From Prevotella sp. (lineage in GTDB: Bacteria; Bacteroidota; Bacteroidia; Bacteroidales; Bacteroidaceae): a stretch of 64,000 bases of DNA. Positions within the stretch are counted from its first letter, which is position 1. The number at the start of each line of letters is the position of its first letter. Shown piece after piece: positions 1 to 64,000 of the stretch. The DNA lies in NCBI GenBank assembly GCA_017470345.1, contig JAFUEP010000025.1, forward strand, positions 1 to 64,000, in the 5' to 3' direction. Under the pieces are notes generated by a model that worked only from the letters and a program-made list of their open reading frames with translations, was not told the origin of the DNA and did no database searches. The position numbers and the translations under genes are program-made.

Positions 1-828
1 CTGCTCGAGAGCGAGAGCAACCAGGAGGTGGCCGACGACAAGTTCAACCGCGTGGACATCAAGGCGCGCAACTCGAAGGGCGAGATCATCCTCGTCGAGA
101 TCCAGCAGACGCGCGAGCTATACTACCTGCAGCGCATCCTCTACGGCGTGGCGAAGACCATCACGGAGCACATCCGTCTGGGCAACAAGTACGACCAGGT
201 GAAGAAGGTCTACTCCATCAGCATCGTCTACTTCGACCTGGGCAAGGGTGCGGACTACCTCTACCACGGTCAGAACCAGCTCATCGGCGTGCACACCAAG
301 GACCGGCTGGTCATCAACACGCGCTCGAAGGACGCCATCGGCATGGTCTCGTCGGAGGATATCTTCCCGGAGTACTACGTCATCCGCGTCAACGAGTTCA
401 ACAAGGTGGCCACGACGCCGCTGGAGGAATGGCTCGACTACCTGAAGGACGGCAACATCCGCGACGACACGACCACGCCCGGACTGGCCGAGGCGAAGGA
501 GCGCCTGCGCTATATGCAGATGGACGATGCCGAGCGTCGGGCCTACGACCGCCATATCGACAACATCATGGTGGAGAACGACATCCTGGAGACCAAGGTG
601 ATTGAAGGCTTGGAGCAGGGACGCAAGGAAGGTCGTGCGGAAGGTCGTGCGGAAGGTCGTGCGGAAGGTCGTGCGGAAGGTCGTGCGGAAGGTCGTGCGG
701 AAGGTCGTGCGGAAGGTCGTGCGGAAGGCATACATGCCGTTGCCAAAAAGATGAAGGAGCACGGCATGCCGGCATCCGACATTGCTGCCATGACTGGCCT
801 TACGGAAGTCGAGATCGGCGAACTGTAG
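1..828 (+). CDS. Rpn/PD-(D/E)XK nuclease family protein, 5' partial
   Basis: The frame is open from base 1, so the N-terminus lies outside the window; the first GTG inside is at 28. The visible part has the layout of the Rpn family (recombination-promoting nuclease / putative PD-(D/E)XK transposase): a D in NRVDIKARN, then EIILVEIQQTRE, which matches the D...ExQ core of this nuclease fold, then a helical region. The C-terminus carries eight GRAE units (bases 631-726) and ends in a short region like the usual Rpn tail (MTGLTEVEIGEL). Family members act on DNA and are often multicopy, but no transposon ends or target duplications are visible here, so mobility is not claimed. TAG stop. Confidence 0.85.
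   Translation: MLESESNQEVADDKFNRVDIKARNSKGEIILVEIQQTRELYYLQRILYGVAKTITEHIRLGNKYDQVKKVYSISIVYFDLGKGADYLYHGQNQLIGVHTKDRLVINTRSKDAIGMVSSEDIFPEYYVIRVNEFNKVATTPLEEWLDYLKDGNIRDDTTTPGLAEAKERLRYMQMDDAERRAYDRHIDNIMVENDILETKVIEGLEQGRKEGRAEGRAEGRAEGRAEGRAEGRAEGRAEGRAEGIHAVAKKMKEHGMPASDIAAMTGLTEVEIGEL
631..726 (+). repeat. 12-bp tandem repeat, eight units (GRAE codons)
   Basis: Eight perfect copies of GGTCGTGCGGAA lie in frame inside the Rpn-like gene and encode (GRAE)8. The copies show no sequence drift, which suggests recent slippage expansion. A change in copy number by whole units keeps the frame. Confidence 0.95.
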
Positions 829-856
829 TGTGGAAAATCTTCACTGGCATCGTGCA

Positions 857-1387
857 ATGATCAAGCAACTTATGAAACAAATTCTGATGGCTCTGATACT
901 AGCCGTCGCATCATTGGCGGCCTGGGCCCAGACCTACCCGCCGACGGACAGCCCGCAACTGGAATTTGCCCTCCAGCTGAGGGTGCTTATCGACAAGCCC
1001 TATACCGTCGGTGAGACCCAGCATGGGCGCCGGGTGGTTGTGCCCATCACGGGTGGGACGTTCGAGGGTCCACAGCTGAAGGGGACGGTGCTGCCAGGCG
1101 GTGCCGACTATCAGCTGGTTGGTGCCGACGGCCGTCGGACGGAGCTGGAAGCCATCTACACTATCTGTACGGATGATAGCGTCCGTATCCACGTGCGCAA
1201 CCGTGGCATCGTCGTCGATGACAAAGACGCATCAGGCCGTCCGCGCAACTACTTCATGGCGGCGCCGCAGTTTGAGGCGCCCGTCGGCAGTCGTTATGCC
1301 TGGCTCAACGATGCGATTTTCGTCTGTCGTCCGGAATTTGTCAAGGGCTATCCGGGTATCGTACTGAACGTCTGGCGGGTGTGGTGA
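857..1387 (+). CDS. DUF3237 family secreted protein
   Basis: The product has a signal peptide (hydrophobic LMALILAVASLAAWA ending at AQ) followed by about 150 residues resembling DUF3237/UPF0311, a beta-barrel family of unknown function. Family-like stretches are LEFALQLRVLIDKP, VVPITGGTFEGP, LKGTVLPGGADYQL and the C-terminal DAIFVCRPEFV. An upstream GTG at 830 is in frame but would put polar residues before the signal peptide. ATG 857 or ATG 872 is more plausible, and 857 is given. It lies 28 bp after the Rpn-like gene with no visible promoter, so it may be co-transcribed with it. Confidence 0.7.
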   Translation: MIKQLMKQILMALILAVASLAAWAQTYPPTDSPQLEFALQLRVLIDKPYTVGETQHGRRVVVPITGGTFEGPQLKGTVLPGGADYQLVGADGRRTELEAIYTICTDDSVRIHVRNRGIVVDDKDASGRPRNYFMAAPQFEAPVGSRYAWLNDAIFVCRPEFVKGYPGIVLNVWRVW

Positions 1388-1642
1388 ACCGCGCCGCGCA
1401 ACGGCTCTACCAGCGTCATAGAAATTGTTGATATGGTGCGCAGCGTGTGCATCGCGGCCGCCTGACGCAGCAGGCTCCAAACCGCAAGACGGTCATACCA
1501 TAATAAATAGAAACCAATAGAACAAAGAAAACATCTCCATACGACCTGTTTTTGATTTGTTTTATTGGTTTTTTATTGTTTTTATAAGATGAGAAGCGCT
1601 TAGTCGTGAACGATTGTTTTGCTAAAAGATATTAAATAAGAT
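1388..1642. other. Intergenic region with no recognised feature
   Basis: The first ~110 bp are GC-rich like coding DNA, but no frame gives a recognisable protein. The rest is AT-rich leader ahead of the OhrR-type promoter. Confidence 0.5.
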
Positions 1643-1651
1643 GTTTGCGTT

Positions 1652-1692
1652 ATTGTTCATAAAATAATATTTTGTATATTTGCATCGCAAAC
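1652..1692 (+). promoter_or_regulatory. Promoter and palindromic operator of the OhrR-like operon
   Basis: A -33 element ATTG (1652-1655) is followed after 19 bp by the -7 box TATATTTG (1675-1682). A perfect inverted repeat TTTGC-ATC-GCAAA (1679-1691) overlaps the -7 box and the expected start site, a suitable place for a MarR-type autorepressor. A second GTTTGCG/CGCAAAC pair (1643-1649 and 1686-1692) brackets the promoter. Confidence 0.7.
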
Positions 1693-1701
1693 GATTAAAA
1701 T

Positions 1702-2142
1702 ATGGATAGTGAGAATCTGAAACTCGACCGCCAAGGGTGCTTTCGTCTTTACACGGCGACACGTCTGCTGATACAGGTTTACCAGCCCTGGTTTGCCCAA
1801 CTGGGGATAACCTACACGCAGTACTTGGTGCTGATGGTGCTCTGGGAAAAGGATGCGCTCCCCCTGAACGCCATCTCACGCCGCCTCTACCTGGAGAGCA
1901 ACACGCTCACTCCGCTCATCAAGCGCATGGAGACGATGAAGCTGGTGGCACGCAAGAAGAACAAGGACGACGCACGGCAGACCATCGTCATCCTGACCGA
2001 ACACGGACGAGCCTTGCAGCAACAGGCGGCCGTCATACCCGACTGCATGGCCACGGTGCTTCGCGAAAAGGGAATGGCCGACGAGGAATTTGCGCGTATG
2101 ATTCCCACGCTCGACCATCTGATAGAGATCTTATCAAAATAA
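1702..2142 (+). CDS. OhrR-like MarR family peroxide-sensing repressor
   Basis: The 146-residue MarR winged-helix protein closely follows OhrR: GCFRLYTATRLLIQVYQPW, then GITYTQYLVLMVLWE, then LYLESNTLTPLIKRME (recognition region) and DDARQTIVILTEHG (wing). Cys13 sits where OhrR has its peroxide-sensing cysteine, and Tyr27 and Tyr38 match the two tyrosines that bond to the oxidised cysteine in Bacillus OhrR. The expected role is derepression of its own operon when the cysteine is oxidised by organic hydroperoxide. The palindrome over its -7 box supports autoregulation. No Ohr/OsmC gene is nearby; the following genes are ferritin-like and flavin-oxidase-like. Confidence 0.85.
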   Translation: MDSENLKLDRQGCFRLYTATRLLIQVYQPWFAQLGITYTQYLVLMVLWEKDALPLNAISRRLYLESNTLTPLIKRMETMKLVARKKNKDDARQTIVILTEHGRALQQQAAVIPDCMATVLREKGMADEEFARMIPTLDHLIEILSK

Positions 2143-2171
2143 CCATTTATAAACTTTTAAACAATCACACA

Positions 2172-2636
2172 ATGATGACAAAAGAAGAAGCATTGAAGCA
2201 GTTTGCCCAGCTGGGCGCTGTCTGGTTTGGCAACAGTAAGCAACATTTCGCATTCTCGGCTTATTGCCGTCTGCAGGGCTGGACAAAACTGGCCGACAAG
2301 TGGAAGGAAGAGGCCGAGGAAGAGTGGGAAGAGGCCGAAGAGGTGCTGCAACGCCTGGTGGAGCTGGGCTGCAAGCCTGCCGAACTGCAGGAGTTGATGA
2401 AGACTCAGGAGTTCCCCTTCTGCGACGACCCGAAGCAGCAGATTGAGGGTGACTACGAGCCCGAGGCCATCAAGACGCTGAGCGAGCTGGCTGAAGCCTT
2501 CTGCGACGACTATCCCACGAAGAAGCTCATCTTGAAATGGATCGACGGCGAGAAGGATCACATGGCCTGGGAGGCTCAGTATTTGAACTACATCGATAAG
2601 CTGGGCTACGAGAATTTCCTCGTAGCTATGATGTAA
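2172..2636 (+). CDS. Ferritin-like (bacterioferritin-related) protein
   Basis: About 154 residues, all helical. The C-terminal segment GEKDHMAWEAQYLNYIDKLG parallels bacterioferritin (E..H..W...QL..I..IG), and YCRLQGWTKLADKWKEEAEE parallels the first metal-binding helices. The usual ExxH of helix 2 is replaced by a glutamate-rich run, so the di-iron site may be altered. The start ATGATG at 2172 is preferred: the frame stays open back to 1737 only because it overlaps the regulator gene. It is 29 bp after the OhrR-like gene and probably in its operon, consistent with iron sequestration under oxidative stress. Confidence 0.7.
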   Translation: MMTKEEALKQFAQLGAVWFGNSKQHFAFSAYCRLQGWTKLADKWKEEAEEEWEEAEEVLQRLVELGCKPAELQELMKTQEFPFCDDPKQQIEGDYEPEAIKTLSELAEAFCDDYPTKKLILKWIDGEKDHMAWEAQYLNYIDKLGYENFLVAMM

Positions 2637-2676
2637 TTCGATCTTTCTGATTATTAATGTTTTGAAATTGAAAGTT

Positions 2677-3075
2677 ATGGAAGGTATCAAGAAAGTGTAC
2701 GATTTCCTGGAGAAAGCAGGAACGTTCTATCTTGCAACAGTTGAGGGCGACCAGCCCCGCGTACGTCCCTATGGGGCTATGCTCTATTTCGAGGACAAAA
2801 TCTATATCATGGCCTTTGGCAAGACCAATGCCACCCGTCAGATTGCTGCCAACCAAAAGGCTGAGATTTGTGCCTTCAAAGGGCAGACGCTTCGCATCGA
2901 ATGCAAGCTGGTGGAGGACAACCGTCCTGAGGTGGGCAAAGCGTTGGTAGACAAGATGCCCGTACTGAAACCCGCTCTTGGCGAGAACGGCGAGAACGGC
3001 GTGATGTACTACCTGAAGGATGCCAAGGCCGACTTCTTCAAGATGATGGAACTCGTGGAGACCATTTCGTTCTAA
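2677..3075 (+). CDS. Pyridoxamine 5'-phosphate oxidase-like FMN-binding protein
   Basis: The 132-residue product has the split-barrel flavin fold typical of small PNPOx-like proteins: KAGTFYLATVEGDQPRVRPY near the N-terminus, the strand IYIMAFGKTNATRQIAAN, and AEICAFKGQTLRIECKL. Such proteins bind FMN or F420 and reduce diverse small molecules; the substrate here is unknown. ATG 2677 is chosen over an in-frame TTG at 2662. It is third in the OhrR-like operon, 40 bp behind the ferritin-like gene, suggesting a detoxification role. Confidence 0.8.
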   Translation: MEGIKKVYDFLEKAGTFYLATVEGDQPRVRPYGAMLYFEDKIYIMAFGKTNATRQIAANQKAEICAFKGQTLRIECKLVEDNRPEVGKALVDKMPVLKPALGENGENGVMYYLKDAKADFFKMMELVETISF

Positions 3076-3141
3076 GCTGCCAAGATATGCAAGCAGCAAT
3101 TCGCTTTTGAAGTAAGTCTGGCCACACGCGAAAGATGGAAT

Positions 3142-3181
3142 AATAGGGTAGGTCTTGAGTCGTCAATGACCTACCCTTATT
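3142..3181 (+). terminator. Hairpin terminator after the oxidative-stress operon
   Basis: Arms AGGGTAGGTC (3145-3154) and GACCTACCCT (3168-3177) form a perfect 10-bp stem, with extra GTC/GAC pairing inside and a short T-rich tail. It lies 69 bp after the PNPOx-like gene. Confidence 0.65.
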
Positions 3182-3546
3182 CGTTAACGACATTGCTCAG
3201 GTTAGAAGCAAATCTCCGGATGCGCAAAATATCATGAACGTTACTCACAATATTCCACAATATAACAGTTTAGGACAGCAAAAGGTGACGTCATGACCTT
3301 CAGAACTTTTCTGCCATAATAGATGAACGTAAATGTTATAGAAAATATTGCTTTGCTTCAGAATTCCGTGATTTTGGTTAAATAATCCGTATTTTAATCA
3401 ACAGTCAAATAGTTTTTTGTCGTATCTTTGTAGTCGAAAACGGTGAAGATGCTCACATGCGCATGGCCATTGCTGTTCCTTGATGGCTCTCGCTGAAACG
3501 CATCATTCCGCTCGGTTAAGACAATAAGAAAACAATTTGTGAAGAA
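3182..3546 (+). promoter_or_regulatory. AT-rich leader with -7 box for the aldo/keto reductase
   Basis: The 365-bp AT-rich region holds one good -7 box, TATCTTTG (3423-3430). No convincing TTTG element lies 19-21 bp upstream. This leaves a leader of about 110 nt before ATG 3547. Nothing else is recognised. Confidence 0.45.
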
Positions 3547-4581
3547 ATGGAATACGTAAAACTTGGAAACTCAGACCTCCATGTGTCGCGCATCTGCCTT
3601 GGCTGCATGGGCTTTGGCGACGCAACGATCGGGCAACATTCGTGGACCATCGGCGAGGAACCGACGCGCGAGATCATACGCCGCTCGCTCGACCTCGGCG
3701 TGAACTTCTTTGATACAGCCATTGCCTATCAGTTAGGCACTTCGGAACAGTTTGTAGGCCGTGCCCTGCGGGATATGGCCCGACGCGACGACGTGGTGGT
3801 GGCCACGAAGTTCCTGCCGCGCACGGACGAGGAGATCCGGCAGGGCATCGACGGCCGTCAGCATGTGATTGATAATATCAACAGCAGCCTGGAGCATCTC
3901 GGCATGAACTATGTCGATCTCTACATCTACCACATCTGGGACTACAAGACGCCCGCCGAGGAGATCCTGGAGGGCATGAACGAGGCGGTGCGCTCGGGCA
4001 AGGCTCGCTATATCGGCATCGCCAATGCCTACGCCTATCAGGTGGCGAAGATGAATGCGCTGGCCGAACAGCGCGGTTGGGCAAAGTTCATCAGCGTGCA
4101 GAACCACTACAACCTCATCATGCGCGAGGAGGAGCGCGAGATGTTCCCCTTCTGCCGTGAAGAGAACATTGCCATGACGCCCTACAGCGCGCTGGCATCA
4201 GGCAAGCTGGCCAAGCGCCCCGGCGAGACCTCGAAGCGTCAGCAGGAGGACTCGTTCATGCACTTCAAGTACGACAGCACCGCCGACGAGGACAACCGCA
4301 TCGTGGAGCGCGTCGTGGAGCTGGCCGACCGCTACGGCGTGGAGATGACGCAGATCGCGCTGGCCTGGCTCTTGACGAAGGTGGAGTCGCCCATCGTAGG
4401 AGCCACGAAGCTGCACCACATCGAGGGCGCCGTGAAGGCCCTCGACGTCCAGCTTTCGGCTGACGACATCCGCTATCTGGAGGAGCCCTACGTGCCGCAT
4501 CGTCTCTCCGGCGTGATGGCCGTGAACAAGCCCGTGATGGACGAGGAGCCCGTATGGGTTTCGGCAAGCAAGAACAAATAA
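3547..4581 (+). CDS. Aldo/keto reductase
   Basis: The 344-residue TIM-barrel oxidoreductase has the complete AKR catalytic tetrad: Asp56 and Tyr61 (FFDTAIAY), Lys88 (VVATKFLP) and His129 (DLYIYHIWD). The family reduces carbonyls with NADPH. NADP-binding features are seen late in the chain (ALASGKLAKRP, IVGATKLHHIEGAVKAL). There is no signal peptide, so it is cytosolic. It stands alone: upstream is a terminator and long leader, downstream the hairpin repeat and a convergent gene. The substrate is unknown. The nearby oxidative-stress genes may be coincidental. Confidence 0.9.
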   Translation: MEYVKLGNSDLHVSRICLGCMGFGDATIGQHSWTIGEEPTREIIRRSLDLGVNFFDTAIAYQLGTSEQFVGRALRDMARRDDVVVATKFLPRTDEEIRQGIDGRQHVIDNINSSLEHLGMNYVDLYIYHIWDYKTPAEEILEGMNEAVRSGKARYIGIANAYAYQVAKMNALAEQRGWAKFISVQNHYNLIMREEEREMFPFCREENIAMTPYSALASGKLAKRPGETSKRQQEDSFMHFKYDSTADEDNRIVERVVELADRYGVEMTQIALAWLLTKVESPIVGATKLHHIEGAVKALDVQLSADDIRYLEEPYVPHRLSGVMAVNKPVMDEEPVWVSASKNK

Positions 4582-4768
4582 TCGGAGACCATGAAACTGA
4601 TTTTCAACAAACTAAGAGAAAGTCAGGAAACAGTTTGTGATTGATCCTCATGATGACATGAAGTGCCTGATCTGTAAGTGATCATATCGCTCATGCTTCG
4701 CCCACAGAATGGTGGGGTCCACTGGCAGGGCGGGATGGCGGTGGAGGACAATCAAGTATTGAGTAGAA

Positions 4769-4965
4769 TGTAAGAAAAATTCGCAGTCTTTCTACTGAAT
4801 TTTATAACTGTCTAATAATCAGGCTATTTACAAAACGACAACAGAGAAGCGGTGCTTTTCAATGCGAGAAGCGGTGCTTTTCGATGAAAGAAGCGGTGCT
4901 TTTTGGCGAGAAAAGCACCGCTTCTTCCATGTGTAGGGTGTATGTTGTAAAGATAATTCGCAACT
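4769..4965 (-). repeat. Hairpin repeat element, copy A (197 bp, inverted)
   Basis: This is the minus-orientation copy of an element also at 17965 and 61781. Ends: TGTAAGAAAAATTCGCAG (4769-4786) and TTGTAAAGATAATTCGCAA (4945-4963). The core has three AGAAGCGGTGCTTTT units (near 4845, 4867 and 4889), the last pairing perfectly over 16 bp (4888-4903 with 4911-4926). It lies between the convergent reductase and GH-D genes and can serve as a two-way terminator. The flanking bases 4582-4768 and 4966-5033 show nothing recognisable. Confidence 0.8.
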
Positions 4966-5033
4966 CGGCAATAGAAAAAAACATGCTGATTGGCCGTTGT
5001 CCAACGCAATTTCCGAAACCGTATGGCGTGGGC

Positions 5034-7274
5034 TTATTTGCTGTTGAACAATTTCCCGTCGGTGATGTAGAGGCCTCTCCGTGGTTGACGGAGAAGGCGG
5101 CGGCCCTGGAGATCGTAGATGGATTGAGACTCGAAGGGTGATGATTGAACGTCGCTGATGCCTTCGGCGTATGACTTCTTCTCTATGCGATAGATGCGGG
5201 CGTCATAGCCCGGGACGTTGTAGCGCAGGCCGGTGGCGGTGGGGGCGATGGTCTCCTGCATCCACAGCTCCTTTATCGCTCCGACGTTCTGCACCTCGAG
5301 GCCGAGGTCGGCAAAGGATATCTCTGCGGCCTGGGGCATCACCATCTGATAGTTGAGCACGGCCAGATAGACGTAGCGGTCGGTCTCGTAGGTCATCAGA
5401 TGCTCGGCTTGCGTGCCGTTGGCAGAGGCGTTGCCATAGACGGGACGGAAGGAGCGGCAGGTGCGCGGAATCTCGTTGACGTCCTCGTTGGTGAGCAGGT
5501 CAAGGGCACGGGCCTGCGATGTGGCATAGTAGTTGGGCCCCGTTTGTCCGTCGTCGTGGAGGGTGACGTTGGGACTGAAGTTGTCGCCCGTCAGGAAGGC
5601 GCCCACGATGGCGCCGCTGGTGATGCGGGCGCGGTTGGCTCCCTCGGACTGGATGCCGCCGGCCTCCTGGCGCATGCACATCACCATGTGGTCGGGGTCG
5701 TTGGCGACGTAGACCTGCGACAACCACCAGCCGTAGCCGGCGCAGTTCATGACGTACTGCGTGCTGCCCATCGTCCCCCATGCGTCGCACGAGATGCGTC
5801 TGCCGTGGGCATACTGGTAGGGGAAGGCGGGCGAGATGGAGAGGTCGATGTAGATGTCGTCGCCGGTGCGCTTCATGAGGTAGGCCATGCCGATGTTATA
5901 GGCCTGCAGGCCGGTGTAACAGGTGTCGGCATACCAACGATCGGCCTCGATGGCGCCGTTCGACTGGAAGTCGCACTTGAGATATTCGATGCCCCACTGC
6001 TTGAACTTGTTGACTTCGCTCAGCATGAACATCTTCGTGCCCGGATGCGTCGGGTCGAGGCAGTAGGCGCCGTCGATAATCTTATAGCGGCCGTTGACCT
6101 TGAGGGCCAGGTCGCGGAATCGATAGCGGTTGCTAGTGCCGGGGACGGTGCTCTGCAGGTCGCCGAAGCGGCAGAAGGGTCCGTAGTAGAGGCCGGGTAT
6201 CATGTTGTTCTCGCGGCAATAGCTGACGAACTGTCGGATCTGTGAATCGCTGAGGTTGTCGTTCCACCAGGCGTCGAGGCTCATCACGACGCGCCCCTGC
6301 AGGTCGTGATAGCCGTGGGGCACGAGGTTGTCGCGGATGAAGTCGGCACAGTCGATGACGCCCTGATAGGAGATGTCGGTCGACTGCACGCCCCATGAGC
6401 TCCATCCGTAGGGCACGCCGCCCGCCCACTCACGTCGCGGCGCCACGCGGGTGCAGGCCTGTCCGAAGGTCTCCAGCCCGAAGCGCCAGTCGTCGAAGAA
6501 GCCCACGACGAAGCGCGAGGAGCGGACGGTGTCGGCCACGACGGCGCCGTGGGGCATTGAGCGGCCCTCGCTCTGGATGGTGTCGTGGGAGTGGCTGTCG
6601 GTGTAGCCTGAAATGAGCGTCAGTTCATCGAGGTTGTAATAGTCAGTCCCTTTGACGTGGATGGCGTTCTTCCAGTAGTAATGGTCGACGGCGCCGGCGA
6701 CGAGGCCCTCGCGGCTGACGGAGTTATAGATGGCCGTGGCCGAGTAGGAGTCGGTGGCCGTGCCACGCAGATAGTTGGAGGCATAGCGTATGAATCCGTC
6801 GTTGTCGAAGGGCACGAAGAGCACTCGGTTCTTGTTGTCGCGGGGCATGAAGGTGGTCCGCGTCTCGCTCTTCAGCGGGGCCAGATAGTTGCACGTCGTC
6901 TTGCCGTCGGCCTTGGTGACGCCGAGCGAGACCACGAAGTAGGGCAGAGCGTCGTAGAACGCAAAGGTCTGTATGAACTTTGCGCCCGAGGGCATGGTGT
7001 AGGTCAGGATGTGCTGTCGGCCCAGGCCGAAGCAGTCGGCAATGTCCTTTTGGTCGTGGCTGACGGTCTCGGCCTCGTGTGAATGGAGGGTCTGGCCGTC
7101 GAGCGATGCTTCGCAGTAGGCGTCGGCCATCAGCGTCCGTCCGTCGAAGTTGATGGTCAGGCGCTTCGACTGTTCGTCGAGGCTGATGTTCCATTTACCA
7201 CCACTCATTTCGGTGGCTCCTATTGAAGTCAGCATAGCCACGAGGCCGAAGACTGTCAGAATCGCTTTCTTCAT
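5034..7274 (-). CDS. Clan GH-D glycoside hydrolase, alpha-galactosidase-like
   Basis: The 746-residue secreted enzyme has signal peptide MKKAILTVFGLVAMLTSIGA, a beta-sandwich N-terminal half, then a TIM barrel with clan GH-D hallmarks: YGWSSWG, LDAWWND, IEYLKCDF (Asp435, predicted nucleophile) and RRISCDAWG (Asp497, predicted acid/base). This fits GH27/GH36-type retaining alpha-galactosidases, but the family within the clan cannot be fixed. The C-terminus (IYDLQGRRL, then RRGLYITDGK) resembles tails on other exported proteins in this window. It lies 22 bp after a paralog, in the order HTCS, lipoprotein paralog, this gene. Substrate uncertain. Confidence 0.75.
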   Translation of the reverse strand: MKKAILTVFGLVAMLTSIGATEMSGGKWNISLDEQSKRLTINFDGRTLMADAYCEASLDGQTLHSHEAETVSHDQKDIADCFGLGRQHILTYTMPSGAKFIQTFAFYDALPYFVVSLGVTKADGKTTCNYLAPLKSETRTTFMPRDNKNRVLFVPFDNDGFIRYASNYLRGTATDSYSATAIYNSVSREGLVAGAVDHYYWKNAIHVKGTDYYNLDELTLISGYTDSHSHDTIQSEGRSMPHGAVVADTVRSSRFVVGFFDDWRFGLETFGQACTRVAPRREWAGGVPYGWSSWGVQSTDISYQGVIDCADFIRDNLVPHGYHDLQGRVVMSLDAWWNDNLSDSQIRQFVSYCRENNMIPGLYYGPFCRFGDLQSTVPGTSNRYRFRDLALKVNGRYKIIDGAYCLDPTHPGTKMFMLSEVNKFKQWGIEYLKCDFQSNGAIEADRWYADTCYTGLQAYNIGMAYLMKRTGDDIYIDLSISPAFPYQYAHGRRISCDAWGTMGSTQYVMNCAGYGWWLSQVYVANDPDHMVMCMRQEAGGIQSEGANRARITSGAIVGAFLTGDNFSPNVTLHDDGQTGPNYYATSQARALDLLTNEDVNEIPRTCRSFRPVYGNASANGTQAEHLMTYETDRYVYLAVLNYQMVMPQAAEISFADLGLEVQNVGAIKELWMQETIAPTATGLRYNVPGYDARIYRIEKKSYAEGISDVQSSPFESQSIYDLQGRRLLRQPRRGLYITDGKLFNSK

Positions 7275-7296
7275 TTATATAATTGTTTAATTGAGT

Positions 7297-9282
7297 CTAT
7301 ATTGCTTTCAGAATCCTGTAGACCCGCACATCCTTAGCGGGAATCATGATGGTGGCGTCGAGGCTGACGGGCTTGTGTTCCCAAAGTTCCTCGACGGTAT
7401 AGTTCGCCTCGGCGTCGAGCTCCATCAGCAGGCGGTCGAAGACGAACGGGCGTGGATTGTCGCCATAATTGAAAGCCGCAACGACGACGGTGCCGTCCGT
7501 CTCCTGACGGATGAAGGTCTGCTCCGAGCGATCATTGTCGCCCTGCAACGGACGGAACGAGTGGCCCGTGGCCAGACGGTTGATGTCGGGGTTGGTCAGG
7601 AAGAGGCGGGCGCGGCTGATGGCCATCGTGTCGGCTGAGAAGTCGTCGCCGGTGATGAAGAGTCCGGTGATGACGCTCGACGTGATGCGGGCTCGGTTCT
7701 CGCCCTCGGTGGCATCGCGCAGGACGACGTGGTCGGCGTCGTTATACTGATAGATGCGGTCGATCCACCATCCCCACGAGAGGGCGTTCATGGTGTACTC
7801 CGTGTCCTTGATCTTGTTCCAGGCGTCGCAGGCAATGCGTCGACTTTGGGCATACTGGGCGGGGAAGATGGGCGAAATGGAGAGGTTCAGATACATGTCC
7901 GAGAAGATGCTGTCGAGCAGATGCATGCCGTAGTTATAGGCCTCGGTGCCGGTCGTGATTTCTGAGCGATACCACCGGTCGGCCTCCATGCGGCCGTGGG
8001 TCATGAAGTCCATCTTGACATACTCATAGCCGCAACGGCGGAAGAGGTTGTGGGTCTGCTCCATCATGCGCTGCACAGCGGGGTGGGTCGGGTCGATGGC
8101 ATAGGCCCCGTCGAGCTCCTGCGGCTGTCCGTTGGCGTAGAGATAGATGTCTTTGTAGATGAGTCTCTTCCCAGTCTCTCCCGACTGTGACGGCAGGGGA
8201 GCCTCCGGATTCTTGCCCCAGTCGGTGAAGGGTGTCCAGTAGATGCAGGGCACTTGGTTGTTGCGTCGGCAGCGGTCGGCGAAATCCTTCAGGTCTTCCT
8301 CCGAAAAACTGTTCCAGCCCGAGTCGAGCCCCGTATAGAGCAGACCGTCGGCGTTGGCAAACGAACGGGGTTGCAGTTCGCGGGCGAAGAAATCTGAGAC
8401 GCGCGTGGAGTTGTCGTGGTTCACCTTGAAAGCCAGGGCGCCCCACGAGTTCCAACCGACGGGCATGGCCTTCTGCCACGGTCGCGGACGGGCCGTCGTG
8501 GCATTGGCGTCGGCAAAGGCTTCCATACCCTGTCGCCAGTCGGTGAACAGACCGATCATCATGCGGGCCGAACTGACGCGCTGGCCAGTGACGGCACCAT
8601 GGCTGAGACGGTCGCGGGTCAGCTGGTCGGCCACTCCGCTGAAAGCCCTCAGCCGACGTGCCCCGTCGGTCAGTTCGACGGCGTTCTTCCACCGGTCGTG
8701 GTCGATGGCGCCAATGATGAGGCCATGGCGATTGCGCGTGTCGTAGATGGACGTCACCTCATAGGACCGCAGTGTGTCGGCCCGCTCGGTGGTCGAACTG
8801 AAACGGATCCAGGCGTCGTTGTCGAAAGGCACGAAGATCCGACGCCTGTCCGGATTGCTGATGAGTGTATCGGTCTGTTCGACCACGATGGGGGCCATAT
8901 AGTTGGTGCTGACGCCTTCAGCCGACTGCAGGGCGATGTCGGTCAGCACGTATTGGTCATAGATGCTGAACGTCTGTGTCAGCGTGGGCAGCTTTTCGTC
9001 AGTGTAGGTGATGGTCCATCGCCGCCCTTGTCCGAAGTCGTCGCTGATGCGCTCCTGGCTGAACGAGCGATGGCCGTAGACAGAAGATCTGACGATGCGG
9101 TCGTCGAGCCGGTATTCGGCTTGCAGACCTTGGGCTATGCTGGTTGTGCCGTGGACGATGCTGACGCCACGGCCGCTGTAGGTGAGAGCCCATTGTCCTT
9201 GGGTGACGCGTTCGCTGCCGTGACACCCGCTCAGGACAATGGCGAGCAATGTGATAATAAGTGTCGTTCCTAATGATTTCAT
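7297..9282 (-). CDS. Clan GH-D glycoside hydrolase lipoprotein, alpha-galactosidase-like
   Basis: The start is ATG 9282, which gives a clean lipoprotein signal (MKSLGTTLIITLLAIVLSGC, lipid on Cys20); the frame is open 58 codons further upstream but without a signal peptide. The 661-residue protein is a paralog of the next gene: PVGWNSWG, TGLDSGWNS, YVKMDF (Asp425, predicted nucleophile) and RRIACDAWN (Asp486, predicted acid/base). It lacks the C-terminal tail of its neighbour. The lipid anchor suggests outer-membrane placement while the partner is free or sorted differently. The promoter region between it and the HTCS carries the shared ATGTCGCA motif. Confidence 0.75.
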   Translation of the reverse strand: MKSLGTTLIITLLAIVLSGCHGSERVTQGQWALTYSGRGVSIVHGTTSIAQGLQAEYRLDDRIVRSSVYGHRSFSQERISDDFGQGRRWTITYTDEKLPTLTQTFSIYDQYVLTDIALQSAEGVSTNYMAPIVVEQTDTLISNPDRRRIFVPFDNDAWIRFSSTTERADTLRSYEVTSIYDTRNRHGLIIGAIDHDRWKNAVELTDGARRLRAFSGVADQLTRDRLSHGAVTGQRVSSARMMIGLFTDWRQGMEAFADANATTARPRPWQKAMPVGWNSWGALAFKVNHDNSTRVSDFFARELQPRSFANADGLLYTGLDSGWNSFSEEDLKDFADRCRRNNQVPCIYWTPFTDWGKNPEAPLPSQSGETGKRLIYKDIYLYANGQPQELDGAYAIDPTHPAVQRMMEQTHNLFRRCGYEYVKMDFMTHGRMEADRWYRSEITTGTEAYNYGMHLLDSIFSDMYLNLSISPIFPAQYAQSRRIACDAWNKIKDTEYTMNALSWGWWIDRIYQYNDADHVVLRDATEGENRARITSSVITGLFITGDDFSADTMAISRARLFLTNPDINRLATGHSFRPLQGDNDRSEQTFIRQETDGTVVVAAFNYGDNPRPFVFDRLLMELDAEANYTVEELWEHKPVSLDATIMIPAKDVRVYRILKAI

Positions 9283-9436
9283 GTGCTGTGAAGTCTGATG
9301 TCGCTGCAAATTTATTAAATAAAAACCATAATGAAGGCGCACATCTGCGTCATTATTTGAGAATAATGTGGCAAAATGCGCCTTTTCGCCGATGGCTGCG
9401 ACATTTCTTCTATTCTTTGCAACGATGAGCCTTTTG
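9283..9436 (-). promoter_or_regulatory. Promoter region of the GH-D pair with shared operator-like motif
   Basis: On the minus strand the -7 box TAAATTTG (complement of 9307-9314) lies 25 bp from the start codon. Further upstream the motif AGAAATGTCGCA (complement of 9397-9408) faces a related plus-strand sequence AATGTGGCAAAATG (9365-9378), forming a loose dyad. The same motif occurs near 13511, 29430 and 50921. This suggests the GH pair has its own promoter rather than relying on read-through from the HTCS gene. Confidence 0.5.
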
Positions 9437-12400
9437 TTATTCTTTCTGGTTGGCAAACTCCTTGGGCGTCATGCCGAACTGTTTCTGGAAGAGCTTGATG
9501 AAGTAGGAGGGCGAGTTGATGCCCACCATCTCGCACACCTCGTTGGCGCGGTAGCCCCGCTCGCGGATGAGCTCGGCGGCCTTCTTCAGTCGGATGAGCC
9601 GGATGAAGTCGATGGGGGTCATGTCGCTCACCTCTTTGATCTTGCGGTGCAGGCTGGAACGGCTCATGCACATCTCGGAGGCCAGCTGCTCGACGTTGAA
9701 TTCCGACTGCCGGATGTTCTTCAGGATGAGCTCGGTGATGCGGCCGATGAATTGCTCCTCAGTTTTCGAGATGCCGCTCGACTGCACGGGCAGATAGGGC
9801 TTCTTGATGAAGCTCTCGCGTTCGCGCTGGCGGTTGGTGAGCAGCGTTTCCACCTGGGTCAGCAGATGAGCGAAAGAGAATGGCTTCTCGATGTAGGCAT
9901 CGGCACCGGCGCGCAGACCCTCCAAGCGGCCGGCGAGCGTCTGTTTGGCCGTGAGCATGATGACTGGTATGTGGCTCGTCTCAATCCCCTCCTTCAGTCG
10001 GCGCGTCATCTCCAGACCGTCCATCTCGGGCATCATCACATCAGTCACGATGAGGTCGACGTGCTCTTTGTGCGCTTTGTTCAGTCCTTGCACACCATTC
10101 TTTGCCCGTACTACATTGTAGTGTTTCTGCAATCCCTCGGCCACCATGGCGAGCACCTCCTCGTTGTCTTCGACGATGAGAATCGTGGAAGCGCCTCCCA
10201 TGACCTCGAGAGGCATTTCCGTCGGGTCGGTGTCGGCAGTGACGTCAGACGTCTTTTCCTCGACCGGTGGCTCAGGCGTTTCTGCTGCTAAGATGTTTGT
10301 CTGCTTCAGAGGCAGCGTCAGCACAAACTCGTTATATTCCGACTGCGTGTTGACGTAGAGCTTGCCGCCGTGCATTTCCGCTAAGGAGCGAGCCATGGAG
10401 AGACCCAGTCCAGAGCCGGACTGGCTGTGGGAATCGTCGAGACGGGTGAAGGGCTGGAAGATCTCTTCGGCCTTGTCAGGAGGAATCTGATGACCGTCGT
10501 TCGTGACGCGCAATTCCATCTGTTCGTCATTCTTGCGGGCTGTCACTTGTATGAACGTCTCGCTGTACTTGCGGGCATTGTTCAGCAGGTTGCTCACAAT
10601 CTTGGTCACTGCCTCCTGGTCGGCCTGCAGCATCAGGTTGTCGTCCTCCAGGTCGAGGCTGATGGTCTTGTGCATGCCGCTGATGGTGGGCTCAAAGCGG
10701 GCGACGATGCTCTCCAGCAGTTGAGCGAAGTCAACGTTTGAGACGTCCAGCTGCAAGCTGTTCGACTCCACCTTTCGGAAGTCGAGCAGCTGGTTGATGA
10801 GGTTCAGCAGCCGGCGCGTGTTCTTCTCGATCGCACCGATGTTTTTCTGAAGCGCCTTGTTGCTGTTCACTTCCAGTTCTTCCCTCAGATTCTCAACAGA
10901 GCCGTTGATGAGGGTGAGCGGGGTGCGGATCTCGTGGGTGATGTTGGTGAAGAAGTTGATCTTGGCCTGCAGCAGCTGCTTGTCCTGCTCCTCGCGGAAG
11001 TGGGCCTCGCGAGCCTTCATCTTCTCCGTCTGGCGTCGCTGCATGAACCGATAGACAAAGTAAGCCATCGTCACGAGCAACAGGAAGTAGACGACGCGAG
11101 CCAGTATCGATGACCACCAGGGGTGGCGCACGTTGATCGTCAGCACGGTCATGTGCTTCGGGTCACCGACGGGCCGTACACGGAAAGTGTACTTGCCGGG
11201 CTGCAGCTGCGAGTAGTTGATGTTCAGTCCCGTCTGAGTGGTGGTCCAGTCGTTGGTCAGTCCTTCCATCTGATACTCCAGGTAGCGGCTCTCCGTGCCT
11301 GAGAAGTTGAGCGTTGAGACGTCGAAGCTGATGCTTCCTACGTCGTGGGGTAGGGTAATCTCGTGTGTATGCAGGATGTTGGTGGTCAGGATGCCGCCTT
11401 CTTCGGGCCTCACGTCGGCCTCATTGACGCGCAGGTTCGTGATGAAGATGGGGCTCGTGATGCTGTCTTCCTCGGTCAGACGCGGTTCAAATAAGATGAG
11501 TCCGTTGGTGCCGCCAAAGAGGAAGCTATGGTTCAGGGCCTTGGCCGCCGACTTATAGTTGAACTGATTGCTCAGCAGACCGTTGCTGCTGCGGTAGACA
11601 AGCACTTGGCGGGTGGCGGGGGTGAAGCGCACCAATCCTTGGTTCGTGCCGAACCACAGATTGTTCTCTCTGTCCTCCAGAATCCTGTAAGCGACGTCGT
11701 CGGGCAGTCCGTCGGCCTTTGAGTAGCGCGTCCACTGGCGGGTGTCGAGGTCGTAAGTGCAGATGCCGCCGCGGTCGGTCGAGAACCAGAGCTTTTGGTC
11801 GTGTGTGATGGTGATGGAACTGATGCCATTCGAGCTGATGCCTTCGGTGGCTCCCTCCTCGTAGATGAACTGCTCGGCGCGGAAAGTCTTCGGGTCAAGA
11901 CGGAAGACGCCGCTGCCCATGGTGGCAATCCAGATGTTGCCGTCGCGGTCCTCGGCTATGTCCTGCGTGAAGATGTCGGGCAGGGTGTTGATGCGGGTGA
12001 AGCGCATACCGCTTGAGCGCAGGTAGACGCCACTGCCCGAACCGAGCCAGACGTTGCCGTGGCTGTCGTGGAGCAAGGCGTAGACACTGCCCTCGACGTC
12101 GAGTCCCAGCTGCTCAGGCGAGTAATGAACGACCTTGTGTGTGAGCTTGTTGACCACGTCGAGACCATTCTTGAAAATGCCCGACCATACGTCGTCGCCC
12201 AGTTCCATCAGTCCCAATCGGTTGGAGCCGCCCTTGTAGATAGTGACGGGCACCTGCTCGATGGTCTGTGTCGCCGAGTGGAAGATGTTGAGCCCGCCTT
12301 CCTCATCGCTGATCCAGACGTCGCCGTCGGCCGTGCGTAGCATGTCGCGCAGCCGTTTGGAATGAAGCGAGTTGGGTGTCCCCATGGGCAGGTAGCTGGT

Positions 12401-13435
12401 GAACTGCATGCCCTGACGCGGCAGATAGCAGACGCCGCTCATCATCGTGCCCACCCAGAGGCCGCGGTCGCGGTCCATATAAAGCGAATAGATCAGGTTG
12501 TCGCTCAGTCCCGACGGCAGGATGTCATTCTCCCGGATGATAGTCTCAGTGCCAGCGTGCTCGTTGACGATGTAGAGCCCGTTCTGTGTGCCGACGAACA
12601 GGTCGTCTCCGTCGACGGTCAAGGCCCTGATGACCTTATAGTGGACGTTGGGAGCCTGTACCTCGGTCAGGATGTTGGTCGTGGGATTATATTTCATCAA
12701 CATGCCCTCGTGCTCGCCGACGATGATCCAGTCGCCCTGCTCGGCCATGACGTAGATGTTCTTCCCGGCCAGGGAGTGGCCGTCCTTGTCCTCCAGCATC
12801 TGCCACAGTTGTCCGGTCTTCTGGTCGAGACGGAAGAGGCCGGCACCGTTCGTGCCGAGCCAGATGTCGCCGTTCGCGCGGACCAGCATGCACTCCGGGT
12901 TGTTCAGATGCGACGACGAGGCATCCTTGGCTGTGCGATACATCGACATGTGGCCCGTCGCAGGGTTATAGCGGAAGGCTCCTTCGTTGGGTGAGACAAC
13001 CCAGATGCAGCCCTGGTGGTCGCCTGTGATCTGTGCAATCCAGTTTTTTATCTGCACGCCCTCGTCGGTGCTGACGTCGAAGAACGTGAAGCGCTCCGTC
13101 ATGGGGTCCATGATGTAGACGCCGCGGTCAGTGCCGGCCCACAGACGGTGCTGCGCGTCCTCATAGAGCGCCGACACGTTGTGGTTGCCAGAGCCGCGTT
13201 CGAGGTCATCCACGTCGTAGCGTTTCACTTGCCGTCCGTCCCAGCGGTTCAGTCCGTTCTTCGTCCCGAACCACAGGAATCCCCAGTGGTCCTGCACGAT
13301 GGATTTGACGCACTGCTCGCTCAGCCCCTCGTTCGAGGCGATGCGCGTAAAGTTGTAGTTGGCCCCAAAAAGCGCGTCCGGCGCGAGAGCCAGCACGGCG
13401 GTGAGACAAAAAATGACGATACGTTTGAAAGCCAT
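9437..13435 (-). CDS. Hybrid two-component system regulator (HTCS)
   Basis: The 1332-residue protein has the full HTCS layout: signal peptide; periplasmic reg_prop beta-propeller repeats (about 25-680, e.g. WGFLWFGTKNGLNRWDG, ENNLWFGTNQGLVRF); Y_Y_Y domain (about 690-770); transmembrane segment 776-796; HisKA with His834 in THEIRTP; HATPase with GSGLGLSMARS; receiver with Asp1132 in VTDVMMPEMDG; and a C-terminal AraC-type HTH (VEQLASEMCMSRSSLHRKI). These proteins sense glycan fragments in the periplasm and activate glycan loci directly. The GH-D pair behind it and the divergent GH36 and esterase genes are the probable targets. Confidence 0.95.
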   Translation of the reverse strand: MAFKRIVIFCLTAVLALAPDALFGANYNFTRIASNEGLSEQCVKSIVQDHWGFLWFGTKNGLNRWDGRQVKRYDVDDLERGSGNHNVSALYEDAQHRLWAGTDRGVYIMDPMTERFTFFDVSTDEGVQIKNWIAQITGDHQGCIWVVSPNEGAFRYNPATGHMSMYRTAKDASSSHLNNPECMLVRANGDIWLGTNGAGLFRLDQKTGQLWQMLEDKDGHSLAGKNIYVMAEQGDWIIVGEHEGMLMKYNPTTNILTEVQAPNVHYKVIRALTVDGDDLFVGTQNGLYIVNEHAGTETIIRENDILPSGLSDNLIYSLYMDRDRGLWVGTMMSGVCYLPRQGMQFTSYLPMGTPNSLHSKRLRDMLRTADGDVWISDEEGGLNIFHSATQTIEQVPVTIYKGGSNRLGLMELGDDVWSGIFKNGLDVVNKLTHKVVHYSPEQLGLDVEGSVYALLHDSHGNVWLGSGSGVYLRSSGMRFTRINTLPDIFTQDIAEDRDGNIWIATMGSGVFRLDPKTFRAEQFIYEEGATEGISSNGISSITITHDQKLWFSTDRGGICTYDLDTRQWTRYSKADGLPDDVAYRILEDRENNLWFGTNQGLVRFTPATRQVLVYRSSNGLLSNQFNYKSAAKALNHSFLFGGTNGLILFEPRLTEEDSITSPIFITNLRVNEADVRPEEGGILTTNILHTHEITLPHDVGSISFDVSTLNFSGTESRYLEYQMEGLTNDWTTTQTGLNINYSQLQPGKYTFRVRPVGDPKHMTVLTINVRHPWWSSILARVVYFLLLVTMAYFVYRFMQRRQTEKMKAREAHFREEQDKQLLQAKINFFTNITHEIRTPLTLINGSVENLREELEVNSNKALQKNIGAIEKNTRRLLNLINQLLDFRKVESNSLQLDVSNVDFAQLLESIVARFEPTISGMHKTISLDLEDDNLMLQADQEAVTKIVSNLLNNARKYSETFIQVTARKNDEQMELRVTNDGHQIPPDKAEEIFQPFTRLDDSHSQSGSGLGLSMARSLAEMHGGKLYVNTQSEYNEFVLTLPLKQTNILAAETPEPPVEEKTSDVTADTDPTEMPLEVMGGASTILIVEDNEEVLAMVAEGLQKHYNVVRAKNGVQGLNKAHKEHVDLIVTDVMMPEMDGLEMTRRLKEGIETSHIPVIMLTAKQTLAGRLEGLRAGADAYIEKPFSFAHLLTQVETLLTNRQRERESFIKKPYLPVQSSGISKTEEQFIGRITELILKNIRQSEFNVEQLASEMCMSRSSLHRKIKEVSDMTPIDFIRLIRLKKAAELIRERGYRANEVCEMVGINSPSYFIKLFQKQFGMTPKEFANQKE

Positions 13436-13467
13436 GATTAGCAGTCTTATTTATATAAATCAGCGGA

Positions 13468-13498
13468 CAAAGGTAAGAAAAAAACACTGAACGGCAAA
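13468..13498 (-). promoter_or_regulatory. Promoter of the HTCS gene
   Basis: On the minus strand TTTG (complement of 13495-13498), 19 bp, then TACCTTTG (complement of 13468-13475): a full match to the Bacteroidetes housekeeping consensus. About 32 bp separate the -7 box from the start codon. Confidence 0.75.
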
Positions 13499-13510
13499 GC
13501 TTTCGATGTA

Positions 13511-13523
13511 ACAAATGTCGCAG
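13511..13523 (+). promoter_or_regulatory. ATGTCGCA motif in the HTCS/GH36 divergent region
   Basis: ACAAATGTCGCAG, followed by AATCGTG, matches the motif at 50921 and, on the other strand, at 9397-9408 and 29428-29441. It lies between the divergent HTCS and GH36 genes, a natural site for the HTCS to bind. Confidence 0.45.
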
Positions 13524-13614
13524 AATCGTGTTATTTCGTTTCATCGGGGCCTTTTTGCAAAATCTCTTTTATTCTTTGCGCGCTCTGTCTCCACCTATTA
13601 TTATTAAAATCCGC

Positions 13615-13622
13615 TATTTTTG
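13615..13622 (+). promoter_or_regulatory. -7 box for the GH36 gene
   Basis: TATTTTTG matches TAnnTTTG and is followed by an ~80-nt leader. No good -33 element is visible, which fits a promoter needing an activator such as the HTCS. Confidence 0.5.
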
Positions 13623-13702
13623 CAGTAAACTTTTCGAAGGGGCGAAAGCGAAAAAGTAACTGTAGCGTAGTTGAATAAAAGACAGAACAATAAATCGAAA
13701 TA

Positions 13703-15874
13703 ATGAAACAGACGATTATCTCACTCCTGATGCTCGCTGGACTCGTCTGCCCGGCCACTGCTGCGACCAACATCAACATCACGACCCGCAACACCCAGCT
13801 GGTGTTGCAGGTGAAAGACAACGGCCGCCTCTATCAGTCCTATCTTGGCGAGCGGCTCAGCGACGCTACCGACCTCAGTCGGTTCAGTCAGCCCTTTGGC
13901 CCTCTGACCAGCACCGCCATCAAAGGCTTTGAGGCCTATCCCGTCATGGGAACCGAGGACTATTATGAGCCGGCTTTCGAAATTCGGCATGCCGACGGTC
14001 ATCCGACGAGCATCCTCAAGTATGTCTCTCACACTCAGACGGGCCGCGAGACCGCCATCACTCTTCGCGACGAGCTCTATCCCGTCACGGTGGTTCTCCA
14101 CTATGAGGTCTATCCCGATGAAGACATCATTCGCCAATGGACCGAGATCAGCCACGACGAGAAGAAGGGCACCGTCTACATCGCCCGCTACGCCTCGTCG
14201 ATGCTCTACTTCGAGTCGCCGGCCTACTATCTGACGGAGTTTTCGGGCGATTGGGCCAGGGAGATGCAGATGTCGAGCCAGCCGCTCCGCTTCGGCAAGA
14301 AGATCGTCGACTCGCGCCTCGGGGCCCGTGCCAACATGTTTGCCTCGCCTTTCTTCATCGTGGGCCTCGGCGCCCCCGCCACAGAGGAGCATGGCGACAT
14401 CCTGATGGGAACGCTTGGCTGGACGGGCAACTTCAGATTCACCTTCGAGGTCGACCACAACGGTGCCCTGCGCATCGTCAGCGGCATCAACCCCGACGCC
14501 TCGACCTATCTGCTGAAGCGGGCCGACACGTTCCGTACGCCCGACTTCTACTTCACCCTGTCCACCAATGGCATTGGCGAAGGCAGTCGCCGGTTCCAGC
14601 GCTGGGCCTTGCGCCATCAGCTCTATAAGGGTGGGGACGACCGCATGACACTGCTCAACAACTGGGAGAACACCTACTTCGACTTCGACGAAGAGAAACT
14701 GACCGGGCTCTTCGGCGAGGCCCACGACCTGGGCGTCGACCTCTTCCTACTCGACGACGGCTGGTTTGGCAATAAGTATCCACGCAAGGACGACCATGCC
14801 GGACTGGGCGACTGGCAGGTGACGCGCTCGAAGCTGCCCAACGGCGTGCCCTATCTGGTGAAGGCTGCCAATGAGCGCGGCGTCGAGTTCGGCATCTGGA
14901 TTGAGCCCGAGATGGTTAACCCGCAGAGCGAACTGGCTGAGCAGCACCCCGACTGGATCCTGAAGTGGGACGGCCGTGAGGACTATTATTTCCGCAACCA
15001 GCTGGTGCTCGACCTGTCGAACCCTCGTGTGCAGGACTTCGTCTTCGGTGTTGTCGACAACCTCATGCAGGAGAACCCGCGTCTGAAGTTCATGAAGTGG
15101 GACTGCAATTCGCCCATCACCAACATCTTCTCGCATTATGAGAAGACGCAGCAAGGCAACCTCTACGTTGACTACGTGCGTGGCCTCTACAATGTGCTCC
15201 GCCGCGTCCAGCAGAAGTATCCCGACCTCTACTTGATGATGTGCTCCGGCGGTGGCGGCCGCACCGACTTTGAGGGCTTACGCTATTTCACCGAGTTCTG
15301 GTGCTCGGACAACACCGACCCCGTCGAGCGCCTGTTCATCCAGTGGGGCTATTCCATGTTCATGCCTTCCAAGGCCATGTGTGCACACGTCACCAACTGG
15401 AACAGCCGGGCCTCCGTGAAGTTCCGTGTCGACGTCGCCTTCGCCGGTAAGCTTGGCTTTGACATCGGGCTTAAGTCCTTGAGCGCCGCCGACCTTGAAT
15501 ATTGCCGACAGGCTATTCGCGAATACAATCGCCTGAAGCCCGTCGTCTACAGTCCTGAACTCTATCGTCTCGTGTCGCCATACGAGGGTCAGCACTGCGT
15601 CATGCAGCGCGTCAGCGACGACCGTCGCCATGCCCTCGTCTTCGCCTACGACGTCTATCCGCGCTATGGCGAGCCTCAGCTGCCCACCCGTCTGAGGGGG
15701 CTCGATCCCTCAGCCCGCTATCGTGTGCGTGAGGTATGCCTCATGCCCGGCCATCAGAGTTGGCTCGGCTGCCACGACAAGGTCTACACCGGCGACTATC
15801 TGATGAAGGTCGGCATCACTGTCACCTCGGCCAACCCGCTTGTCAGCCACATCATTGAAATCACTAACGAGTAA
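13703..15874 (+). CDS. GH36 alpha-galactosidase
   Basis: The 723-residue secreted enzyme (signal peptide MKQTIISLLMLAGLVCPATA) shows the canonical GH36 sequence: WIEPEMVNPQSELAEQHPDW, then LKFMKWDCN with nucleophile Asp467, and FWCSDNTDP with acid/base Asp536, plus the GGGGRTD loop. It hydrolyses alpha-1,6-galactosyl ends of galacto-oligosaccharides or galactomannan side chains. The length is normal for tetrameric GH36. It is the first gene of a two-gene unit with the sialate O-acetylesterase (33-bp gap), divergent from the HTCS gene. Confidence 0.93.
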   Translation: MKQTIISLLMLAGLVCPATAATNINITTRNTQLVLQVKDNGRLYQSYLGERLSDATDLSRFSQPFGPLTSTAIKGFEAYPVMGTEDYYEPAFEIRHADGHPTSILKYVSHTQTGRETAITLRDELYPVTVVLHYEVYPDEDIIRQWTEISHDEKKGTVYIARYASSMLYFESPAYYLTEFSGDWAREMQMSSQPLRFGKKIVDSRLGARANMFASPFFIVGLGAPATEEHGDILMGTLGWTGNFRFTFEVDHNGALRIVSGINPDASTYLLKRADTFRTPDFYFTLSTNGIGEGSRRFQRWALRHQLYKGGDDRMTLLNNWENTYFDFDEEKLTGLFGEAHDLGVDLFLLDDGWFGNKYPRKDDHAGLGDWQVTRSKLPNGVPYLVKAANERGVEFGIWIEPEMVNPQSELAEQHPDWILKWDGREDYYFRNQLVLDLSNPRVQDFVFGVVDNLMQENPRLKFMKWDCNSPITNIFSHYEKTQQGNLYVDYVRGLYNVLRRVQQKYPDLYLMMCSGGGGRTDFEGLRYFTEFWCSDNTDPVERLFIQWGYSMFMPSKAMCAHVTNWNSRASVKFRVDVAFAGKLGFDIGLKSLSAADLEYCRQAIREYNRLKPVVYSPELYRLVSPYEGQHCVMQRVSDDRRHALVFAYDVYPRYGEPQLPTRLRGLDPSARYRVREVCLMPGHQSWLGCHDKVYTGDYLMKVGITVTSANPLVSHIIEITNE

Positions 15875-15907
15875 CAGTCTTACACACACACATACATACC
15901 CAACCCT

Positions 15908-17917
15908 ATGAAACTCAGAAGTCTTTTCCTCATCCTTTCAGCTGCAGCCGCACTCACGTCAGAGGGGCGGCCCCAGCTGCCGCCACTGTTTACCGACAAC
16001 ATGGTTTTTCAGCAACAGGCCGATGCCCCCATCTGGGGACTGGCCAAGCCGGGCAAGAAAGTCACCGTCAGCACCTCATGGAACAACTCGACCGTCATCA
16101 CTACGGCCGACGCTGAGGGACGGTGGCGCACCAGCCTGCGCACACCAGAGGCTGGCGGCCCCTACACCGTCACCGTTAACGACGGTCAGCGGCTCGTGCT
16201 CCGCAACGTCATGGTGGGCGAGGTGTGGCTCTGCTCGGGTCAGTCGAATATGGAAATGCCCATCGACGGCTGGGGCCGCGTGCTGAACTACGAACAGGAG
16301 AAGCAGGAGGCCAACCAATATCCCGACATCCGGCTGCTCCAGGTGAGCCGTCAGACGAGCCCGAAGCCCCTGACCGATTTGCAGACCAACCTCGGTGGCG
16401 GCTGGCAGGTCTGCTCCGCCCAGAGTGTCAAGGAGTTCTCGGCCACCGCCTATTTCTTCGGACGCAACATCCATCAGACGCAGCATGTCGCCGTCGGCCT
16501 GATCGACGCCTCCTGGGGCGGCACGTTCATCGAGCCGTGGACCAGCAGCGAGGCCCTCCGCCTCCATCCCGACATGCAGGAGGCCCTCGACGCCCTCAGC
16601 CTCGTGCCTGTTGACAAGTCTGAGCGCGAGCGCCTCTACGCCGACCGCCTCACGGCCTGGAAGCAGCGCGTCATGTCGCTCGACCCCGGCTTCGACGACG
16701 CCCTGCAGCCGCTATGGGCCGCCGCCACGTTCGACGGCGACGCCGCATGGCCGACGATGACCATACCCGTGGAGTGGGAGAAGGCTGGGCTCGACAACTA
16801 CGACGGAGCCGTCTGGCTTCGCCGCACGGTCGACCTGCCTGCCTCGTGGGCCGGCCGTAGCGTGACGCTCTCCCTCGGTCCGCTGGTCGACGACATCGAC
16901 CATACTTACTTCAACGGTGAACTCGTCGGACAGACCGATGCCTACGGCCAGCAGCGGCTTTACACCATCCCCGCCAGGCAGGTGAAGGGTGGGCGTGCCG
17001 TCATAGCCCTCCACATCGTCGACACTGGTGGCGGCGGCGGTCTCTACAGTGCTGCCGACCAGCTCTACCTCGAATGTCGCGGTGAGCGCATCGCCCTCGG
17101 CGGCCCGTGGCGCTATCAGCCCACCGTGGCCCTCGCCCAGGTTCAGCCCGTGCCCGTCAACGACTCGTCGACGCCCAATCTGGTCAGCGTGCTCTTCAAT
17201 GCCATGATCAATCCCCTTGTCGGCTTCGCCATTCGTGGCGCCATCTGGTATCAGGGGTGCAACAACGAGCATAAGGGCTATCAGTATCGCGAGTTGCTTC
17301 CGCTGATGATTCGCGACTGGCGCGCCCGCTGGGGCTACGACTTCCCCTTCTACATCGTCCAACTGGCCAACTACAAGCAACTCCAGACCGAGCCCGGCGA
17401 CGACGAATGGGCCGAGGTGCGCGAGGCTCAGGCCATGGCCGCACAGCATGTGGAGAAATCGGGGCTGGCCTGTCTGATTGACATCGGCGAAGCCAACGAT
17501 ATCCATCCGCGCAACAAGCAGGAGGTGGGGCGCCGGCTGGCACTCATTGCTCGGGCCAACACCTATGGCGAGCAGGGACTGGAGTTCTCAGGCCCCGTCT
17601 ATCATGGCTATCAGATTGAAGGTGACAAGATCCGCATCTTTTTCCATCATGCCGATGGGCTGCGCACTGCCGACGGCGGTCCCCTCAAGGGCTTCGCCAT
17701 TGCCGGCAGCGACCATCGCTGGCACTGGGCTGAGGCTCGTATCGACGGGCATAGCGTCGTCGTCAGCTCGCCCGACGTCCCTGCGCCCGTAGCTGTGCGC
17801 TATGCCTGGCACGTCAACCCTCTCTGCAACCTCCAGAATGCCGATGCTTTGCCTTGTGTCCCCTTCCGCACCGATGATTGGCCCGGGCTCTCCATCAACA
17901 ACCATTGGGCGAACTGA
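15908..17917 (+). CDS. Sialate O-acetylesterase family carbohydrate esterase
   Basis: The 669-residue secreted SGNH-fold esterase has VWLCSGQSNMEMP with catalytic Ser113, and the late block DIGEANDIHPRNKQEVGRRL with Asp531 and His533. A beta-sandwich insertion in the middle (about 270-390, with VWLRRTVDLPASW and the Gly-rich turn VDTGGGGGLY) is normal for the family. Despite the name, members in plant-glycan loci commonly remove acetyl groups from hemicellulose or pectin side chains, the more likely role beside GH36. It is followed by hairpin repeat copy B. Confidence 0.88.
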   Translation: MKLRSLFLILSAAAALTSEGRPQLPPLFTDNMVFQQQADAPIWGLAKPGKKVTVSTSWNNSTVITTADAEGRWRTSLRTPEAGGPYTVTVNDGQRLVLRNVMVGEVWLCSGQSNMEMPIDGWGRVLNYEQEKQEANQYPDIRLLQVSRQTSPKPLTDLQTNLGGGWQVCSAQSVKEFSATAYFFGRNIHQTQHVAVGLIDASWGGTFIEPWTSSEALRLHPDMQEALDALSLVPVDKSERERLYADRLTAWKQRVMSLDPGFDDALQPLWAAATFDGDAAWPTMTIPVEWEKAGLDNYDGAVWLRRTVDLPASWAGRSVTLSLGPLVDDIDHTYFNGELVGQTDAYGQQRLYTIPARQVKGGRAVIALHIVDTGGGGGLYSAADQLYLECRGERIALGGPWRYQPTVALAQVQPVPVNDSSTPNLVSVLFNAMINPLVGFAIRGAIWYQGCNNEHKGYQYRELLPLMIRDWRARWGYDFPFYIVQLANYKQLQTEPGDDEWAEVREAQAMAAQHVEKSGLACLIDIGEANDIHPRNKQEVGRRLALIARANTYGEQGLEFSGPVYHGYQIEGDKIRIFFHHADGLRTADGGPLKGFAIAGSDHRWHWAEARIDGHSVVVSSPDVPAPVAVRYAWHVNPLCNLQNADALPCVPFRTDDWPGLSINNHWAN

Positions 17918-17964
17918 AAGAGAAGGCAGGACCTTATGGCAAGTTCGGAAATACGACTGGTTAA

Positions 17965-18161
17965 GTTCGAATTTTCTTTACATTCTTAACCGTGTTTGAA
18001 GGAGAAACGCTGTTTCTCGGGGCATAAAGCGGTGCTTTTCGACCAGAAAAGCACCGCTTCTTTCATCGAAAAGCACCGCTTCTTTGTTCTTGTTTTGGAA
18101 TTACGCTGATTTTCAGGTGGTTAGAAAAAATGGTGGAAAAGATACGAAATTTTGTTACATT
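17965..18161 (+). repeat. Hairpin repeat element, copy B (197 bp)
   Basis: The ends GTTCGAATTTTCTTTACATT (17965-17984) and ATACGAAATTTTGTTACATT (18142-18161) are diverged forms of the shared end sequence. The core has AAAGCGGTGCTTTT (18026-18039) facing AAAAGCACCGCTT (18047-18059), and a second AAAAGCACCGCTTCTTTG unit (18069-18086). It lies between the convergent esterase and GH3 genes. The rest of the gap 17918-18193 holds nothing else recognisable. Confidence 0.8.
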
Positions 18162-18193
18162 TCCGGCCTCTGTCACCATAGGGCGAGAATATG

Positions 18194-20797
18194 TCAGTCA
18201 GCCGGGGGAACGGTTATTCTGATGGTCTTTAGGTCACGGTCGGCTGAGCTGGTACCGTAATAGATGACATATTGGCCGGGCCGTACGCGCATCGTGTTGG
18301 TCGTGGGGTCCCAGCGCTCGAACGTCTCACGGGGCAAGGCGATGGTGGCAGTGGCCTTCTGGCCCGGCGCGAGGGTGATGCGTGTGAACCCTTTCAGTGA
18401 TTTCAGCGGGCCCTCGGCATCGTCGGGGGCGCTGACGTAGAGTTGGACGACCTCGGTGCCCTCACGCTGGCCGGTGTTCTCGACGGGTACGAGCAGGGTG
18501 TCGTCTTTCACTTTTCCTTTTCCTAACTTAAACGTAGTGAAAGAGAGACCGTAGCCGAAGGGATAGAGCACGGGGCCGCGGAAGTAGCGGTAGGTGCGGC
18601 CCTGCATGCGATAGTCCTCGAAGTCGGGCAGCTGGTCGGTCGAGCGATAGAACGTCAGGGGCAGCCGCCCGCTGGGGTTGTAGTCGCCAAAGAGTACGTC
18701 GGCGACGGCGCGCCCGCCCTGCTCGCCGCCATACCAGGCCTGCACGATGGCATCGCACGATGCCTGCTCGGGCACCATGGCCATGGCCGAGCCACTGCAG
18801 TTGACGAAGATGACGCGCTTGCACATCTGCTTCAGCTGTTTTAGCATTTGCCGCTGTCGCTCAGGCAGTTCGATGCTCTCGCGGTCGCCCCCGCGGAAGC
18901 CCGGCTCGTTGACGCTCATCTCTTCGCCCTCCAGTCGCGAGGAGATGCCGCCGACGAAGACCACCGTCTCTGCCTCGCGGGGCACCTGACGGAGCAGTTC
19001 GTCGTCGGTGAGCTCGCGGTAGCGGTTGATGTCGAACTTCAGTTCGGCACCGCCGCCCTCCTGGAAGTAGTCAATCTGAATCTGATAGTCGCGGCCCTTC
19101 ACCACGTCAATGGTGGGCCAGCAGTACTTGGTGGACTGTGTCTGCCACTCGTTGACCACCGTGTCACCGTCGACAATGAGGCGGAAGCCATCGTCGCCGG
19201 CAATGGCAAACTGCAGCTGCTCGGTCTCGGGGGCGTGGAAGGTGCCGCGCAGCCGGACGGAGAAGTTCTCGCGCCCGATGCCGCGGGCGATGAAGCCGTC
19301 CTCGTTGAGGTTGAAGTTGAGCGGGCGGGTGAAGGTGCGGTGGGCCACGGGTGTGCCCTCCATGCGGGTGCCCAGCCAGACGTCAGCCTCCAGCCGGCCG
19401 AGGTGGGCGAAGCGGTTCTCCGTGCGGACGTTCTTGCTGACATAGCCGCAGCCGTCGATGAACGTGACGTTCTCCTTTCCTATCTTCTCCTGAATCCCTT
19501 CGAGGATAGTCACCGTGTGGGCGGGCCGACCAGAGTAGTTGCCCCAGAGCATTGTCGAGTCGTTGGCGTTGGGGCCCATGACGACGAGGGAGGTGGGCTG
19601 AAGGGGGAGGGCGTTGTTGTCGTTCTTGAGCAGGGTGATGGTTTCGCGGGCCATCCGGAGGGCGAGGTCGCGGTGGGCCTGACAGTTGACGAAGTCCATC
19701 GTCAGGGCGTTCCATTCGCTGACCGAGTCGGGGTCGAAGTCGCCGAGCGAGAAGCGGGCGCGGAGCACGCGGCGCAGGCTCTCGTCGACGCGCTGCTCGC
19801 TGATGAGCCCCTGACCGACGGCCTCGGGCAGCGAGGTGTAGCTGCCGCCGCAGTTGAGATCGGTGCCGCCGGCGACGCCGCGGGCTGAGGCATGGGCCAC
19901 GTCGGGTTCCACGGCGTGATGGCCCTCCACCCAGATGTCGTTGATGGCGTCGCAGTCGCTGACCACCAGTCCGGTGAAGCCCCACTCCTCGCGCAGGATC
20001 TGCCGGAGCAGGCGGGCGTTGCTGCAGCAGGGCTCGCCGTCGACGCTGTTGTAGGCGCACATCACCTCGCGGACGTCGGCCTTCTGCACCAGGTCGCGGA
20101 AGGCGGGCAGATAGGTTTCCCAGAGGTCGCGGGCGGGGATGTCGTCGACGTCGATGCGGTGGCGGCTCCACTCGGGGCCGCTGTGCACGGCGTAGTGCTT
20201 GGCACAGGCGAGGGTCTTGTAGTAGCGGCGGGATTGCGGCTCAGTCGCAACATGCACGGCATTCTTGGCGAGGCCTTGGAGACCGCGGACGACGGCCTGC
20301 CCCATGCGGCTGGTCAGGTAAGGGTCCTCGCCGTAGGTCTCCTGACCACGGCCCCAGCGGGGGTCGCGGAAGATGTTGACGTTGGGGGTCCAGACGGAGA
20401 CGCTCTGGAAGGTGTCGAACGTGCCGGTGCGGGCAGCCTTGTTGTACTTGGCACGCTGCTCGGTGCTGACGGCATCGAAGACTTGATATAACAGCTCATC
20501 GTCGAACGAGGCGGCCATGCCGATGGGCTCTGGGAAGACGGTGGCAAAACCGGAGAAGCCGACGCCGTGGAGCGCCTCGCCCCACCACTGGAACTGATGC
20601 AGACCGAGGCGGTCGACGGCGGGGGAATAGTGCATCAGCAGGTTGGCCTTCTCCTCGATGGTGAGGCGGCTGATGAGGTCGTCGATGCGGGCCTCGCGGG
20701 GGAGGGTGGGGTCGCGGAAGGGCTGGGCTGCGGCGGGGAGGGTTGCGATGACTTCGCAACATACCAGACCGATGATGAGGGGGGCGATGTTTCTCAT
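18194..20797 (-). CDS. GH3 beta-glycosidase with PA14 insertion
   Basis: The 867-residue secreted GH3 enzyme starts with signal MRNIAPLIIGLVCCEVIATL. The N-terminal barrel has QWWGEALHGV and GLVVSDCDAINDIW with nucleophile Asp281; the second sandwich domain is split by a PA14 domain (about 450-592; FAIAGDDGFRLIVDGD), and an Fn3-like domain ends the chain. GLVVSDCDAI is common in xylosidase- and glucosidase-type GH3, so specificity is open. Its ATG overlaps the TGA of the VCBS gene by 4 bp, implying translational coupling. The signal-peptide DNA resembles that of the GH43 gene two genes upstream. A polypurine-derived insert FKLGKGKVKDD lies near residues 753-763. Confidence 0.92.
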   Translation of the reverse strand: MRNIAPLIIGLVCCEVIATLPAAAQPFRDPTLPREARIDDLISRLTIEEKANLLMHYSPAVDRLGLHQFQWWGEALHGVGFSGFATVFPEPIGMAASFDDELLYQVFDAVSTEQRAKYNKAARTGTFDTFQSVSVWTPNVNIFRDPRWGRGQETYGEDPYLTSRMGQAVVRGLQGLAKNAVHVATEPQSRRYYKTLACAKHYAVHSGPEWSRHRIDVDDIPARDLWETYLPAFRDLVQKADVREVMCAYNSVDGEPCCSNARLLRQILREEWGFTGLVVSDCDAINDIWVEGHHAVEPDVAHASARGVAGGTDLNCGGSYTSLPEAVGQGLISEQRVDESLRRVLRARFSLGDFDPDSVSEWNALTMDFVNCQAHRDLALRMARETITLLKNDNNALPLQPTSLVVMGPNANDSTMLWGNYSGRPAHTVTILEGIQEKIGKENVTFIDGCGYVSKNVRTENRFAHLGRLEADVWLGTRMEGTPVAHRTFTRPLNFNLNEDGFIARGIGRENFSVRLRGTFHAPETEQLQFAIAGDDGFRLIVDGDTVVNEWQTQSTKYCWPTIDVVKGRDYQIQIDYFQEGGGAELKFDINRYRELTDDELLRQVPREAETVVFVGGISSRLEGEEMSVNEPGFRGGDRESIELPERQRQMLKQLKQMCKRVIFVNCSGSAMAMVPEQASCDAIVQAWYGGEQGGRAVADVLFGDYNPSGRLPLTFYRSTDQLPDFEDYRMQGRTYRYFRGPVLYPFGYGLSFTTFKLGKGKVKDDTLLVPVENTGQREGTEVVQLYVSAPDDAEGPLKSLKGFTRITLAPGQKATATIALPRETFERWDPTTNTMRVRPGQYVIYYGTSSADRDLKTIRITVPPAD

Positions 20798-22416
20798 TTC
20801 AGGAGGAGTTTCTTGGTTGAAGTGCTGCTGCGCTGGATGTAAAGGCCTGCTTTGGTGGGGGCAAAGGGAAGCTTTGAGCCATCCAAAGCATAATATTGTT
20901 CTTTGAGAGAGGGCACCGGCCGGTGTTCGCCGATGCCATCGGCCTCGACGGTGGTGGCCGTAGCGAAGGGGCTGGGCGCATAAGCCTGGTCGAGCGTCTG
21001 CACGCCGACGGTATAGCTGCTGGGCCCGAAGTGGCGCAGGGCATAGCGATGGACGCTTGATGAAAGCGACGTCTGCAGGTCGGTGCCGACGAGCAGTCGG
21101 CCGCTCTGCGGGTCGGCGGGGATGAGCGTGTAGAGCTCGCCCGTGTCGTCATGCCGCACGTAGAGATTGTAGCGCAGGGCCTCGGCGGCCGACTCGTGGT
21201 CGTTGCCCGCCGTCCAGGTGATGATGAGGCTGTCGCCTTCGATGGTGGCGCTGACGCTCTATGGCGCTTCGGGGCGCACGTTACCCGGCAGGCCTGCATC
21301 CTCGGGGTGGTTCTCATAGACCCGCAGGGGCGACGAATAGCAGCCCTGTGGTGCCCCTGCGCCCGTCCATCCGCCGATGATGATGTCCATGTTGCCGTCG
21401 GCGTCGGCATCGCCCATGTTGATGCCCCCGTCCTGGTTGACGGGAATGATGGGGTAGGTCGTGTCGAGCAGGAATGTGCCGTCGGCCTTTTGATAATAGA
21501 TGCGGGTGCGGAATCCCGAACCGTCGCTGGGCTCGCCGTTGACGATCATGTCCATCCGTCCGTCGGCATTGAGGTCGACGACGAGGGGCGTGGCGCGGCT
21601 GACGCCCTTCACGCCGCTCCTGCTTTCAGGGACCGTCGTGAATGTGCCGTCGCCCTGGCTCAGGTAGATGGGCGCCAGGCAGACCCAGTTGTTGCCGTTG
21701 CCCGTGGCGATGATGTCGAGATGGCCGTCGCTGTTGATGTCGGCCAGGGCCGAACCGCCCTGGAAGGCACCCGTGACGTTGGCCTGCGAGACGTCGGAGA
21801 ACGTGCCGTCGTGCTGATTGCGGTAGAGCTTCAGCGCCGTAGCCGAGTGGTCGCTGTAGCCCGAGAACTCGACGTCGAGCCAGCCGTCGCCGTCGAGGTC
21901 GCCCAGCATGCACGAGCCGTTGGTGGCCGCCTCGAACTGCACGCTCTCCTGCCGGATGAAGCGCCCCGTACCATGGTCGTTGAGATAGAGGTCGACGTGG
22001 CGGCCGTCGTGGTAGGTCATGATGAGCAGGTCGGTGTAGCCGTCGTGGTCGACGTCGCCCGCTGAGACGGGGTTGTAGTAGCCCTCGTCGGTGAAGGGCA
22101 GCAAGCCTGTGTCGCTGACGCGCTGCAGCCGATAGTCGGCCTCGGCCCCCAGGTTGCGATAGAGCGCCACGATGTTGACGTCGGCTTTGATGGTCCAGTC
22201 GCCGCCGCGGCCCACGATGAGCAGGTCGAGCAAGCCGTCGTTATTGTAGTCGAAGAACACACCGTTGGTGTAGGCACTCTGGGCCAGATAGGCCTGCTTG
22301 TCGAGCAGAAAAGCATCGGCCGACAAGCGTCGGGCCAGCACGGCCTGCTCGTCCCATGTGGCCCAGGCGGTCGTCGCCGCCATGCAGCCCCCAATCATCA
22401 ATAGAATCTTTTTCAT
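20794..22416 (-). pseudogene. VCBS/FG-GAP repeat protein gene interrupted by an amber codon
   Basis: From ATG 22416 (MKKILLMIGGCMAATTAWA signal) the frame encodes FG-GAP/VCBS calcium-loop repeats (DYNNDGLLDLL, DVDHDGYTDLL, DLDGDGWLDVE, DINSDGHLDII, DLNADGRMDMI, DADADGNMDII). It then stops at TAG 21259-21261 just after VRPEAP. The same frame continues at once with SVSATIEGDSLIITWTAGND, an Fn3-like domain, and a C-terminal tail ending LLLK at 20794. The intact VCBS gene at 45604 has the matching join (APSAPANVVAERSGNVITITW). So one gene appears split by a single nonsense codon; CAG to TAG is the simplest change. It overlaps GH43 and GH3 by 4 bp each. Confidence 0.8.
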
Positions 22417-24176
22417 TGGAACTCGTAGGTGAAGTCGTCGAAATGAGCCCAACCGCCGTGGTTACCGGCTGTGAAGGAGTAGAGGCCGATGCGGGCGCCC
22501 TTCCAGTCGCGCGACGACTCGTTGAAGCTGTCGCCCAGGTCGGTGAACGTCGAGCCGTCGAGGCTGTAGCTGAACTGGAACTCATTCTTAATGGCATCGA
22601 ACGTGAGGCGCAGAAGAATGGTCGTCGCGACACTGCTGAGGGCCGAGACGATGGTCTCTTTGCCCTCGCGCTCCCAGTAGAGATAGGTCTTGCCGCCGCC
22701 CTTGCGTATGCCGGCGCCGACGAAGTTGGAGCCGATGCACTCGAGCCCAGAGCGCGAGCTGTCGTTCAGCTCTGCGAAGTCGAGCAGGACGGTAGCCTGA
22801 CCGCGATAGCCCATCAGCTTCTGGGTGAGCTGATTGCGTGCCTGGCGCAGGGTCGTGGCATTGCGGGGATGGAGGGTCAGCCATCCCGGACGCTCGCTGA
22901 GCGAGAAGCGCGATGAGTCAGGGTTATGATTCCATTGCCACATGGGGTGGAGCGTAGCCGACGAGAAGTCGTCGCTGCCCTGTGGATAATGCACCGCGCT
23001 GGCGACGCCCGTAGCGGGCTTGCGACAGATCTTCATCGGTTCGCCGATGCCATTGCCGTCGTAGTCGGTGCCGATGGCGGGGAAGCCGTTGTCGCCCCAC
23101 ACGACGGGCTGCAAGTGGACGACGCGGCCCTGCGGGTCGTGGCTCTGGAAGTGGAAGAACCACCACTCGCCCTGGGGCGTGTCGACGAGGGCGCCCTGAT
23201 GCGGGCCGTTGACATTGGTGACGCCGCGCTCGAGCACCGTGCGGCCTTCATAGGGTCCGTAGATGCTGCGCGAGCGGAGCACCTGCTGCCAGCCCGTACC
23301 GACGCCTCCCTCGGGAATGCTGAGATAGTACCAGCCGTCGCGCTTGAACAGCTTGGTGCCCTCCGACGTGTCGCCCCGGTAGACCTCCGTGCCGTCGTCG
23401 AGCAACGTGCGACCGTCGGCGCTCATGCGATGGATGATGATGGGGCCGCCACCCAGTTGCGAGCGGCCCAGATAGGCTTGGCCGTCCTCATCCCAGAAAG
23501 GACAGGGGTCCTCCCATCCGCTCACGGCCCGGACCTGATGGAGCGGTGCCCAGGGACCTCGGATGTCGTCGGCCGTCGACATGAACAGGCCTTCGTCGGG
23601 CGTGCAGACGTACATATAGAAGCGGCCGTCGTGCTCGCGTAGGGCTGGCGCCCACGTGCCGCCGCCATACTTCGACATCGAGTCGTAGCCGGGCAGGTCT
23701 ATGGCCGGATAGATCTGTGCGATGACCTGCCAGTTGACCATGTCGGCGGACTCGAGGATGGGCATGCCCATGAAGTGGAACTCGGAGCAGGTCATGTAGT
23801 ATTTGCTGCCGACGCGGATGACGTCGGGATCGCTGAAGTCGGCATTGAGCACGGGGTTGGCAAAGGTGCCGTCGCCCTGGTCGCCCCAGCGCGGGTCAGC
23901 ATAGAAGTCCTGCTGAGGACCGGCGAGGTCCTGTCCGCCGCAGAAGAGCCCCATGTACTGGCCTTGGGTGTAGTTGCCGAGGACGGGACGGGCGCGGATT
24001 TCGCCGGGGAAGAAATCCTGGCGCGATTCGTCCTGCGAGCCGATGCGGCGGAAGGCGGTGGGGGAGGGCTGGGCGGAGGCGGGGAGGGGTGCGACGACAT
24101 CGCAACATATAAGGACGATGAGGAGGGCCGCGATGGCATTGCAATATGCCGGGGAGGGGGATTTGATGCTGTGCAT
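22413..24176 (-). CDS. GH43 glycoside hydrolase with C-terminal beta-sandwich
   Basis: The 587-residue secreted protein has a five-bladed propeller with NADFSDPDVIRVGSKYY (predicted base Asp116), WEDPCPFWDEDG (pKa-modulating Asp) and GDTSEGTKLFKRDG (predicted acid Glu). NVNGPHQGALVDTPQGEWW is typical of the beta-xylosidase/alpha-L-arabinofuranosidase group, and a concanavalin-like C-terminal domain (about 400-587) follows. The signal region (AIAALLIVLICCDVVAPLPA) is encoded by DNA resembling that of the GH3 gene. It is 12 bp behind GH2 and overlaps the VCBS gene by 4 bp. Confidence 0.9.
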   Translation of the reverse strand: MHSIKSPSPAYCNAIAALLIVLICCDVVAPLPASAQPSPTAFRRIGSQDESRQDFFPGEIRARPVLGNYTQGQYMGLFCGGQDLAGPQQDFYADPRWGDQGDGTFANPVLNADFSDPDVIRVGSKYYMTCSEFHFMGMPILESADMVNWQVIAQIYPAIDLPGYDSMSKYGGGTWAPALREHDGRFYMYVCTPDEGLFMSTADDIRGPWAPLHQVRAVSGWEDPCPFWDEDGQAYLGRSQLGGGPIIIHRMSADGRTLLDDGTEVYRGDTSEGTKLFKRDGWYYLSIPEGGVGTGWQQVLRSRSIYGPYEGRTVLERGVTNVNGPHQGALVDTPQGEWWFFHFQSHDPQGRVVHLQPVVWGDNGFPAIGTDYDGNGIGEPMKICRKPATGVASAVHYPQGSDDFSSATLHPMWQWNHNPDSSRFSLSERPGWLTLHPRNATTLRQARNQLTQKLMGYRGQATVLLDFAELNDSSRSGLECIGSNFVGAGIRKGGGKTYLYWEREGKETIVSALSSVATTILLRLTFDAIKNEFQFSYSLDGSTFTDLGDSFNESSRDWKGARIGLYSFTAGNHGGWAHFDDFTYEFQ

Positions 24177-24188
24177 GGTGCTTTCGGA

Positions 24189-26882
24189 TTATTCCTTTTG
24201 ATAGGTGTCGGCGAGGGTGATGACTTCGAGCTCCTGCCGGATCTGGGCGAGGGGCTTCCTGGTGCGCAGGTGGACGGTGCGGCGCTGGCCTGGCAGCAGG
24301 TCGAAGTAGTTGTCAGAGAAGACGTCGCTGATGCCACGGGTCTTCAGGAAGACGGCGCGGGCGAAGACGTCAGTGGTGATGCTGACGGTGAAGCCGTCTG
24401 TTGCGGGGGCGATGTCGGTCGTGATGTGGGGGCGTGGGTAGTCCATCTGCTTCTGGCGCAGTGGGTAGGCGATGTTGTAGTAGGAGCCCTCCTCATTGCC
24501 GTCAGTCTCGAAGGCGATGTAGATGATGACGTCTTCGGGGCGTTTGGTGCCGATGAGTTCCCGGACGGGGATGCGCTTGACGGTGACGACGTCGTTCTTG
24601 GGGAGGGTCATCTTCTGTTTCCGCTGATGGACGATGTGACCATCCATGGTCATGACCTGTATTTTCAATAATCCGGGGGCGGGGGTGCGGCGGTCGTTGA
24701 CGAGCCGGAGGTCGAGGAAGCCCAATTCGGAATCCTCGCTGAGTGCGGGCGACATCTTGTCGATGGCCTTGGCGTTCTCCTCGGAGGGGAGGGCGGCCAC
24801 CTGCTTGACGGGGGTGACGACGGCATTATCATCTGTGGCGGCCGTGGTGATGCGGGGACTGACGAGGATGTCGGCATAGGCCTTGCGGGTGACGTAGTGG
24901 AGGGCTTTCCATCGGCCGTAGTAGTCGCGGCTCGACCAGGAGGCGACAGGCCAGCAGTCGTTGAGCTGCCAGACGATGGACCCCATGCAGAAGGGGCGGT
25001 CGCGGCGGAAGGCCTCCATGCCCATCTTGACGGCGTCGGCCTGCAGCACCTGACTCATGTAGAGGAAATGCTTGAAGTCGCTGGGCACGTGGTAGTCGCG
25101 GGCCATATATTCCTCGATGCGATGGTTGGCGTAGGTGCCGGCGTTCTGATGGGCCATCATCACCTCCGAATAGATGTTGTGGTCGCGCTCATCGGGGTTA
25201 TAAAGCAGCACCGACTCATATTCCGGGAAAGACTGGAACCCGTACTCCGACTCGAAACGCACATGGTGGTCGAAGTAAGCCTCGATAGGTTGGCCGCCGT
25301 GCCAGACGCCCCAGTAGTGGTCGTCGCCGTTGATGCCGTCGGAGGGTGTGTCTTCGAAAGCCCAGGGCGACGAAGGACGGTAGGCCGTGCCACCGCCATA
25401 GTCGCGCACGACCTCGGGCAGCACCTCATAGAAGATGCTGCGCTGCATCGCCCAGACGCGGTCGGCCTGGCCGCGCTCCTCGAAGTAGCGCTTCTTGCCG
25501 CCCCATCCGAACCAGACGTCCTGCTCTTCGTTGTTGCCCGTATAGACGGCCATGCAGGCATGGTTGCGCAGACGGCGCACGTTGTCGATGGCCTCCTGAC
25601 GAATGGTGGCCAGGAAAGCCGAGTCGACCTCATAGGTCTGACAGGCAAACATGAAGTCCTGCCAGACGAGGATGCCCATCTCGTCGCAGTAGCGGTAGAA
25701 GGCGTCGTCCTCGTAGATGCCGCCGCCCCAGACGCGGATGATGTTCATGTTGACGGCCGCGGCGTCGGCGACCACCTGTCGGTAGATGGAGTCGTTGACG
25801 CGGGCGAGGAAGTTGTCGTTGGGAATCATGTTCGAGCCTTTGACAAAGAGAGGCTCGCCGTTGAGCTCGAAGTAGAGGTTATGGCCCCACTGGTCCTTGT
25901 CGTTGTGGAGCTTGAGGCTGCGGATGCCGAGGGGCGTCGCGACCGAGTCGCAAGACACGCCATGCAAGCAGCAGTTCATCTGCGTGAGGGTGGGGGAGCC
26001 GAGGCCGTTGGTCCACCAGAGGCGGGGCTTCTTGAGGGAGTAGTCGAGGGTGACGGTGTTGAGACCCTTGTGGAGGGAAGCGGTTTTCTTGGCGGCGGGC
26101 TTGCCGTCGGCGGTGATGGTGATGGTGGCGGCGTCGACGTCCGTGTCGGATTCAATCTCGACGACGGTGCGTAGGTCGGCGTGTGCCTTGCTGACCTGCT
26201 TCTGAATGTACCAGACGTCAGCGATGCGCTGTCCGCTCCACGTCTGGAGGACGACGGGTCGCCAGATGCCGAAGGTGACGAGTCGCGGGCCCCAGTCCCA
26301 GCCGTATTCGAAGCCGGCGGTGCGGGCATAGGGCGAGATGGTCTTGTCGAACAGTCCGCCCATCTGCGAGTGGTCGGGGCCCGTGTTGTGGCGATAGGGC
26401 AGCGCGTCGAACTTCGGCACATTGATCTTGATGGGGCTGTGGAAATAGACCTCCAGCAGGTTGTCGCCCTCGGTTAGGATGCCGCGTACGTCGCATCGCC
26501 ACGTGCGGTGCATGTTGTCGGCCCGCACGAGCAAATGGTGGTTCAGGTAGACGTCGGCATAGGTGTCGAGTCCGTAGAAGACGATGGTCTGGTTGGTGGC
26601 ACGCAGCTCGTCGGTGGTGGGCTGGAAGTGCGTCTCGTACATCCAGTCCTCCTTATCGACCCACTGTACGCTTCGCTCGTTCAGTCGGAAGTAGGGGTCG
26701 TCGATGATCCGACAGCGCATCAGGTCGAGGTGTGTGTTGCCTGGCACCTCAGCGGGGTGCCAGATTTCCGAGTTGCCCTGGCGGAAGCGCCATCCCTGAT
26801 GCAGCTGACGTTCGTTGACGTCGGCCATGGCGTAGAGAAAGGTCAGCACGATGGCTACAGTGGTTGTGATAATCCGCTTCAT
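24189..26882 (-). CDS. GH2 family glycosidase, beta-mannosidase-like
   Basis: ATG 26882 gives a signal peptide (MKRIITTTVAIVLTFLYAMA); the frame is open 34 codons further upstream but that extension lacks a signal. The 897-residue protein aligns with beta-mannosidases rather than beta-galactosidases: LHQGWRFRQGN, VPGNTHLDLM, WMYETHF, then NMIPNDNFLARVND, IRVWGGGIYEDDAFY, YTGNNEEQDVW (acid/base Glu452) and RFESEYGFQSFPE (nucleophile Glu546). With GH36 nearby this could act on galactomannan ends, but the other genes point to a more complex glycan. Three 22-bp spaced repeats precede it. Confidence 0.9.
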   Translation of the reverse strand: MKRIITTTVAIVLTFLYAMADVNERQLHQGWRFRQGNSEIWHPAEVPGNTHLDLMRCRIIDDPYFRLNERSVQWVDKEDWMYETHFQPTTDELRATNQTIVFYGLDTYADVYLNHHLLVRADNMHRTWRCDVRGILTEGDNLLEVYFHSPIKINVPKFDALPYRHNTGPDHSQMGGLFDKTISPYARTAGFEYGWDWGPRLVTFGIWRPVVLQTWSGQRIADVWYIQKQVSKAHADLRTVVEIESDTDVDAATITITADGKPAAKKTASLHKGLNTVTLDYSLKKPRLWWTNGLGSPTLTQMNCCLHGVSCDSVATPLGIRSLKLHNDKDQWGHNLYFELNGEPLFVKGSNMIPNDNFLARVNDSIYRQVVADAAAVNMNIIRVWGGGIYEDDAFYRYCDEMGILVWQDFMFACQTYEVDSAFLATIRQEAIDNVRRLRNHACMAVYTGNNEEQDVWFGWGGKKRYFEERGQADRVWAMQRSIFYEVLPEVVRDYGGGTAYRPSSPWAFEDTPSDGINGDDHYWGVWHGGQPIEAYFDHHVRFESEYGFQSFPEYESVLLYNPDERDHNIYSEVMMAHQNAGTYANHRIEEYMARDYHVPSDFKHFLYMSQVLQADAVKMGMEAFRRDRPFCMGSIVWQLNDCWPVASWSSRDYYGRWKALHYVTRKAYADILVSPRITTAATDDNAVVTPVKQVAALPSEENAKAIDKMSPALSEDSELGFLDLRLVNDRRTPAPGLLKIQVMTMDGHIVHQRKQKMTLPKNDVVTVKRIPVRELIGTKRPEDVIIYIAFETDGNEEGSYYNIAYPLRQKQMDYPRPHITTDIAPATDGFTVSITTDVFARAVFLKTRGISDVFSDNYFDLLPGQRRTVHLRTRKPLAQIRQELEVITLADTYQKE

Positions 26883-26920
26883 GTTAATTTCTTTTATCAT
26901 TCGCGTCTTTGTACACCGCC

Positions 26921-26972
26921 GATATACAATGTGTTTTCCCGAGGTATACAATGTGTATACTGACGGTATACA
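26921..26972 (-). promoter_or_regulatory. Operator-like array: GTATACA repeats at 22-bp spacing
   Basis: Octamers GATATACA (26921), GGTATACA (26943) and GGTATACA (26965) start exactly 22 bp apart; the first two extend to AATGTG. The middle one is also half of a palindrome GTATACA-ATG-TGTATAC (26944-26960). The array sits in the 98-bp gap between GH95 and GH2 and faces the GH2 start. Two-helical-turn spacing suggests cooperative binding of a regulator on one face. Confidence 0.6.
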
Positions 26973-26980
26973 AAAAAGGA

Positions 26981-29320
26981 TCAAACGATAGATGTTGATT
27001 TTTTTGATGTCAGTCTGACGGTTTTCTGCTGTCCGTTGATGTTGACCGTGACGGTCTGGTCAGTCTTTGAGCGCAGCACGGCCTTCACCACGCGGCCATC
27101 CTTCCAGCTGAAGTCGGCCTCGATGCCGCCCCGCGCGCAGATGCCGCGCACGCTGCCCGACGGCCATGCCGAGGGGAGGGCAGGGAGGAAGTGTAGAGTG
27201 CGCTCTCCACTTGAGAGCAGCATCTCGCAGATGCCGGCGACGGCGGCCTCAGTGGCGTCGAACGAGAAGATGTCGCTCTCGGCACCCGCAATGCCGGCCG
27301 GGGAGACGGTCATGAGGTTTTCGCGCATAAATCCTGTGTAGAGACCTGTGAGGGACTCGTAAGCCTTGTCGCCTTGGTGTAGGCGGGCGTAGAAGTTGAT
27401 GTTGCTGCCGCGCGTCCACTCGGTGTCCTCCCAGTTGGGATGCGACTCCTGATGGCTCAGGAAGGTGGCACATGCCTTGGCCAGCTCTGGTGTCGACTCC
27501 GGCGTGATGTGACCAAAAGGATAGAGGGCCAACAGGTGGGCGGCATGGCGATGCGATGGGTCGGCCCGTCCCACGTCGAGCAGCCACTCGGCGAGTTCTC
27601 CGTTGTTGAGCACCCGATACGGAGGCAACCGCTTGATGTCGCGCTCCAGCCGGGCCCGGAAGTCGGCGTCGACGTCGAGGATGCGGCTGGCCTCGATGCA
27701 GGCGTGATAGATCTCGCGGATGGTGGCCAGGTCGCAGGTGGGCATCATCGAGAGCGAATAGCTCTGTCCGTCCTCGCCACGGAAGGCATTCTCGGGCGAG
27801 ATGCTGGGGCCGGAGAGCAGCCAGCCCGTGCGCGGATCCTCGACCATGTAGTCGACGAAGAACTGGGCCGTCTCCTTGAGCAGTGGATAGCCCGTCTGGC
27901 GCAGGTATTCGCTGTCCTGAGTGAATTCATAGTGTGTCCAGAGGTGAGTGGCGAGCCATGCGCCGGCCGTCACGTTGAGAGCCCAGCCAAGCGACCCGCC
28001 CGGGGCTGTATCGCCCCATACGTTGTTGATCGTGTGTGTCACCCAGCCGTTGCAGCCGTAGAGCTTACGGGCCGTGTCGTGACCATACTTGGCCAGCAGT
28101 GCGATGTAGCTGAAGACTGGTGTGTTCGTCTCGCTGAGGTTGGCGATGTTGGCACTCCAATAGTTTTGCTGGATATTGATGTCGAGGTGGTAGTCGCACG
28201 TCCATGGCATGTTGCAGGCCAGATTGTCGTTCCAGACGCCCTGCAGGTTGCTTGGCAGGGGAGAATTTTCGCGCGAGGAGCTGATCTGCATATAGCGGCC
28301 GTACTGGAAGAAAAGGGCGTCGAAGGCGGGGTTCGACAGTCCTTGGTGGGCCTCGGCGAACATCTGGTCGGTCGTCGTAGCGTGGCTGCTGTTGGGACCC
28401 AGGTCAATGCTCATACGACGGAACAGCCGTTGATAGTCGCGCGTGTGGGCGTTCTTCAGTTGGTCAAACGATTTAGAGGCGGCCTGACGGACCGTCTGAT
28501 AGCACTGCTCACGATAGCGCAGGTTCTGGAAATCGGTGCGCAGGTCGAAGATGATGGTCAGCTGCGTAGCGCCGCGCACGGCCAGGTGGTCGCCCTCGGG
28601 GGTGACGGTGCCGGCGGCGTCGGTCGTGGCACTGAGCATGCCGCGGAAGCGCACACCGCCCTCGCCGAACTTGTCGAAGCGGGCATCACCGACGATGTCG
28701 AGCATGCCAGGCTGAGCCTCGACGACGGCATGGCGCAGCAGGTCCATCGAGATGTCTACGTTGATGGCACCGCGGCGCGAGGCCTTGTAGCTGACGGCCA
28801 GCACCTGGTCGGGGTTCGAACAGAGGTATTCGCGGCTGAAGACCGTCCCGTTGTCAGTATAATGAACGCGGGCAATGGCCTCGTCGAGCGACAGCTCGCG
28901 GGCGTAGTTCGTGGCTCCGCCGTCAGGGCCGTCGACCGACTGGATGACGATGGCGCCCAAGGGCAGGTTGGTGCCGAAGGAGCGGCCGTGACCGTTCATC
29001 GATCGCCATCCCATTTCGTTGCCCAGCTTATAGTCGCCGTTGAGGAAGGCACTGCGGATCTCGCGCAGACGGTCGGGCCCCAGCATGTTGTTACAGTCAG
29101 GGTCGGGCTGACCGCTCCAGAGGGTCAGCTCGCTCAGGGCGATGGTCTCCCGCTGCGTGCCGCCGTAGACCATGGCCCCCAGTCGGCCGTTGCCCAGCGG
29201 GAGCGATCCCATCCAGGTCTGTGAGGGCTGTTCGTAGCTGAGGGTGAGGTCGGCGGCCGTGGAGCCCTTAGCGAGAGCGAGAGCGAAAAGAACGGTTGCG
29301 AATAGTCTGAAATGTTTCAT
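26981..29320 (-). CDS. GH95 alpha-L-fucosidase / alpha-L-galactosidase
   Basis: The 779-residue secreted protein (signal MKHFRLFATVLFALALAKGSTA) shows GH95 signatures throughout: WMGSLPLGNGRLGAMVYGG, LSELTLWSGQPD, NLQGVWNDNL, DYHLDINIQQNYWSANIANL and RHAAHLLALYPF. In the inverting GH95 fucosidase AfcA two Asn residues in this HxNxN segment assist catalysis; here the second is Asn382 and the first is Asp. The family removes alpha-1,2-L-fucose or alpha-L-galactose from plant or host glycans. It is first in the minus-strand cluster and divergent from the SusC/D operon, so it probably shares its regulation. Confidence 0.92.
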   Translation of the reverse strand: MKHFRLFATVLFALALAKGSTAADLTLSYEQPSQTWMGSLPLGNGRLGAMVYGGTQRETIALSELTLWSGQPDPDCNNMLGPDRLREIRSAFLNGDYKLGNEMGWRSMNGHGRSFGTNLPLGAIVIQSVDGPDGGATNYARELSLDEAIARVHYTDNGTVFSREYLCSNPDQVLAVSYKASRRGAINVDISMDLLRHAVVEAQPGMLDIVGDARFDKFGEGGVRFRGMLSATTDAAGTVTPEGDHLAVRGATQLTIIFDLRTDFQNLRYREQCYQTVRQAASKSFDQLKNAHTRDYQRLFRRMSIDLGPNSSHATTTDQMFAEAHQGLSNPAFDALFFQYGRYMQISSSRENSPLPSNLQGVWNDNLACNMPWTCDYHLDINIQQNYWSANIANLSETNTPVFSYIALLAKYGHDTARKLYGCNGWVTHTINNVWGDTAPGGSLGWALNVTAGAWLATHLWTHYEFTQDSEYLRQTGYPLLKETAQFFVDYMVEDPRTGWLLSGPSISPENAFRGEDGQSYSLSMMPTCDLATIREIYHACIEASRILDVDADFRARLERDIKRLPPYRVLNNGELAEWLLDVGRADPSHRHAAHLLALYPFGHITPESTPELAKACATFLSHQESHPNWEDTEWTRGSNINFYARLHQGDKAYESLTGLYTGFMRENLMTVSPAGIAGAESDIFSFDATEAAVAGICEMLLSSGERTLHFLPALPSAWPSGSVRGICARGGIEADFSWKDGRVVKAVLRSKTDQTVTVNINGQQKTVRLTSKKSTSIV

Positions 29321-29349
29321 GATGAACAGTGTTGTTATTGGTTTCGTTG

Positions 29350-29357
29350 CAAAAGTA
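29350..29357 (-). promoter_or_regulatory. -7 box for the GH95 cluster
   Basis: The minus strand reads TACTTTTG, a match to TAnnTTTG, about 30 bp before the GH95 start codon. No TTTG element is properly placed upstream, which suggests activator dependence. Confidence 0.5.
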
Positions 29358-29393
29358 CTAAATATTGCGCGAAAGGCCGAGCCGTAGGGGCGG

Positions 29394-29452
29394 CATAAAA
29401 TGTAAGAAATGTTTCATTCCTGCGAGATTTGCGACATTCGTTACATTTTATG
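29394..29452. promoter_or_regulatory. Long dyad between divergent GH95 and SusC/D operons
   Basis: CATAAAATGTAA (29394-29405) and its exact reverse complement TTACATTTTATG (29441-29452) bracket a 35-bp spacer. The similarity continues inward imperfectly to about 20 bp per arm. The right arm includes the ATGTCGCA motif (complement of 29428-29441). The position midway between divergent promoters fits a shared activator site. Confidence 0.6.
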
Positions 29453-29487
29453 GACGGAATAGGTGCGACACATATTATATTTATTAT

Positions 29488-29495
29488 TACCTTTG
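29488..29495 (+). promoter_or_regulatory. -7 box of the FAS1-SusC-SusD operon
   Basis: TACCTTTG is a full match to the consensus, 34 bp before ATG 29530. No -33 TTTG is seen, so activation from the nearby dyad is likely. Confidence 0.55.
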
Positions 29496-29529
29496 CCATC
29501 CGAAACAATCGATAAACTAACCTGATTAA

Positions 29530-32085
29530 ATGAAACGTTTTCAACAGAAAATTACTCGCTGGTCAGCGCCACTCCTCGGAGTGTTGCTCATGGGAGGACT
29601 CGCCGCTTCGTGCTCGAAGGACTATGCATACGAGGAGCGTGAACCCGATTTCCTCGGTGCGAGCATATACGACTACCTGAAGGCGGAGGGCGGCTTCACT
29701 AACTATCTGCGACTGGTCGACGACCTGAACTACGGGCGTGTGTTGCAGCTGACAGGCTCGAAGACCGTCTTTCCTGCCCGCGACGAGGCATGGCAGCGCT
29801 TCTTTCAGGGGCAGAATCCCTACGGCGTCCACGCTTATGAGGAGCTGACCGCTGCCCAGAAGCGTTGCCTGCTCAATGCCAGCACCGTCAACATGGCCTA
29901 TCTGGCCTATATGCTGGCCAACACGGGCGACGCCGAGAGCCAGAGCGGCGAGGGCACAGCCGTGAGGCGTGCCACTCAGTATACCTATTTGGACAGTATC
30001 CAGTTCTGTCAGGACAGCCGCCAGTTTGAAGCACCCTTCTGGAAAAAATACCAAAACACGGGCGGCCTGCGGCTGGTAGACGACGAGAGCGACACCTACA
30101 TGGTTCACTTTACACCACAGCACACGGCGGCCAACAAGATTCCGACGGACGACCTCTCGCTGGTGCTCGGTCAGGACTACGACCCGCTGGGACTCTACAT
30201 CAACGGCTCGCACGTCGACAAGCAGGACGTGACCTGCAAGAACGGCTACGTCCACGTGATGCACGACGTGCTGACGCCCCTGCAGCCGATGAGCCAGGTC
30301 ATCGCCCGCGAGCCTCAGATGAGCCTGTTCGCCCGGCTGATGGAACGCTTCAGCGCTCCATATTATAACAGCACGGTGACCGACGCCGTCCACCATCTCT
30401 ACGACGGCACCGACGCCACGCGCCCCCTCATCAGCGACTCCGTCTTCACCAAACATTACTTCACCGAGACACGACCGCACGACCCCGACGGCAACGACAT
30501 GACCAACTACGGACTCCTCTACTTCGACCCCTCGCAGAACAGCTACGGCGGACTGCAGGACATGGGCGTCATGTTCGTACCCACCGACGAGGCCATGCAG
30601 CAGTATATCAACGGCGGCAAAGGCTCTTACCTGAAAGATGCCTATGGCGATTGGGACAACGTGCCGACGCCGCTCGTGGCCCTCTTCGTGAAGAACCATC
30701 AAAAGAAGTCGTTCATGACCTCGCTGCCCTCGATGTGGCCGACGATGAACGACGAGTCGTCGTTTGCCATGCACGTCGACCGAAACGATGTCGTCGCTTC
30801 CTACGTCGCCGGCAACGGCGTGGTCTATATGACCAATAAGGTCTATCCACCCATCGACTATCAGAGCGTCTATGCCTCGGTGATGACCAATGCCGGGACG
30901 CGCATCATGAACTGGGCCCTGCAGGACCGCGAGATGAAGTTCTATCTCTACCTGCGCTCCATGGAGAACATGTATAACCTGCTGGTGCCCACCGACGAAG
31001 CCCTGCAGAACTACCGCGACCCCGTCAGTTGGGCCAAGGGCAAGACGCAGCGCGAGATCTGGGCATTCAAGTATGACGAGACGCGCGACAATCCCGTGAC
31101 GGCCGATGTCTTCAGCGTCAACGACGACGGCACCCGGGGCGAACTGCTGCGCACCATCGACGACCAGTCGCTGTTGCGCAACCGCCTCTATGACATCTGC
31201 GACCGCCATATCATCGTCGGCACCAAGGACGACGAAGGCCGCATGGGCGGCTACGTCGACGACGGCACGCGCCACTACTATCAGTCGAAGGGTGGCTCCA
31301 CGATTCGAGTCGAGGGGGTAGGGCAGCAGATGATGGCTCAGGGCGGAGGCGACATGGAGCAAAACGTGCCGCAGGCTCGCCAGGTGAGTCGCTACGATGC
31401 CGACAATGGCCGTTGCTACATCATCGACCGCATCCTGCAAGACCCAACCAACTCGGTTTACACCAACTTGCAGCAACATCCCGAGTTCTCCAGGTTCTTC
31501 GAACTCCTGAATGGCAACGACATGGTGTTCCGGATGTTTGAGAACGACCCGGAAATCAAGAGCATATTTACACTTAACCGCACGTCGCAGTCGAGCGGAC
31601 TGGGCAATGTGGTCTCCTCGTTCGGCAATTTCCAATACACCGTGCTCGTGCCAACGAATGAGGCTGTCGACGAGGCCTTCCGCAACGATCCGTCGCTTCA
31701 TACGTGGGACGAGATTGCCGCTCAGATGGATAACCCCACCTTGCAGCGCAGTTGGTCAGTCAGGCTGATGCGCTTCCTGCAGTATCACTTTGTCGATAAT
31801 TCTACCTACGTTGACGACCAGCCATTCCCGGCTCTGACTTACGAGACGGCCGCCCGCACGGATGCCGGCCGATTCCAGAAGCTCACCGTCAGCGGCGACG
31901 GACAGAACCTGACCTTCACCGACGGGCATGGCCACGAGGCCCATGTGGTGAAGACGCCCGGCCTATACAACCTGCAGAGCCGCGACTTCATCGTCAACTC
32001 GAGCGACTACCGCACAGCCACACAGATCGTCTCGTCGTCGCAATCTGTCATTCATCTCATTGATTGTGCCTTAATCCCAGAATAA
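29530..32085 (+). CDS. Multi-domain FAS1 (fasciclin) lipoprotein
   Basis: The 851-residue lipoprotein (LGVLLMGGLAASC, lipid Cys28) is built from about four FAS1-like units. These are seen as repeated blocks of a helix, then a strand with F-x-P-T/A-D/N-E-A: VFPARDEAWQRFF (~80), VMFVPTDEAMQQY (~347), NLLVPTDEALQNY (~485), TVLVPTNEAVDEAF (~706). FAS1 domains usually mediate adhesion or ligand contact. As first gene of the SusC/D operon, 4 bp before SusC, it is probably a surface glycan-binding lipoprotein in place of SusE/SusF. No classical SusE/F-like gene is present. The binding target is unknown. Confidence 0.82.
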   Translation: MKRFQQKITRWSAPLLGVLLMGGLAASCSKDYAYEEREPDFLGASIYDYLKAEGGFTNYLRLVDDLNYGRVLQLTGSKTVFPARDEAWQRFFQGQNPYGVHAYEELTAAQKRCLLNASTVNMAYLAYMLANTGDAESQSGEGTAVRRATQYTYLDSIQFCQDSRQFEAPFWKKYQNTGGLRLVDDESDTYMVHFTPQHTAANKIPTDDLSLVLGQDYDPLGLYINGSHVDKQDVTCKNGYVHVMHDVLTPLQPMSQVIAREPQMSLFARLMERFSAPYYNSTVTDAVHHLYDGTDATRPLISDSVFTKHYFTETRPHDPDGNDMTNYGLLYFDPSQNSYGGLQDMGVMFVPTDEAMQQYINGGKGSYLKDAYGDWDNVPTPLVALFVKNHQKKSFMTSLPSMWPTMNDESSFAMHVDRNDVVASYVAGNGVVYMTNKVYPPIDYQSVYASVMTNAGTRIMNWALQDREMKFYLYLRSMENMYNLLVPTDEALQNYRDPVSWAKGKTQREIWAFKYDETRDNPVTADVFSVNDDGTRGELLRTIDDQSLLRNRLYDICDRHIIVGTKDDEGRMGGYVDDGTRHYYQSKGGSTIRVEGVGQQMMAQGGGDMEQNVPQARQVSRYDADNGRCYIIDRILQDPTNSVYTNLQQHPEFSRFFELLNGNDMVFRMFENDPEIKSIFTLNRTSQSSGLGNVVSSFGNFQYTVLVPTNEAVDEAFRNDPSLHTWDEIAAQMDNPTLQRSWSVRLMRFLQYHFVDNSTYVDDQPFPALTYETAARTDAGRFQKLTVSGDGQNLTFTDGHGHEAHVVKTPGLYNLQSRDFIVNSSDYRTATQIVSSSQSVIHLIDCALIPE

Positions 32086-32089
32086 GCCA

Positions 32090-35000
32090 ATGAAACGTCT
32101 TCTATTCATTCTCCTCTGTTCACTATTCATAAGCGGCCTGTCCGCGCAGACGATGATTACCGGTCATGTCACGTCACCCGACGGTGAGTGCATCGGCGCC
32201 AGCGTCGTCGAGCAGGACAAGACGGGGCGCATCGTCTCGTCGGCTGTCACCGATTACAATGGCGACTTCTCGCTGCAGGTGAAGAACACCGACAACACGC
32301 TGAAGATTTCTTACGTTGGCTGTCGGGCGCAGACCCTGCCCATCCGCGAACGCCGCCGCTTCGTCGTCCAGCTGAAGGACAACTCGCAGGCCATCGCCGA
32401 GGTCCAGGTGCGAGGTAAGCGCCGCACTGGCGATTCGGGATTCAACGTTCCCGTTCGTGAGCTCTCAGGAGCTCAGCAGACCATCTCGATGAAAGCCTTC
32501 GAGGGCATGTCCGTAGCTTCGGTCGACGATGCCCTGCAGGGCCGCATCGCCGGTCTCGACATCGTGGCCAACTCGGGCGACCTGGGCTCAGGCTCGTCAC
32601 TCCGCGTTCGTGGCACCACGTCGATCAACTCCAACTCCGAACCGCTCATCCTGCTCAACGACATCCCCTTTGACTCGCAGATCGATGCCTCGTTCGACTA
32701 CAACACGGCCTCGAACGACCAGTTTGCCACACTGCTGAACATCTCACCCGAGGACATCGAGGAAATCACCGTGCTCAAGGACGGCGCCGCCTGTGCCATC
32801 TGGGGCGCCCGCGGTGCCAACGGCATCATCTCGATCAAAACGAAGAAAGGCGTCACGGGCCCCACACGTGTCACCTACAGCTACCGCCTCTCGGGCAACT
32901 GGCAGCCGCGCGGCATGAAGATGCTCAATGGCGACGACTACACGATGCTCATGAAGCAGGCATACTTCAACCGCAACATGGACGAGCAGGAGTCAGACAT
33001 CCCCGAGTTCAACTATGACCCGAACTTCTCGGAGTATGAACAGTATAACAACAACACCGACTGGGTGAAGGAGGTCTCGCAGATGGGCTGGACCCACGAC
33101 CACTCGCTCTCCATCAGCGGCGGTGGACAGAAGGCGCGTTTCCGCGCCTCGCTGGGCTACTACAACCAGACGGGCACCGTCATTGAGCAACGCCTGGACC
33201 GCTTCTCCACCCGCATGAATCTGGAGTATCAGGTGTCCGATCGGCTGAAGTTCACCAGCGACTTCTCAATGACCTACACCAACAACGATCGCAACTACGA
33301 GCAGTATTACCCCTCGACGGGCTCGAACATCGGACTGCTTGACGTGGCCTACCGTAAGTTGCCCAACGTGGGCATCTACCGTCAGGACGTCGACGGCCGC
33401 GACACCGATGTCTATTATAACATCCTGCCCTCGTCGGCCCTGAATTCCTCGCAGAAGGATCTCCTCAACCCCGTGGCCGTGGCCCATCTGGCCGAGAACG
33501 TGCAGAAGAACATGCGCATCATTCCCACGCTACGGCTGCAATACGACTTCATCGAGCCCACCGACCTGCAGCGCCTGCGCTACAACGGCTACGTGACGTT
33601 CGACATCGAGAACTATAAGATCAACCGCTTCCTGCCGAAGAAGATTGTGCCGAGATCGTGGCTCGATGAATACGTCAACCGTAGCGAGGAACAAGAGAAC
33701 GAGGGCCTCTCCGTCATGACCGACCACAACCTGACGTGGATGCCCAACCTCGGCGAGGATCATTCGCTGATGCTCTACGGCTCATGGCAGATGATCAGCG
33801 GCTCGTCGCAGAACCAGCGCTTCACCACCCACGGTTCACCCTCAGAGAGCATCACTGACGCCTCGGCCGGCGCCAACCTGCGCGACCTGAACTCCGAGCA
33901 GGGCCAATGGCGCTCGATGGCCGTTCTGGGCCGCATGCACTATGCTTTTCAGGGCCGCTACATCCTCGACGCCACCATCCGCTGGGATGGAAGTACACGT
34001 TTCGGAACAGGCAACCGTTGGGGCATGTTCCCTTCCGTCTCGGGCAAGTGGATCATCTCCGACGAGCGGTTCATGAAGTCATTCGAGTCGTGGCTCTCCG
34101 AATTCTCGCTCCGTGCCGGCTGGGGCGTCACTGGCAATATGCCTGACCGCGAATACCTCTATTTCGCCCGCTACAACGGCTCATGGTCGACGGGCGCCAG
34201 CAGCTATCTGGGCACGCCGACCATCAAGCCCTCGTCGGTGAAGCTGACAAACCTGAAGTGGGAGCGCTCCACGAGCATCAACGTGGGTCTGAACCTCGGA
34301 CTCTTCGACGACCGATTCACGGCCGACCTCAACGTCTATCACCGTCGCACGGACGACATGCTCTTCCGAGATATGCGCATTCCCTCGTCAAGTGGCTTCA
34401 CCCAGCTGAGCTACATCAATGCCGGCACGATGGACAACGACGGCTGGGAACTCAACATGAACACCACCAACCTGATTTCGTTCGGCCGCTTCGTGCTCGA
34501 CCTGAACGCCAACTTCTCTAACTACAAGAACACTATCATCGCCCTCGACCCGAACGTGCTCGATTCCTACAACGGCGACTTCAACTACTCCAATGGCAAC
34601 TACCTGAGCCGCGTCCAGATCGACAACTCCTTCGGCTCCATCTATGGCCTGCGTTCACGGGGCGTCTATCAGTACGACAGGTACAGCGCCACCGAGGTGA
34701 CGGGCGTCAGCGGCCCCAATGCTCCCGTGGCCCGCGACAAGGATGGCGCCGTCGTCTTCGACAGCTTCGGCGAGCCGGTGCCCCTTTACTATGCTTACGG
34801 CACTACCAATGCACGCCGGTTCCGCGGGGGCGACGCCGTTTACGAGGACATCAACAGCGACGGCACCATCGACGAGCTCGACGTGGTCTACCTTGGCAAC
34901 TGTAATCCCAAACTGAACGGCGGTTTCGGTTTCTCGCTGCGCTATAACAAGCGACTGTCGCTCAACTGCTTCTTCAACTTCCGCTACGGCAACAAGGTCA

Positions 35001-35398
35001 TCAATTATGCCCGTATGTATGCCGAGAATATGTTTTCGAACGACAACCAGTGCGTCTCCGTCAACTGGCGATGGCGCAAGGACGGCGACCGGACCGACAT
35101 GCCCCGTGCCCTCTATCAGGACGGCCGCAACTGGATGGGCTCCGACCGTTTTGTTGAGGACGGCTCGTTCCTCCGCTGGAAGCAGTTGACCCTGAACTAT
35201 CAGATGGATCCCAAGCTGGTGAAGCAGGTCGGACTGAACAACGTCACCTTCTCGTTCACGCTCAACAATATCCTGACCTGGACCCGCTACTCGGGCGTCG
35301 ACCCCGAGGTGGGCTATAACGCGCAGGGCATCTGTGCCGACTGGTCAAAGACCCCGCGCTCGAAATACTTCACGGCGGGCGTGACAATAGGGTTATAG
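32090..35398 (+). CDS. SusC/RagA family TonB-dependent receptor (first copy)
   Basis: The 1102-residue outer-membrane receptor has signal MKRLLFILLCSLFISGLSAQ, a carboxypeptidase-regulatory-like domain (TMITGHVTSPDGECIGASVV), a plug (DDALQGRIAGLDIVANSGD, SLRVRGTTSINSNSEPLILL, PEDIEEITVLKDGAACAIWG) and a C-terminal beta-barrel ending KYFTAGVTIGL. It imports oligosaccharides captured by the partner SusD using TonB energy. TAG stop. The 103-bp gap to SusD contains a degenerate left-arm piece (35401-35432) and then the start of the first signal-peptide element. Confidence 0.96.
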   Translation: MKRLLFILLCSLFISGLSAQTMITGHVTSPDGECIGASVVEQDKTGRIVSSAVTDYNGDFSLQVKNTDNTLKISYVGCRAQTLPIRERRRFVVQLKDNSQAIAEVQVRGKRRTGDSGFNVPVRELSGAQQTISMKAFEGMSVASVDDALQGRIAGLDIVANSGDLGSGSSLRVRGTTSINSNSEPLILLNDIPFDSQIDASFDYNTASNDQFATLLNISPEDIEEITVLKDGAACAIWGARGANGIISIKTKKGVTGPTRVTYSYRLSGNWQPRGMKMLNGDDYTMLMKQAYFNRNMDEQESDIPEFNYDPNFSEYEQYNNNTDWVKEVSQMGWTHDHSLSISGGGQKARFRASLGYYNQTGTVIEQRLDRFSTRMNLEYQVSDRLKFTSDFSMTYTNNDRNYEQYYPSTGSNIGLLDVAYRKLPNVGIYRQDVDGRDTDVYYNILPSSALNSSQKDLLNPVAVAHLAENVQKNMRIIPTLRLQYDFIEPTDLQRLRYNGYVTFDIENYKINRFLPKKIVPRSWLDEYVNRSEEQENEGLSVMTDHNLTWMPNLGEDHSLMLYGSWQMISGSSQNQRFTTHGSPSESITDASAGANLRDLNSEQGQWRSMAVLGRMHYAFQGRYILDATIRWDGSTRFGTGNRWGMFPSVSGKWIISDERFMKSFESWLSEFSLRAGWGVTGNMPDREYLYFARYNGSWSTGASSYLGTPTIKPSSVKLTNLKWERSTSINVGLNLGLFDDRFTADLNVYHRRTDDMLFRDMRIPSSSGFTQLSYINAGTMDNDGWELNMNTTNLISFGRFVLDLNANFSNYKNTIIALDPNVLDSYNGDFNYSNGNYLSRVQIDNSFGSIYGLRSRGVYQYDRYSATEVTGVSGPNAPVARDKDGAVVFDSFGEPVPLYYAYGTTNARRFRGGDAVYEDINSDGTIDELDVVYLGNCNPKLNGGFGFSLRYNKRLSLNCFFNFRYGNKVINYARMYAENMFSNDNQCVSVNWRWRKDGDRTDMPRALYQDGRNWMGSDRFVEDGSFLRWKQLTLNYQMDPKLVKQVGLNNVTFSFTLNNILTWTRYSGVDPEVGYNAQGICADWSKTPRSKYFTAGVTIGL

Positions 35399-35432
35399 AG
35401 CCCACCCCTAACTCCTCTCGAAGGGAAGAAAG

Positions 35433-35603
35433 CCCACCCCTAAACCCTCCCCAAAGGAGGGGAATTGAGAATAGACTTGTTATAAATAATAAGGAATATA
35501 TATGATGAAGTATCAATTAAGAATAAAAAAACAGACGAGAGCTGTAATGGCATGGCTCATGACTATCCTTGTTCCCCTCCCTTGGGGATGGGTAGGGGGT
35601 GGG
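35433..35603 (+). repeat. 170-bp signal-peptide element, copy 1
   Basis: Left arm 35433-35464 (CCCACCCCTAAACCCTCCCC...) is near the reverse complement of right arm 35572-35603 (...GGGTAGGGGGTGGG). The inner part is AT-rich and contains TTGTTATAAATAATAAGGAA just before ATGATG (35502). The reading frame that starts inside leaves through the right arm, encoding PLPWGWVGGG of the SusD signal peptide. Each arm is itself hairpin-forming (CCCTCCCC/GGAGGGG). A degenerate extra left arm precedes it at 35401-35432. Confidence 0.9.
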
Positions 35604-37115
35604 CTGATCTTTACCTCCTGTTCCGACTTCTTCGACATTAAGCCGCAGACCGAGCTGGTCAGCGACGACTTCTGGCAGTCGAAGAGCGACGTCGAGAGTG
35701 CCGTCAGCGCCTGCTACCGCGCTATGCAGGAGCCCGACGTCATGGAGCGGCTCATCGCCTGGGGCGAGATGCGCTCCGACAACGTGCTGCTCGGCCAGAA
35801 CTATAACGACAATGTCTACTACATCCTGACGGCCAACGTTGACGCTGACAACGGCTATGCTCAGTGGGGACCCTTATATCAGGTCATCAACTATTGTAAC
35901 ACGGTGCTCAGTCAGATGCCTGCCGTCCAGCGGAAAGACCCCAACTTCACGGCGGGCGAACTGCGGGCCTACGAGGCTGAGATGAAGACGCTGCGCGCAC
36001 TGTGCTATTTCTATCTGGTGCGCACGTTCCGCGACGTACCCTTCACCACTGAGGCCTATAGCGACGACACCCGCCCCTTCCAGTTGCCACAGACCGACGG
36101 CGACGAGATTCTGGATCGGTTGCTTTCTGAACTGGAGCAAATCCAGGACAACTTCGCTAAGGCCGTCTATTCCACCACCGCCGCCACCAAGGGGCGCATC
36201 ACGCAGAAAACTCTCTGGACGCTGATGGCCGACATCAACCTCTGGCTGGGTCGCTACGACTGCACCGTCGACCTCTGCCGCCGCGTGCTGCAGACGTCGA
36301 CCAATCCCCTGCAGCTCGAGTCGTCGGCCCGCTACAACCAGCAGGTCTTCGGGCAGGGACAGTCGCAGGAGTCAATCTTTGAGCTGGTCTTCGACAGCTA
36401 TACGCCCAACTACGTCGTCAACGAGATGTATGGCCAGACGGGAGGTCGCAGCAGCGTCAACCAGCTGTCGGCCCTCGACTGGCGCAACTATCCGCTCTTC
36501 GACGGCAGCGACGTGCGACAGCACGACTTCGTGTTCCGCAACACGGGTGGCGCTTTCATCCCCATCCGTAAGTTCGTCGCCTACCGACGCGAAAGCTCCA
36601 GCTCGCAGGTCGTCGCCTCCGACTACGTCGTCAATCAGAACACGCAGCCATGGATCATCTATCGTCTGGCCGATGTCTATCTGATGATGGCCGAGGCACT
36701 CGTCGAGCGCGCTGCCGACGGCGACCTGGCTGAGGCCATCCGTATGGTGGGCTACACCTACGACCGCGCCAACCCTTCGCGCGGCACGGGGTCACTCTCA
36801 CTGGCCAGCTACAACTCGCAGGAACTGATGCGCAACCTCGTCTTCGATGAGCGCCAGCGTGAGTTCATGTTCGAGGGCAAGCGCTACTTCGACCTGCTGC
36901 GCCGCATCCGACACACCGACGACCTCGCCGGCATCGTCTCGACCTATCTGCTCCGCAAGTACGAGAGTCTCGACCAGGCCACCGTGCTTACCCGCCTGAA
37001 CACCCTCAACGCCCTTTACATGCCCATCCATCGCGACGAGATGAAGGTTAACAAACTGCTGAAGCAGAATCCCTTCTACGACACCTCGGGCGATGTGGAG
37101 AAGGCCCACCCCTAA
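35502..37115 (+). CDS. SusD/RagB family glycan-binding lipoprotein (first copy)
   Basis: The 537-residue SusD-like protein partners the first SusC. Mature-protein features are SDFFDIKPQTELVSDDFWQS, LIAWGEMRSDNVLLGQNYND and the TPR-like helices, ending in FVFDERQREFMFEGKRYFDLLR and YMPIHRDEM. The lipobox Cys is residue 40; the first ~34 residues are encoded by the repeat element, with the right arm giving VPLPWGWVGGG. The stop TAA (37113-37115) lies within the left arm of the next element, so the last residues AHP are also element-derived. Confidence 0.95.
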   Translation: MMKYQLRIKKQTRAVMAWLMTILVPLPWGWVGGGLIFTSCSDFFDIKPQTELVSDDFWQSKSDVESAVSACYRAMQEPDVMERLIAWGEMRSDNVLLGQNYNDNVYYILTANVDADNGYAQWGPLYQVINYCNTVLSQMPAVQRKDPNFTAGELRAYEAEMKTLRALCYFYLVRTFRDVPFTTEAYSDDTRPFQLPQTDGDEILDRLLSELEQIQDNFAKAVYSTTAATKGRITQKTLWTLMADINLWLGRYDCTVDLCRRVLQTSTNPLQLESSARYNQQVFGQGQSQESIFELVFDSYTPNYVVNEMYGQTGGRSSVNQLSALDWRNYPLFDGSDVRQHDFVFRNTGGAFIPIRKFVAYRRESSSSQVVASDYVVNQNTQPWIIYRLADVYLMMAEALVERAADGDLAEAIRMVGYTYDRANPSRGTGSLSLASYNSQELMRNLVFDERQREFMFEGKRYFDLLRRIRHTDDLAGIVSTYLLRKYESLDQATVLTRLNTLNALYMPIHRDEMKVNKLLKQNPFYDTSGDVEKAHP

Positions 37116-37274
37116 CCCCTCCCCAAGGGAGGGGAATGAGAATAGACCTGTTATAAATAATAAGGAATATATATGATGAAGTATCAATTTAGAATAAAGA
37201 GACAAGCGAAAGCAGCGATGGTATGGCTCATGACTATCCTATCCCCCCTCCCTTGGGGAGGGGTAGGGGGTGGG
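37105..37274 (+). repeat. 170-bp signal-peptide element, copy 2
   Basis: Left arm from 37105 (CCCACCCCTAACCCCTCCCC...) and right arm ending 37274 (...GGGGTAGGGGGTGGG) are inverted repeats of ~31 bp. The left arm carries the SusD stop codon; the interior carries ATGATG (37173) of the next FAS1 gene; the right arm encodes SPLPWGGVGGG. It is nearly identical to copies 1 and 3 over its whole length. Confidence 0.9.
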
Positions 37275-39059
37275 CTGTTCTTTGCCTCCTGCGATAGCGA
37301 CTCGCTCGAGGGCGATAGCTACTACACCTTCACGGGCGAGACCGTGGCCAGCTACGTCGAGAACCGCCCCGACTCGTTCAGCGTCTTCAGCCAGATCGTC
37401 AAGGACGCCGGCGAGGAGGCACTGCTTTCCACCTACGGTCACTACACCGCCTTCATCCCTACTGATGAGGCCTTCTCTGACTTCTTCCGTGAGCACAGCA
37501 CATCGCTGGAACAGCTGTCCGCTGACGAGAAGCGCAACATCGTTTATAACCATATCATCCGCTCGACGGCCATCGACTACCTGACGAAGGACTTTACTGA
37601 GGGTGCCCTCGGCACGTCGAACATGAACAACCGATACATCATCATCTCCTACGTTCCCAACGATCAGGGACGCAATTCGATCCTGATCAATAAGATGTCG
37701 GAAATCATACGGCCCGACATTGAGCTGCACAACGGCGTGGTGCACGTCGTCGACCACGTCCTCGTGCCCAGCGACGAGACCCTCGGTGCCCTGCTCAATC
37801 AGATGCCCGACTACTCCATCTTCGCCGAGGCCCTGCGGATGACCCACCTCAACGACTCGATCCTGGAGACCTACGACATGACCTATCAGAATCCCTATAC
37901 CACCGAGTTCGTCAACATCCTCGGCTACACGATGAAGCCCCTGCAGCAGCGTCGGCTCGGCTATACGATGTTCGTTGAGCCCAACAGCGTCATGCAGCAG
38001 GCCGGAATCAGCACGGTCAGCGACCTGACGACCTATGCCCAGCGCTATTACGGCACTGAGGATGCCGCCGACCCCACCAGCCGCCGCAATGCCCTGAACC
38101 GTTTCATCTCCTACCACATGCTCAACCGTCAGATGTCGACCAACGCCTTCGTCTACTCGGGCCCCAGCACGTCAAGCTACTACATGGACAAACGTTACGA
38201 ATACTATGAGACGATGCTTCAATATCGGCTTATCGAGTTCCGTGCCGGCAACCGCCTGAACATGTGCCGGAACGGTGCCTACGTGGGCGTCGACGAGAGC
38301 CGGTCGAACATTGACGGGGCTAACGGCTTCATCCATTCGCTGACCGACATGCTTGTCTATGATGAGCAGGTGATGCAGCAGGACGTGCTCAACAAGCGCA
38401 TCCGATTTGATGCCTATGCCATCCCCCCGCAGCTCACTAATAATAATATAAGATGGAAGCTCAACAATCTCGACGGCTTCGGAGGTTTCACCATGAGCCC
38501 CGACTACTGTGGCGACTACTTCCGATTCAACGACGCCTCGAAGTTCATCATGTGGTCGTCGGACTATTGGACCAACTACCAGAGCGACGAAATTTCAGTC
38601 CGTGGCTGGTACGACGTCACCGTGCGCATGCTGCCCGTGCCCCCCGGCACTTATGAGATCCGCCTCGGCTATTCGGCCCGTTCGTGGGGCGGCATCGCCC
38701 AGCTCTTTGTCGACGGTCAGATCATCGGTATCCCCGTCTCGTTCAACTACACTGGCGAGCAGCCTCAGATAGGCTGGGTCAGCGACGAACAGACCACCGA
38801 CAACGGCGCCGAGAACGACAAGATGATGCGCAACCGTGGCTACATGAAAGGGCCCAACTCGGTCTACGCCATCAACGGACAGAAGACGTTGCGCCAGAAC
38901 GTCGGGTCGCTGCGCTTCATCGTCGGCACTTTCACCTTCCAGGACTACGCTCCCCACTACTTCCGCGTGAAGAATATCGAGTCGGAGCTTGGCGAGTTCC
39001 ATTTCGACTATTTGGAGTATGTGCCTGTGAGCCTGATCGACTCGGAGGATAAGGATTAA
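37173..39059 (+). CDS. FAS1 (fasciclin) lipoprotein, second
   Basis: The 628-residue lipoprotein has lipobox FFASC with Cys40. Two FAS1-like units follow: the first around 55-205 (FSVFSQIVKDAGEEALLSTY, TAFIPTDEAFSDFF, NGVVHVVDHVLVPSDETL), the second around 210-430 (IFAEALRMTHLNDSIL, YTMFVEPNSVMQQAG, ANGFIHSLTDMLVYD). A beta-rich C-terminal domain (~430-628) ends it. The N-terminal ~34 residues come from the repeat element. It probably binds glycan at the surface next to SusC/SusD; no catalytic residues are recognised. Confidence 0.8.
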   Translation: MMKYQFRIKRQAKAAMVWLMTILSPLPWGGVGGGLFFASCDSDSLEGDSYYTFTGETVASYVENRPDSFSVFSQIVKDAGEEALLSTYGHYTAFIPTDEAFSDFFREHSTSLEQLSADEKRNIVYNHIIRSTAIDYLTKDFTEGALGTSNMNNRYIIISYVPNDQGRNSILINKMSEIIRPDIELHNGVVHVVDHVLVPSDETLGALLNQMPDYSIFAEALRMTHLNDSILETYDMTYQNPYTTEFVNILGYTMKPLQQRRLGYTMFVEPNSVMQQAGISTVSDLTTYAQRYYGTEDAADPTSRRNALNRFISYHMLNRQMSTNAFVYSGPSTSSYYMDKRYEYYETMLQYRLIEFRAGNRLNMCRNGAYVGVDESRSNIDGANGFIHSLTDMLVYDEQVMQQDVLNKRIRFDAYAIPPQLTNNNIRWKLNNLDGFGGFTMSPDYCGDYFRFNDASKFIMWSSDYWTNYQSDEISVRGWYDVTVRMLPVPPGTYEIRLGYSARSWGGIAQLFVDGQIIGIPVSFNYTGEQPQIGWVSDEQTTDNGAENDKMMRNRGYMKGPNSVYAINGQKTLRQNVGSLRFIVGTFTFQDYAPHYFRVKNIESELGEFHFDYLEYVPVSLIDSEDKD

Positions 39060-39060
39060 G

Positions 39061-39230
39061 CCCACCCCTAACCCCTCCCCAAAGGAGGGGAATGAGAATA
39101 GACTTGTTATAAATAATAAGGGATATATATGATGAAGTATCAATTGAGAATAAAGAGACAGACGAGAGCGGTAATGACATGTCTCATGACTATCTTATCT
39201 CCCCTCCCTTGGGGAGGGGTAGGGGGTGGG
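39061..39230 (+). repeat. 170-bp signal-peptide element, copy 3
   Basis: It starts 2 bp after the TAA of the preceding FAS1 gene with CCCACCCCTAACCCCTCCCC and ends at 39230 with GGGGTAGGGGGTGGG. The interior includes ATGATG (39129). The right arm again encodes SPLPWGGVGGG, with the lipobox just outside. Confidence 0.9.
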
Positions 39231-40751
39231 TTCCTCTTCACTGCCTGCTCTGACTGGACTGACCATTATGAGGATGGTCCTGCGACGGGCGAGGGGCTGA
39301 GCGTGATGCAACTGCTCGAACAGGACAGCCGCACGGCCTCGTTTGCCGCCCAGGTACGACAGGCGGGCTATGCCGACCTGCTCGCTTCGAGCCAGGCGCT
39401 GACCGTATTTGCCCCCACGCAAGGCCTGGACGGCAGCGACGTCGGCCGTATGGTGGCTAACCATATCGCCCGCCACACCTATCCCACCTCGACGCCTCTC
39501 ACCGTCGGTGTCGAGATGCTCAACGGCAAGATCTATCAGTTTGATGCCGACGGGGGCTTTGCCGGTACAGGCATCACCCTGGCCAACCAGAAAGCCGACA
39601 ACGGACTGGTGCACCAGCTGCAGACGCCGATCCCCTACGTCAACAACCTCTATGAGCACATCGCGATGCGTCCGGATCTGTCGGAGCTCTATCGCTTCAT
39701 TCATCAGTTCGACGAGGTGAAGTTCGATGTCGAAAACTCTGTCGAGGTCGACATTGACGAGCAGGGCCGCCCCGTCTACGACTCCGTCTTCGTCAGTTAT
39801 AACCGTCTGCTCGAAGATCCCGTCTACGGACTGGGCCACATCGCTCGAGAGGATTCGACGTACAACATGCTGCTGCCCACGAACGAAGCCTGGCAGCAGG
39901 CTTATGAGCGCATCGCACCCTCATTCCGCGTCTACGATGCCGACGACGCTGTGGCCGACTCGCTGCAGGACCTTCGCACCCGTCTGGCCATTGTCGAGAA
40001 CCTGGTCTATAGGGCCGCCGTCGCCGGTGCTGACTCGGCTGTCTCCACCGCGGGCAGCATCATCAGTGCGCCCGACCGACTGCTGGCCGGTTCGACTGCA
40101 TTGTCCGCAAGCAACGGCATGGCATGGCTTTGTCCGACGCTCAACTATGACCGCTGCGAGACCTGGAACAAACCCATCGTCGTCGAGGCCGAGCAGCAGA
40201 ATGGCCGGACGTATAACAACACGCTTACTTCGGTCTATCAGCGCTCGCTCACATCCAGTAGTCTTATAGAGGGCGTCAGCGGCGAAGCCTTTATTGAGGT
40301 GATGCCAATCTCTACGTCGACCAACCCCACAGTCATCTTCGACATCCCCGGCGTGCTGGCTGGTACCTATGATGTCTATTGTGTGTTCCTGCCTGCCACG
40401 GTCGAAGGTCCGACGGAGGAACCCGACTCGACGAAGGTCAACTTCACGCTGACCTTTCAGAACGCTAACGGGCGCACTGCGACTAAGCGTCCCTCGGCTG
40501 CCGAGGCCCGTGAACTCATCACCAGCGGCACGGAGGTGACACGCATGCTGGCCTTGAGCCATGTTGAGATACCGGTCAGCAACACCACTGACCGGCTCTG
40601 GCTGACCAGCGAGACCAACGACCCCACCACGCTCCAGACAACCACCTCGCTGACCATCACCACCAACGTGACGGCTCGCGAATTCTCGTCGGGCACCTAC
40701 GCGCGTTTGTTCCGTCTCGACCGCATCATCTTCGAACCTGTTAAGAATTAA
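39129..40751 (+). CDS. FAS1 (fasciclin) lipoprotein, third
   Basis: The 540-residue lipoprotein (lipobox LFTAC, Cys40) has a shortened first FAS1 unit (SVMQLLEQDSRTASFAAQVR, LTVFAPTQGLDGSD, NGLVHQLQTPIPYVNNLYEH). A second unit follows (DLSELYRFIHQFDE, NMLLPTNEAWQQAYERI) and then a C-terminal beta-sandwich-like domain with Thr/Ser-rich strands. The signal peptide is donated by element copy 3. It is 8 bp before the second SusC, so the order FAS1-SusC-SusD repeats that at the operon start. Confidence 0.78.
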   Translation: MMKYQLRIKRQTRAVMTCLMTILSPLPWGGVGGGFLFTACSDWTDHYEDGPATGEGLSVMQLLEQDSRTASFAAQVRQAGYADLLASSQALTVFAPTQGLDGSDVGRMVANHIARHTYPTSTPLTVGVEMLNGKIYQFDADGGFAGTGITLANQKADNGLVHQLQTPIPYVNNLYEHIAMRPDLSELYRFIHQFDEVKFDVENSVEVDIDEQGRPVYDSVFVSYNRLLEDPVYGLGHIAREDSTYNMLLPTNEAWQQAYERIAPSFRVYDADDAVADSLQDLRTRLAIVENLVYRAAVAGADSAVSTAGSIISAPDRLLAGSTALSASNGMAWLCPTLNYDRCETWNKPIVVEAEQQNGRTYNNTLTSVYQRSLTSSSLIEGVSGEAFIEVMPISTSTNPTVIFDIPGVLAGTYDVYCVFLPATVEGPTEEPDSTKVNFTLTFQNANGRTATKRPSAAEARELITSGTEVTRMLALSHVEIPVSNTTDRLWLTSETNDPTTLQTTTSLTITTNVTAREFSSGTYARLFRLDRIIFEPVKN

Positions 40752-40759
40752 GCAAGGCT

Positions 40760-43700
40760 ATGAACATACGAACATTCATTACGACTATATCCGCTGTCGC
40801 ATCTTTTCTGGCAGCTACGGCTCAAACTGACGTCAAGGGTGTGGTAGTCAACAGCTCCACGGGTGAGCCCTTCGCTGGTGCACGTGTCACCGTCGTGGGC
40901 AGCCGCACCACGTCGATGACCGGAGACGACGGTGTCTTCACACTCGCCGTCGCAGACGATGTCGACGCATTGCTTCGCATTGAGGCACCAGGCTTCGACG
41001 CTCAGTTGCTGCCTTTGCGCGGACTCCATGAGGTTCATGTCCGGCTGCTTCCTTCAGGCACGGCTGAAGTCACCTACGACGACTATGCACACAGTGCCAG
41101 CTCTGCTGCCGTCACCACGAAGAAGCGCCCTGCCACGGTGGCTACCGACGAGAATGTTGCCATGCTGCTCGCCGGCGACCTTTGGGCCCAGAGCCATAGC
41201 GGACTTGACGCCGGCGGACACGCTTTCTTCGTCCGAGGTCTTCATTCGCTCAATATGCAGTCGCAGCCCCTCTTCGTGGTCGACGGCCAGATATGGCAGT
41301 CGCAACTCCCCTCCCTCGGAGGGGGCGGGGAAGGCATTTCCCTCCATGAAGGCTATTTCACCAATCCACTGGCCCTGCTCTCGCCTGACGACATTGAGCG
41401 CATCGAGGTGCTCAAGAACGGCACGGCCATCTGGGGCGCCAAGGCCGCCGGCGGCGTGATCCTCATCACGACGAAGCGCAGCCGCAACATGGCCACGGAG
41501 ATTGAGGTGAACCTCTCGGCCGGCATCCGTCAGCAGGGCCGGTCGCTGCCGATGCTCGGCGCTGCCGACTATCGCATCTTGGCTTCCGATCTGTTCCCCT
41601 CCCTTGGGTCGGGATTAGGGGTAGGCTTCCTCAATGACGATGCCAACACAACTTTCTACAGAGCCAACCACAACGAGACCGACTGGCAGTCTGTCGTCGG
41701 CCGCACATCGGCCTCGCAGAACTACGGCATCGCCGTACGTGGTGGTGACGACGTGGCCCTCTATGCCTTCTCTTTAGGCTATGCCCGAGGCGATGGGATG
41801 TTGCGCGGGACTGACTTCGACCGTCTGAATCTACGCTTCAACAGCGACATCGAACTGACGAAGCGCCTGAAGACACGTGCTGACATCGCCTTCGCTCAGG
41901 TGACACGCAACATCTTCGACGACGGCATCTTTTCAGAGACATCGCCCCGCTACATGGGCTATGTGAAGTCACCACTCTACAATGCCCGTCAGTTCGACAC
42001 GCAGGGCCGCCTGTTTGATCGTCTCAGCGACGTCGACGAGCTGGGCGTAGGCAATCCGATGGCCATCATCGAGAACGCTGAGGGCAAGACGAAGAACTAT
42101 CGCTTCACGGCCTTGCTCGCCCCTACCTACCTCTTCAGCGACCGACTGTCGCTCTCGGCCCTCGTCGCCCATTCGTGGGACAAGATCAAGGAGAGCGCCT
42201 TCATCCCGGACTTCGGACTGCCCGAGACGGAGCTGCTCAACGCTCAGGGCGACTGGTACGGCACTGCCCGGAACAGCGTCAGTTCGCTCATGACCCGCCA
42301 CTCGACGCTCACACTCGATCTGCATGCCGACTGGAACATCCTCAATCATCAATTCTCAATCCTCAATCTGACAGCCGGTCTGCGCTATCTCAATGACACC
42401 TTTGAGGGCGACTATGGGCAGGGCTATAACACTGGCTCGGACAACCTGCGTTCGCTTTCCGTCACCACTTCGTCGCTCCGCACTACCGACGGCACGAACG
42501 ACGACCGTCGGTCGGTGTCTTGGTATGCCCAGGCTGACTATAGCCTGAAGAATCGCTATCTGCTCACCGCATCGTTGGCGCTCGAGACCAACAGCCGGTT
42601 TGGCAGCGAAGCCGACGGCTCACTGAGGATCGGAGGTGTCGCGTGGGCCCTCTTCCCGTCGGTCGATGCCGCATGGATTGTCACGGGTGAGCGCTTCATG
42701 CGCCATGCCTCGGGCATCAACTACCTGAAGCTCCACGTGGGCTATGACCTGACGGGCAACGATGACCTCCCGGCCGGCGCCACGCGCACCTACTTTGGGT
42801 CCATCGGCTATGCCGGACTGGCCAAAGGCCTGGCGATGGAGAACGTGGGCAATGACAATCTGAAATGGGAACGCACCGGCACACTGACCGCCGGCATCGA
42901 TATGCGCCTGCTCAGCAACCGGCTCACGGTCAGGGCCGACTACTTCCGTTCTGTGACCGACGACCTGCTCATGCGCAAGCAGTTGCCTGCGGACTATGGA
43001 CTCCAGAGCTATTGGACCAACGACGGCCGGCTGCAGAACGAAGGCTTCGAGGTCAGCCTCAGCGGCCGGCTTATCGACCGTCGCCACTGGCAGATGAACG
43101 CCCATCTGAGCGTAGGGCATTATAAGAACGAGGTGAAGCGACTGACCGACGGCGACTTCACCACCGACGTGCTCGGTGCCCGCGTGCTGACCAGCGTGGG
43201 CCGACCGCTCGGCGTCTTCTATGGCTTTCGCACAGTCGGCGTCTTCGCAGACCAGCAGGAGACCGACCGCGCCAATTTGGGCACCATCGACGCCACAGGC
43301 CGGCGTCAGGCCTTCGCTGCCGGCGACATCCACTTTGCCGACCTCCGTGCCGACGGCATCATCGACGAGCAGGACATGGACGTCATCGGCGACCCGACCC
43401 CCGACATCTACGGGTCTTTTGGCTTCGACCTGACATGGAAGGGACTGACGTTCGACGCCCTCTTCACCTATTCCTTAGGCAACGACGCCTACAACGCCCT
43501 GCGCCAGCGGCTGGAGAGCGGCTCGTCGCTGAGCAACCAAACCGAGTCGCTGCTGCGCCGATGGACCGCCGACGGACAAGTGACCGATATGCCAAGGGCT
43601 GTCTATGGCGACCCGATGGGCAACAGCCGTTTCAGCGACCGCTGGATTGAGGACGCCTCCTACATGAAGCTCCGTCAGTTGAGTCTCAGTTACGATCTGC

Positions 43701-43888
43701 CCATTCGGCCGCGCCTGATTCAGGGTTTGCAGCTTTGGGCTTCGGTCGAGAATCTCTTCACCCTGACGCGCTATCTGGGTGCTGACCCGGAGTTCAGCTA
43801 CGCCACGTCGATCCTCACGCAGGGCATCGACGCCGGCCTGATGCCCCAGAGCCGCAGTTATCATTTTGGTGTAAAACTTAACCTCTAA
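40760..43888 (+). CDS. SusC/RagA family TonB-dependent receptor (second copy)
   Basis: The 1042-residue receptor has a signal peptide, a carboxypeptidase-regulatory-like domain (TDVKGVVVNSSTGEPFAGAR), a plug (GGHAFFVRGLHSLNMQSQPL, SPDDIERIEVLKNGTAIWG) and a barrel ending RSYHFGVKLNL. Two Gly/Pro-rich stretches, SQLPSLGGGGEG (~182-193) and LFPSLGSGLGVGF (~278-290), are encoded by DNA resembling the arms of the 170-bp element and look like in-frame insertions compared with the first SusC. It partners the SusD 6 bp downstream. Confidence 0.95.
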   Translation: MNIRTFITTISAVASFLAATAQTDVKGVVVNSSTGEPFAGARVTVVGSRTTSMTGDDGVFTLAVADDVDALLRIEAPGFDAQLLPLRGLHEVHVRLLPSGTAEVTYDDYAHSASSAAVTTKKRPATVATDENVAMLLAGDLWAQSHSGLDAGGHAFFVRGLHSLNMQSQPLFVVDGQIWQSQLPSLGGGGEGISLHEGYFTNPLALLSPDDIERIEVLKNGTAIWGAKAAGGVILITTKRSRNMATEIEVNLSAGIRQQGRSLPMLGAADYRILASDLFPSLGSGLGVGFLNDDANTTFYRANHNETDWQSVVGRTSASQNYGIAVRGGDDVALYAFSLGYARGDGMLRGTDFDRLNLRFNSDIELTKRLKTRADIAFAQVTRNIFDDGIFSETSPRYMGYVKSPLYNARQFDTQGRLFDRLSDVDELGVGNPMAIIENAEGKTKNYRFTALLAPTYLFSDRLSLSALVAHSWDKIKESAFIPDFGLPETELLNAQGDWYGTARNSVSSLMTRHSTLTLDLHADWNILNHQFSILNLTAGLRYLNDTFEGDYGQGYNTGSDNLRSLSVTTSSLRTTDGTNDDRRSVSWYAQADYSLKNRYLLTASLALETNSRFGSEADGSLRIGGVAWALFPSVDAAWIVTGERFMRHASGINYLKLHVGYDLTGNDDLPAGATRTYFGSIGYAGLAKGLAMENVGNDNLKWERTGTLTAGIDMRLLSNRLTVRADYFRSVTDDLLMRKQLPADYGLQSYWTNDGRLQNEGFEVSLSGRLIDRRHWQMNAHLSVGHYKNEVKRLTDGDFTTDVLGARVLTSVGRPLGVFYGFRTVGVFADQQETDRANLGTIDATGRRQAFAAGDIHFADLRADGIIDEQDMDVIGDPTPDIYGSFGFDLTWKGLTFDALFTYSLGNDAYNALRQRLESGSSLSNQTESLLRRWTADGQVTDMPRAVYGDPMGNSRFSDRWIEDASYMKLRQLSLSYDLPIRPRLIQGLQLWASVENLFTLTRYLGADPEFSYATSILTQGIDAGLMPQSRSYHFGVKLNL
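41306..41334 (+). repeat. Arm-like palindromic insertion in SusC (first)
   Basis: CTCCCCTCCCTCGGAGGGGG followed by CGGGGAAGG resembles an arm of the 170-bp element and is hairpin-forming. It is in frame in the plug region and encodes LPSLGGGGEG. A related GC-rich hairpin lies at 62524-62575. Confidence 0.55.
41594..41625 (+). repeat. Arm-like insertion in SusC (second)
   Basis: TTCCCCTCCCTTGGGTCGGG continuing ATTAGGGGTAGG matches the right-arm sequence of the 170-bp element closely (about 26 of 31 positions by eye). It is in frame and encodes LFPSLGSGLGVG. Confidence 0.65.
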
Positions 43889-43894
43889 GAAGCA

Positions 43895-45559
43895 ATGATG
43901 AAGAAAATCATTTGCTGCGCCCTGTGCGCAGGTCTGATGATGACAAGCTGCGAGGACATGATGGACCTTGACAACGGCCGCGTGGCTTACGATGAGCAGC
44001 ATCGCATTGACAATCCCAATGACTCCATTTACTCCGTCATGGGCATCCTGGCACTGATGCAGCAGGTGGCTGACCGCGTTGTGCTGATGGGCGAACTGCG
44101 GGCCGACCTGATGACTGTCGACGGGCGCTACGCCTCGACTGACCTGCAGAACGTCGAGAGCATGACCTACGCCAAAGATAATCCCTATGCTGCCGACCGC
44201 GACTTCTATGCCATCATCAACAACTGCAACTATATCTTGCAGCGCATGGACACCTCGCTCGTCGAGGGTCAGACCAAAGTAATACTGCCTGAATATGCCC
44301 AGGTGAAGACGCTTCGCGCCTACGCCTACTGGCAGTTGGCGCTGATCTGCGGACGGGTCAGTTACCGCACGGAGCCCCTCCTGTCCTCACCTATGTCATC
44401 GTATGATGACGACAAACAGCAACTCACGCTCGACGCCCTGGCTCCCGTCCTCATCGCTGAGCTGGAGCCTCTGGTCGGTGTGCGTCCCCTCGACTATGGC
44501 TCGGTGGATGGTTGGAACTCCTCAGAGTTCTTCCTGCCGGCCCGTATGCTGCTGGCCGACCTCTATCTCTACAGCAACCGCTACGATGAGGCAGCACAGA
44601 CCTACTACGACCTGATCCTCCAGCGTCGGCTGAACGTCTCAAGCAGTTATGCCAATACGTGGACGACGGTGGGCCGCACAGCACTCAACGACCACAACCG
44701 TCAGGCTTTCCGCAACGAGATTGTCACCCGCCAGGTGTTCGACAGCGACCTGCGTTCACTGCACAGCCAACTTTGCAAGCTGACCTACAGCGACGAGCCT
44801 GCCCTGCTGCCTGCCACGCACTTCACGACATGGATGCAGCAGCGAACTCATTTCCATACCGACAATGGACAGGCCATTTCGCGCTACTTTACCGGCGACC
44901 TTCGGGGCATGGCAGAGATGTCGACTGGAAAGCTGACGGCACAAGCCTTCGGTCCTGTCGATAAGGCGCAGATCGCTGGCGCGAAGTCCTCACAGCTCGT
45001 CGTCACAAAGTATTTCAACAATCTGGAGGGCAGCACCGTCGACCCGCTCGCACAGCGCACACTGCGCTCACTACCCTTGCTGCGGCCTACGACGGTCTAT
45101 CTGCGCTTTGCTGAGGCCATCAACCGCGCCGGTTATCCCACAGCAGCTTTCGCCGTGCTGAAGTATGGCCTGTCGAACCAGACCCTGAACGACACCCTGC
45201 GTGTCGATTCCAACGAAGTGAAGCGCTGGCGACCCTATCTGGACTTCCGTGCCAGCCTCTTTGACGGCAATGTCGGCACGGCTGCACGCGGACTGGGGCT
45301 GGGCGTCCGTTGGGACAAAGAGCAATACGTCATCCCCGAGGCAGTCGACACGGTTGACTACGTGGAACGGGCCATTCTCGACGAGATGGCTGCCGAGAAT
45401 TGCTTCGAGGGCAACCGCTTCTTCGACCTGCTCTGTGCCTCACGTCATCGTCATGACCATCCTGCCCTGATGGCCGAGCTCATCAGCCGCAAATACAGCG
45501 ATGCCGCCGCCGCAAGGCTCTGGCTCGAGCAGAAGCTCCGGCAAATCCTACAGCAATAA
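43895..45559 (+). CDS. SusD/RagB family glycan-binding lipoprotein (second copy)
   Basis: The 554-residue lipoprotein (CAGLMMTSC, Cys19) has SusD-like sequence: MGELRADLMTVDGRYASTDL, YAIINNCNYILQRMD, AQVKTLRAYAYWQLALICGR, and the end block ILDEMAAENCFEGNRFFDLL. It has its own ordinary lipoprotein signal, unlike the first SusD. It binds glycan on top of the second SusC. The two SusD proteins are quite diverged, which argues for two different ligands or an old duplication. Confidence 0.92.
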   Translation: MMKKIICCALCAGLMMTSCEDMMDLDNGRVAYDEQHRIDNPNDSIYSVMGILALMQQVADRVVLMGELRADLMTVDGRYASTDLQNVESMTYAKDNPYAADRDFYAIINNCNYILQRMDTSLVEGQTKVILPEYAQVKTLRAYAYWQLALICGRVSYRTEPLLSSPMSSYDDDKQQLTLDALAPVLIAELEPLVGVRPLDYGSVDGWNSSEFFLPARMLLADLYLYSNRYDEAAQTYYDLILQRRLNVSSSYANTWTTVGRTALNDHNRQAFRNEIVTRQVFDSDLRSLHSQLCKLTYSDEPALLPATHFTTWMQQRTHFHTDNGQAISRYFTGDLRGMAEMSTGKLTAQAFGPVDKAQIAGAKSSQLVVTKYFNNLEGSTVDPLAQRTLRSLPLLRPTTVYLRFAEAINRAGYPTAAFAVLKYGLSNQTLNDTLRVDSNEVKRWRPYLDFRASLFDGNVGTAARGLGLGVRWDKEQYVIPEAVDTVDYVERAILDEMAAENCFEGNRFFDLLCASRHRHDHPALMAELISRKYSDAAAARLWLEQKLRQILQQ

Positions 45560-45603
45560 TCTTTCTTTTAATTCATTTTATTACCAAATTAACAATTACT
45601 CTT

Positions 45604-47487
45604 ATGAAAAAAATTACTAAACTGATGATGCTGACCCTTGCCATGGGCTGGGCAGCAGGTGCTATGGCACAGAGTCCCTCGTGGACTTTCTACAACCCGG
45701 ACAACATCAAGCATCAGGGCACTCAGACCGACCATACCATTGTGGTCAAGGTGCGCACGGCCCCCACGCTGGCCGACTTCAACAACGACGGCAAGCTGGA
45801 GATGGTCTATGGCGGACAGAACGACGGCGACTGGGACTGGTACTACCAGGAAAAAGACATCGACGGCGAAAAGCAGTGGACCTGGGACTGGGGCTGGCAC
45901 TACGATTGGAACAACTCGGCCTACGTCATCGGCTTCAACGGCTGGGACGGCGACCCCGTGTGTCTCGACGGCAAGACTGACTTCTGGTCGTTGACGACCG
46001 ACAACTACGGTCTGCCCCTTGGCACCCACAACTTCTATCGCTGGATTGACTTCGACAACGACGGCAACCTCGACCTGCTGATGCTGGCAAAGCGCGACTA
46101 TGACATGCGCGAACTCGACAGCGATCACTTTGCATTGCTCTATCGCAACGGCGGTGCCGACGCTGACTACAAGTTCAGCGAGGTGGGCAAGGCTCCCTTC
46201 AATATCGTCGATCGCCAGGCCGGCTTCATTCCCAACAATGGCAATTGGGACGGAAATGACAGGATGGGCGGCTACGTGCGCGGCATCTCGTTCGGCGACA
46301 TCAACCGCGACGGCTTCGTCGACTTCGTGTGCATGAACTATACAGACCAGCTCTCTGTCTATCTGGGCAATGGCGACGGTTCGTTCACCAAGAAGGTGCA
46401 ACTCGAGGAAGCCTATCGTGACGGTGATGCCAAACTGGCCGACCTCGACGCTGACGGCTGTCTCGACATCGTCGCATTGGGATGGAATGGCAATGGCAAG
46501 CATGTGAACTTCTACAAAGGTCTCGGCGATGGAGAATTCGAGAACAAGACGCCCGAGGGTGTTCACCACCAGCGTGGCGGCGGCATCGCGGTTGCCGACT
46601 TCAACAATGACGGCCTTCCCGACGTTTTCATCATGGGCTATAGCGACAGCAAAGGCGCCTGGCCCAACGACCTGCTGCTCAACAAGGGCGACTTCACGTT
46701 CGAGATAAAAGAGAACCCCATCGGAACCTTCGATTGGGTGGACTACAACATTGCCAATGCCTTCGACGTCAACAACGACGGCAACGTCGACCTGTTATGG
46801 AACTGGGGCACCAACATGATTCTCAACCTCGGCAATGGCGACGGCACCTTCCAGGAGTATGGATGGAGCAACAACAAGCAGTCTGGCGACAAGTCGGGCG
46901 GCGGCTACTCCTTCGGCGACGTCTATGGCCGCAACATGCTCGACCAGGCCATCTGCTATAAAGAAGGCGACAATGCCCATGTGGGCATCATCCCAGGCCG
47001 CACGGGCAGCGACGGCAATGGCGAACTCAACGAGGCCCCGTCGGCTCCCGCCAATGTCGTGGCTGAGCGCTCAGGCAACGTCATCACCATCACATGGGAT
47101 GCAGCTACCGACGACAAGACTCCGCAGAAATCGCTTCTCTACAACGTCTTCGTGAAGTATGGCGACGTGGAGCGCATGATCGTTCCTGCACTGACAGAGA
47201 CCGGAAAGCTGAAGGTTGTACAGGACATGCAGACCCTCGTCATGGCTACTTCCTACGAGGTGAACGTGCCGGAGGACGTGGCTACAGAGGATATTACTAT
47301 CGGCGTGCAGGCCATTGACGGCGTTTTCGCCCCCAGCCCCTTCACCGTCGTCAGCGATGTGACCACCGGTATCAGCAATGTCGACACTAACAAGAGAACA
47401 GCAGGCAAGGCTTATGACCTCGCCGGCCGTCAACTGAAGCTCCAGAAGGGTGTAAGCATTGTCAACGGGAAGAAGATCCTGAGATAA
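45604..47487 (+). CDS. VCBS/FG-GAP repeat secreted protein (intact)
   Basis: The 627-residue secreted protein (signal ending AGAMAQ) has six or more FG-GAP calcium loops (DFNNDGKLEMV, DFDNDGNLDLL, DINRDGFVDFV, DLDADGCLDIV, DFNNDGLPDVF, DVNNDGNVDLL) forming a predicted beta-propeller. An Fn3-like domain (~480-590) and the tail AYDLAGRQLKLQKG...NGKKILR follow. No catalytic residues are recognised, so a glycan-binding or scaffold role is inferred from the operon position between SusD and the esterase. It is the intact counterpart of the broken gene at 20794. Confidence 0.82.
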   Translation: MKKITKLMMLTLAMGWAAGAMAQSPSWTFYNPDNIKHQGTQTDHTIVVKVRTAPTLADFNNDGKLEMVYGGQNDGDWDWYYQEKDIDGEKQWTWDWGWHYDWNNSAYVIGFNGWDGDPVCLDGKTDFWSLTTDNYGLPLGTHNFYRWIDFDNDGNLDLLMLAKRDYDMRELDSDHFALLYRNGGADADYKFSEVGKAPFNIVDRQAGFIPNNGNWDGNDRMGGYVRGISFGDINRDGFVDFVCMNYTDQLSVYLGNGDGSFTKKVQLEEAYRDGDAKLADLDADGCLDIVALGWNGNGKHVNFYKGLGDGEFENKTPEGVHHQRGGGIAVADFNNDGLPDVFIMGYSDSKGAWPNDLLLNKGDFTFEIKENPIGTFDWVDYNIANAFDVNNDGNVDLLWNWGTNMILNLGNGDGTFQEYGWSNNKQSGDKSGGGYSFGDVYGRNMLDQAICYKEGDNAHVGIIPGRTGSDGNGELNEAPSAPANVVAERSGNVITITWDAATDDKTPQKSLLYNVFVKYGDVERMIVPALTETGKLKVVQDMQTLVMATSYEVNVPEDVATEDITIGVQAIDGVFAPSPFTVVSDVTTGISNVDTNKRTAGKAYDLAGRQLKLQKGVSIVNGKKILR

Positions 47488-47553
47488 CCATAAGCGGGTC
47501 CGCTCTACCTGTGTGTGCCTCTCTTATAATATATTGATTTAATGTGTTATAGT

Positions 47554-50500
47554 ATGAAAAAAGCAATAGTACAGTTGATTCTTTGCCTGTCGTGTGGCGT
47601 GGCGATGGCACAGCAAAAGGCGTGGATGGCAGGGACTCCCCTGATTACAAATGCGTCGCAAATTACGGCTACGCCTCCTCAAGACAGCCGTTTTACTGTT
47701 GCCAATCTCATTCTTCCAGAGAGTGACGGAGTGGGCACTAACCAGTTCATCTACCACACAGCGTGGAGCGGACCCGACATGATCACTGCCAGTGAGGACC
47801 CCTTCCTGCAGTTCCATCTGCCAAAGCCAGAGCGCCATCTGATCTTTTCCATGATAGGCTCAGCTTGGGATGCGACTTACGACACGCCTACAGAAGTTGT
47901 CATCCAGGCAGCCAATAAGCCGGGCGAATGGACGGAAATCACGACGCTAACGGGGATGGAGGAAGATTTCACCTCATTCACGCCGGAGCGTTATACATCG
48001 CCCCACATCGACCTTGGCGCCGATTATGCATATGTGAAGTTCATCGTGAAGAAAACCTATGCCAATCGCCGCCAGTCGGCAGGGGGCTTGCTGCTCTCTT
48101 TGGGCAGGTTTCAGATCTATGAAGCCTATGAGGGCGAATCAGAGATAAAAGATCCTGAGGAAAACATCAATATAGTCTTCATTGGTAATAGCATCACGGC
48201 AGGCGCCACCCTCCCCAATGCTTCTGCACAAGCGCCTCCAGCCGTTTGCCGCTCGCTCATAGAAAAAGCGACGGAAGTGACCACGAACCTCTATAACGGC
48301 GGACATTCGGGCATCACCACCTGGGGCTATCTGCCCGGTAGCGACGATCTCACGCGGGTGCTGGCGAGTGCCAAGGCTTTCAGGAAGCAGAATGGCGGGC
48401 CGGTCTATATTTCAATCATGCTCGGCACGAACGACAGTGCCATTTCCGGTACTGAGGGCGCTCCCGTTTCGCCTGAAGCTTATGGCGGCAACATCAGGGC
48501 TATCATTGACCGCCTCATCACGTCAGTCCCCGATTGCCGGATTCTGCTCAATTACCCCATCTGGTACAGTCCTAATACATACAACGGGGCTAAGTACATG
48601 CAGGAAGGCCTCGACCGCCTGCACAGCTACTATCCGATTCTTGATGCCATCGCCGGGGACTACGGACAGGTCTACAGCGGCAACAGGGATGTCTGGGAAT
48701 TCTTCGAGGACAACTATGCGCTCTACACCAGTGAGAGCGGAAACGCCGGCTACTTCTATCTCCATCCCAACGTGAACGGAGCCAGGCGCCTGGCTGAGAT
48801 TTGGGCAAAAAGCCTCCTGCAGTTGATGGAAGCCGACAGTATCGAAGTGAAGAATCCATTGCCGGAATGTGGCCTTTTCAGTCCGAAGCCCGACAAAAAG
48901 TACGCCATAAGGACGCCTCATGGCGAACTGGGCACAAAGGACGGCAAGCTGACCAGCACTGTCAAGAAGGACAATGGAGCCACCTCTGGGGAATTCGCCT
49001 TCGTCAGTCACGACGGCCAGCTCTACCTTTACAGCATTGGCGACAAGGCTTTTATGCACCGCGACCCTGTGGCCTACGCCAACGGCTGGTGTAATGTCGT
49101 CTGTTCGAATGACACTCTCCTGCCCGTCAAGGTCAGCTATACGGGCTCGCCAAATGCTTATCCCTATTATCTGACGATGGACGGTTATGTCCTGAACAGC
49201 GTCGCCAGCACGCAGACTGGCATCTGTGCCAACACCTACAGGCAGCATGACGCCTGTAATCAGACAGCCATCATCGAGTTGGATGGCGACTTCGATCCTG
49301 CTGCCGCCCAGGCCGTCATGGACGACTACTTCGCCAAGCAGGTCAGTGTCGTCTATCGTATCGTCGACGCAGAGGGGAAAGTGATGGAAGAACTGAGAGG
49401 GACGGGCCGTGAAGGCGACGTTGTCGACGGACTGCCCGAACACTTCAGCCGCAAAGCCTACACAGAATACACCGTCAGACAACCTGTCACCCTGGCAAGG
49501 GGACAGGAAAACCTTGTCGACGTCCTGGCATCATGGACGCTCCCCTTTGAACTCTCTTCAACCCTGGAGGATGCCCATTGGTATAACCTCGCTCTTCGGC
49601 AGGGCGCTGACTTCGTCAATGCTGCTGAAGGCTACTGGTGTAACGTAGCAGCCACGAAAGACGACCTCCTCTCACCCGAATATCAATGGGCCTTCCAGGG
49701 CAACCCCTACGAGGGCATCGTCGTCCGTTGCCGATCTGATCTCAGCAAGACGCTCACCAAGGTCTACAGCGAAGAAGAGCGCAACGACGTCGCGATCCTT
49801 GCTGATGGCGTCTTCAGATGGCGCATTGTTGAGAGCGACAAGGGCTTCCTCTTGGCCACTGACGGAGCTCGGCCCTACATCAACGAGTACGGAGGAGCCG
49901 GCGGACGCTTGGGATTCTGGGGCGACGTGAACGATGTGGGCAGCATCTTCTCTGTCAGCGAGGTGGGCGTCGCGGAGGAAGAGAACGTCCGGTTGTCCAC
50001 GGGAGCCGTGCTGTCCTTGTATCGTGCTCCGGCTGAGAAGGCTAACGGGAAGGCTGTCGTCATTATCCCGGGCGGGGGCTATGCCTATGTCGCAGGCAGC
50101 TACGAAGGGGCTGACTGGGCTCCCTTCTTCAACAACCTCGGCTTCACGGCAGCAGTCTTACGCTACAACCTGCCTAACGGCAATCCCGAAGTCCCCCTTG
50201 CTGATGGCAAGGCAGCCCTTCAATACCTGCGTGACCATGCCGGCAACTTGCACATCACTCCTGAGCAGACGGGCGTGATGGGCTTCAGTGCTGGCGGACA
50301 TTTGGCAAGCACCATCGCCACTCATCTTAGCGGCTCCGGGCGACCTGCCTTCCAGATTCTCTTCTATCCCGTCATTACGATGGACAGCCGCTATACACAC
50401 GCGGGTTCAAGGGAAAACCTCCTGGGCAAGAACCCCTCGGATGAACTCGTGACGCTCTACAGCAGCGAGCAGCAGGTCACTTCTGCGACACCTCCCGCCT

Positions 50501-50838
50501 ATATCTGCTGGGCAGAGGACGACAGCACCGTGAAGCCAGTCAACAGCACCCTTTACCAGACGGCCCTCACCAATGCCGGCGTGCCCGTCACCGTCAAGTC
50601 ATTCCCCTCTGGCGGTCATGGCTTCGGTTTCTCTTCATTCAGCTATCATTACCAGATGGTGCAGCATCTGACTAAATGGCTGCAAGGGATTGACCAGCTG
50701 ATCTCGGGAGTCGCCTCTCCGGTGTCCGACTTCAGGACGGACAGCGCGACGACCTACAATCTCAATGGGCAATACGTGAATGAACATTACGGCGGCATCG
50801 TCATTCGTAATGGGGTGAAGGTCGTGAGCCGTCAATAG
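47554..50838 (+). CDS. Two-domain esterase: SGNH hydrolase fused to alpha/beta-hydrolase
   Basis: ATG 47554 gives a standard signal (MKKAIVQLILCLSCGVAMAQ); an ATG 4 codons upstream is also possible. After a sandwich-like region (~40-195) comes an SGNH domain with VFIGNSITAG (Ser213), MLGTNDS (Asn/Asp block) and the closing YLHPN histidine. A middle region of unknown fold (~440-770) leads to a BD-FAE/CE-like alpha/beta hydrolase: VVIIPGGGYAYVAG oxyanion loop, GFSAGGHLA (Ser912), AEDDSTV (Asp989 or 990), GGHGFGF (His1022). Both triads look complete, so two separate ester bonds (such as acetyl at different positions) may be cleaved. The tail TYNLNGQYV...IRNGVK resembles other exported proteins here. 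Confidence 0.85.
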   Translation: MKKAIVQLILCLSCGVAMAQQKAWMAGTPLITNASQITATPPQDSRFTVANLILPESDGVGTNQFIYHTAWSGPDMITASEDPFLQFHLPKPERHLIFSMIGSAWDATYDTPTEVVIQAANKPGEWTEITTLTGMEEDFTSFTPERYTSPHIDLGADYAYVKFIVKKTYANRRQSAGGLLLSLGRFQIYEAYEGESEIKDPEENINIVFIGNSITAGATLPNASAQAPPAVCRSLIEKATEVTTNLYNGGHSGITTWGYLPGSDDLTRVLASAKAFRKQNGGPVYISIMLGTNDSAISGTEGAPVSPEAYGGNIRAIIDRLITSVPDCRILLNYPIWYSPNTYNGAKYMQEGLDRLHSYYPILDAIAGDYGQVYSGNRDVWEFFEDNYALYTSESGNAGYFYLHPNVNGARRLAEIWAKSLLQLMEADSIEVKNPLPECGLFSPKPDKKYAIRTPHGELGTKDGKLTSTVKKDNGATSGEFAFVSHDGQLYLYSIGDKAFMHRDPVAYANGWCNVVCSNDTLLPVKVSYTGSPNAYPYYLTMDGYVLNSVASTQTGICANTYRQHDACNQTAIIELDGDFDPAAAQAVMDDYFAKQVSVVYRIVDAEGKVMEELRGTGREGDVVDGLPEHFSRKAYTEYTVRQPVTLARGQENLVDVLASWTLPFELSSTLEDAHWYNLALRQGADFVNAAEGYWCNVAATKDDLLSPEYQWAFQGNPYEGIVVRCRSDLSKTLTKVYSEEERNDVAILADGVFRWRIVESDKGFLLATDGARPYINEYGGAGGRLGFWGDVNDVGSIFSVSEVGVAEEENVRLSTGAVLSLYRAPAEKANGKAVVIIPGGGYAYVAGSYEGADWAPFFNNLGFTAAVLRYNLPNGNPEVPLADGKAALQYLRDHAGNLHITPEQTGVMGFSAGGHLASTIATHLSGSGRPAFQILFYPVITMDSRYTHAGSRENLLGKNPSDELVTLYSSEQQVTSATPPAYICWAEDDSTVKPVNSTLYQTALTNAGVPVTVKSFPSGGHGFGFSSFSYHYQMVQHLTKWLQGIDQLISGVASPVSDFRTDSATTYNLNGQYVNEHYGGIVIRNGVKVVSRQ

Positions 50839-50920
50839 CTGCGTCGCAGCTTCGTCCCCTATGCTGAGGGCCCAGCCGTTCTTCCATAGCACCGCTTCAA
50901 CGGATTTGCTGAAAAATAGC

Positions 50921-50940
50921 ACAAATGTCGCAAACATCGT
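50921..50940 (+). promoter_or_regulatory. ATGTCGCA motif after the esterase gene
   Basis: ACAAATGTCGCAAACATCGT matches the motif near 13511 (ACAAATGTCGCAGAATCG). It lies upstream of the VCBS gene's -7 box at 51016, though a terminator hairpin lies between them. Confidence 0.4.
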
Positions 50941-50951
50941 GCGGCAGGCCT

Positions 50952-51011
50952 AAAAAAGGCACATTCCTTTCATTCTTTCCAACAAAAGAGTGTGGGGAAT
51001 GTGCTTTTTTT
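50952..51011 (+). terminator. Terminator of the SusC/D operon
   Basis: AAAAAAGGCACATTCC (50952-50967) pairs with GGAATGTGC and its T run (50996-51011). The stem is strong with A and T tracts on both sides. It separates the SusC/D-to-esterase operon from the next VCBS gene. Confidence 0.7.
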
Positions 51012-51015
51012 AGCT

Positions 51016-51023
51016 TAACTTTG
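51016..51023 (+). promoter_or_regulatory. -7 box of the second intact VCBS gene
   Basis: TAACTTTG matches the consensus, just after the terminator, and gives an ~45-nt leader to ATG 51076. No -33 element is visible. Confidence 0.5.
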
Positions 51024-51075
51024 CTGGCAAGAATCACGAAATAAGGATATTAACTTACAAAAAAAGAATAAGCGT

Positions 51076-53148
51076 ATGAAAACTTTTACGAAATCATTGC
51101 TCGTCGCACTGGCTCTCGGAGCCGGCATGACGGCCAGCGCACAGACCTTCCAAAAACTGGAACAGACGGAGAATGAAGAACTCTTCATGCCCCTGCATCG
51201 CGGTATTGTCAGTTGGGCAGACGTCAATGGCGACGGACGCCTTGATCTGGTCTACGGTGGTCAGTATCGTCCCGACAGCCCCGTCAACGGCGACGTCACT
51301 TTTGAAGTCGACGCCGATGGCAACCGCGTTCAGGACGAGAACGGCAACGACATCATGACCGGCCACAACAAGTGGGCCGTGGAATGGAGCGACGCTCCGG
51401 GCAACTTCTTCTCGCTCAGCTGGGCTTGCACGGCCAACATCTTCCTCAACAATGGCGGCGGCCAGTACACCCGCGAGGTGGCCAGTTCGTGGCATCACTG
51501 GGGCGAGGGCACGCGCCTGAGCACCGAGGCTCGCGGATTGCTGCCTACGACCTACGGCGGCTACTACTTCTTCGATGCCAACAACGACGGTCGGCTCGAT
51601 GTCGTCGTCACCGGTCGCAATGAGTGGGGGTGGAACTACGGCAACATCGACTCCAACTTCCTCGAAGGTTACCATGCCCTGCAGATTCAAAACCAGGAAG
51701 GCGTCTTCGAACTGCAGCCGACTCAGTTCCCCTTCGGCAACAACGAAGCGTATTCGCTCGGCGCATATGCCAACTCGAACGTGGCTTTCGGCGACTACGA
51801 CCACGACGGACTGACCGACGTGCTCATCCAATGCTATAAGAAGTGGCGCGACGAAGACGAGGAGAAAGGGCAGCGCCACGTGGGGCTCTACCGCAACAAC
51901 GGTGACGGCACGTTCACCGAGATGCGCGTCTTCAAGCCTCTGCCCTTTGAGGTCAACCCGCAGCCTGCCGGGGTCTTCGAGATTGACGAGTCGACGCTCG
52001 ACCAGGAGGTGCCCTTGCAGGTGCCCACGATGGTGGCCCGTCCCACCAGCCACGGCGCTGCCAACTTTGGCGACCTCGACGGCGACGGCTGGCTCGACAT
52101 CGTCGTCAACGGCTACTGCGACGACGGACTGACCTTAACTGTCTACCGCAATCTTCAGGACGGGACTTTTGAGGAGGTCGACATGCGCGGCCGCATCAAT
52201 GACGGACGTGAGGACCCCGTGGCCGTCTATGAGAGCGACGTCAATTTTGCCGACATGAACAACGACGGCTGGCTCGACATCATCTGCTTCGGCACCCAGA
52301 ACGGCGACATGCCCAAGGTCGGCGATGTCTATTTCAACACCGGCGACACGGAGTTCCACTTCACCCGCAGCTCTGTTGAGGGCGGCAACGGCCTCTGCGG
52401 TGCTTCTGATACCTACATAGAGCTGGCCGACATCAACAACGACGGACTGGTCGACATCCTCTCATGGGGATGGACCAACGTCGACGATCGGGGCTGGGGC
52501 TGCCGCATGTTCACTCAGAACACCGACGGGTCCTTCACGCTCGATACGGACTTCGGTGACCTCAATGCCGGCCACCTCGCCATTGGCGACGTCAACGGCG
52601 ACGGCATGCTCGACGTCTGCGGCGACCGCTGGTTTGCTTTCGACATCTGGCTGAACGTGCTCACCGACGAGGAGGTTGAGCCTGCACTTGAGCCCACCGA
52701 CGTCAAGGCCCAGCAGACTGAAGACGGCCGGCTGATGGTCAGCTGGGGCGGACAGGCACCTGAATATGGCTATAACCTCTATGTGCGCAACAAACAGACG
52801 GGATGGACCTCGATGCTCATTCCGGCCGACCTCGAGACGGGCGCCCTGCGCACGGTGAACAATCTGAACGTGGCCCTGCGCTCGGAGGCGTACGACGAGA
52901 TGAGCTACACCATGAATGTGCCCGACGGCGATTATGAAGTGGGTGTCCAGGCCATCAAGAGTGACCGCATGGCCAGCAAGTTCGCTACGGCCTCTGTGGC
53001 CATCTCTTCCGGAATCCGGAATGTCATGCCTGATGTTGTCGCTGGGAAACGGATCTATAACCTTGGCGGCCGTCAGGTCAGCGGGACTCACGGTCACGGA
53101 CTTTACATCGTCCGCGAGGGTCAGCAGGCAAGCAAGATCGTCCGCTAA
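51076..53148 (+). CDS. VCBS/FG-GAP repeat secreted protein (second intact copy)
   Basis: The 690-residue secreted protein (signal MKTFTKSLLVALALGAGMTASAQ) has FG-GAP loops DVNGDGRLDLV, DANNDGRLDVV, DYDHDGLTDVL, DLDGDGWLDIV, DMNNDGWLDII, DINNDGLVDIL and DVNGDGMLDVC, predicted to form a seven-bladed propeller. A C-terminal Fn3-like domain and the tail IYNLGGRQV...GLYIVREGQ follow. It has its own promoter after the main operon and resembles the VCBS gene at 45604. A calcium-stabilised binding or display role is inferred. Confidence 0.82.
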   Translation: MKTFTKSLLVALALGAGMTASAQTFQKLEQTENEELFMPLHRGIVSWADVNGDGRLDLVYGGQYRPDSPVNGDVTFEVDADGNRVQDENGNDIMTGHNKWAVEWSDAPGNFFSLSWACTANIFLNNGGGQYTREVASSWHHWGEGTRLSTEARGLLPTTYGGYYFFDANNDGRLDVVVTGRNEWGWNYGNIDSNFLEGYHALQIQNQEGVFELQPTQFPFGNNEAYSLGAYANSNVAFGDYDHDGLTDVLIQCYKKWRDEDEEKGQRHVGLYRNNGDGTFTEMRVFKPLPFEVNPQPAGVFEIDESTLDQEVPLQVPTMVARPTSHGAANFGDLDGDGWLDIVVNGYCDDGLTLTVYRNLQDGTFEEVDMRGRINDGREDPVAVYESDVNFADMNNDGWLDIICFGTQNGDMPKVGDVYFNTGDTEFHFTRSSVEGGNGLCGASDTYIELADINNDGLVDILSWGWTNVDDRGWGCRMFTQNTDGSFTLDTDFGDLNAGHLAIGDVNGDGMLDVCGDRWFAFDIWLNVLTDEEVEPALEPTDVKAQQTEDGRLMVSWGGQAPEYGYNLYVRNKQTGWTSMLIPADLETGALRTVNNLNVALRSEAYDEMSYTMNVPDGDYEVGVQAIKSDRMASKFATASVAISSGIRNVMPDVVAGKRIYNLGGRQVSGTHGHGLYIVREGQQASKIVR

Positions 53149-53221
53149 AAAAGCCCGATCGCCCTTTTTTCTGAAGGGGCAGTGATACGCTCACGCGTGC
53201 TTTACTAAAACCTCAATAAGC

Positions 53222-53262
53222 AAAAAACAGGAAGAAGCATCATTGTTTCCTCCTGTTTTTTT
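53222..53262 (+). terminator. Terminator after the VCBS gene
   Basis: AAAAACAGGA and TCCTGTTTTT form a 10-bp stem with further AGAA/TTCC pairing, followed by a long T run. It lies about 75 bp after the VCBS stop. Confidence 0.65.
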
Positions 53263-53309
53263 ATTTCGTTTTGTGACGGCGCGTCGGACATTTGTCCTCG
53301 CCATCCTCT

Positions 53310-53430
53310 CACACGGAAGTAGACGACATGGCGGTGGTGATGGAGGTCGTAGAAGGGCTTGACGCAGATGCCGTCGGGCCCTGCGAAATGCAGCGGCCGG
53401 GTGGGGCGGGACAACTGATATCGGGACTCG
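53310..53430 (-). pseudogene. Remnant of a glycoside hydrolase C-terminus (GH127/DUF1680-like)
   Basis: The minus-strand reading RPTRPLHFAGPDGICVKPFY then DLHHHRHVVYFRVRGW resembles the C-terminal block of DUF1680/GH127-type enzymes, where a PFY-[ED]-[IL]-H-x-x-R-[HY]-x-V-Y pattern is common. No complete gene surrounds it; the frame runs out into unrelated sequence on both sides. The 403-bp gap 53149-53551 otherwise holds the terminator and promoter. The family link is by eye only. Confidence 0.4.
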
Positions 53431-53487
53431 CCGGGACGTCGCCGGGAAAGGATGCAAAGATAAAAAAACGTAAAAACGGACGGCTTT

Positions 53488-53519
53488 TTTGGCTGTTCGT
53501 TAATTAAAATGTAACTTTG
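53488..53519 (+). promoter_or_regulatory. Promoter of the lyase gene
   Basis: TTTG (53488-53491), 20 bp, then TAACTTTG (53512-53519): both elements match the Bacteroidetes consensus. The leader to ATG 53552 is short. Confidence 0.7.
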
Positions 53520-53551
53520 CGCGAATCTCAAGCTTAGAACTATATCAATAT

Positions 53552-55897
53552 ATGCGTAAAAAGATTGTCTTCATGGTTATGGCGGTCCTCGTGGCTATTT
53601 CTGCCGACGCGCAGGCCACGCATGACACTGACCGTCTCCGACAGCGCATCAGCGTCTGGCTTGACAGTGTGGACTGTCAGCCAGACTGGCTGCTGTCGCG
53701 CCTGCAGATGTACTGGAGCACCCACGCCACTGATGTCTTCGTCAACGGCGAGGCCTTCGACCATCCTGGCGGCGAGCGCGCCCCCAGACCGACGGTGAAG
53801 TTCAACGGACAGCGCAGCTCGGCCTCGGGCTATCAGTTGCCAAAACTGGAGGACGTCGTGCCCTATGACGACGACAGCGAAGGCAGCGTGACCTTTGTGA
53901 ACAAGCTGACAGGAGCGAAAGAGAAGACACACCCCTCGAAGACGGGTGTCAACATCGACGCACAGAACCGCCGCGTACTGGGTATCGCCCGCGACGCCGC
54001 CCGTGTCTACAACGCCACCGGCGACGAGCGCTATGCGGCAATGGCCTTCGGTGTCTTCGATACCTACGTGCAGGGCATCTATTATCGCAACGTGCCCATT
54101 GACATGAACTACGGTCACCAGCAGACGCTCGTGGGAATGACCACCTTTGAGGTGATTCACGAAGAGGCCATCACCCACGTCACTGACATCTACACGCTGC
54201 TGAAGGGCTATGCCCCTGTAGAACAGAACCGCAACCTCTATGACGCTGCGCTGAAGAAATGGGCCGACAACATCATCGCAGGCGGCGTGCCCCACAACAA
54301 CTGGAACCTCTATCAGGCAGGGCACATCGCACATATCGCACTGGTGTTGCGCAGCAACGCGACTTACGCTGACGGTCGCGGTCGGGAATATTATATCGAC
54401 CGCATTGTCAACCAGTCGAGCATTCGGCAGTGGAGCCTGAAGCGCCTGGCCGACTACGGCTTCGACCCGCTGACGGCCATTTGGTGCGAGTCGCCGGGCT
54501 ACAGCTGCGGCGTCATCACCGACTATGCTGAGCTGGCCAACCTGCTCGACCGCGATGCCCAGACTGACATCTTCGCCCAGTTGCCCGTCCTCGGACGCAG
54601 CATCTTTGCCGCAGCCCAGTTTCTCATGCCTAACCGCATGCTCTGCGGCTTCGGCGACACGCATCCGAACTACATGAACCTGAAAGCCATCGACGCTATG
54701 GCCGACTATGCCCGTCGGCATCAGTGTCAGACACTCGTCGACAGCTTATCGACGCTGCGCCAGGCCCTGCTACCCACGGCGGCTGACGAAGCCATAGAAC
54801 GCTATGTGTCGCCCTCGTTCTATGCACCCAACGTGTCGTGGCTCATACAGCGCACTGGCATGAACCCCCGCAAGGACCTGTGCATCTCGCTCAACGCTTC
54901 ACTGGGCAATCATCAGCATGCCAATGGCATCTCGATGGAACTCTACGGGCGGGGCTTCGTGCTGGGGCCTGACGCCGGCATTGGCAAAAACCTCTACAGC
55001 GGCGAGGACTACAAGGAATACTACTCGCAGTTTCCGGCCCATAACACGGTGTGCGTGAACGGCGTTTCGAGCTATCCCGTGATGATGTCGCAGCACGCCT
55101 TCAGCGTGGACGACCGCTATCCGGCTGACAACGGGACGTTTGACAATCCCTGCACCTACAGCCAGCTGAGCTTTACGGAGCCTGAGACGGGAGCTCGCCA
55201 GATGCGCACCAACGGCATCGTGAAGACCAAGCACGGCGGCTATTACGTCGACATCTTCCGCAGCAGGGTAGAGGGCGACGACAAGCAGTTCCACGACTAT
55301 TTCTACCACAACCTGGGACAGACCATGCAGCTCACCGCCGCCAGCGGCGCCGACCTCGATCTGCAGCCCACCGACGAGCTGGCCTTTGCGGGCGGACATC
55401 TGTATGCCTACTCTTATCTGTACGACAAACTGAGCACGGAGTCCAGTGACGACATCATGGCCCGCTTTGTCATCGACAGTCCGCAGCAGACCACCATGAC
55501 CATGTGGATGCAGGGCCAGTCAGAGCGCAAGATATTCCGGGCCCTCGCGCCCGTCAACAGAGAGTATGAGCGGCTGGGCGACTATATGCCCTACAAGGTC
55601 GACGAGCAGCCTGTGCTCACCTACGTAGCCCGCCAGCAGGGCGATGCGTGGGAAAAACCCTTCGTCGCCATCTTTGAGCCGAGTGATGCCGACGGTCCTG
55701 CGGAGGTGGAGCACGTCAGTTTCTTCCGCCCTGAGAGCCGCGAAGCCTCCGTGGTGGGCATCTGCGTCCGTCTGCGTGGCGGCCGCACTGACTACGTCTT
55801 CTCTTCACCCGTCAAGACCAAGATGCGATATCAGGGTATGACCGTTAATGCCCGTTATGCCGTCATCAGCAATGGCGTTACATTGGTTGAAAGATGA
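53552..55897 (+). CDS. Heparinase II/III-like polysaccharide lyase
   Basis: The 781-residue secreted protein (MRKKIVFMVMAVLVAISADA) has an alpha/alpha-toroid first half (NYGHQQTLVGMTTFEVIHEE, PHNNWNLYQAGHIAHIAL) and a beta-sandwich second half opening with SLGNHQHANGISMELYGRGF and GPDAGIGKN. YYSQFPAHNTVCVNG follows. This layout is that of heparinase II/III-superfamily lyases (PL12, 15, 17, 21, 39 and relatives), with a His and Tyr as likely catalytic residues. The exact PL family and substrate cannot be named. With the GH88 gene at 58064 it suggests a uronic-acid-containing glycan. It has its own promoter and is convergent with the ECF pair (18-bp gap). Confidence 0.75.
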   Translation: MRKKIVFMVMAVLVAISADAQATHDTDRLRQRISVWLDSVDCQPDWLLSRLQMYWSTHATDVFVNGEAFDHPGGERAPRPTVKFNGQRSSASGYQLPKLEDVVPYDDDSEGSVTFVNKLTGAKEKTHPSKTGVNIDAQNRRVLGIARDAARVYNATGDERYAAMAFGVFDTYVQGIYYRNVPIDMNYGHQQTLVGMTTFEVIHEEAITHVTDIYTLLKGYAPVEQNRNLYDAALKKWADNIIAGGVPHNNWNLYQAGHIAHIALVLRSNATYADGRGREYYIDRIVNQSSIRQWSLKRLADYGFDPLTAIWCESPGYSCGVITDYAELANLLDRDAQTDIFAQLPVLGRSIFAAAQFLMPNRMLCGFGDTHPNYMNLKAIDAMADYARRHQCQTLVDSLSTLRQALLPTAADEAIERYVSPSFYAPNVSWLIQRTGMNPRKDLCISLNASLGNHQHANGISMELYGRGFVLGPDAGIGKNLYSGEDYKEYYSQFPAHNTVCVNGVSSYPVMMSQHAFSVDDRYPADNGTFDNPCTYSQLSFTEPETGARQMRTNGIVKTKHGGYYVDIFRSRVEGDDKQFHDYFYHNLGQTMQLTAASGADLDLQPTDELAFAGGHLYAYSYLYDKLSTESSDDIMARFVIDSPQQTTMTMWMQGQSERKIFRALAPVNREYERLGDYMPYKVDEQPVLTYVARQQGDAWEKPFVAIFEPSDADGPAEVEHVSFFRPESREASVVGICVRLRGGRTDYVFSSPVKTKMRYQGMTVNARYAVISNGVTLVER

Positions 55898-55915
55898 GCC
55901 GCCGTCTGAATATAA

Positions 55916-57412
55916 TTAGCGTACCTTAATAGCTCTCGGGCTGACCTTGACCTCTTTCAATGAAGTCATATCCTTCATGCGGATGGTCAGGGTCGTGTCG
56001 GCAGGCTGGTTGATTCGAACGGTCATGTAACCCGCGCGAGAGGCTTGAAGCTTAACGTCTTTGCGAGGCAGCCAGAGGATGAAATGACCGGTGGAGTCAG
56101 TGGCGGCACCTGCACCTTCCGTGTATATAATCGAGTTGTCGGCTACATCCTTGTAGCTAATCCACGTATCAGGGAGTGGTTTCCCGGTATCATGGTCAAT
56201 GACGTAGCCTTCCGTGCGATGGCGGGTCTTCATCAGTCCTGGATGCTGCTGCACGTAGGCATCGCAAAGTGTATCAGCTACGGTGGCGATGACCACAACG
56301 GCATTCTTTGCACGCTCGCCATATTTCTCGACATAGCGACGTTTGGCATCCTCGTCCTTTGATATCCAAATGCTATCAATAAGCTGCTGACGGTTGTAGA
56401 AGTATACAAGGAGGTCGGACGACAGCATTTGCTTTTGTTCGGTTTCTGAAAGTGGCTGTCCATTGACCACGACAAGGAAATCATAATTGCCCTTTCGACC
56501 TATCCTGACAGAATCTGTACCAGTTACCCTAATTCCATGAAGCCGCATTGCGTTTGGCCCCATGTCTGCCGAAGAGGGCACGATGGTCAGTCCCGCGATG
56601 CTGTCTTGCAGTTCCTCGTCCTGTCTTTGCGCAAGGAAAACCTGACGCTCCTCCTCCGTGGCCCTGAACGTCACAGGCAGCCCGTATTTCATGCTGACGC
56701 TGCGGCCAAACTGACTGCCCGGTGCCCACCGGGGCATCAGGCTGAGGATGCGGAGGCTCTCTTCGCCGAGTTGTCGCTCTATCTCTTGTCGCAACTGTTG
56801 CTGCCTGTCTGCACTCTCACGGCTCAGACGCAGGGTGTCATATTCCAGCTTCATAATCTTTGCAACTTTGAAGTCGGATGCATAGCCCAGGCTGTCGATC
56901 TTGAAAGTGGTGATGACGCGCCCTCTTGCGCCATACTCCATGGCCAGGTCGGGATAGCGTATGTTCGACCTGATAAACTCCATCAGGGCCCGGTCGCCCC
57001 CAGGGAACTGTGGCATTATTTCCCCACAGTCATAGACCTTAGCTTCGGCGGATGGGGGTGTAGCCTGGGCAAGCAATTCTGCCTGTGGCCGTCGCGCAGG
57101 CAGCTGTCGAGGAGTAATTATACTGTCTGATCTCATAACATTATCATCCTGCTGGCTTGTAGGTGTATTATCCTGCTGGGAGTTCATTGCTACTTTCTGT
57201 ACCCCTATAGGCCCCTCCGTGGCTTTTTCCATGTCTGTATTCAAGACAAAGAGTAATAATATGGCAGCTGCAATGCCAATACCGATGGTCCATGTGGCTG
57301 CATGTCGAAGCCGTGATTTACTGTTTGTACCGATAACTTCGCGTTCAAACCGTGCCCACTCCTTGTCCACGTCGGGCATGCCGATTTTCTTGTCGATATC
57401 CTGCTGTCTCAT
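55916..57412 (-). CDS. Membrane protein paired with ECF sigma factor, TonB-C-like and carboxypeptidase-regulatory domains
   Basis: The 498-residue protein has a short cytosolic N-terminus, one membrane segment (about 40-58, WTIGIGIAAAILLLFVL), a Gln/Ser/Pro linker, a TonB C-terminal-like domain from about 134 (MPQFPGGDRALMEFIRSNIR, then YPDLAMEYGARGRVITTF) and a C-terminal carboxypeptidase-regulatory-like sandwich (~395-480, RTEGYVIDHDTGKPLPDTWI). It starts 2 bp after the ECF sigma gene. The single-TM layout and position suggest an anti-sigma or sensor role, but the usual anti-sigma zinc or FecR motifs are not recognised. Confidence 0.7.
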   Translation of the reverse strand: MRQQDIDKKIGMPDVDKEWARFEREVIGTNSKSRLRHAATWTIGIGIAAAILLLFVLNTDMEKATEGPIGVQKVAMNSQQDNTPTSQQDDNVMRSDSIITPRQLPARRPQAELLAQATPPSAEAKVYDCGEIMPQFPGGDRALMEFIRSNIRYPDLAMEYGARGRVITTFKIDSLGYASDFKVAKIMKLEYDTLRLSRESADRQQQLRQEIERQLGEESLRILSLMPRWAPGSQFGRSVSMKYGLPVTFRATEEERQVFLAQRQDEELQDSIAGLTIVPSSADMGPNAMRLHGIRVTGTDSVRIGRKGNYDFLVVVNGQPLSETEQKQMLSSDLLVYFYNRQQLIDSIWISKDEDAKRRYVEKYGERAKNAVVVIATVADTLCDAYVQQHPGLMKTRHRTEGYVIDHDTGKPLPDTWISYKDVADNSIIYTEGAGAATDSTGHFILWLPRKDVKLQASRAGYMTVRINQPADTTLTIRMKDMTSLKEVKVSPRAIKVR

Positions 57413-57414
57413 AC

Positions 57415-57906
57415 TTATTTTGCAATGTGAAGGGTTTTACGAATCTTTTCCAGTGAGCGCGTGATGTGCTTGTTCACCGCCGAGGCGCTGATGCCGAGGA
57501 TGGTGGCCGTCTCTTCGTAGGTCATTTCCTCATCGTAGTGCAGACTCAGCACACGGCGGTCCTGCTCCGTCAGGTTGTTGTCAATGACTTGCTGAAGTTG
57601 CTGCAGCAGTTCCTCGTGTTCCTCGTTCTCGCTGGCGGCGATGTCCTGCCGGAGTTCATCCTCCATCTGTCGCTGCAACTGTCGGGAGCGTAGCGTGTGC
57701 AGGCACTGGTTGCGGGTGGCAGCCAGCAAGTAGCCACGGATGCTGTCGTCGGCCACCCGTGGCTTTCGCCGCCAGATTTGAGCAAACACCTGATGCACAG
57801 CATCCTTGGCATCGTCGGCATTCTCCACAATCGAGAATGCCATGCGATACATGTGCGGATAGCTGTCCTTGAACAGGCGTTCAAACTCTTGTTTACTGTA
57901 ATTCAT
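57415..57906 (-). CDS. ECF family RNA polymerase sigma factor
   Basis: The 163-residue sigma-70 ECF protein has region 2 at about 10-75 (FERLFKDSYPHMYRMAFSIV, DAKDAVHQVFAQIWRRKP) and region 4 at about 108-158 (LTEQDRRVLSLHYDEEMTYE, then ETATILGISASAVNKHITRS). It follows the CarQ/FecI-like Bacteroidetes ECF type. The immediate downstream membrane gene is the probable regulator. Targets are not visible; no FecR or dedicated SusC follows. Confidence 0.92.
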   Translation of the reverse strand: MNYSKQEFERLFKDSYPHMYRMAFSIVENADDAKDAVHQVFAQIWRRKPRVADDSIRGYLLAATRNQCLHTLRSRQLQRQMEDELRQDIAASENEEHEELLQQLQQVIDNNLTEQDRRVLSLHYDEEMTYEETATILGISASAVNKHITRSLEKIRKTLHIAK

Positions 57907-58005
57907 AAATGTCTTTTGGCCTTTATTCGTATATAAGACCCTCGGACGTCCAAATCAAATACCCCTCATTGCAAAAAAAAATCAGGCGTTATGTTATTGA
58001 TGGTA

Positions 58006-58013
58006 CAAAGGTA
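58006..58013 (-). promoter_or_regulatory. -7 box upstream of the ECF sigma gene
   Basis: The minus strand reads TACCTTTG about 100 bp before the start codon at 57906. The -33 element is not at normal spacing. Confidence 0.45.
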
Positions 58014-58063
58014 CAATTTCTTTTTCAAATGGAAATGTAAAGATCAGCCATTGTTGCGGTCAC

Positions 58064-59281
58064 TCATTTGCTGAGGGCCTTGAGCCTCGTGAGCGCCTCG
58101 ATGTAATAGTAGTCGGCGTAGATGATGCTGGCGTCGATCTCGCTGCCGGCGGGATGATGGCCAGTGCTGTGGAGGAGGAAGGCAACGTTGCGGTCGCGAC
58201 TCTGATAGCGGTCGGTGCTCAGGTCGGTGAGCATGGCCTCGGCCGCCTCGCGATACTGTCGGCCGCGCCAGCCGTCGAGATAGGTGCTCAGCTCCAATAG
58301 GGCGGAGGCGACGACGCAGGCGGCGGAGGCGTCCTTCGGACAATGGCCGTCGGGGCTGAGGGCGCGCGGGTCGTCCATGTCCCAGTAGGGCACCATGTCG
58401 TCGCTCGTCTCGCGCAGGCGCTTCAGATAGACGTCGCTGACCTTCTGGGCAAACTGCAGGAAGACGGGGTCGTGGGTGTAGCGATAGACCATGGTGTAGC
58501 CATAGATGGCCCACGACTGTCCGCGGCTCCACATCGACCAGTCGCTGTAGCCCTGGTGGGTCACGCCGCGCAGGAATTCGCCCGTGAGCGTGTCGTAGAC
58601 GGCCACATGATAGCAGGAGCCGTCGGGGCGGAAGTGATGGCGCATGGTGGTTGTGGCGTGGCTGATGGCGATGTCGCGCAGCAGCGGCGAACCGCCGTTC
58701 CCGGCAGCCCAGAAGAGCAGCTCGAGGTTGATCATGTTGTCCATGATGGTGTTGTGCCCTCCGTAGTCGCCGACGTGGCGCGGCCATGAGAGGATGGTGC
58801 CCACCTTGGCGTTGAAGAGCGTGGCCAGCGTGTCGGCCGCGGCCAGTGCGATGCGCTTATATTCGGCATTGGCGGTCTGCTCATAGCCCTTGAGGAACGA
58901 GTTGATTGTGAGGAATCCCAGGTCGTGGTCGTAGGCCGGCTGCCGGCTGAGGAAGCTCAGCGCATCGGTGTAGCCCTCGGCCGCCTCTTTCAGTTTTTCA
59001 CTTTTCCCTTTCCCCTTTTCCTTCATATATCCGTAGTCCATCCAGAGGATGCCCGGCCAGAAGCCCGAGCACCATTCTTCGGCCTTGGCCTTGCGACAGT
59101 TCCACTGCGTCTGTCCGTCGAGGATGTTGCGCGGCTCCATGTCGAAGCGATAGGGACGGAGCCCGCTGAGGGCCCGCTCCACCTGACGGTGGCAGTAGTC
59201 CAGCTGTTCGTCTGCATCGATGGCCCATGCACTGGTGGCGCAGGTCAGGGCCATCAGCAGTGTGATGACGTTTCTTTTCAT
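58064..59281 (-). CDS. GH88 unsaturated glucuronyl hydrolase-like enzyme
   Basis: The 405-residue secreted protein (MKRNVITLLMALTCATSAWA) shows the GH88 alpha/alpha-barrel pattern: EWCSGFWPGILWMDYGYM, YDHDLGFLTINSF (Asp120), IMDNMINLELLFWAA (Asp181) and WSRGQSWAIYGYTMVYRYT. In GH88 two Asp at these places hydrate the unsaturated uronyl group left by polysaccharide lyases. That fits the lyase gene at 53552. A Lys-rich insertion KEKGKGKSEKLKE (~86-98) is encoded by a polypurine stretch and looks foreign to the fold. It is 20 bp after the GH43 gene. Confidence 0.88.
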   Translation of the reverse strand: MKRNVITLLMALTCATSAWAIDADEQLDYCHRQVERALSGLRPYRFDMEPRNILDGQTQWNCRKAKAEEWCSGFWPGILWMDYGYMKEKGKGKSEKLKEAAEGYTDALSFLSRQPAYDHDLGFLTINSFLKGYEQTANAEYKRIALAAADTLATLFNAKVGTILSWPRHVGDYGGHNTIMDNMINLELLFWAAGNGGSPLLRDIAISHATTTMRHHFRPDGSCYHVAVYDTLTGEFLRGVTHQGYSDWSMWSRGQSWAIYGYTMVYRYTHDPVFLQFAQKVSDVYLKRLRETSDDMVPYWDMDDPRALSPDGHCPKDASAACVVASALLELSTYLDGWRGRQYREAAEAMLTDLSTDRYQSRDRNVAFLLHSTGHHPAGSEIDASIIYADYYYIEALTRLKALSK

Positions 59282-59301
59282 ATCTGTGGTGTTTAGCTTT
59301 G

Positions 59302-60927
59302 TTATTTCTCAATCCTGAACCAGTCGGCGTCGATCCATCCGCGGTTGCCCCGCCGACCGCGACATTCGGCCACGTAGCCCACCTTGGCGCCGATCCATTT
59401 GCCCTCCTTCAGCGTGAAGGGCTCGCCGGCCTCGCGGAAGCGCTTGCCGTCGAGGCTGTAGGCGAAGTGGGCGGTGCCGTCGCTGACCTTCATGCGCAGA
59501 TAGATGTCGACGTAGATGGCCGGCGAATAGGGGATGGTGTCGCGGTCCGTTGGCTGCAGGGTTGCCAGGGTGCTGACGCTCTCGGGCTCTCCGGCCTCGG
59601 CGTCGATGCACGTCAGCCGTTGCAGCAGGAAGGCGTCGCCCATGCGGCGCACCACCAGGGCCGAATAGTCGCGTCCCATGGCGATGAGGCCGCCCAGCTG
59701 GTCGTCGTCCTTCGAGGCGAAACGCAGCTTCGTGGTGGCGGTGAAGCGGTCGGCCGGCGTCTTCTGCAGCAGCAGGTTGCCGGCGTCCCAGAGGTTGCGC
59801 ATCGAGTCGGCATCAGCCGTGTACAGGCGCAGACAGCCGTTGGCCGTGGGCATGCCCCACAGCTGGTCGTAGTTGGCGTGCCACTGCCATTGTAGGCCCA
59901 GCTCGGTGGTGTCGAACTCGTCGCTCTCCTGCGGGTTGCATATCGTGGTCGAGGCCGACTGCGGCTTGCGGTGTCGCATCACGGGCTCACCGCCGCTGCC
60001 CATCATGGGCCAGCCCGACGACCAGTCGACGGGTTGCAGATAGACCACGCGGCCGTAGGCCCCCTTGTCGTGGAAGTGCAGGAACCAGTCCTCGCCCTGC
60101 GGGGTGCTGACCCATGCGCCCTGATGCGGTCCGTTGACCGCGGAGCGGCCTTGCCACATCACCTTCTTCCACTCGTAGGGCCCATAGGGCGACCGCGAGC
60201 GCATGGCCAGTTGCCAGCCCATGGCCACGCCGCCGGCGGGACACAGGATCCAGTAGTAGCCCTGATGCTTATAAAACTTGGGGCCCTCGGTGGTGTGGTT
60301 CACCTGGCCGCCGTCGAAGACGATGCGGGGCTGGCCGATGGCACGTGTGCCGTCGGCCGACAGCTCGCGCACGGTGAGTACCGAGTTGAAGCCCGCCCGC
60401 GAGCCGGCCCATCCGTTCACCAGGTAGCACCGCCCGTCGTCGTCCCAGAGCGGGGTGGTGTCAATCATGCCCTTGCCGGCAATCACGCAGACGGGCTCCG
60501 ACCACGGGCCTTCCGCCCGCTTGGCCTTCACCATCATCACCCCCAGGTCGGGGTCGCCCCAGTAGATGTAGAACTCGCCGTCGTGATAGCGGATGGAGGG
60601 CGCCCAGACGCCCTTGCCGTGCTGTGGCCGGTCGTAGCGCTCGCGAGGCAGCTGCGTCGGCAGGGCGTGGCCGATGATGGTCCAGTTGACCAGGTCCTTC
60701 GAGTGCAGGATGGGCAGCCCTGGGATGCAGTTGAACGACGAGGCCGTCAGGTAATAGTCGTCGCCGACGGCGCACACGTCAGGGTCGCTGTAGTCGGCGT
60801 TGATGACGGGGTTCACGTAGGTGCCGTCGCCCTGGTCGGGGCACCATACCAGTGAGCGATATTGCGCTGCGGCCTGCGTGACGGCAGCCAGGGCCAGTGC
60901 CGCAGCAAGGAAAATGCTACTCTTCAT
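59302..60927 (-). CDS. GH43 glycoside hydrolase (second)
   Basis: The 541-residue secreted protein (MKSSIFLAAALALAAVTQAAAQ) has NADYSDPDVCAVGDDYYL (predicted base Asp48), IDTTPLWDDDGRCYLVNGW (modulator Asp) and HTTEGPKFYKHQGYY (predicted acid Glu). SAVNGPHQGAWVSTPQGEDW and a C-terminal sandwich (~345-541) are shared with the GH43 at 22413. Expected activity is beta-xylosidase or alpha-L-arabinofuranosidase. It is first in a two-gene unit with GH88, suggesting an arabino- or xylo-glycan carrying uronic acid. Confidence 0.9.
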   Translation of the reverse strand: MKSSIFLAAALALAAVTQAAAQYRSLVWCPDQGDGTYVNPVINADYSDPDVCAVGDDYYLTASSFNCIPGLPILHSKDLVNWTIIGHALPTQLPRERYDRPQHGKGVWAPSIRYHDGEFYIYWGDPDLGVMMVKAKRAEGPWSEPVCVIAGKGMIDTTPLWDDDGRCYLVNGWAGSRAGFNSVLTVRELSADGTRAIGQPRIVFDGGQVNHTTEGPKFYKHQGYYWILCPAGGVAMGWQLAMRSRSPYGPYEWKKVMWQGRSAVNGPHQGAWVSTPQGEDWFLHFHDKGAYGRVVYLQPVDWSSGWPMMGSGGEPVMRHRKPQSASTTICNPQESDEFDTTELGLQWQWHANYDQLWGMPTANGCLRLYTADADSMRNLWDAGNLLLQKTPADRFTATTKLRFASKDDDQLGGLIAMGRDYSALVVRRMGDAFLLQRLTCIDAEAGEPESVSTLATLQPTDRDTIPYSPAIYVDIYLRMKVSDGTAHFAYSLDGKRFREAGEPFTLKEGKWIGAKVGYVAECRGRRGNRGWIDADWFRIEK

Positions 60928-61027
60928 ATATTGTCAGACATTGTATATATATAATACGGCCAGCGTGGCGTGGGATACTTAAAGACCAGAATATTCAACG
61001 GCCCGGCAGAGCGATATTTCTTAGCTG

Positions 61028-61035
61028 CAAAAGTA
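61028..61035 (-). promoter_or_regulatory. -7 box of the GH43-GH88 unit
   Basis: The minus strand reads TACTTTTG, about 100 bp before the GH43 start. A TTTG-like element lies 16 bp upstream, which is short for the consensus. Confidence 0.4.
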
Positions 61036-61065
61036 CACTTTTAATTCTATTCAAAAGAATATTTT

Positions 61066-61099
61066 GCGCAAAATGTGACAATTTTGGCGCAAATTGTGA
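61066..61099. promoter_or_regulatory. Direct repeats at 21-bp spacing between GH43 and flavodoxin
   Basis: GCGCAAAATGTGA (61066-61078) and GCGCAAATTGTGA (61087-61099) differ by one base and start 21 bp apart. They lie between two divergent -7 boxes, a likely place for a regulator. Confidence 0.5.
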
Positions 61100-61123
61100 A
61101 ACTATAGTATGAGATAATTATCG

Positions 61124-61131
61124 TATCTTTG
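61124..61131 (+). promoter_or_regulatory. -7 box of the flavodoxin gene
   Basis: TATCTTTG matches TAnnTTTG and lies 28 bp before ATG 61160. There is no clear -33 element; the direct repeats upstream may substitute. Confidence 0.55.
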
Positions 61132-61159
61132 CAGCGTGAAACTCAAACAACTAACGGTC

Positions 61160-61759
61160 ATGAAAATCAAAAGTATCATCACAGCCGCCATGGCATTGCT
61201 CGTCTCGACCGCATGCAGCGGCGGCGCAAAACAGGAAACAGTCATGAACAAAGAAGGAAAGGCAATTGTAGTGTTCTTCTCGCATGCAGGAGACAACTAC
61301 GCAGTGGGAAACATCGTGGAGGGCAACACGAAGATCGTGGCCTACTACATCACGGAATTGACAGGGGCCGCGCAGTTCGAAATCGTCACCCATAAGTACG
61401 ACGGCATGGCCTACACGCCCCTCATCAAGTTGGCACAGGAGGAGACGAAGAACGGCGAACTGCCTGAGTATGAGGGCGACGTCGACCTGAGCCCCTACGA
61501 CACGGTGTTCATTGGCGGTCCCGTCTGGTGGGGCACCTATCCGCAGGTGATGTTCACCTTCTTCAAGAAGCACGCTGACGACCTGAAGGGCAAGACCGTC
61601 ATTCCTTTCACCACTCATGAGGGCTCCGGTCTGGCTAACTGCGTGGAGGACGTGAAGGACGCCTTCCCTGGTGCCAACGTCCGGAAAGGCTTCAGCATCT
61701 ATGGCCACGAGGTGCGCACGGAGAAGGCCAAGGTAGAGAAATGGCTGAATGGACTTTAA
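61160..61759 (+). CDS. Lipoprotein flavodoxin
   Basis: ATG 61160 gives MKIKSIITAAMALLVSTACS, a lipoprotein signal with Cys19; an in-frame GTG at 61136 is less likely. The mature part is a flavodoxin fold: AIVVFFSHAGDNYAVGNI (phosphate-binding loop region), YDTVFIGGPVWWGTYPQVM (flavin loop with Trp), TVIPFTTHEGSGLANCVED. It resembles the flavodoxin-like proteins common in gut bacteria that act on quinones or thiols. Export of a flavodoxin to the envelope is less usual. It is followed by hairpin repeat copy C. Confidence 0.85.
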   Translation: MKIKSIITAAMALLVSTACSGGAKQETVMNKEGKAIVVFFSHAGDNYAVGNIVEGNTKIVAYYITELTGAAQFEIVTHKYDGMAYTPLIKLAQEETKNGELPEYEGDVDLSPYDTVFIGGPVWWGTYPQVMFTFFKKHADDLKGKTVIPFTTHEGSGLANCVEDVKDAFPGANVRKGFSIYGHEVRTEKAKVEKWLNGL

Positions 61760-61780
61760 AGTTCATAAAGCTTTCAGACG

Positions 61781-61980
61781 ATTGCGAATATTCTTGACAA
61801 ACGCGGCTCGTCTGATGAAGAAGCGGTGCTTTTCGATGAGAGAAGTGCCGCTTTTCGACTCAAAAAGCACCGCTTCTCTCATCGAAAAGCACCGCTTCTT
61901 TTTACCGGTTTCGTAAATTGTCTGATTTTCAAGCTGCTACAGTTTTGCGCAAAAAGATTGCGAATTTTTCTTACAAAACA
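61781..61980 (+). repeat. Hairpin repeat element, copy C (200 bp)
   Basis: The ends ATTGCGAATATTCTTGACAA (61781-61800) and ATTGCGAATTTTTCTTACAA (61958-61977) are near-identical direct repeats. The core is a perfect 28-bp inverted repeat, 61818-61845 with 61873-61900, holding AAGAAGCGGTGCTTTTCGAT. It lies between the convergent flavodoxin and small lipoprotein genes. Confidence 0.88.
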
Positions 61981-62007
61981 TGCTCTCTAAGGTTGGTCAT
62001 AACGGCA

Positions 62008-62042
62008 CTCGGCCGGTCAGAGTAATGATCCGACCGGCCGAG
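62008..62042. terminator. GC-rich hairpin terminator between convergent genes
   Basis: CTCGGCCGGTC (62008-62018) pairs perfectly with GACCGGCCGAG (62032-62042) around a 13-base loop, followed on the plus strand by CGGTTTTG. Confidence 0.55.
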
Positions 62043-62096
62043 CGGTTTTGATGGGGTGGGGCGGGGGCCACGCCCCGGGATGAGCATGACGGCGAG

Positions 62097-62264
62097 TTAC
62101 TCCTCGCAGTCGGGACTGGTGATCTTGTCGAAGTTCTCCACGTCGGTCACGTTGTTGGCAAACCAGAGCTTGAAGCCCGGACCGTCACCAGCCGCTTGTG
62201 CCATATTGCTGCAAGCGGCGAGGGCCAACAAGGCCATTGTAATAACTTTTAATTTAGTATTCAT
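62097..62264 (-). CDS. Small secreted or lipoprotein, 55 residues
   Basis: From ATG 62264 the product is MNTKLKVITMALLALAACSN followed by MAQAAGDGPGFKLWFANNVT and a short acidic end (ITSPDCEE). The start has either a lipobox (LAAC, Cys18) or a signal peptidase I site after AQA. A longer frame begins at 62378, but its extra residues are not signal-like and overlap the promoter. The gene has its own promoter. Function not recognised. The 331-bp gap 62265-62595 holds this promoter and a GC-rich hairpin and nothing else recognised. Confidence 0.5.
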   Translation of the reverse strand: MNTKLKVITMALLALAACSNMAQAAGDGPGFKLWFANNVTDVENFDKITSPDCEE

Positions 62265-62313
62265 GCTGTGCGATATTATATTTTTGCGTTGTGAGTTGAC
62301 GCCATATAGCATG

Positions 62314-62344
62314 CAAATATACGTTATAATACGCACATACACAA
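62314..62344 (-). promoter_or_regulatory. Promoter of the small lipoprotein gene
   Basis: On the minus strand TTG (complement of 62342-62344), 20 bp, then TATATTTG (complement of 62314-62321). Confidence 0.55.
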
Positions 62345-62523
62345 GCGCCAAGACAATTTCGACGTTGTTTTCAGACAACTTCGTTGTTCAAAAAACGGTT
62401 TCGTGGTCGGTTGTAGACGGCTTCGTGGCAGATCTATCTTTTCAATCTTTGTAAATCAGAAATGATTGTGCAAGATAGTATTGTATGGTTACCATGTAAG
62501 AATAGCTTGGTATGATGAAGTTA

Positions 62524-62575
62524 CCGCCCCCTCCTCTTCTTACTGCCAAAGGGCCGCAAGAAAGGGAGGGGGCGG
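62524..62575. repeat. GC-rich inverted repeat after the HU gene
   Basis: CCGCCCCCTCC (62524-62534) and GGAGGGGGCGG (62565-62575) are perfect inverted repeats, with a T run on the plus strand at 62584-62591. It resembles the arm-like sequence at 41306 and sits just past the HU gene end, where it may stop transcription. Confidence 0.5.
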
Positions 62576-62595
62576 GGGAGGGCCGTTTTTTTTTC

Positions 62596-63219
62596 TTATT
62601 CGCTGAGCAGATAGACCTTGGCGCTGCGCCGACCCTGGGCGACGATGCCCGTCGAGGGGTCGTGGCTCAGACGGCGCAGCTCGCGCGTGGCCGTCGTGAG
62701 CGACAGGCCGGTCAGGGCCGCATAGTCGGCCGTGCGCATCAGCGCGTGCTCCCTCAGGTAGTCCTTGGCCAGGCGGATGCGCTCCTCGGGCGCATACTTC
62801 GAGCGCCTCAGCCGGCTGGCCTCGCCCCGCTCCAGCGAGCAGTAGCCGTCAGTCTCGGCTATCAGTTCCTTGTCGGCCCTGTAGCTCACGCCGCTGACGC
62901 CGATGCTGACGACGTTGCGCTGCGACTCGCCCGTCTCGAAGGCATCCTGCTCCTTGTCGGGGCGGACGCCCAGTCGGGGCTTGAACGTGCCCAGCCCGTC
63001 AATGGTGACGCTGTAGCCGTCGGCCATCTGCAGGGCCAGCTCATGACACACGTGGGTCAGCACGCCGACGACGGCGCTGCGCTGCATGCCGCCGTGGCGG
63101 GTGCACCGCTCGACGAACTCGTCGAACCCCATGTTGCGGTAGATCTGCATTCGGTAGTAGGCCTGCGTCGTGCCCTTGCCGTGCAGGTCGGTCATCTCCT
63201 GTTTGATATACTTTGCCAT
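62596..63219 (-). CDS. HU-HIG family histone-like DNA-binding protein
   Basis: The 207-residue protein has an HU-like fold in the first ~120 residues: YRMQIYRNMGFDEFVERCTR, VVGVLTHVCHELALQMADGY and SVTIDGLGTFKPRLGVRP, the strand-turn typical of the HU-HIG group in Bacteroidetes. The C-terminal third (EERIRLAKDYLREHALMRTA, LTGLSLTTATRELRRLSHDP) looks like a winged helix. It probably binds DNA as a dimer. The promoter is strong and preceded by a 21-bp periodic repeat array, which suggests autoregulation. Confidence 0.85.
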   Translation of the reverse strand: MAKYIKQEMTDLHGKGTTQAYYRMQIYRNMGFDEFVERCTRHGGMQRSAVVGVLTHVCHELALQMADGYSVTIDGLGTFKPRLGVRPDKEQDAFETGESQRNVVSIGVSGVSYRADKELIAETDGYCSLERGEASRLRRSKYAPEERIRLAKDYLREHALMRTADYAALTGLSLTTATRELRRLSHDPSTGIVAQGRRSAKVYLLSE

Positions 63220-63262
63220 TATCTTTCCTCCTCTTGTCTTTAAAGGTTAATTGAATCGCATA

Positions 63263-63293
63263 CAAAGGTACGAAAAATATCGGATAAAACAAA
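63263..63293 (-). promoter_or_regulatory. Promoter of the HU-HIG gene
   Basis: On the minus strand TTTG (complement of 63290-63293), 19 bp, then TACCTTTG (complement of 63263-63270): a full consensus match. Confidence 0.75.
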
Positions 63294-63296
63294 AAT

Positions 63297-63372
63297 CTCA
63301 GTGTGATTTTATTTCGTCACACTGAGATTTATTAAAAACACACTGAGATTTTAATTCGTCACACTGTGATTT
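63297..63372. repeat. 21-bp periodic repeat array upstream of the HU-HIG promoter
   Basis: CACACTGAG (63318), CACACTGAG (63339) and CACACTGTG (63360) start exactly 21 bp apart, each in the context TCACACTGAGATTTTAATTC or close to it. An inverted unit CTCAGTGTG (63297-63305) forms a hairpin with the first. The array directly abuts the -33 element of the HU gene. Confidence 0.75.
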
Positions 63373-63432
63373 TAGTTTTCCGTGCCGTATGGAATGATTG
63401 TCGGGACGGCCCGACAGACAAATGTCTCGTGC

Positions 63433-64000
63433 CTACTTTGGTGCCCTGTCGTGCCGCTGCGGCCGATGACGGCCATCATGGCGCTGGTCGGGCATCTGGT
63501 CGGGCAACTCGAGAATCTTGATGTTCTTGAAGCTGACGGCGTCGCCGTGGTCCTGCAGGAGGATGTAGCCCTCAGCCTGGTTGCCGAAGTTGGGCCAGTC
63601 GCGATATTTGCTGTAGGCCACGAGGGCGTCCCACTGCTGCGTGTTGCGCTCATATTCGAGCAGCTTCTCGCCGTTGAGCCAGTGCTCGACGTGGTTGCCG
63701 CGGACGATGACCATGGCCGTGTTGAACTTGTCGAAGACGAACGGCTTGTCTTCGCTGACGGGGATGAGGTCGTAGAGGGCCCCGAGCTTGCGGTTGCCCT
63801 TGACGCCGAGCTTGGCGTCAGGATGACGCTGGTCGTCGAGGATCTGGAACTCGCAGCCGATGGCCGAGCCGGCACCCTTGTTGAGGGTGGGGTCGACGAA
63901 GTACTTGATGCCGCTGTTGGCCCCCTCCGTGATCTTGAAGTCGACCTTGAGGATGAAGTTGCGCCAGGTGCGCGTGGTGACAATGTCGCCGCCGTTGGCG
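63433..64000 (-). CDS. DUF1080 (3-keto-disaccharide hydrolase family) protein, N-terminus cut by window edge
   Basis: The minus-strand frame is open to the window end. Visible residues include [72 protein letters not shown] and [20 protein letters not shown], the concanavalin-like DUF1080 domain. The family includes enzymes that hydrolyse 3-keto-glycosides, and is common in Bacteroidetes sugar loci. The end has a His/Arg-rich tail ([16 protein letters not shown]). The gap to the HU gene carries the periodic array. Confidence 0.88.

Follow-up and report, generated by a model that had tools for sequence, protein, structure and literature searches.

The question raised by this locus is why one short sequence with inverted ends should stand at the starts of three consecutive genes whose products are otherwise unlike. 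The window – the whole stretch analyzed, 64,000 nucleotides (positions 1–64,000, forward strand) of contig JAFUEP010000025.1 from the Prevotella sp. assembly GCA_017470345.1 (here G000; completeness 61.6%) – contains three copies of a ~170-bp sequence (Table 1), each with inverted ends of ~30 bp. The copies are nearly identical: over their full length copies 3 and 1 match copy 2 at 91% and 89% (E 2.6e-64 and 2.7e-58, respectively, in a search of the genome), and the full-length element is found in G000 at these three places only. In each copy an internal ATGATG opens a frame that runs across the right arm to a cysteine, which is residue 40 in all instances. The mature parts that follow are unrelated: one is a SusD protein and two are FAS1 proteins, themselves without detectable likeness by BLAST (E 1.5 over 61 aa). 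In these respects the account given in an earlier note on this DNA was accurate, and gene duplication as the origin of the common N-termini is ruled out by the SusD and FAS1 hosts.

Table 1. Cassette copies, REP arms and host genes at the locus (positions in the window).
Feature	Position	Strand	Remark
Cassette copy 1	35433..35603	+	SusC-SusD junction
Left REP arm, copy 1	35433..35462	+	
Right REP arm, copy 1	35574..35603	-	in-frame PLPWGWVGGG
SusD-family gene	35502..37115	+	predicted lipoprotein; residues 1-39 cassette-derived; Cys40 codon 35619-35621
Cassette copy 2	37105..37274	+	SusD-FAS1 junction
Left REP arm, copy 2	37105..37134	+	
Right REP arm, copy 2	37245..37274	-	in-frame PLPWGGVGGG
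First FAS1 gene	37173..39059	+	predicted lipoprotein; Cys40 codon 37290-37292
Cassette copy 3	39061..39230	+	FAS1-FAS1 junction
Left REP arm, copy 3	39061..39090	+	
Right REP arm, copy 3	39201..39230	-	in-frame PLPWGGVGGG
Second FAS1 gene	39129..40751	+	predicted lipoprotein; Cys40 codon 39246-39248
Extra degenerate REP arm	35401..35430	+	between SusC stop and copy 1; shared with the sister genome
Solitary degenerate REP	41596..41625	-	inside TonB receptor gene (40760-43888); in-frame FPSLGSGLGVG

The inverted ends are present as described, but they are not private to the element: they match a REP family dispersed in many contexts. Allowing up to three mismatches, the arm occurs at 39 places in G000 (seven of them in the window) and at 91 in a second genome, G196; a reversed control pattern at the same threshold occurs at one and three places, respectively. 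The repeat is a short palindrome with an asymmetric tail, present in many copies, and its consensus includes the tail and an inner flank. A distinct conserved promoter block and a distinct signal-peptide block within the element are withdrawn, since both are largely this extended inner flank. The flank contains TAGACTTG, which resembles a Bacteroidetes −7 box and might be part of a promoter. REP doublets (REPINs) are inverted pairs of REPs with their stems inward and their tails outward; the cassette has the same arrangement.

According to home-made gene calls (a codon model applied to draft genomes), 71 of 123 REP places in the two genomes fall within ORFs. The palindrome is translated in frame in unrelated genes, among them housekeeping genes such as miaB and ispF, and alignment of MiaB and IspF to solved structures identifies the REP-encoded peptide as an insert. 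REP pairs also surround the native starts of genes for cytosolic proteins (ispF, trpB-trpE and a UDG-like gene), which shows that a pair can form around sequence already in place, and several intergenic REPs in G196 lie 0–7 nt 3′ of stop codons. These observations accord with a simple account of the cassette, in which REPs inserted independently behind stop codons and within tolerant signal peptides, the likeness among leaders reflecting no more than the shared demands of signal peptides. We return to this below.

Whether copies elsewhere in the genome favor gene starts and a particular frame was a check named in the earlier note, and they do. Within the first 37 codons lie 15 of the 48 in-ORF REPs of G196, where 2.8 are expected, and 6 of the 23 in G000 outside the window, where 1.9 are expected. 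One reading frame accounts for 17 of 21 REPs at gene starts versus 20 of 50 elsewhere (p 0.002). The family consensus has a single frame without charged residues, IL-x-PLPWGGVGGG. At its variable codon valine is encoded by 18 of 20 signal-peptide copies but by 1 of the 20 internal copies that are read in this frame (p 6e-8); when related copies are combined by hand the figures are 15/16 versus 1/13 (p 3e-6), and the excess over intergenic copies is weaker (18/20 versus 26/51, p 0.0025). This statistic is confined to G000 and G196, because the signal-peptide-type pattern with which further elements were found fixes the middle base of that codon as T. Such residue biases in the right arm are those expected of coding selection, and selection for hydrophobicity would account for the choice of both frame and residue.

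The whole architecture – upstream stop codon, left REP, start codon, ~23 codons, right REP read as PLPWGGVGGG, lipobox – was found in 43 elements from 11 genomes of the same genus. The host genes belong to different Pfam families (SusD, FAS1, TolC-like, S41 and FKBP), four of the 43 (L134, L244, L315 and L318) being assigned by nearest relatives and the others by Pfam. The start codon stands 23 codons 5′ of the right arm in 31 elements, a cysteine follows within eight residues of the arm in 41, and a left arm (up to five mismatches) lies 121–159 nt upstream in 32, being poor or absent in 11. In 26 of the 31 elements with an upstream ORF, its stop codon falls at −7 to +11 nt of the left arm; in the window, the SusD stop codon lies within the left arm of copy 2 and that of the first FAS1 gene immediately 5′ of the left arm of copy 3. 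By sequence the leaders have the basic n-region, hydrophobic stretch and lipobox cysteine of a lipoprotein signal peptide, and the proteins that they lead are predicted to be exported and lipidated.

Because 22 of the 43 elements were found with the signal-peptide-type pattern and picked by eye, their placement is no blind sample. Twenty regions were chosen by eye from the list of pattern matches in 398 genomes of the genus; 17 of these loci gave 26 readings (L319, L321 and L322 gave none), and the 22 readings with 20–28 codons from start to arm were retained. Of the four dropped, three run along the opposite strand and the fourth, G337 L320, is a protein with no cysteine nearby. L126, whose arm has more mismatches, is kept as an element and stands outside the in-ORF, valine, and gene-start and frame counts.

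The earlier note had proposed a portable module for expression and export. As a unit of leader, start codon and lipoprotein signal placed on unrelated genes, the proposal holds in 11 genomes; the 170-bp sequence itself is confined to the operon in the window and to the sister genome. Other genomes with cassettes have diverged or different leaders read in the same frame. The full element was absent from the 60 relatives searched (a set that did not include the sister G320), and the arm alone was found in G023. A wide distribution is rejected: the signal-peptide-type pattern occurs in 24 of 398 genomes of the genus, with CAA-type matches, which are not signal peptides, counted in, and a stricter pattern occurs in one of 399 genomes of the family, namely G000.

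Given paired arms around a start codon, the element could be an RNA device that controls translation or mRNA decay, the coding of the right arm being incidental. Copy 2 does fold into a single long hairpin with a 29-bp closing stem (−82.4 kcal/mol, z −7.95; none of 200 shuffles folded equally well), and the left arm is located at the upstream stop codon. However, any inverted REP pair would fold likewise, and maintenance of pairing by compensating changes is unsupported, the left arm matching just 9 of 46 departures of the right arm from consensus. With the left arm poor or missing in a quarter of elements (11/43) and the residue biases of the right arm fitting coding selection, we consider this reading very improbable.

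Leaders are shared among genes that are not homologous. Near-identical leader DNA is found on neighboring SusD and FAS1 genes in G000, G152 and G124. In G152 a leader different from that of the window is common to three consecutive genes (SusD, FAS1, FAS1; 0.96–0.98 over the first 45 nt), and leader pairs in G152, G124 and G336 have identities of 0.73–0.84; in G178 leader identity within the operon is only 0.58, close to the 99th percentile of the control (0.557). The control consists of 41 signal peptides. When leaders on non-homologous genes are compared between loci, 29 of 606 pairs exceed 0.672 identity, as against 1 of 694 pairs in the control (permutation p 0.0002), the pair counts being non-independent because some elements nearly duplicate one another (G196 L225 is identical to G232 L318, and G178 L315 is close to G023 L316). 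Of pairs drawn from different Pfam families, 20 of 314 lie above the same value.

A direct comparison is provided by the sister genome RUG12472, in which all three cassette copies are present. Its cassette 2 differs from the orthologous cassette at 15 of 110 interior columns and from cassette 1 at 2–3, while the adjacent gene body carries eight differences in 900: the leader of cassette 2 is swapped out between the sister genomes. In six relatives the genes of the orthologous operon begin with other leaders, which lack REPs. Thus neither outcome that the earlier note had set against itself was seen, whether orthologs sharing the N-terminal DNA without the repeats or copies indifferent to gene start and frame. 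In the relative L033 a different, REP-free leader of 109 nt is common to two genes of the same operon (in that assembly the ATG of the SusD copy is not in register with the SusD reading frame). Leaders can therefore be copied without REP ends.

Independent REP insertion cannot explain the near-identical SusD and FAS1 leaders, the excess over control signal peptides or the replaced leader of the sister genome. It may well have given rise to the first cassette; for the shared leaders it is already contradicted, and as a general explanation it is improbable.

Could the whole ~170-bp unit instead transpose, as a REP doublet or MITE-like element that carries its own leader, lands at gene starts and is moved in trans by a RAYT or other transposase? 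The window copies have the terminal inverted repeats of MITEs, two inverted REPs with outward tails occur at fairly constant spacing, similar leaders head unrelated genes, both at loci far apart and across genomes, and REP pairs have inserted into housekeeping genes too (e.g., miaB). Against this, inspection by eye of the outer ends of the three window copies revealed no shared direct repeat that would mark a target-site duplication, no remnant of an older leader is present, and the left arm abuts the upstream stop codon, as in replacement. RAYT-type genes are present at 13 loci in seven of nine REP-rich draft genomes, but a REP of the cassette family lies near only two of these loci (within the 1–3 kb examined), and the sole Y1 match in G000 is a partial domain within an MmeI-like gene. 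Unlike REPINs, the cassette could be tied to no cognate RAYT in these draft genomes, and a RAYT is only a candidate for the mover. We think transposition of the unit unlikely.

The left arm lies against the upstream stop codon and nothing of an older leader is left, so the pattern looks more like the replacement of a leader already in place than like simple insertion. We favor, with a probability of roughly 0.7, an exchangeable lipoprotein leader cassette that is bounded by REPs and spreads by recombination or gene conversion. The three copies would be one swappable leader between two inverted Prevotella-group REPs: the left REP abuts the stop codon of the upstream gene, and the right REP, in its charge-free frame, forms the second half of the predicted signal peptide and ends a few residues before the lipobox cysteine. 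From the cassette come the 5′ untranslated region and start codon, together with the basic n-region and the h-region. Homologous recombination is the probable vehicle, chiefly recombination or gene conversion between REP-flanked leaders that displaces the resident leader, and exchange would take place mostly among SusD and FAS1 genes. A broader reading is tentative: a mobile family of export cassettes, each a complete leader for expression and lipidation and possibly with a promoter in the REP inner flank, might allow unrelated mature proteins to gain or swap a surface-export signal across operons and species by one-step leader conversion.

Parallels exist in other systems. In Mycoplasma and others, conserved 5′ leaders of variable surface lipoproteins are exchanged by recombination. 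The cassette similarly joins a common leader to different mature proteins, but no inversion or silent-copy system was seen, and the three window copies are direct repeats of one another. Rickettsia palindromic elements (RPEs), as presented in the examined parts of a review (PMC10969869), are ~150-bp palindromes found in frame in unrelated genes and encoding a conserved peptide. Like them the cassette is palindromic DNA read in frame within unrelated genes; unlike them its end is a REP of another lineage, it supplies a start codon and lipoprotein signal, and its leaders are common to several genes. The terms 'signal peptide' and 'start codon' are absent from those parts of the review. Intragenic REPs of the GTAG and CGTC families (Opitutus terrae, Rickettsia conorii, Thauera) are reported, in the portion of PMC3733652 considered here, to occur in ORFs singly or paired, many in replication and repair genes, with some N-terminal or giving stop codons; the REP hosts of G196, which include UvrA, Mfd, LigA, DnaG and RecG homologs, resemble these. 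That paper treats many N-terminal REPs as perhaps lying beyond the true gene, whereas in the cassette a lipobox comes after the REP; its main text contains no occurrence of 'Prevotella'. Among open-licence papers, searched by title and the start of the abstract, we found no description of such a cassette. The best reading is that it is RPE-like in behavior and new in role.

REPs are usually thought of as selfish repeats. Here, to judge from the sequences, such a palindrome seems to have become a protein part that can be used repeatedly for one definite task, that of an export signal, and it is suggested that signal peptides may evolve through wholesale replacement. The frame in which the REP is read and the residue chosen vary with the type of host protein, and the old question of whether coding palindromes are tolerated or put to use thereby becomes open to direct test.

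Contig C16 of the Prevotella sp. genome (G000; 2.67 Mb, 61.6% complete) contains the window, which includes a run of genes encoding, in order, FAS1, SusC, SusD, FAS1, FAS1, SusC and SusD proteins. The start of the SusD gene and of both FAS1 genes that follow it is contained in one copy each of the ~170-bp element; relative to copy 2, full-length identity is 89% for copy 1 and 91% for copy 3. In all three the reading frame exits via the right arm and leads to a Cys at residue 40, and the stop codon of the upstream gene falls within the left arm (copy 2) or immediately before it (copy 3). No ATG, GTG or TTG stands in frame between right arm and Cys in these genes: if they encode lipoproteins, the leader is therefore needed. 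From the sequence we infer that the cassette proteins would be exported and lipidated.

All three elements are found at the same junctions in the sister genome RUG12472 (CACZBS010000001.1), with mature proteins 97–99.7% identical to those of the window cassette genes, and are thus not an accident of assembly. Six relatives also have the orthologous operon (L033, L034, L035 from Xylanibacter brevis, L036 from Marseilla, L040 from Hallella, and L041), their mature proteins being 52–93% identical to those of the window. In all six the leaders differ from the window's and no REP is present at the orthologous junctions, which argues for a replacement of resident leaders in the lineage to which G000 and its sister belong. 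Between these two genomes, cassette 2 shows differences at 15 of 110 interior columns, against 8 over the initial 900 nt of the gene's mature part, and the sister's cassette 2 has only 2–3 differences from cassette 1. Most simply, in one of the two lineages a copy of the neighbouring gene's leader would recently have taken the place of the cassette-2 leader.

Leaders were compared over 45 nt without REP, with 41 REP-free signal peptides as controls. Mean identity between non-homologous genes at different loci was 46%, versus 37% in controls; 29/606 leader pairs exceeded 0.672 compared with 1/694 control pairs (permutation p 0.0002), a count in which pairs are not independent because the 42 leaders include near-duplicates. 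Among pairs that differ in both Pfam family and locus, 20/314 exceeded this value. Pairs from the same operon reached 0.73–0.84 (genomes G152, G124 and G336), 0.67 (G196, another species) and 0.58 (G178). In G152 one leader, unlike that of the window, is common to three consecutive genes (SusD, FAS1, FAS1; 0.96–0.98 across the first 45 nt). The leader itself thus appears to travel between genes. Relative L033 has a REP-free leader of 109 nt, 86% identical between its SusD and second FAS1 genes, which would count against REPs being necessary for leader copying. In L033 and L041 several signal peptides have hydrophobic parts made of simple DNA repeats (TTCATTCTTCATTC, CACTTATCACTTATC), apparently another route by which repeats enter signal peptides.

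Coordinates of the cassette copies and of related features
Feature	Location	Positions	Description
Cassette copy 1	window	35433-35603	right arm PLPWGWVGGG
Cassette copy 2	window	37105-37274	right arm PLPWGGVGGG
Cassette copy 3	window	39061-39230	right arm PLPWGGVGGG
Shared leader, SusD gene	L033	4322-4430	as assembled, its ATG is not in the reading frame of the SusD ORF
Shared leader, second FAS1 gene	L033	7786-7894	
ispF, G000	L139	3011-3184	REP insert near N terminus
ispF, G196	L260	2968-2994	REP peptide directly before IspF-like start, fused to upstream ORF
trpB-trpE	L129	3023-3163	bridged by REP pair; trpB ends in REP-encoded peptide; trpE has its start between the two arms, and its frame continues through the remaining one
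Partial Y1 domain	L140 (G000:C35)	around 31873-32097	in a 1202-aa open frame

With up to 3 mismatches allowed, the arm has 39 matches in G000 and 91 in G196 (control pattern: 1 and 3), and comparison of inner flanks shows that the DNA just inward of both arms (GAG..T..GATAG..) is part of the repeat. By our own gene calls, 71 of 123 places (32 in G000 outside the window, 91 in G196) are wholly inside ORFs, 51 are intergenic and one crosses a gene end. REPs inside proteins are in frame: alignments hold on both sides of the insert in MiaB (PDB 7mjv) and DnaG, and IspF has an 11-residue insert relative to PDB 5b8f. NCBIfam places further REPs in LigA, Mfd, MetH, FtsY, UvrA, RecG, TrpB and TrpE, the matches for UvrA, MetH and TrpE lying below curated cut-offs, as expected of interrupted or partial proteins. 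Section 15 of PMC3733652 describes, for other bacteria, intragenic REPs that tend to lie in genes of replication and repair; the hosts in G196 are similar, with in-frame REPs in homologs of RecG, LigA, Mfd (two sites), DnaG and UvrA (L216, L218, L221, L238, L240). REP peptides accompany ispF in both species.

Within ORFs, REPs are enriched near the N terminus. In G196, 15/48 lie within the first 37 codons where an even spread along the same ORFs predicts 2.8 (0/200,000 simulations reached 15); 13 of the 15 share one frame, and in 11 of these 13 a Cys follows within 8 residues of the arm. Outside the window G000 has 6/23 such early REPs (1.9 expected, p 0.009), four in that same frame. Of the frames of the family consensus, this one alone encodes no charged residue. 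Val stands at the variable codon in 18/20 signal-peptide copies (three from the window) versus 1/20 internal same-frame copies, which mostly have Ala, Glu or Asp (p 6e-8; 3e-6 once related copies are merged); relative to intergenic copies (26/51) the excess is less marked (p 0.0025). At the second residue of the arm, Thr or Leu replaces Pro in 8/20 signal-peptide copies and 0/20 internal ones. Such biases would be expected if the translated peptide were selected for hydrophobicity.

The signal-peptide-type pattern has matches, look-alikes included, in 24/398 genomes of the genus. Chosen regions of these 24 plus two complete sets, leaving aside the sister's three, yielded 43 elements in 11 genomes. 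The start codon is 23 codons before the arm in 31/43; a left arm (up to 5 mismatches) lies 121–159 nt upstream in 32/43; and the upstream stop is at −7 to +11 nt of the left arm in 26 of the 31 with an upstream ORF. Hosts are 23 SusD, 11 FAS1, one TolC-like, one S41 peptidase and one FKBP gene, with six unassigned. Two paralogous small lipoproteins of G000 without Pfam match (L133 on C47, L134 on C43) have the same REP-pair leader; related proteins at L122 and L317 (G268) also have REP leaders.

Most likely, the REP-flanked leader is exchanged by recombination. The two REPs would provide homology on both sides of an interchangeable leader, so that a single recombination step could exchange both start codon and signal peptide, with the right REP acting as the h-region. 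Pairing of the two arms in RNA is a less likely reason for the presence of two REPs: the predicted RNA fold is strong, but the left arm matches changes in the right arm in just 9/46 cases.

The exchangeable cassette resembles the palindromic elements of Rickettsia, in which palindromes are likewise turned into protein parts. Its ends look similar to REP doublets, but no cognate RAYT could be tied to its REP family, and no target duplication was seen at the ends of the window copies. At L140, an open frame with MmeI-type methyltransferase domains holds a partial Y1 (IS200-like/RAYT) transposase domain, in frame within the methyltransferase domain; repeated peptides such as GDVSHVAT and CDVRHVAS lie on either side of it. 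In the literature searched, no palindromic element was found that provides a start codon together with a lipoprotein signal and passes between unrelated genes.
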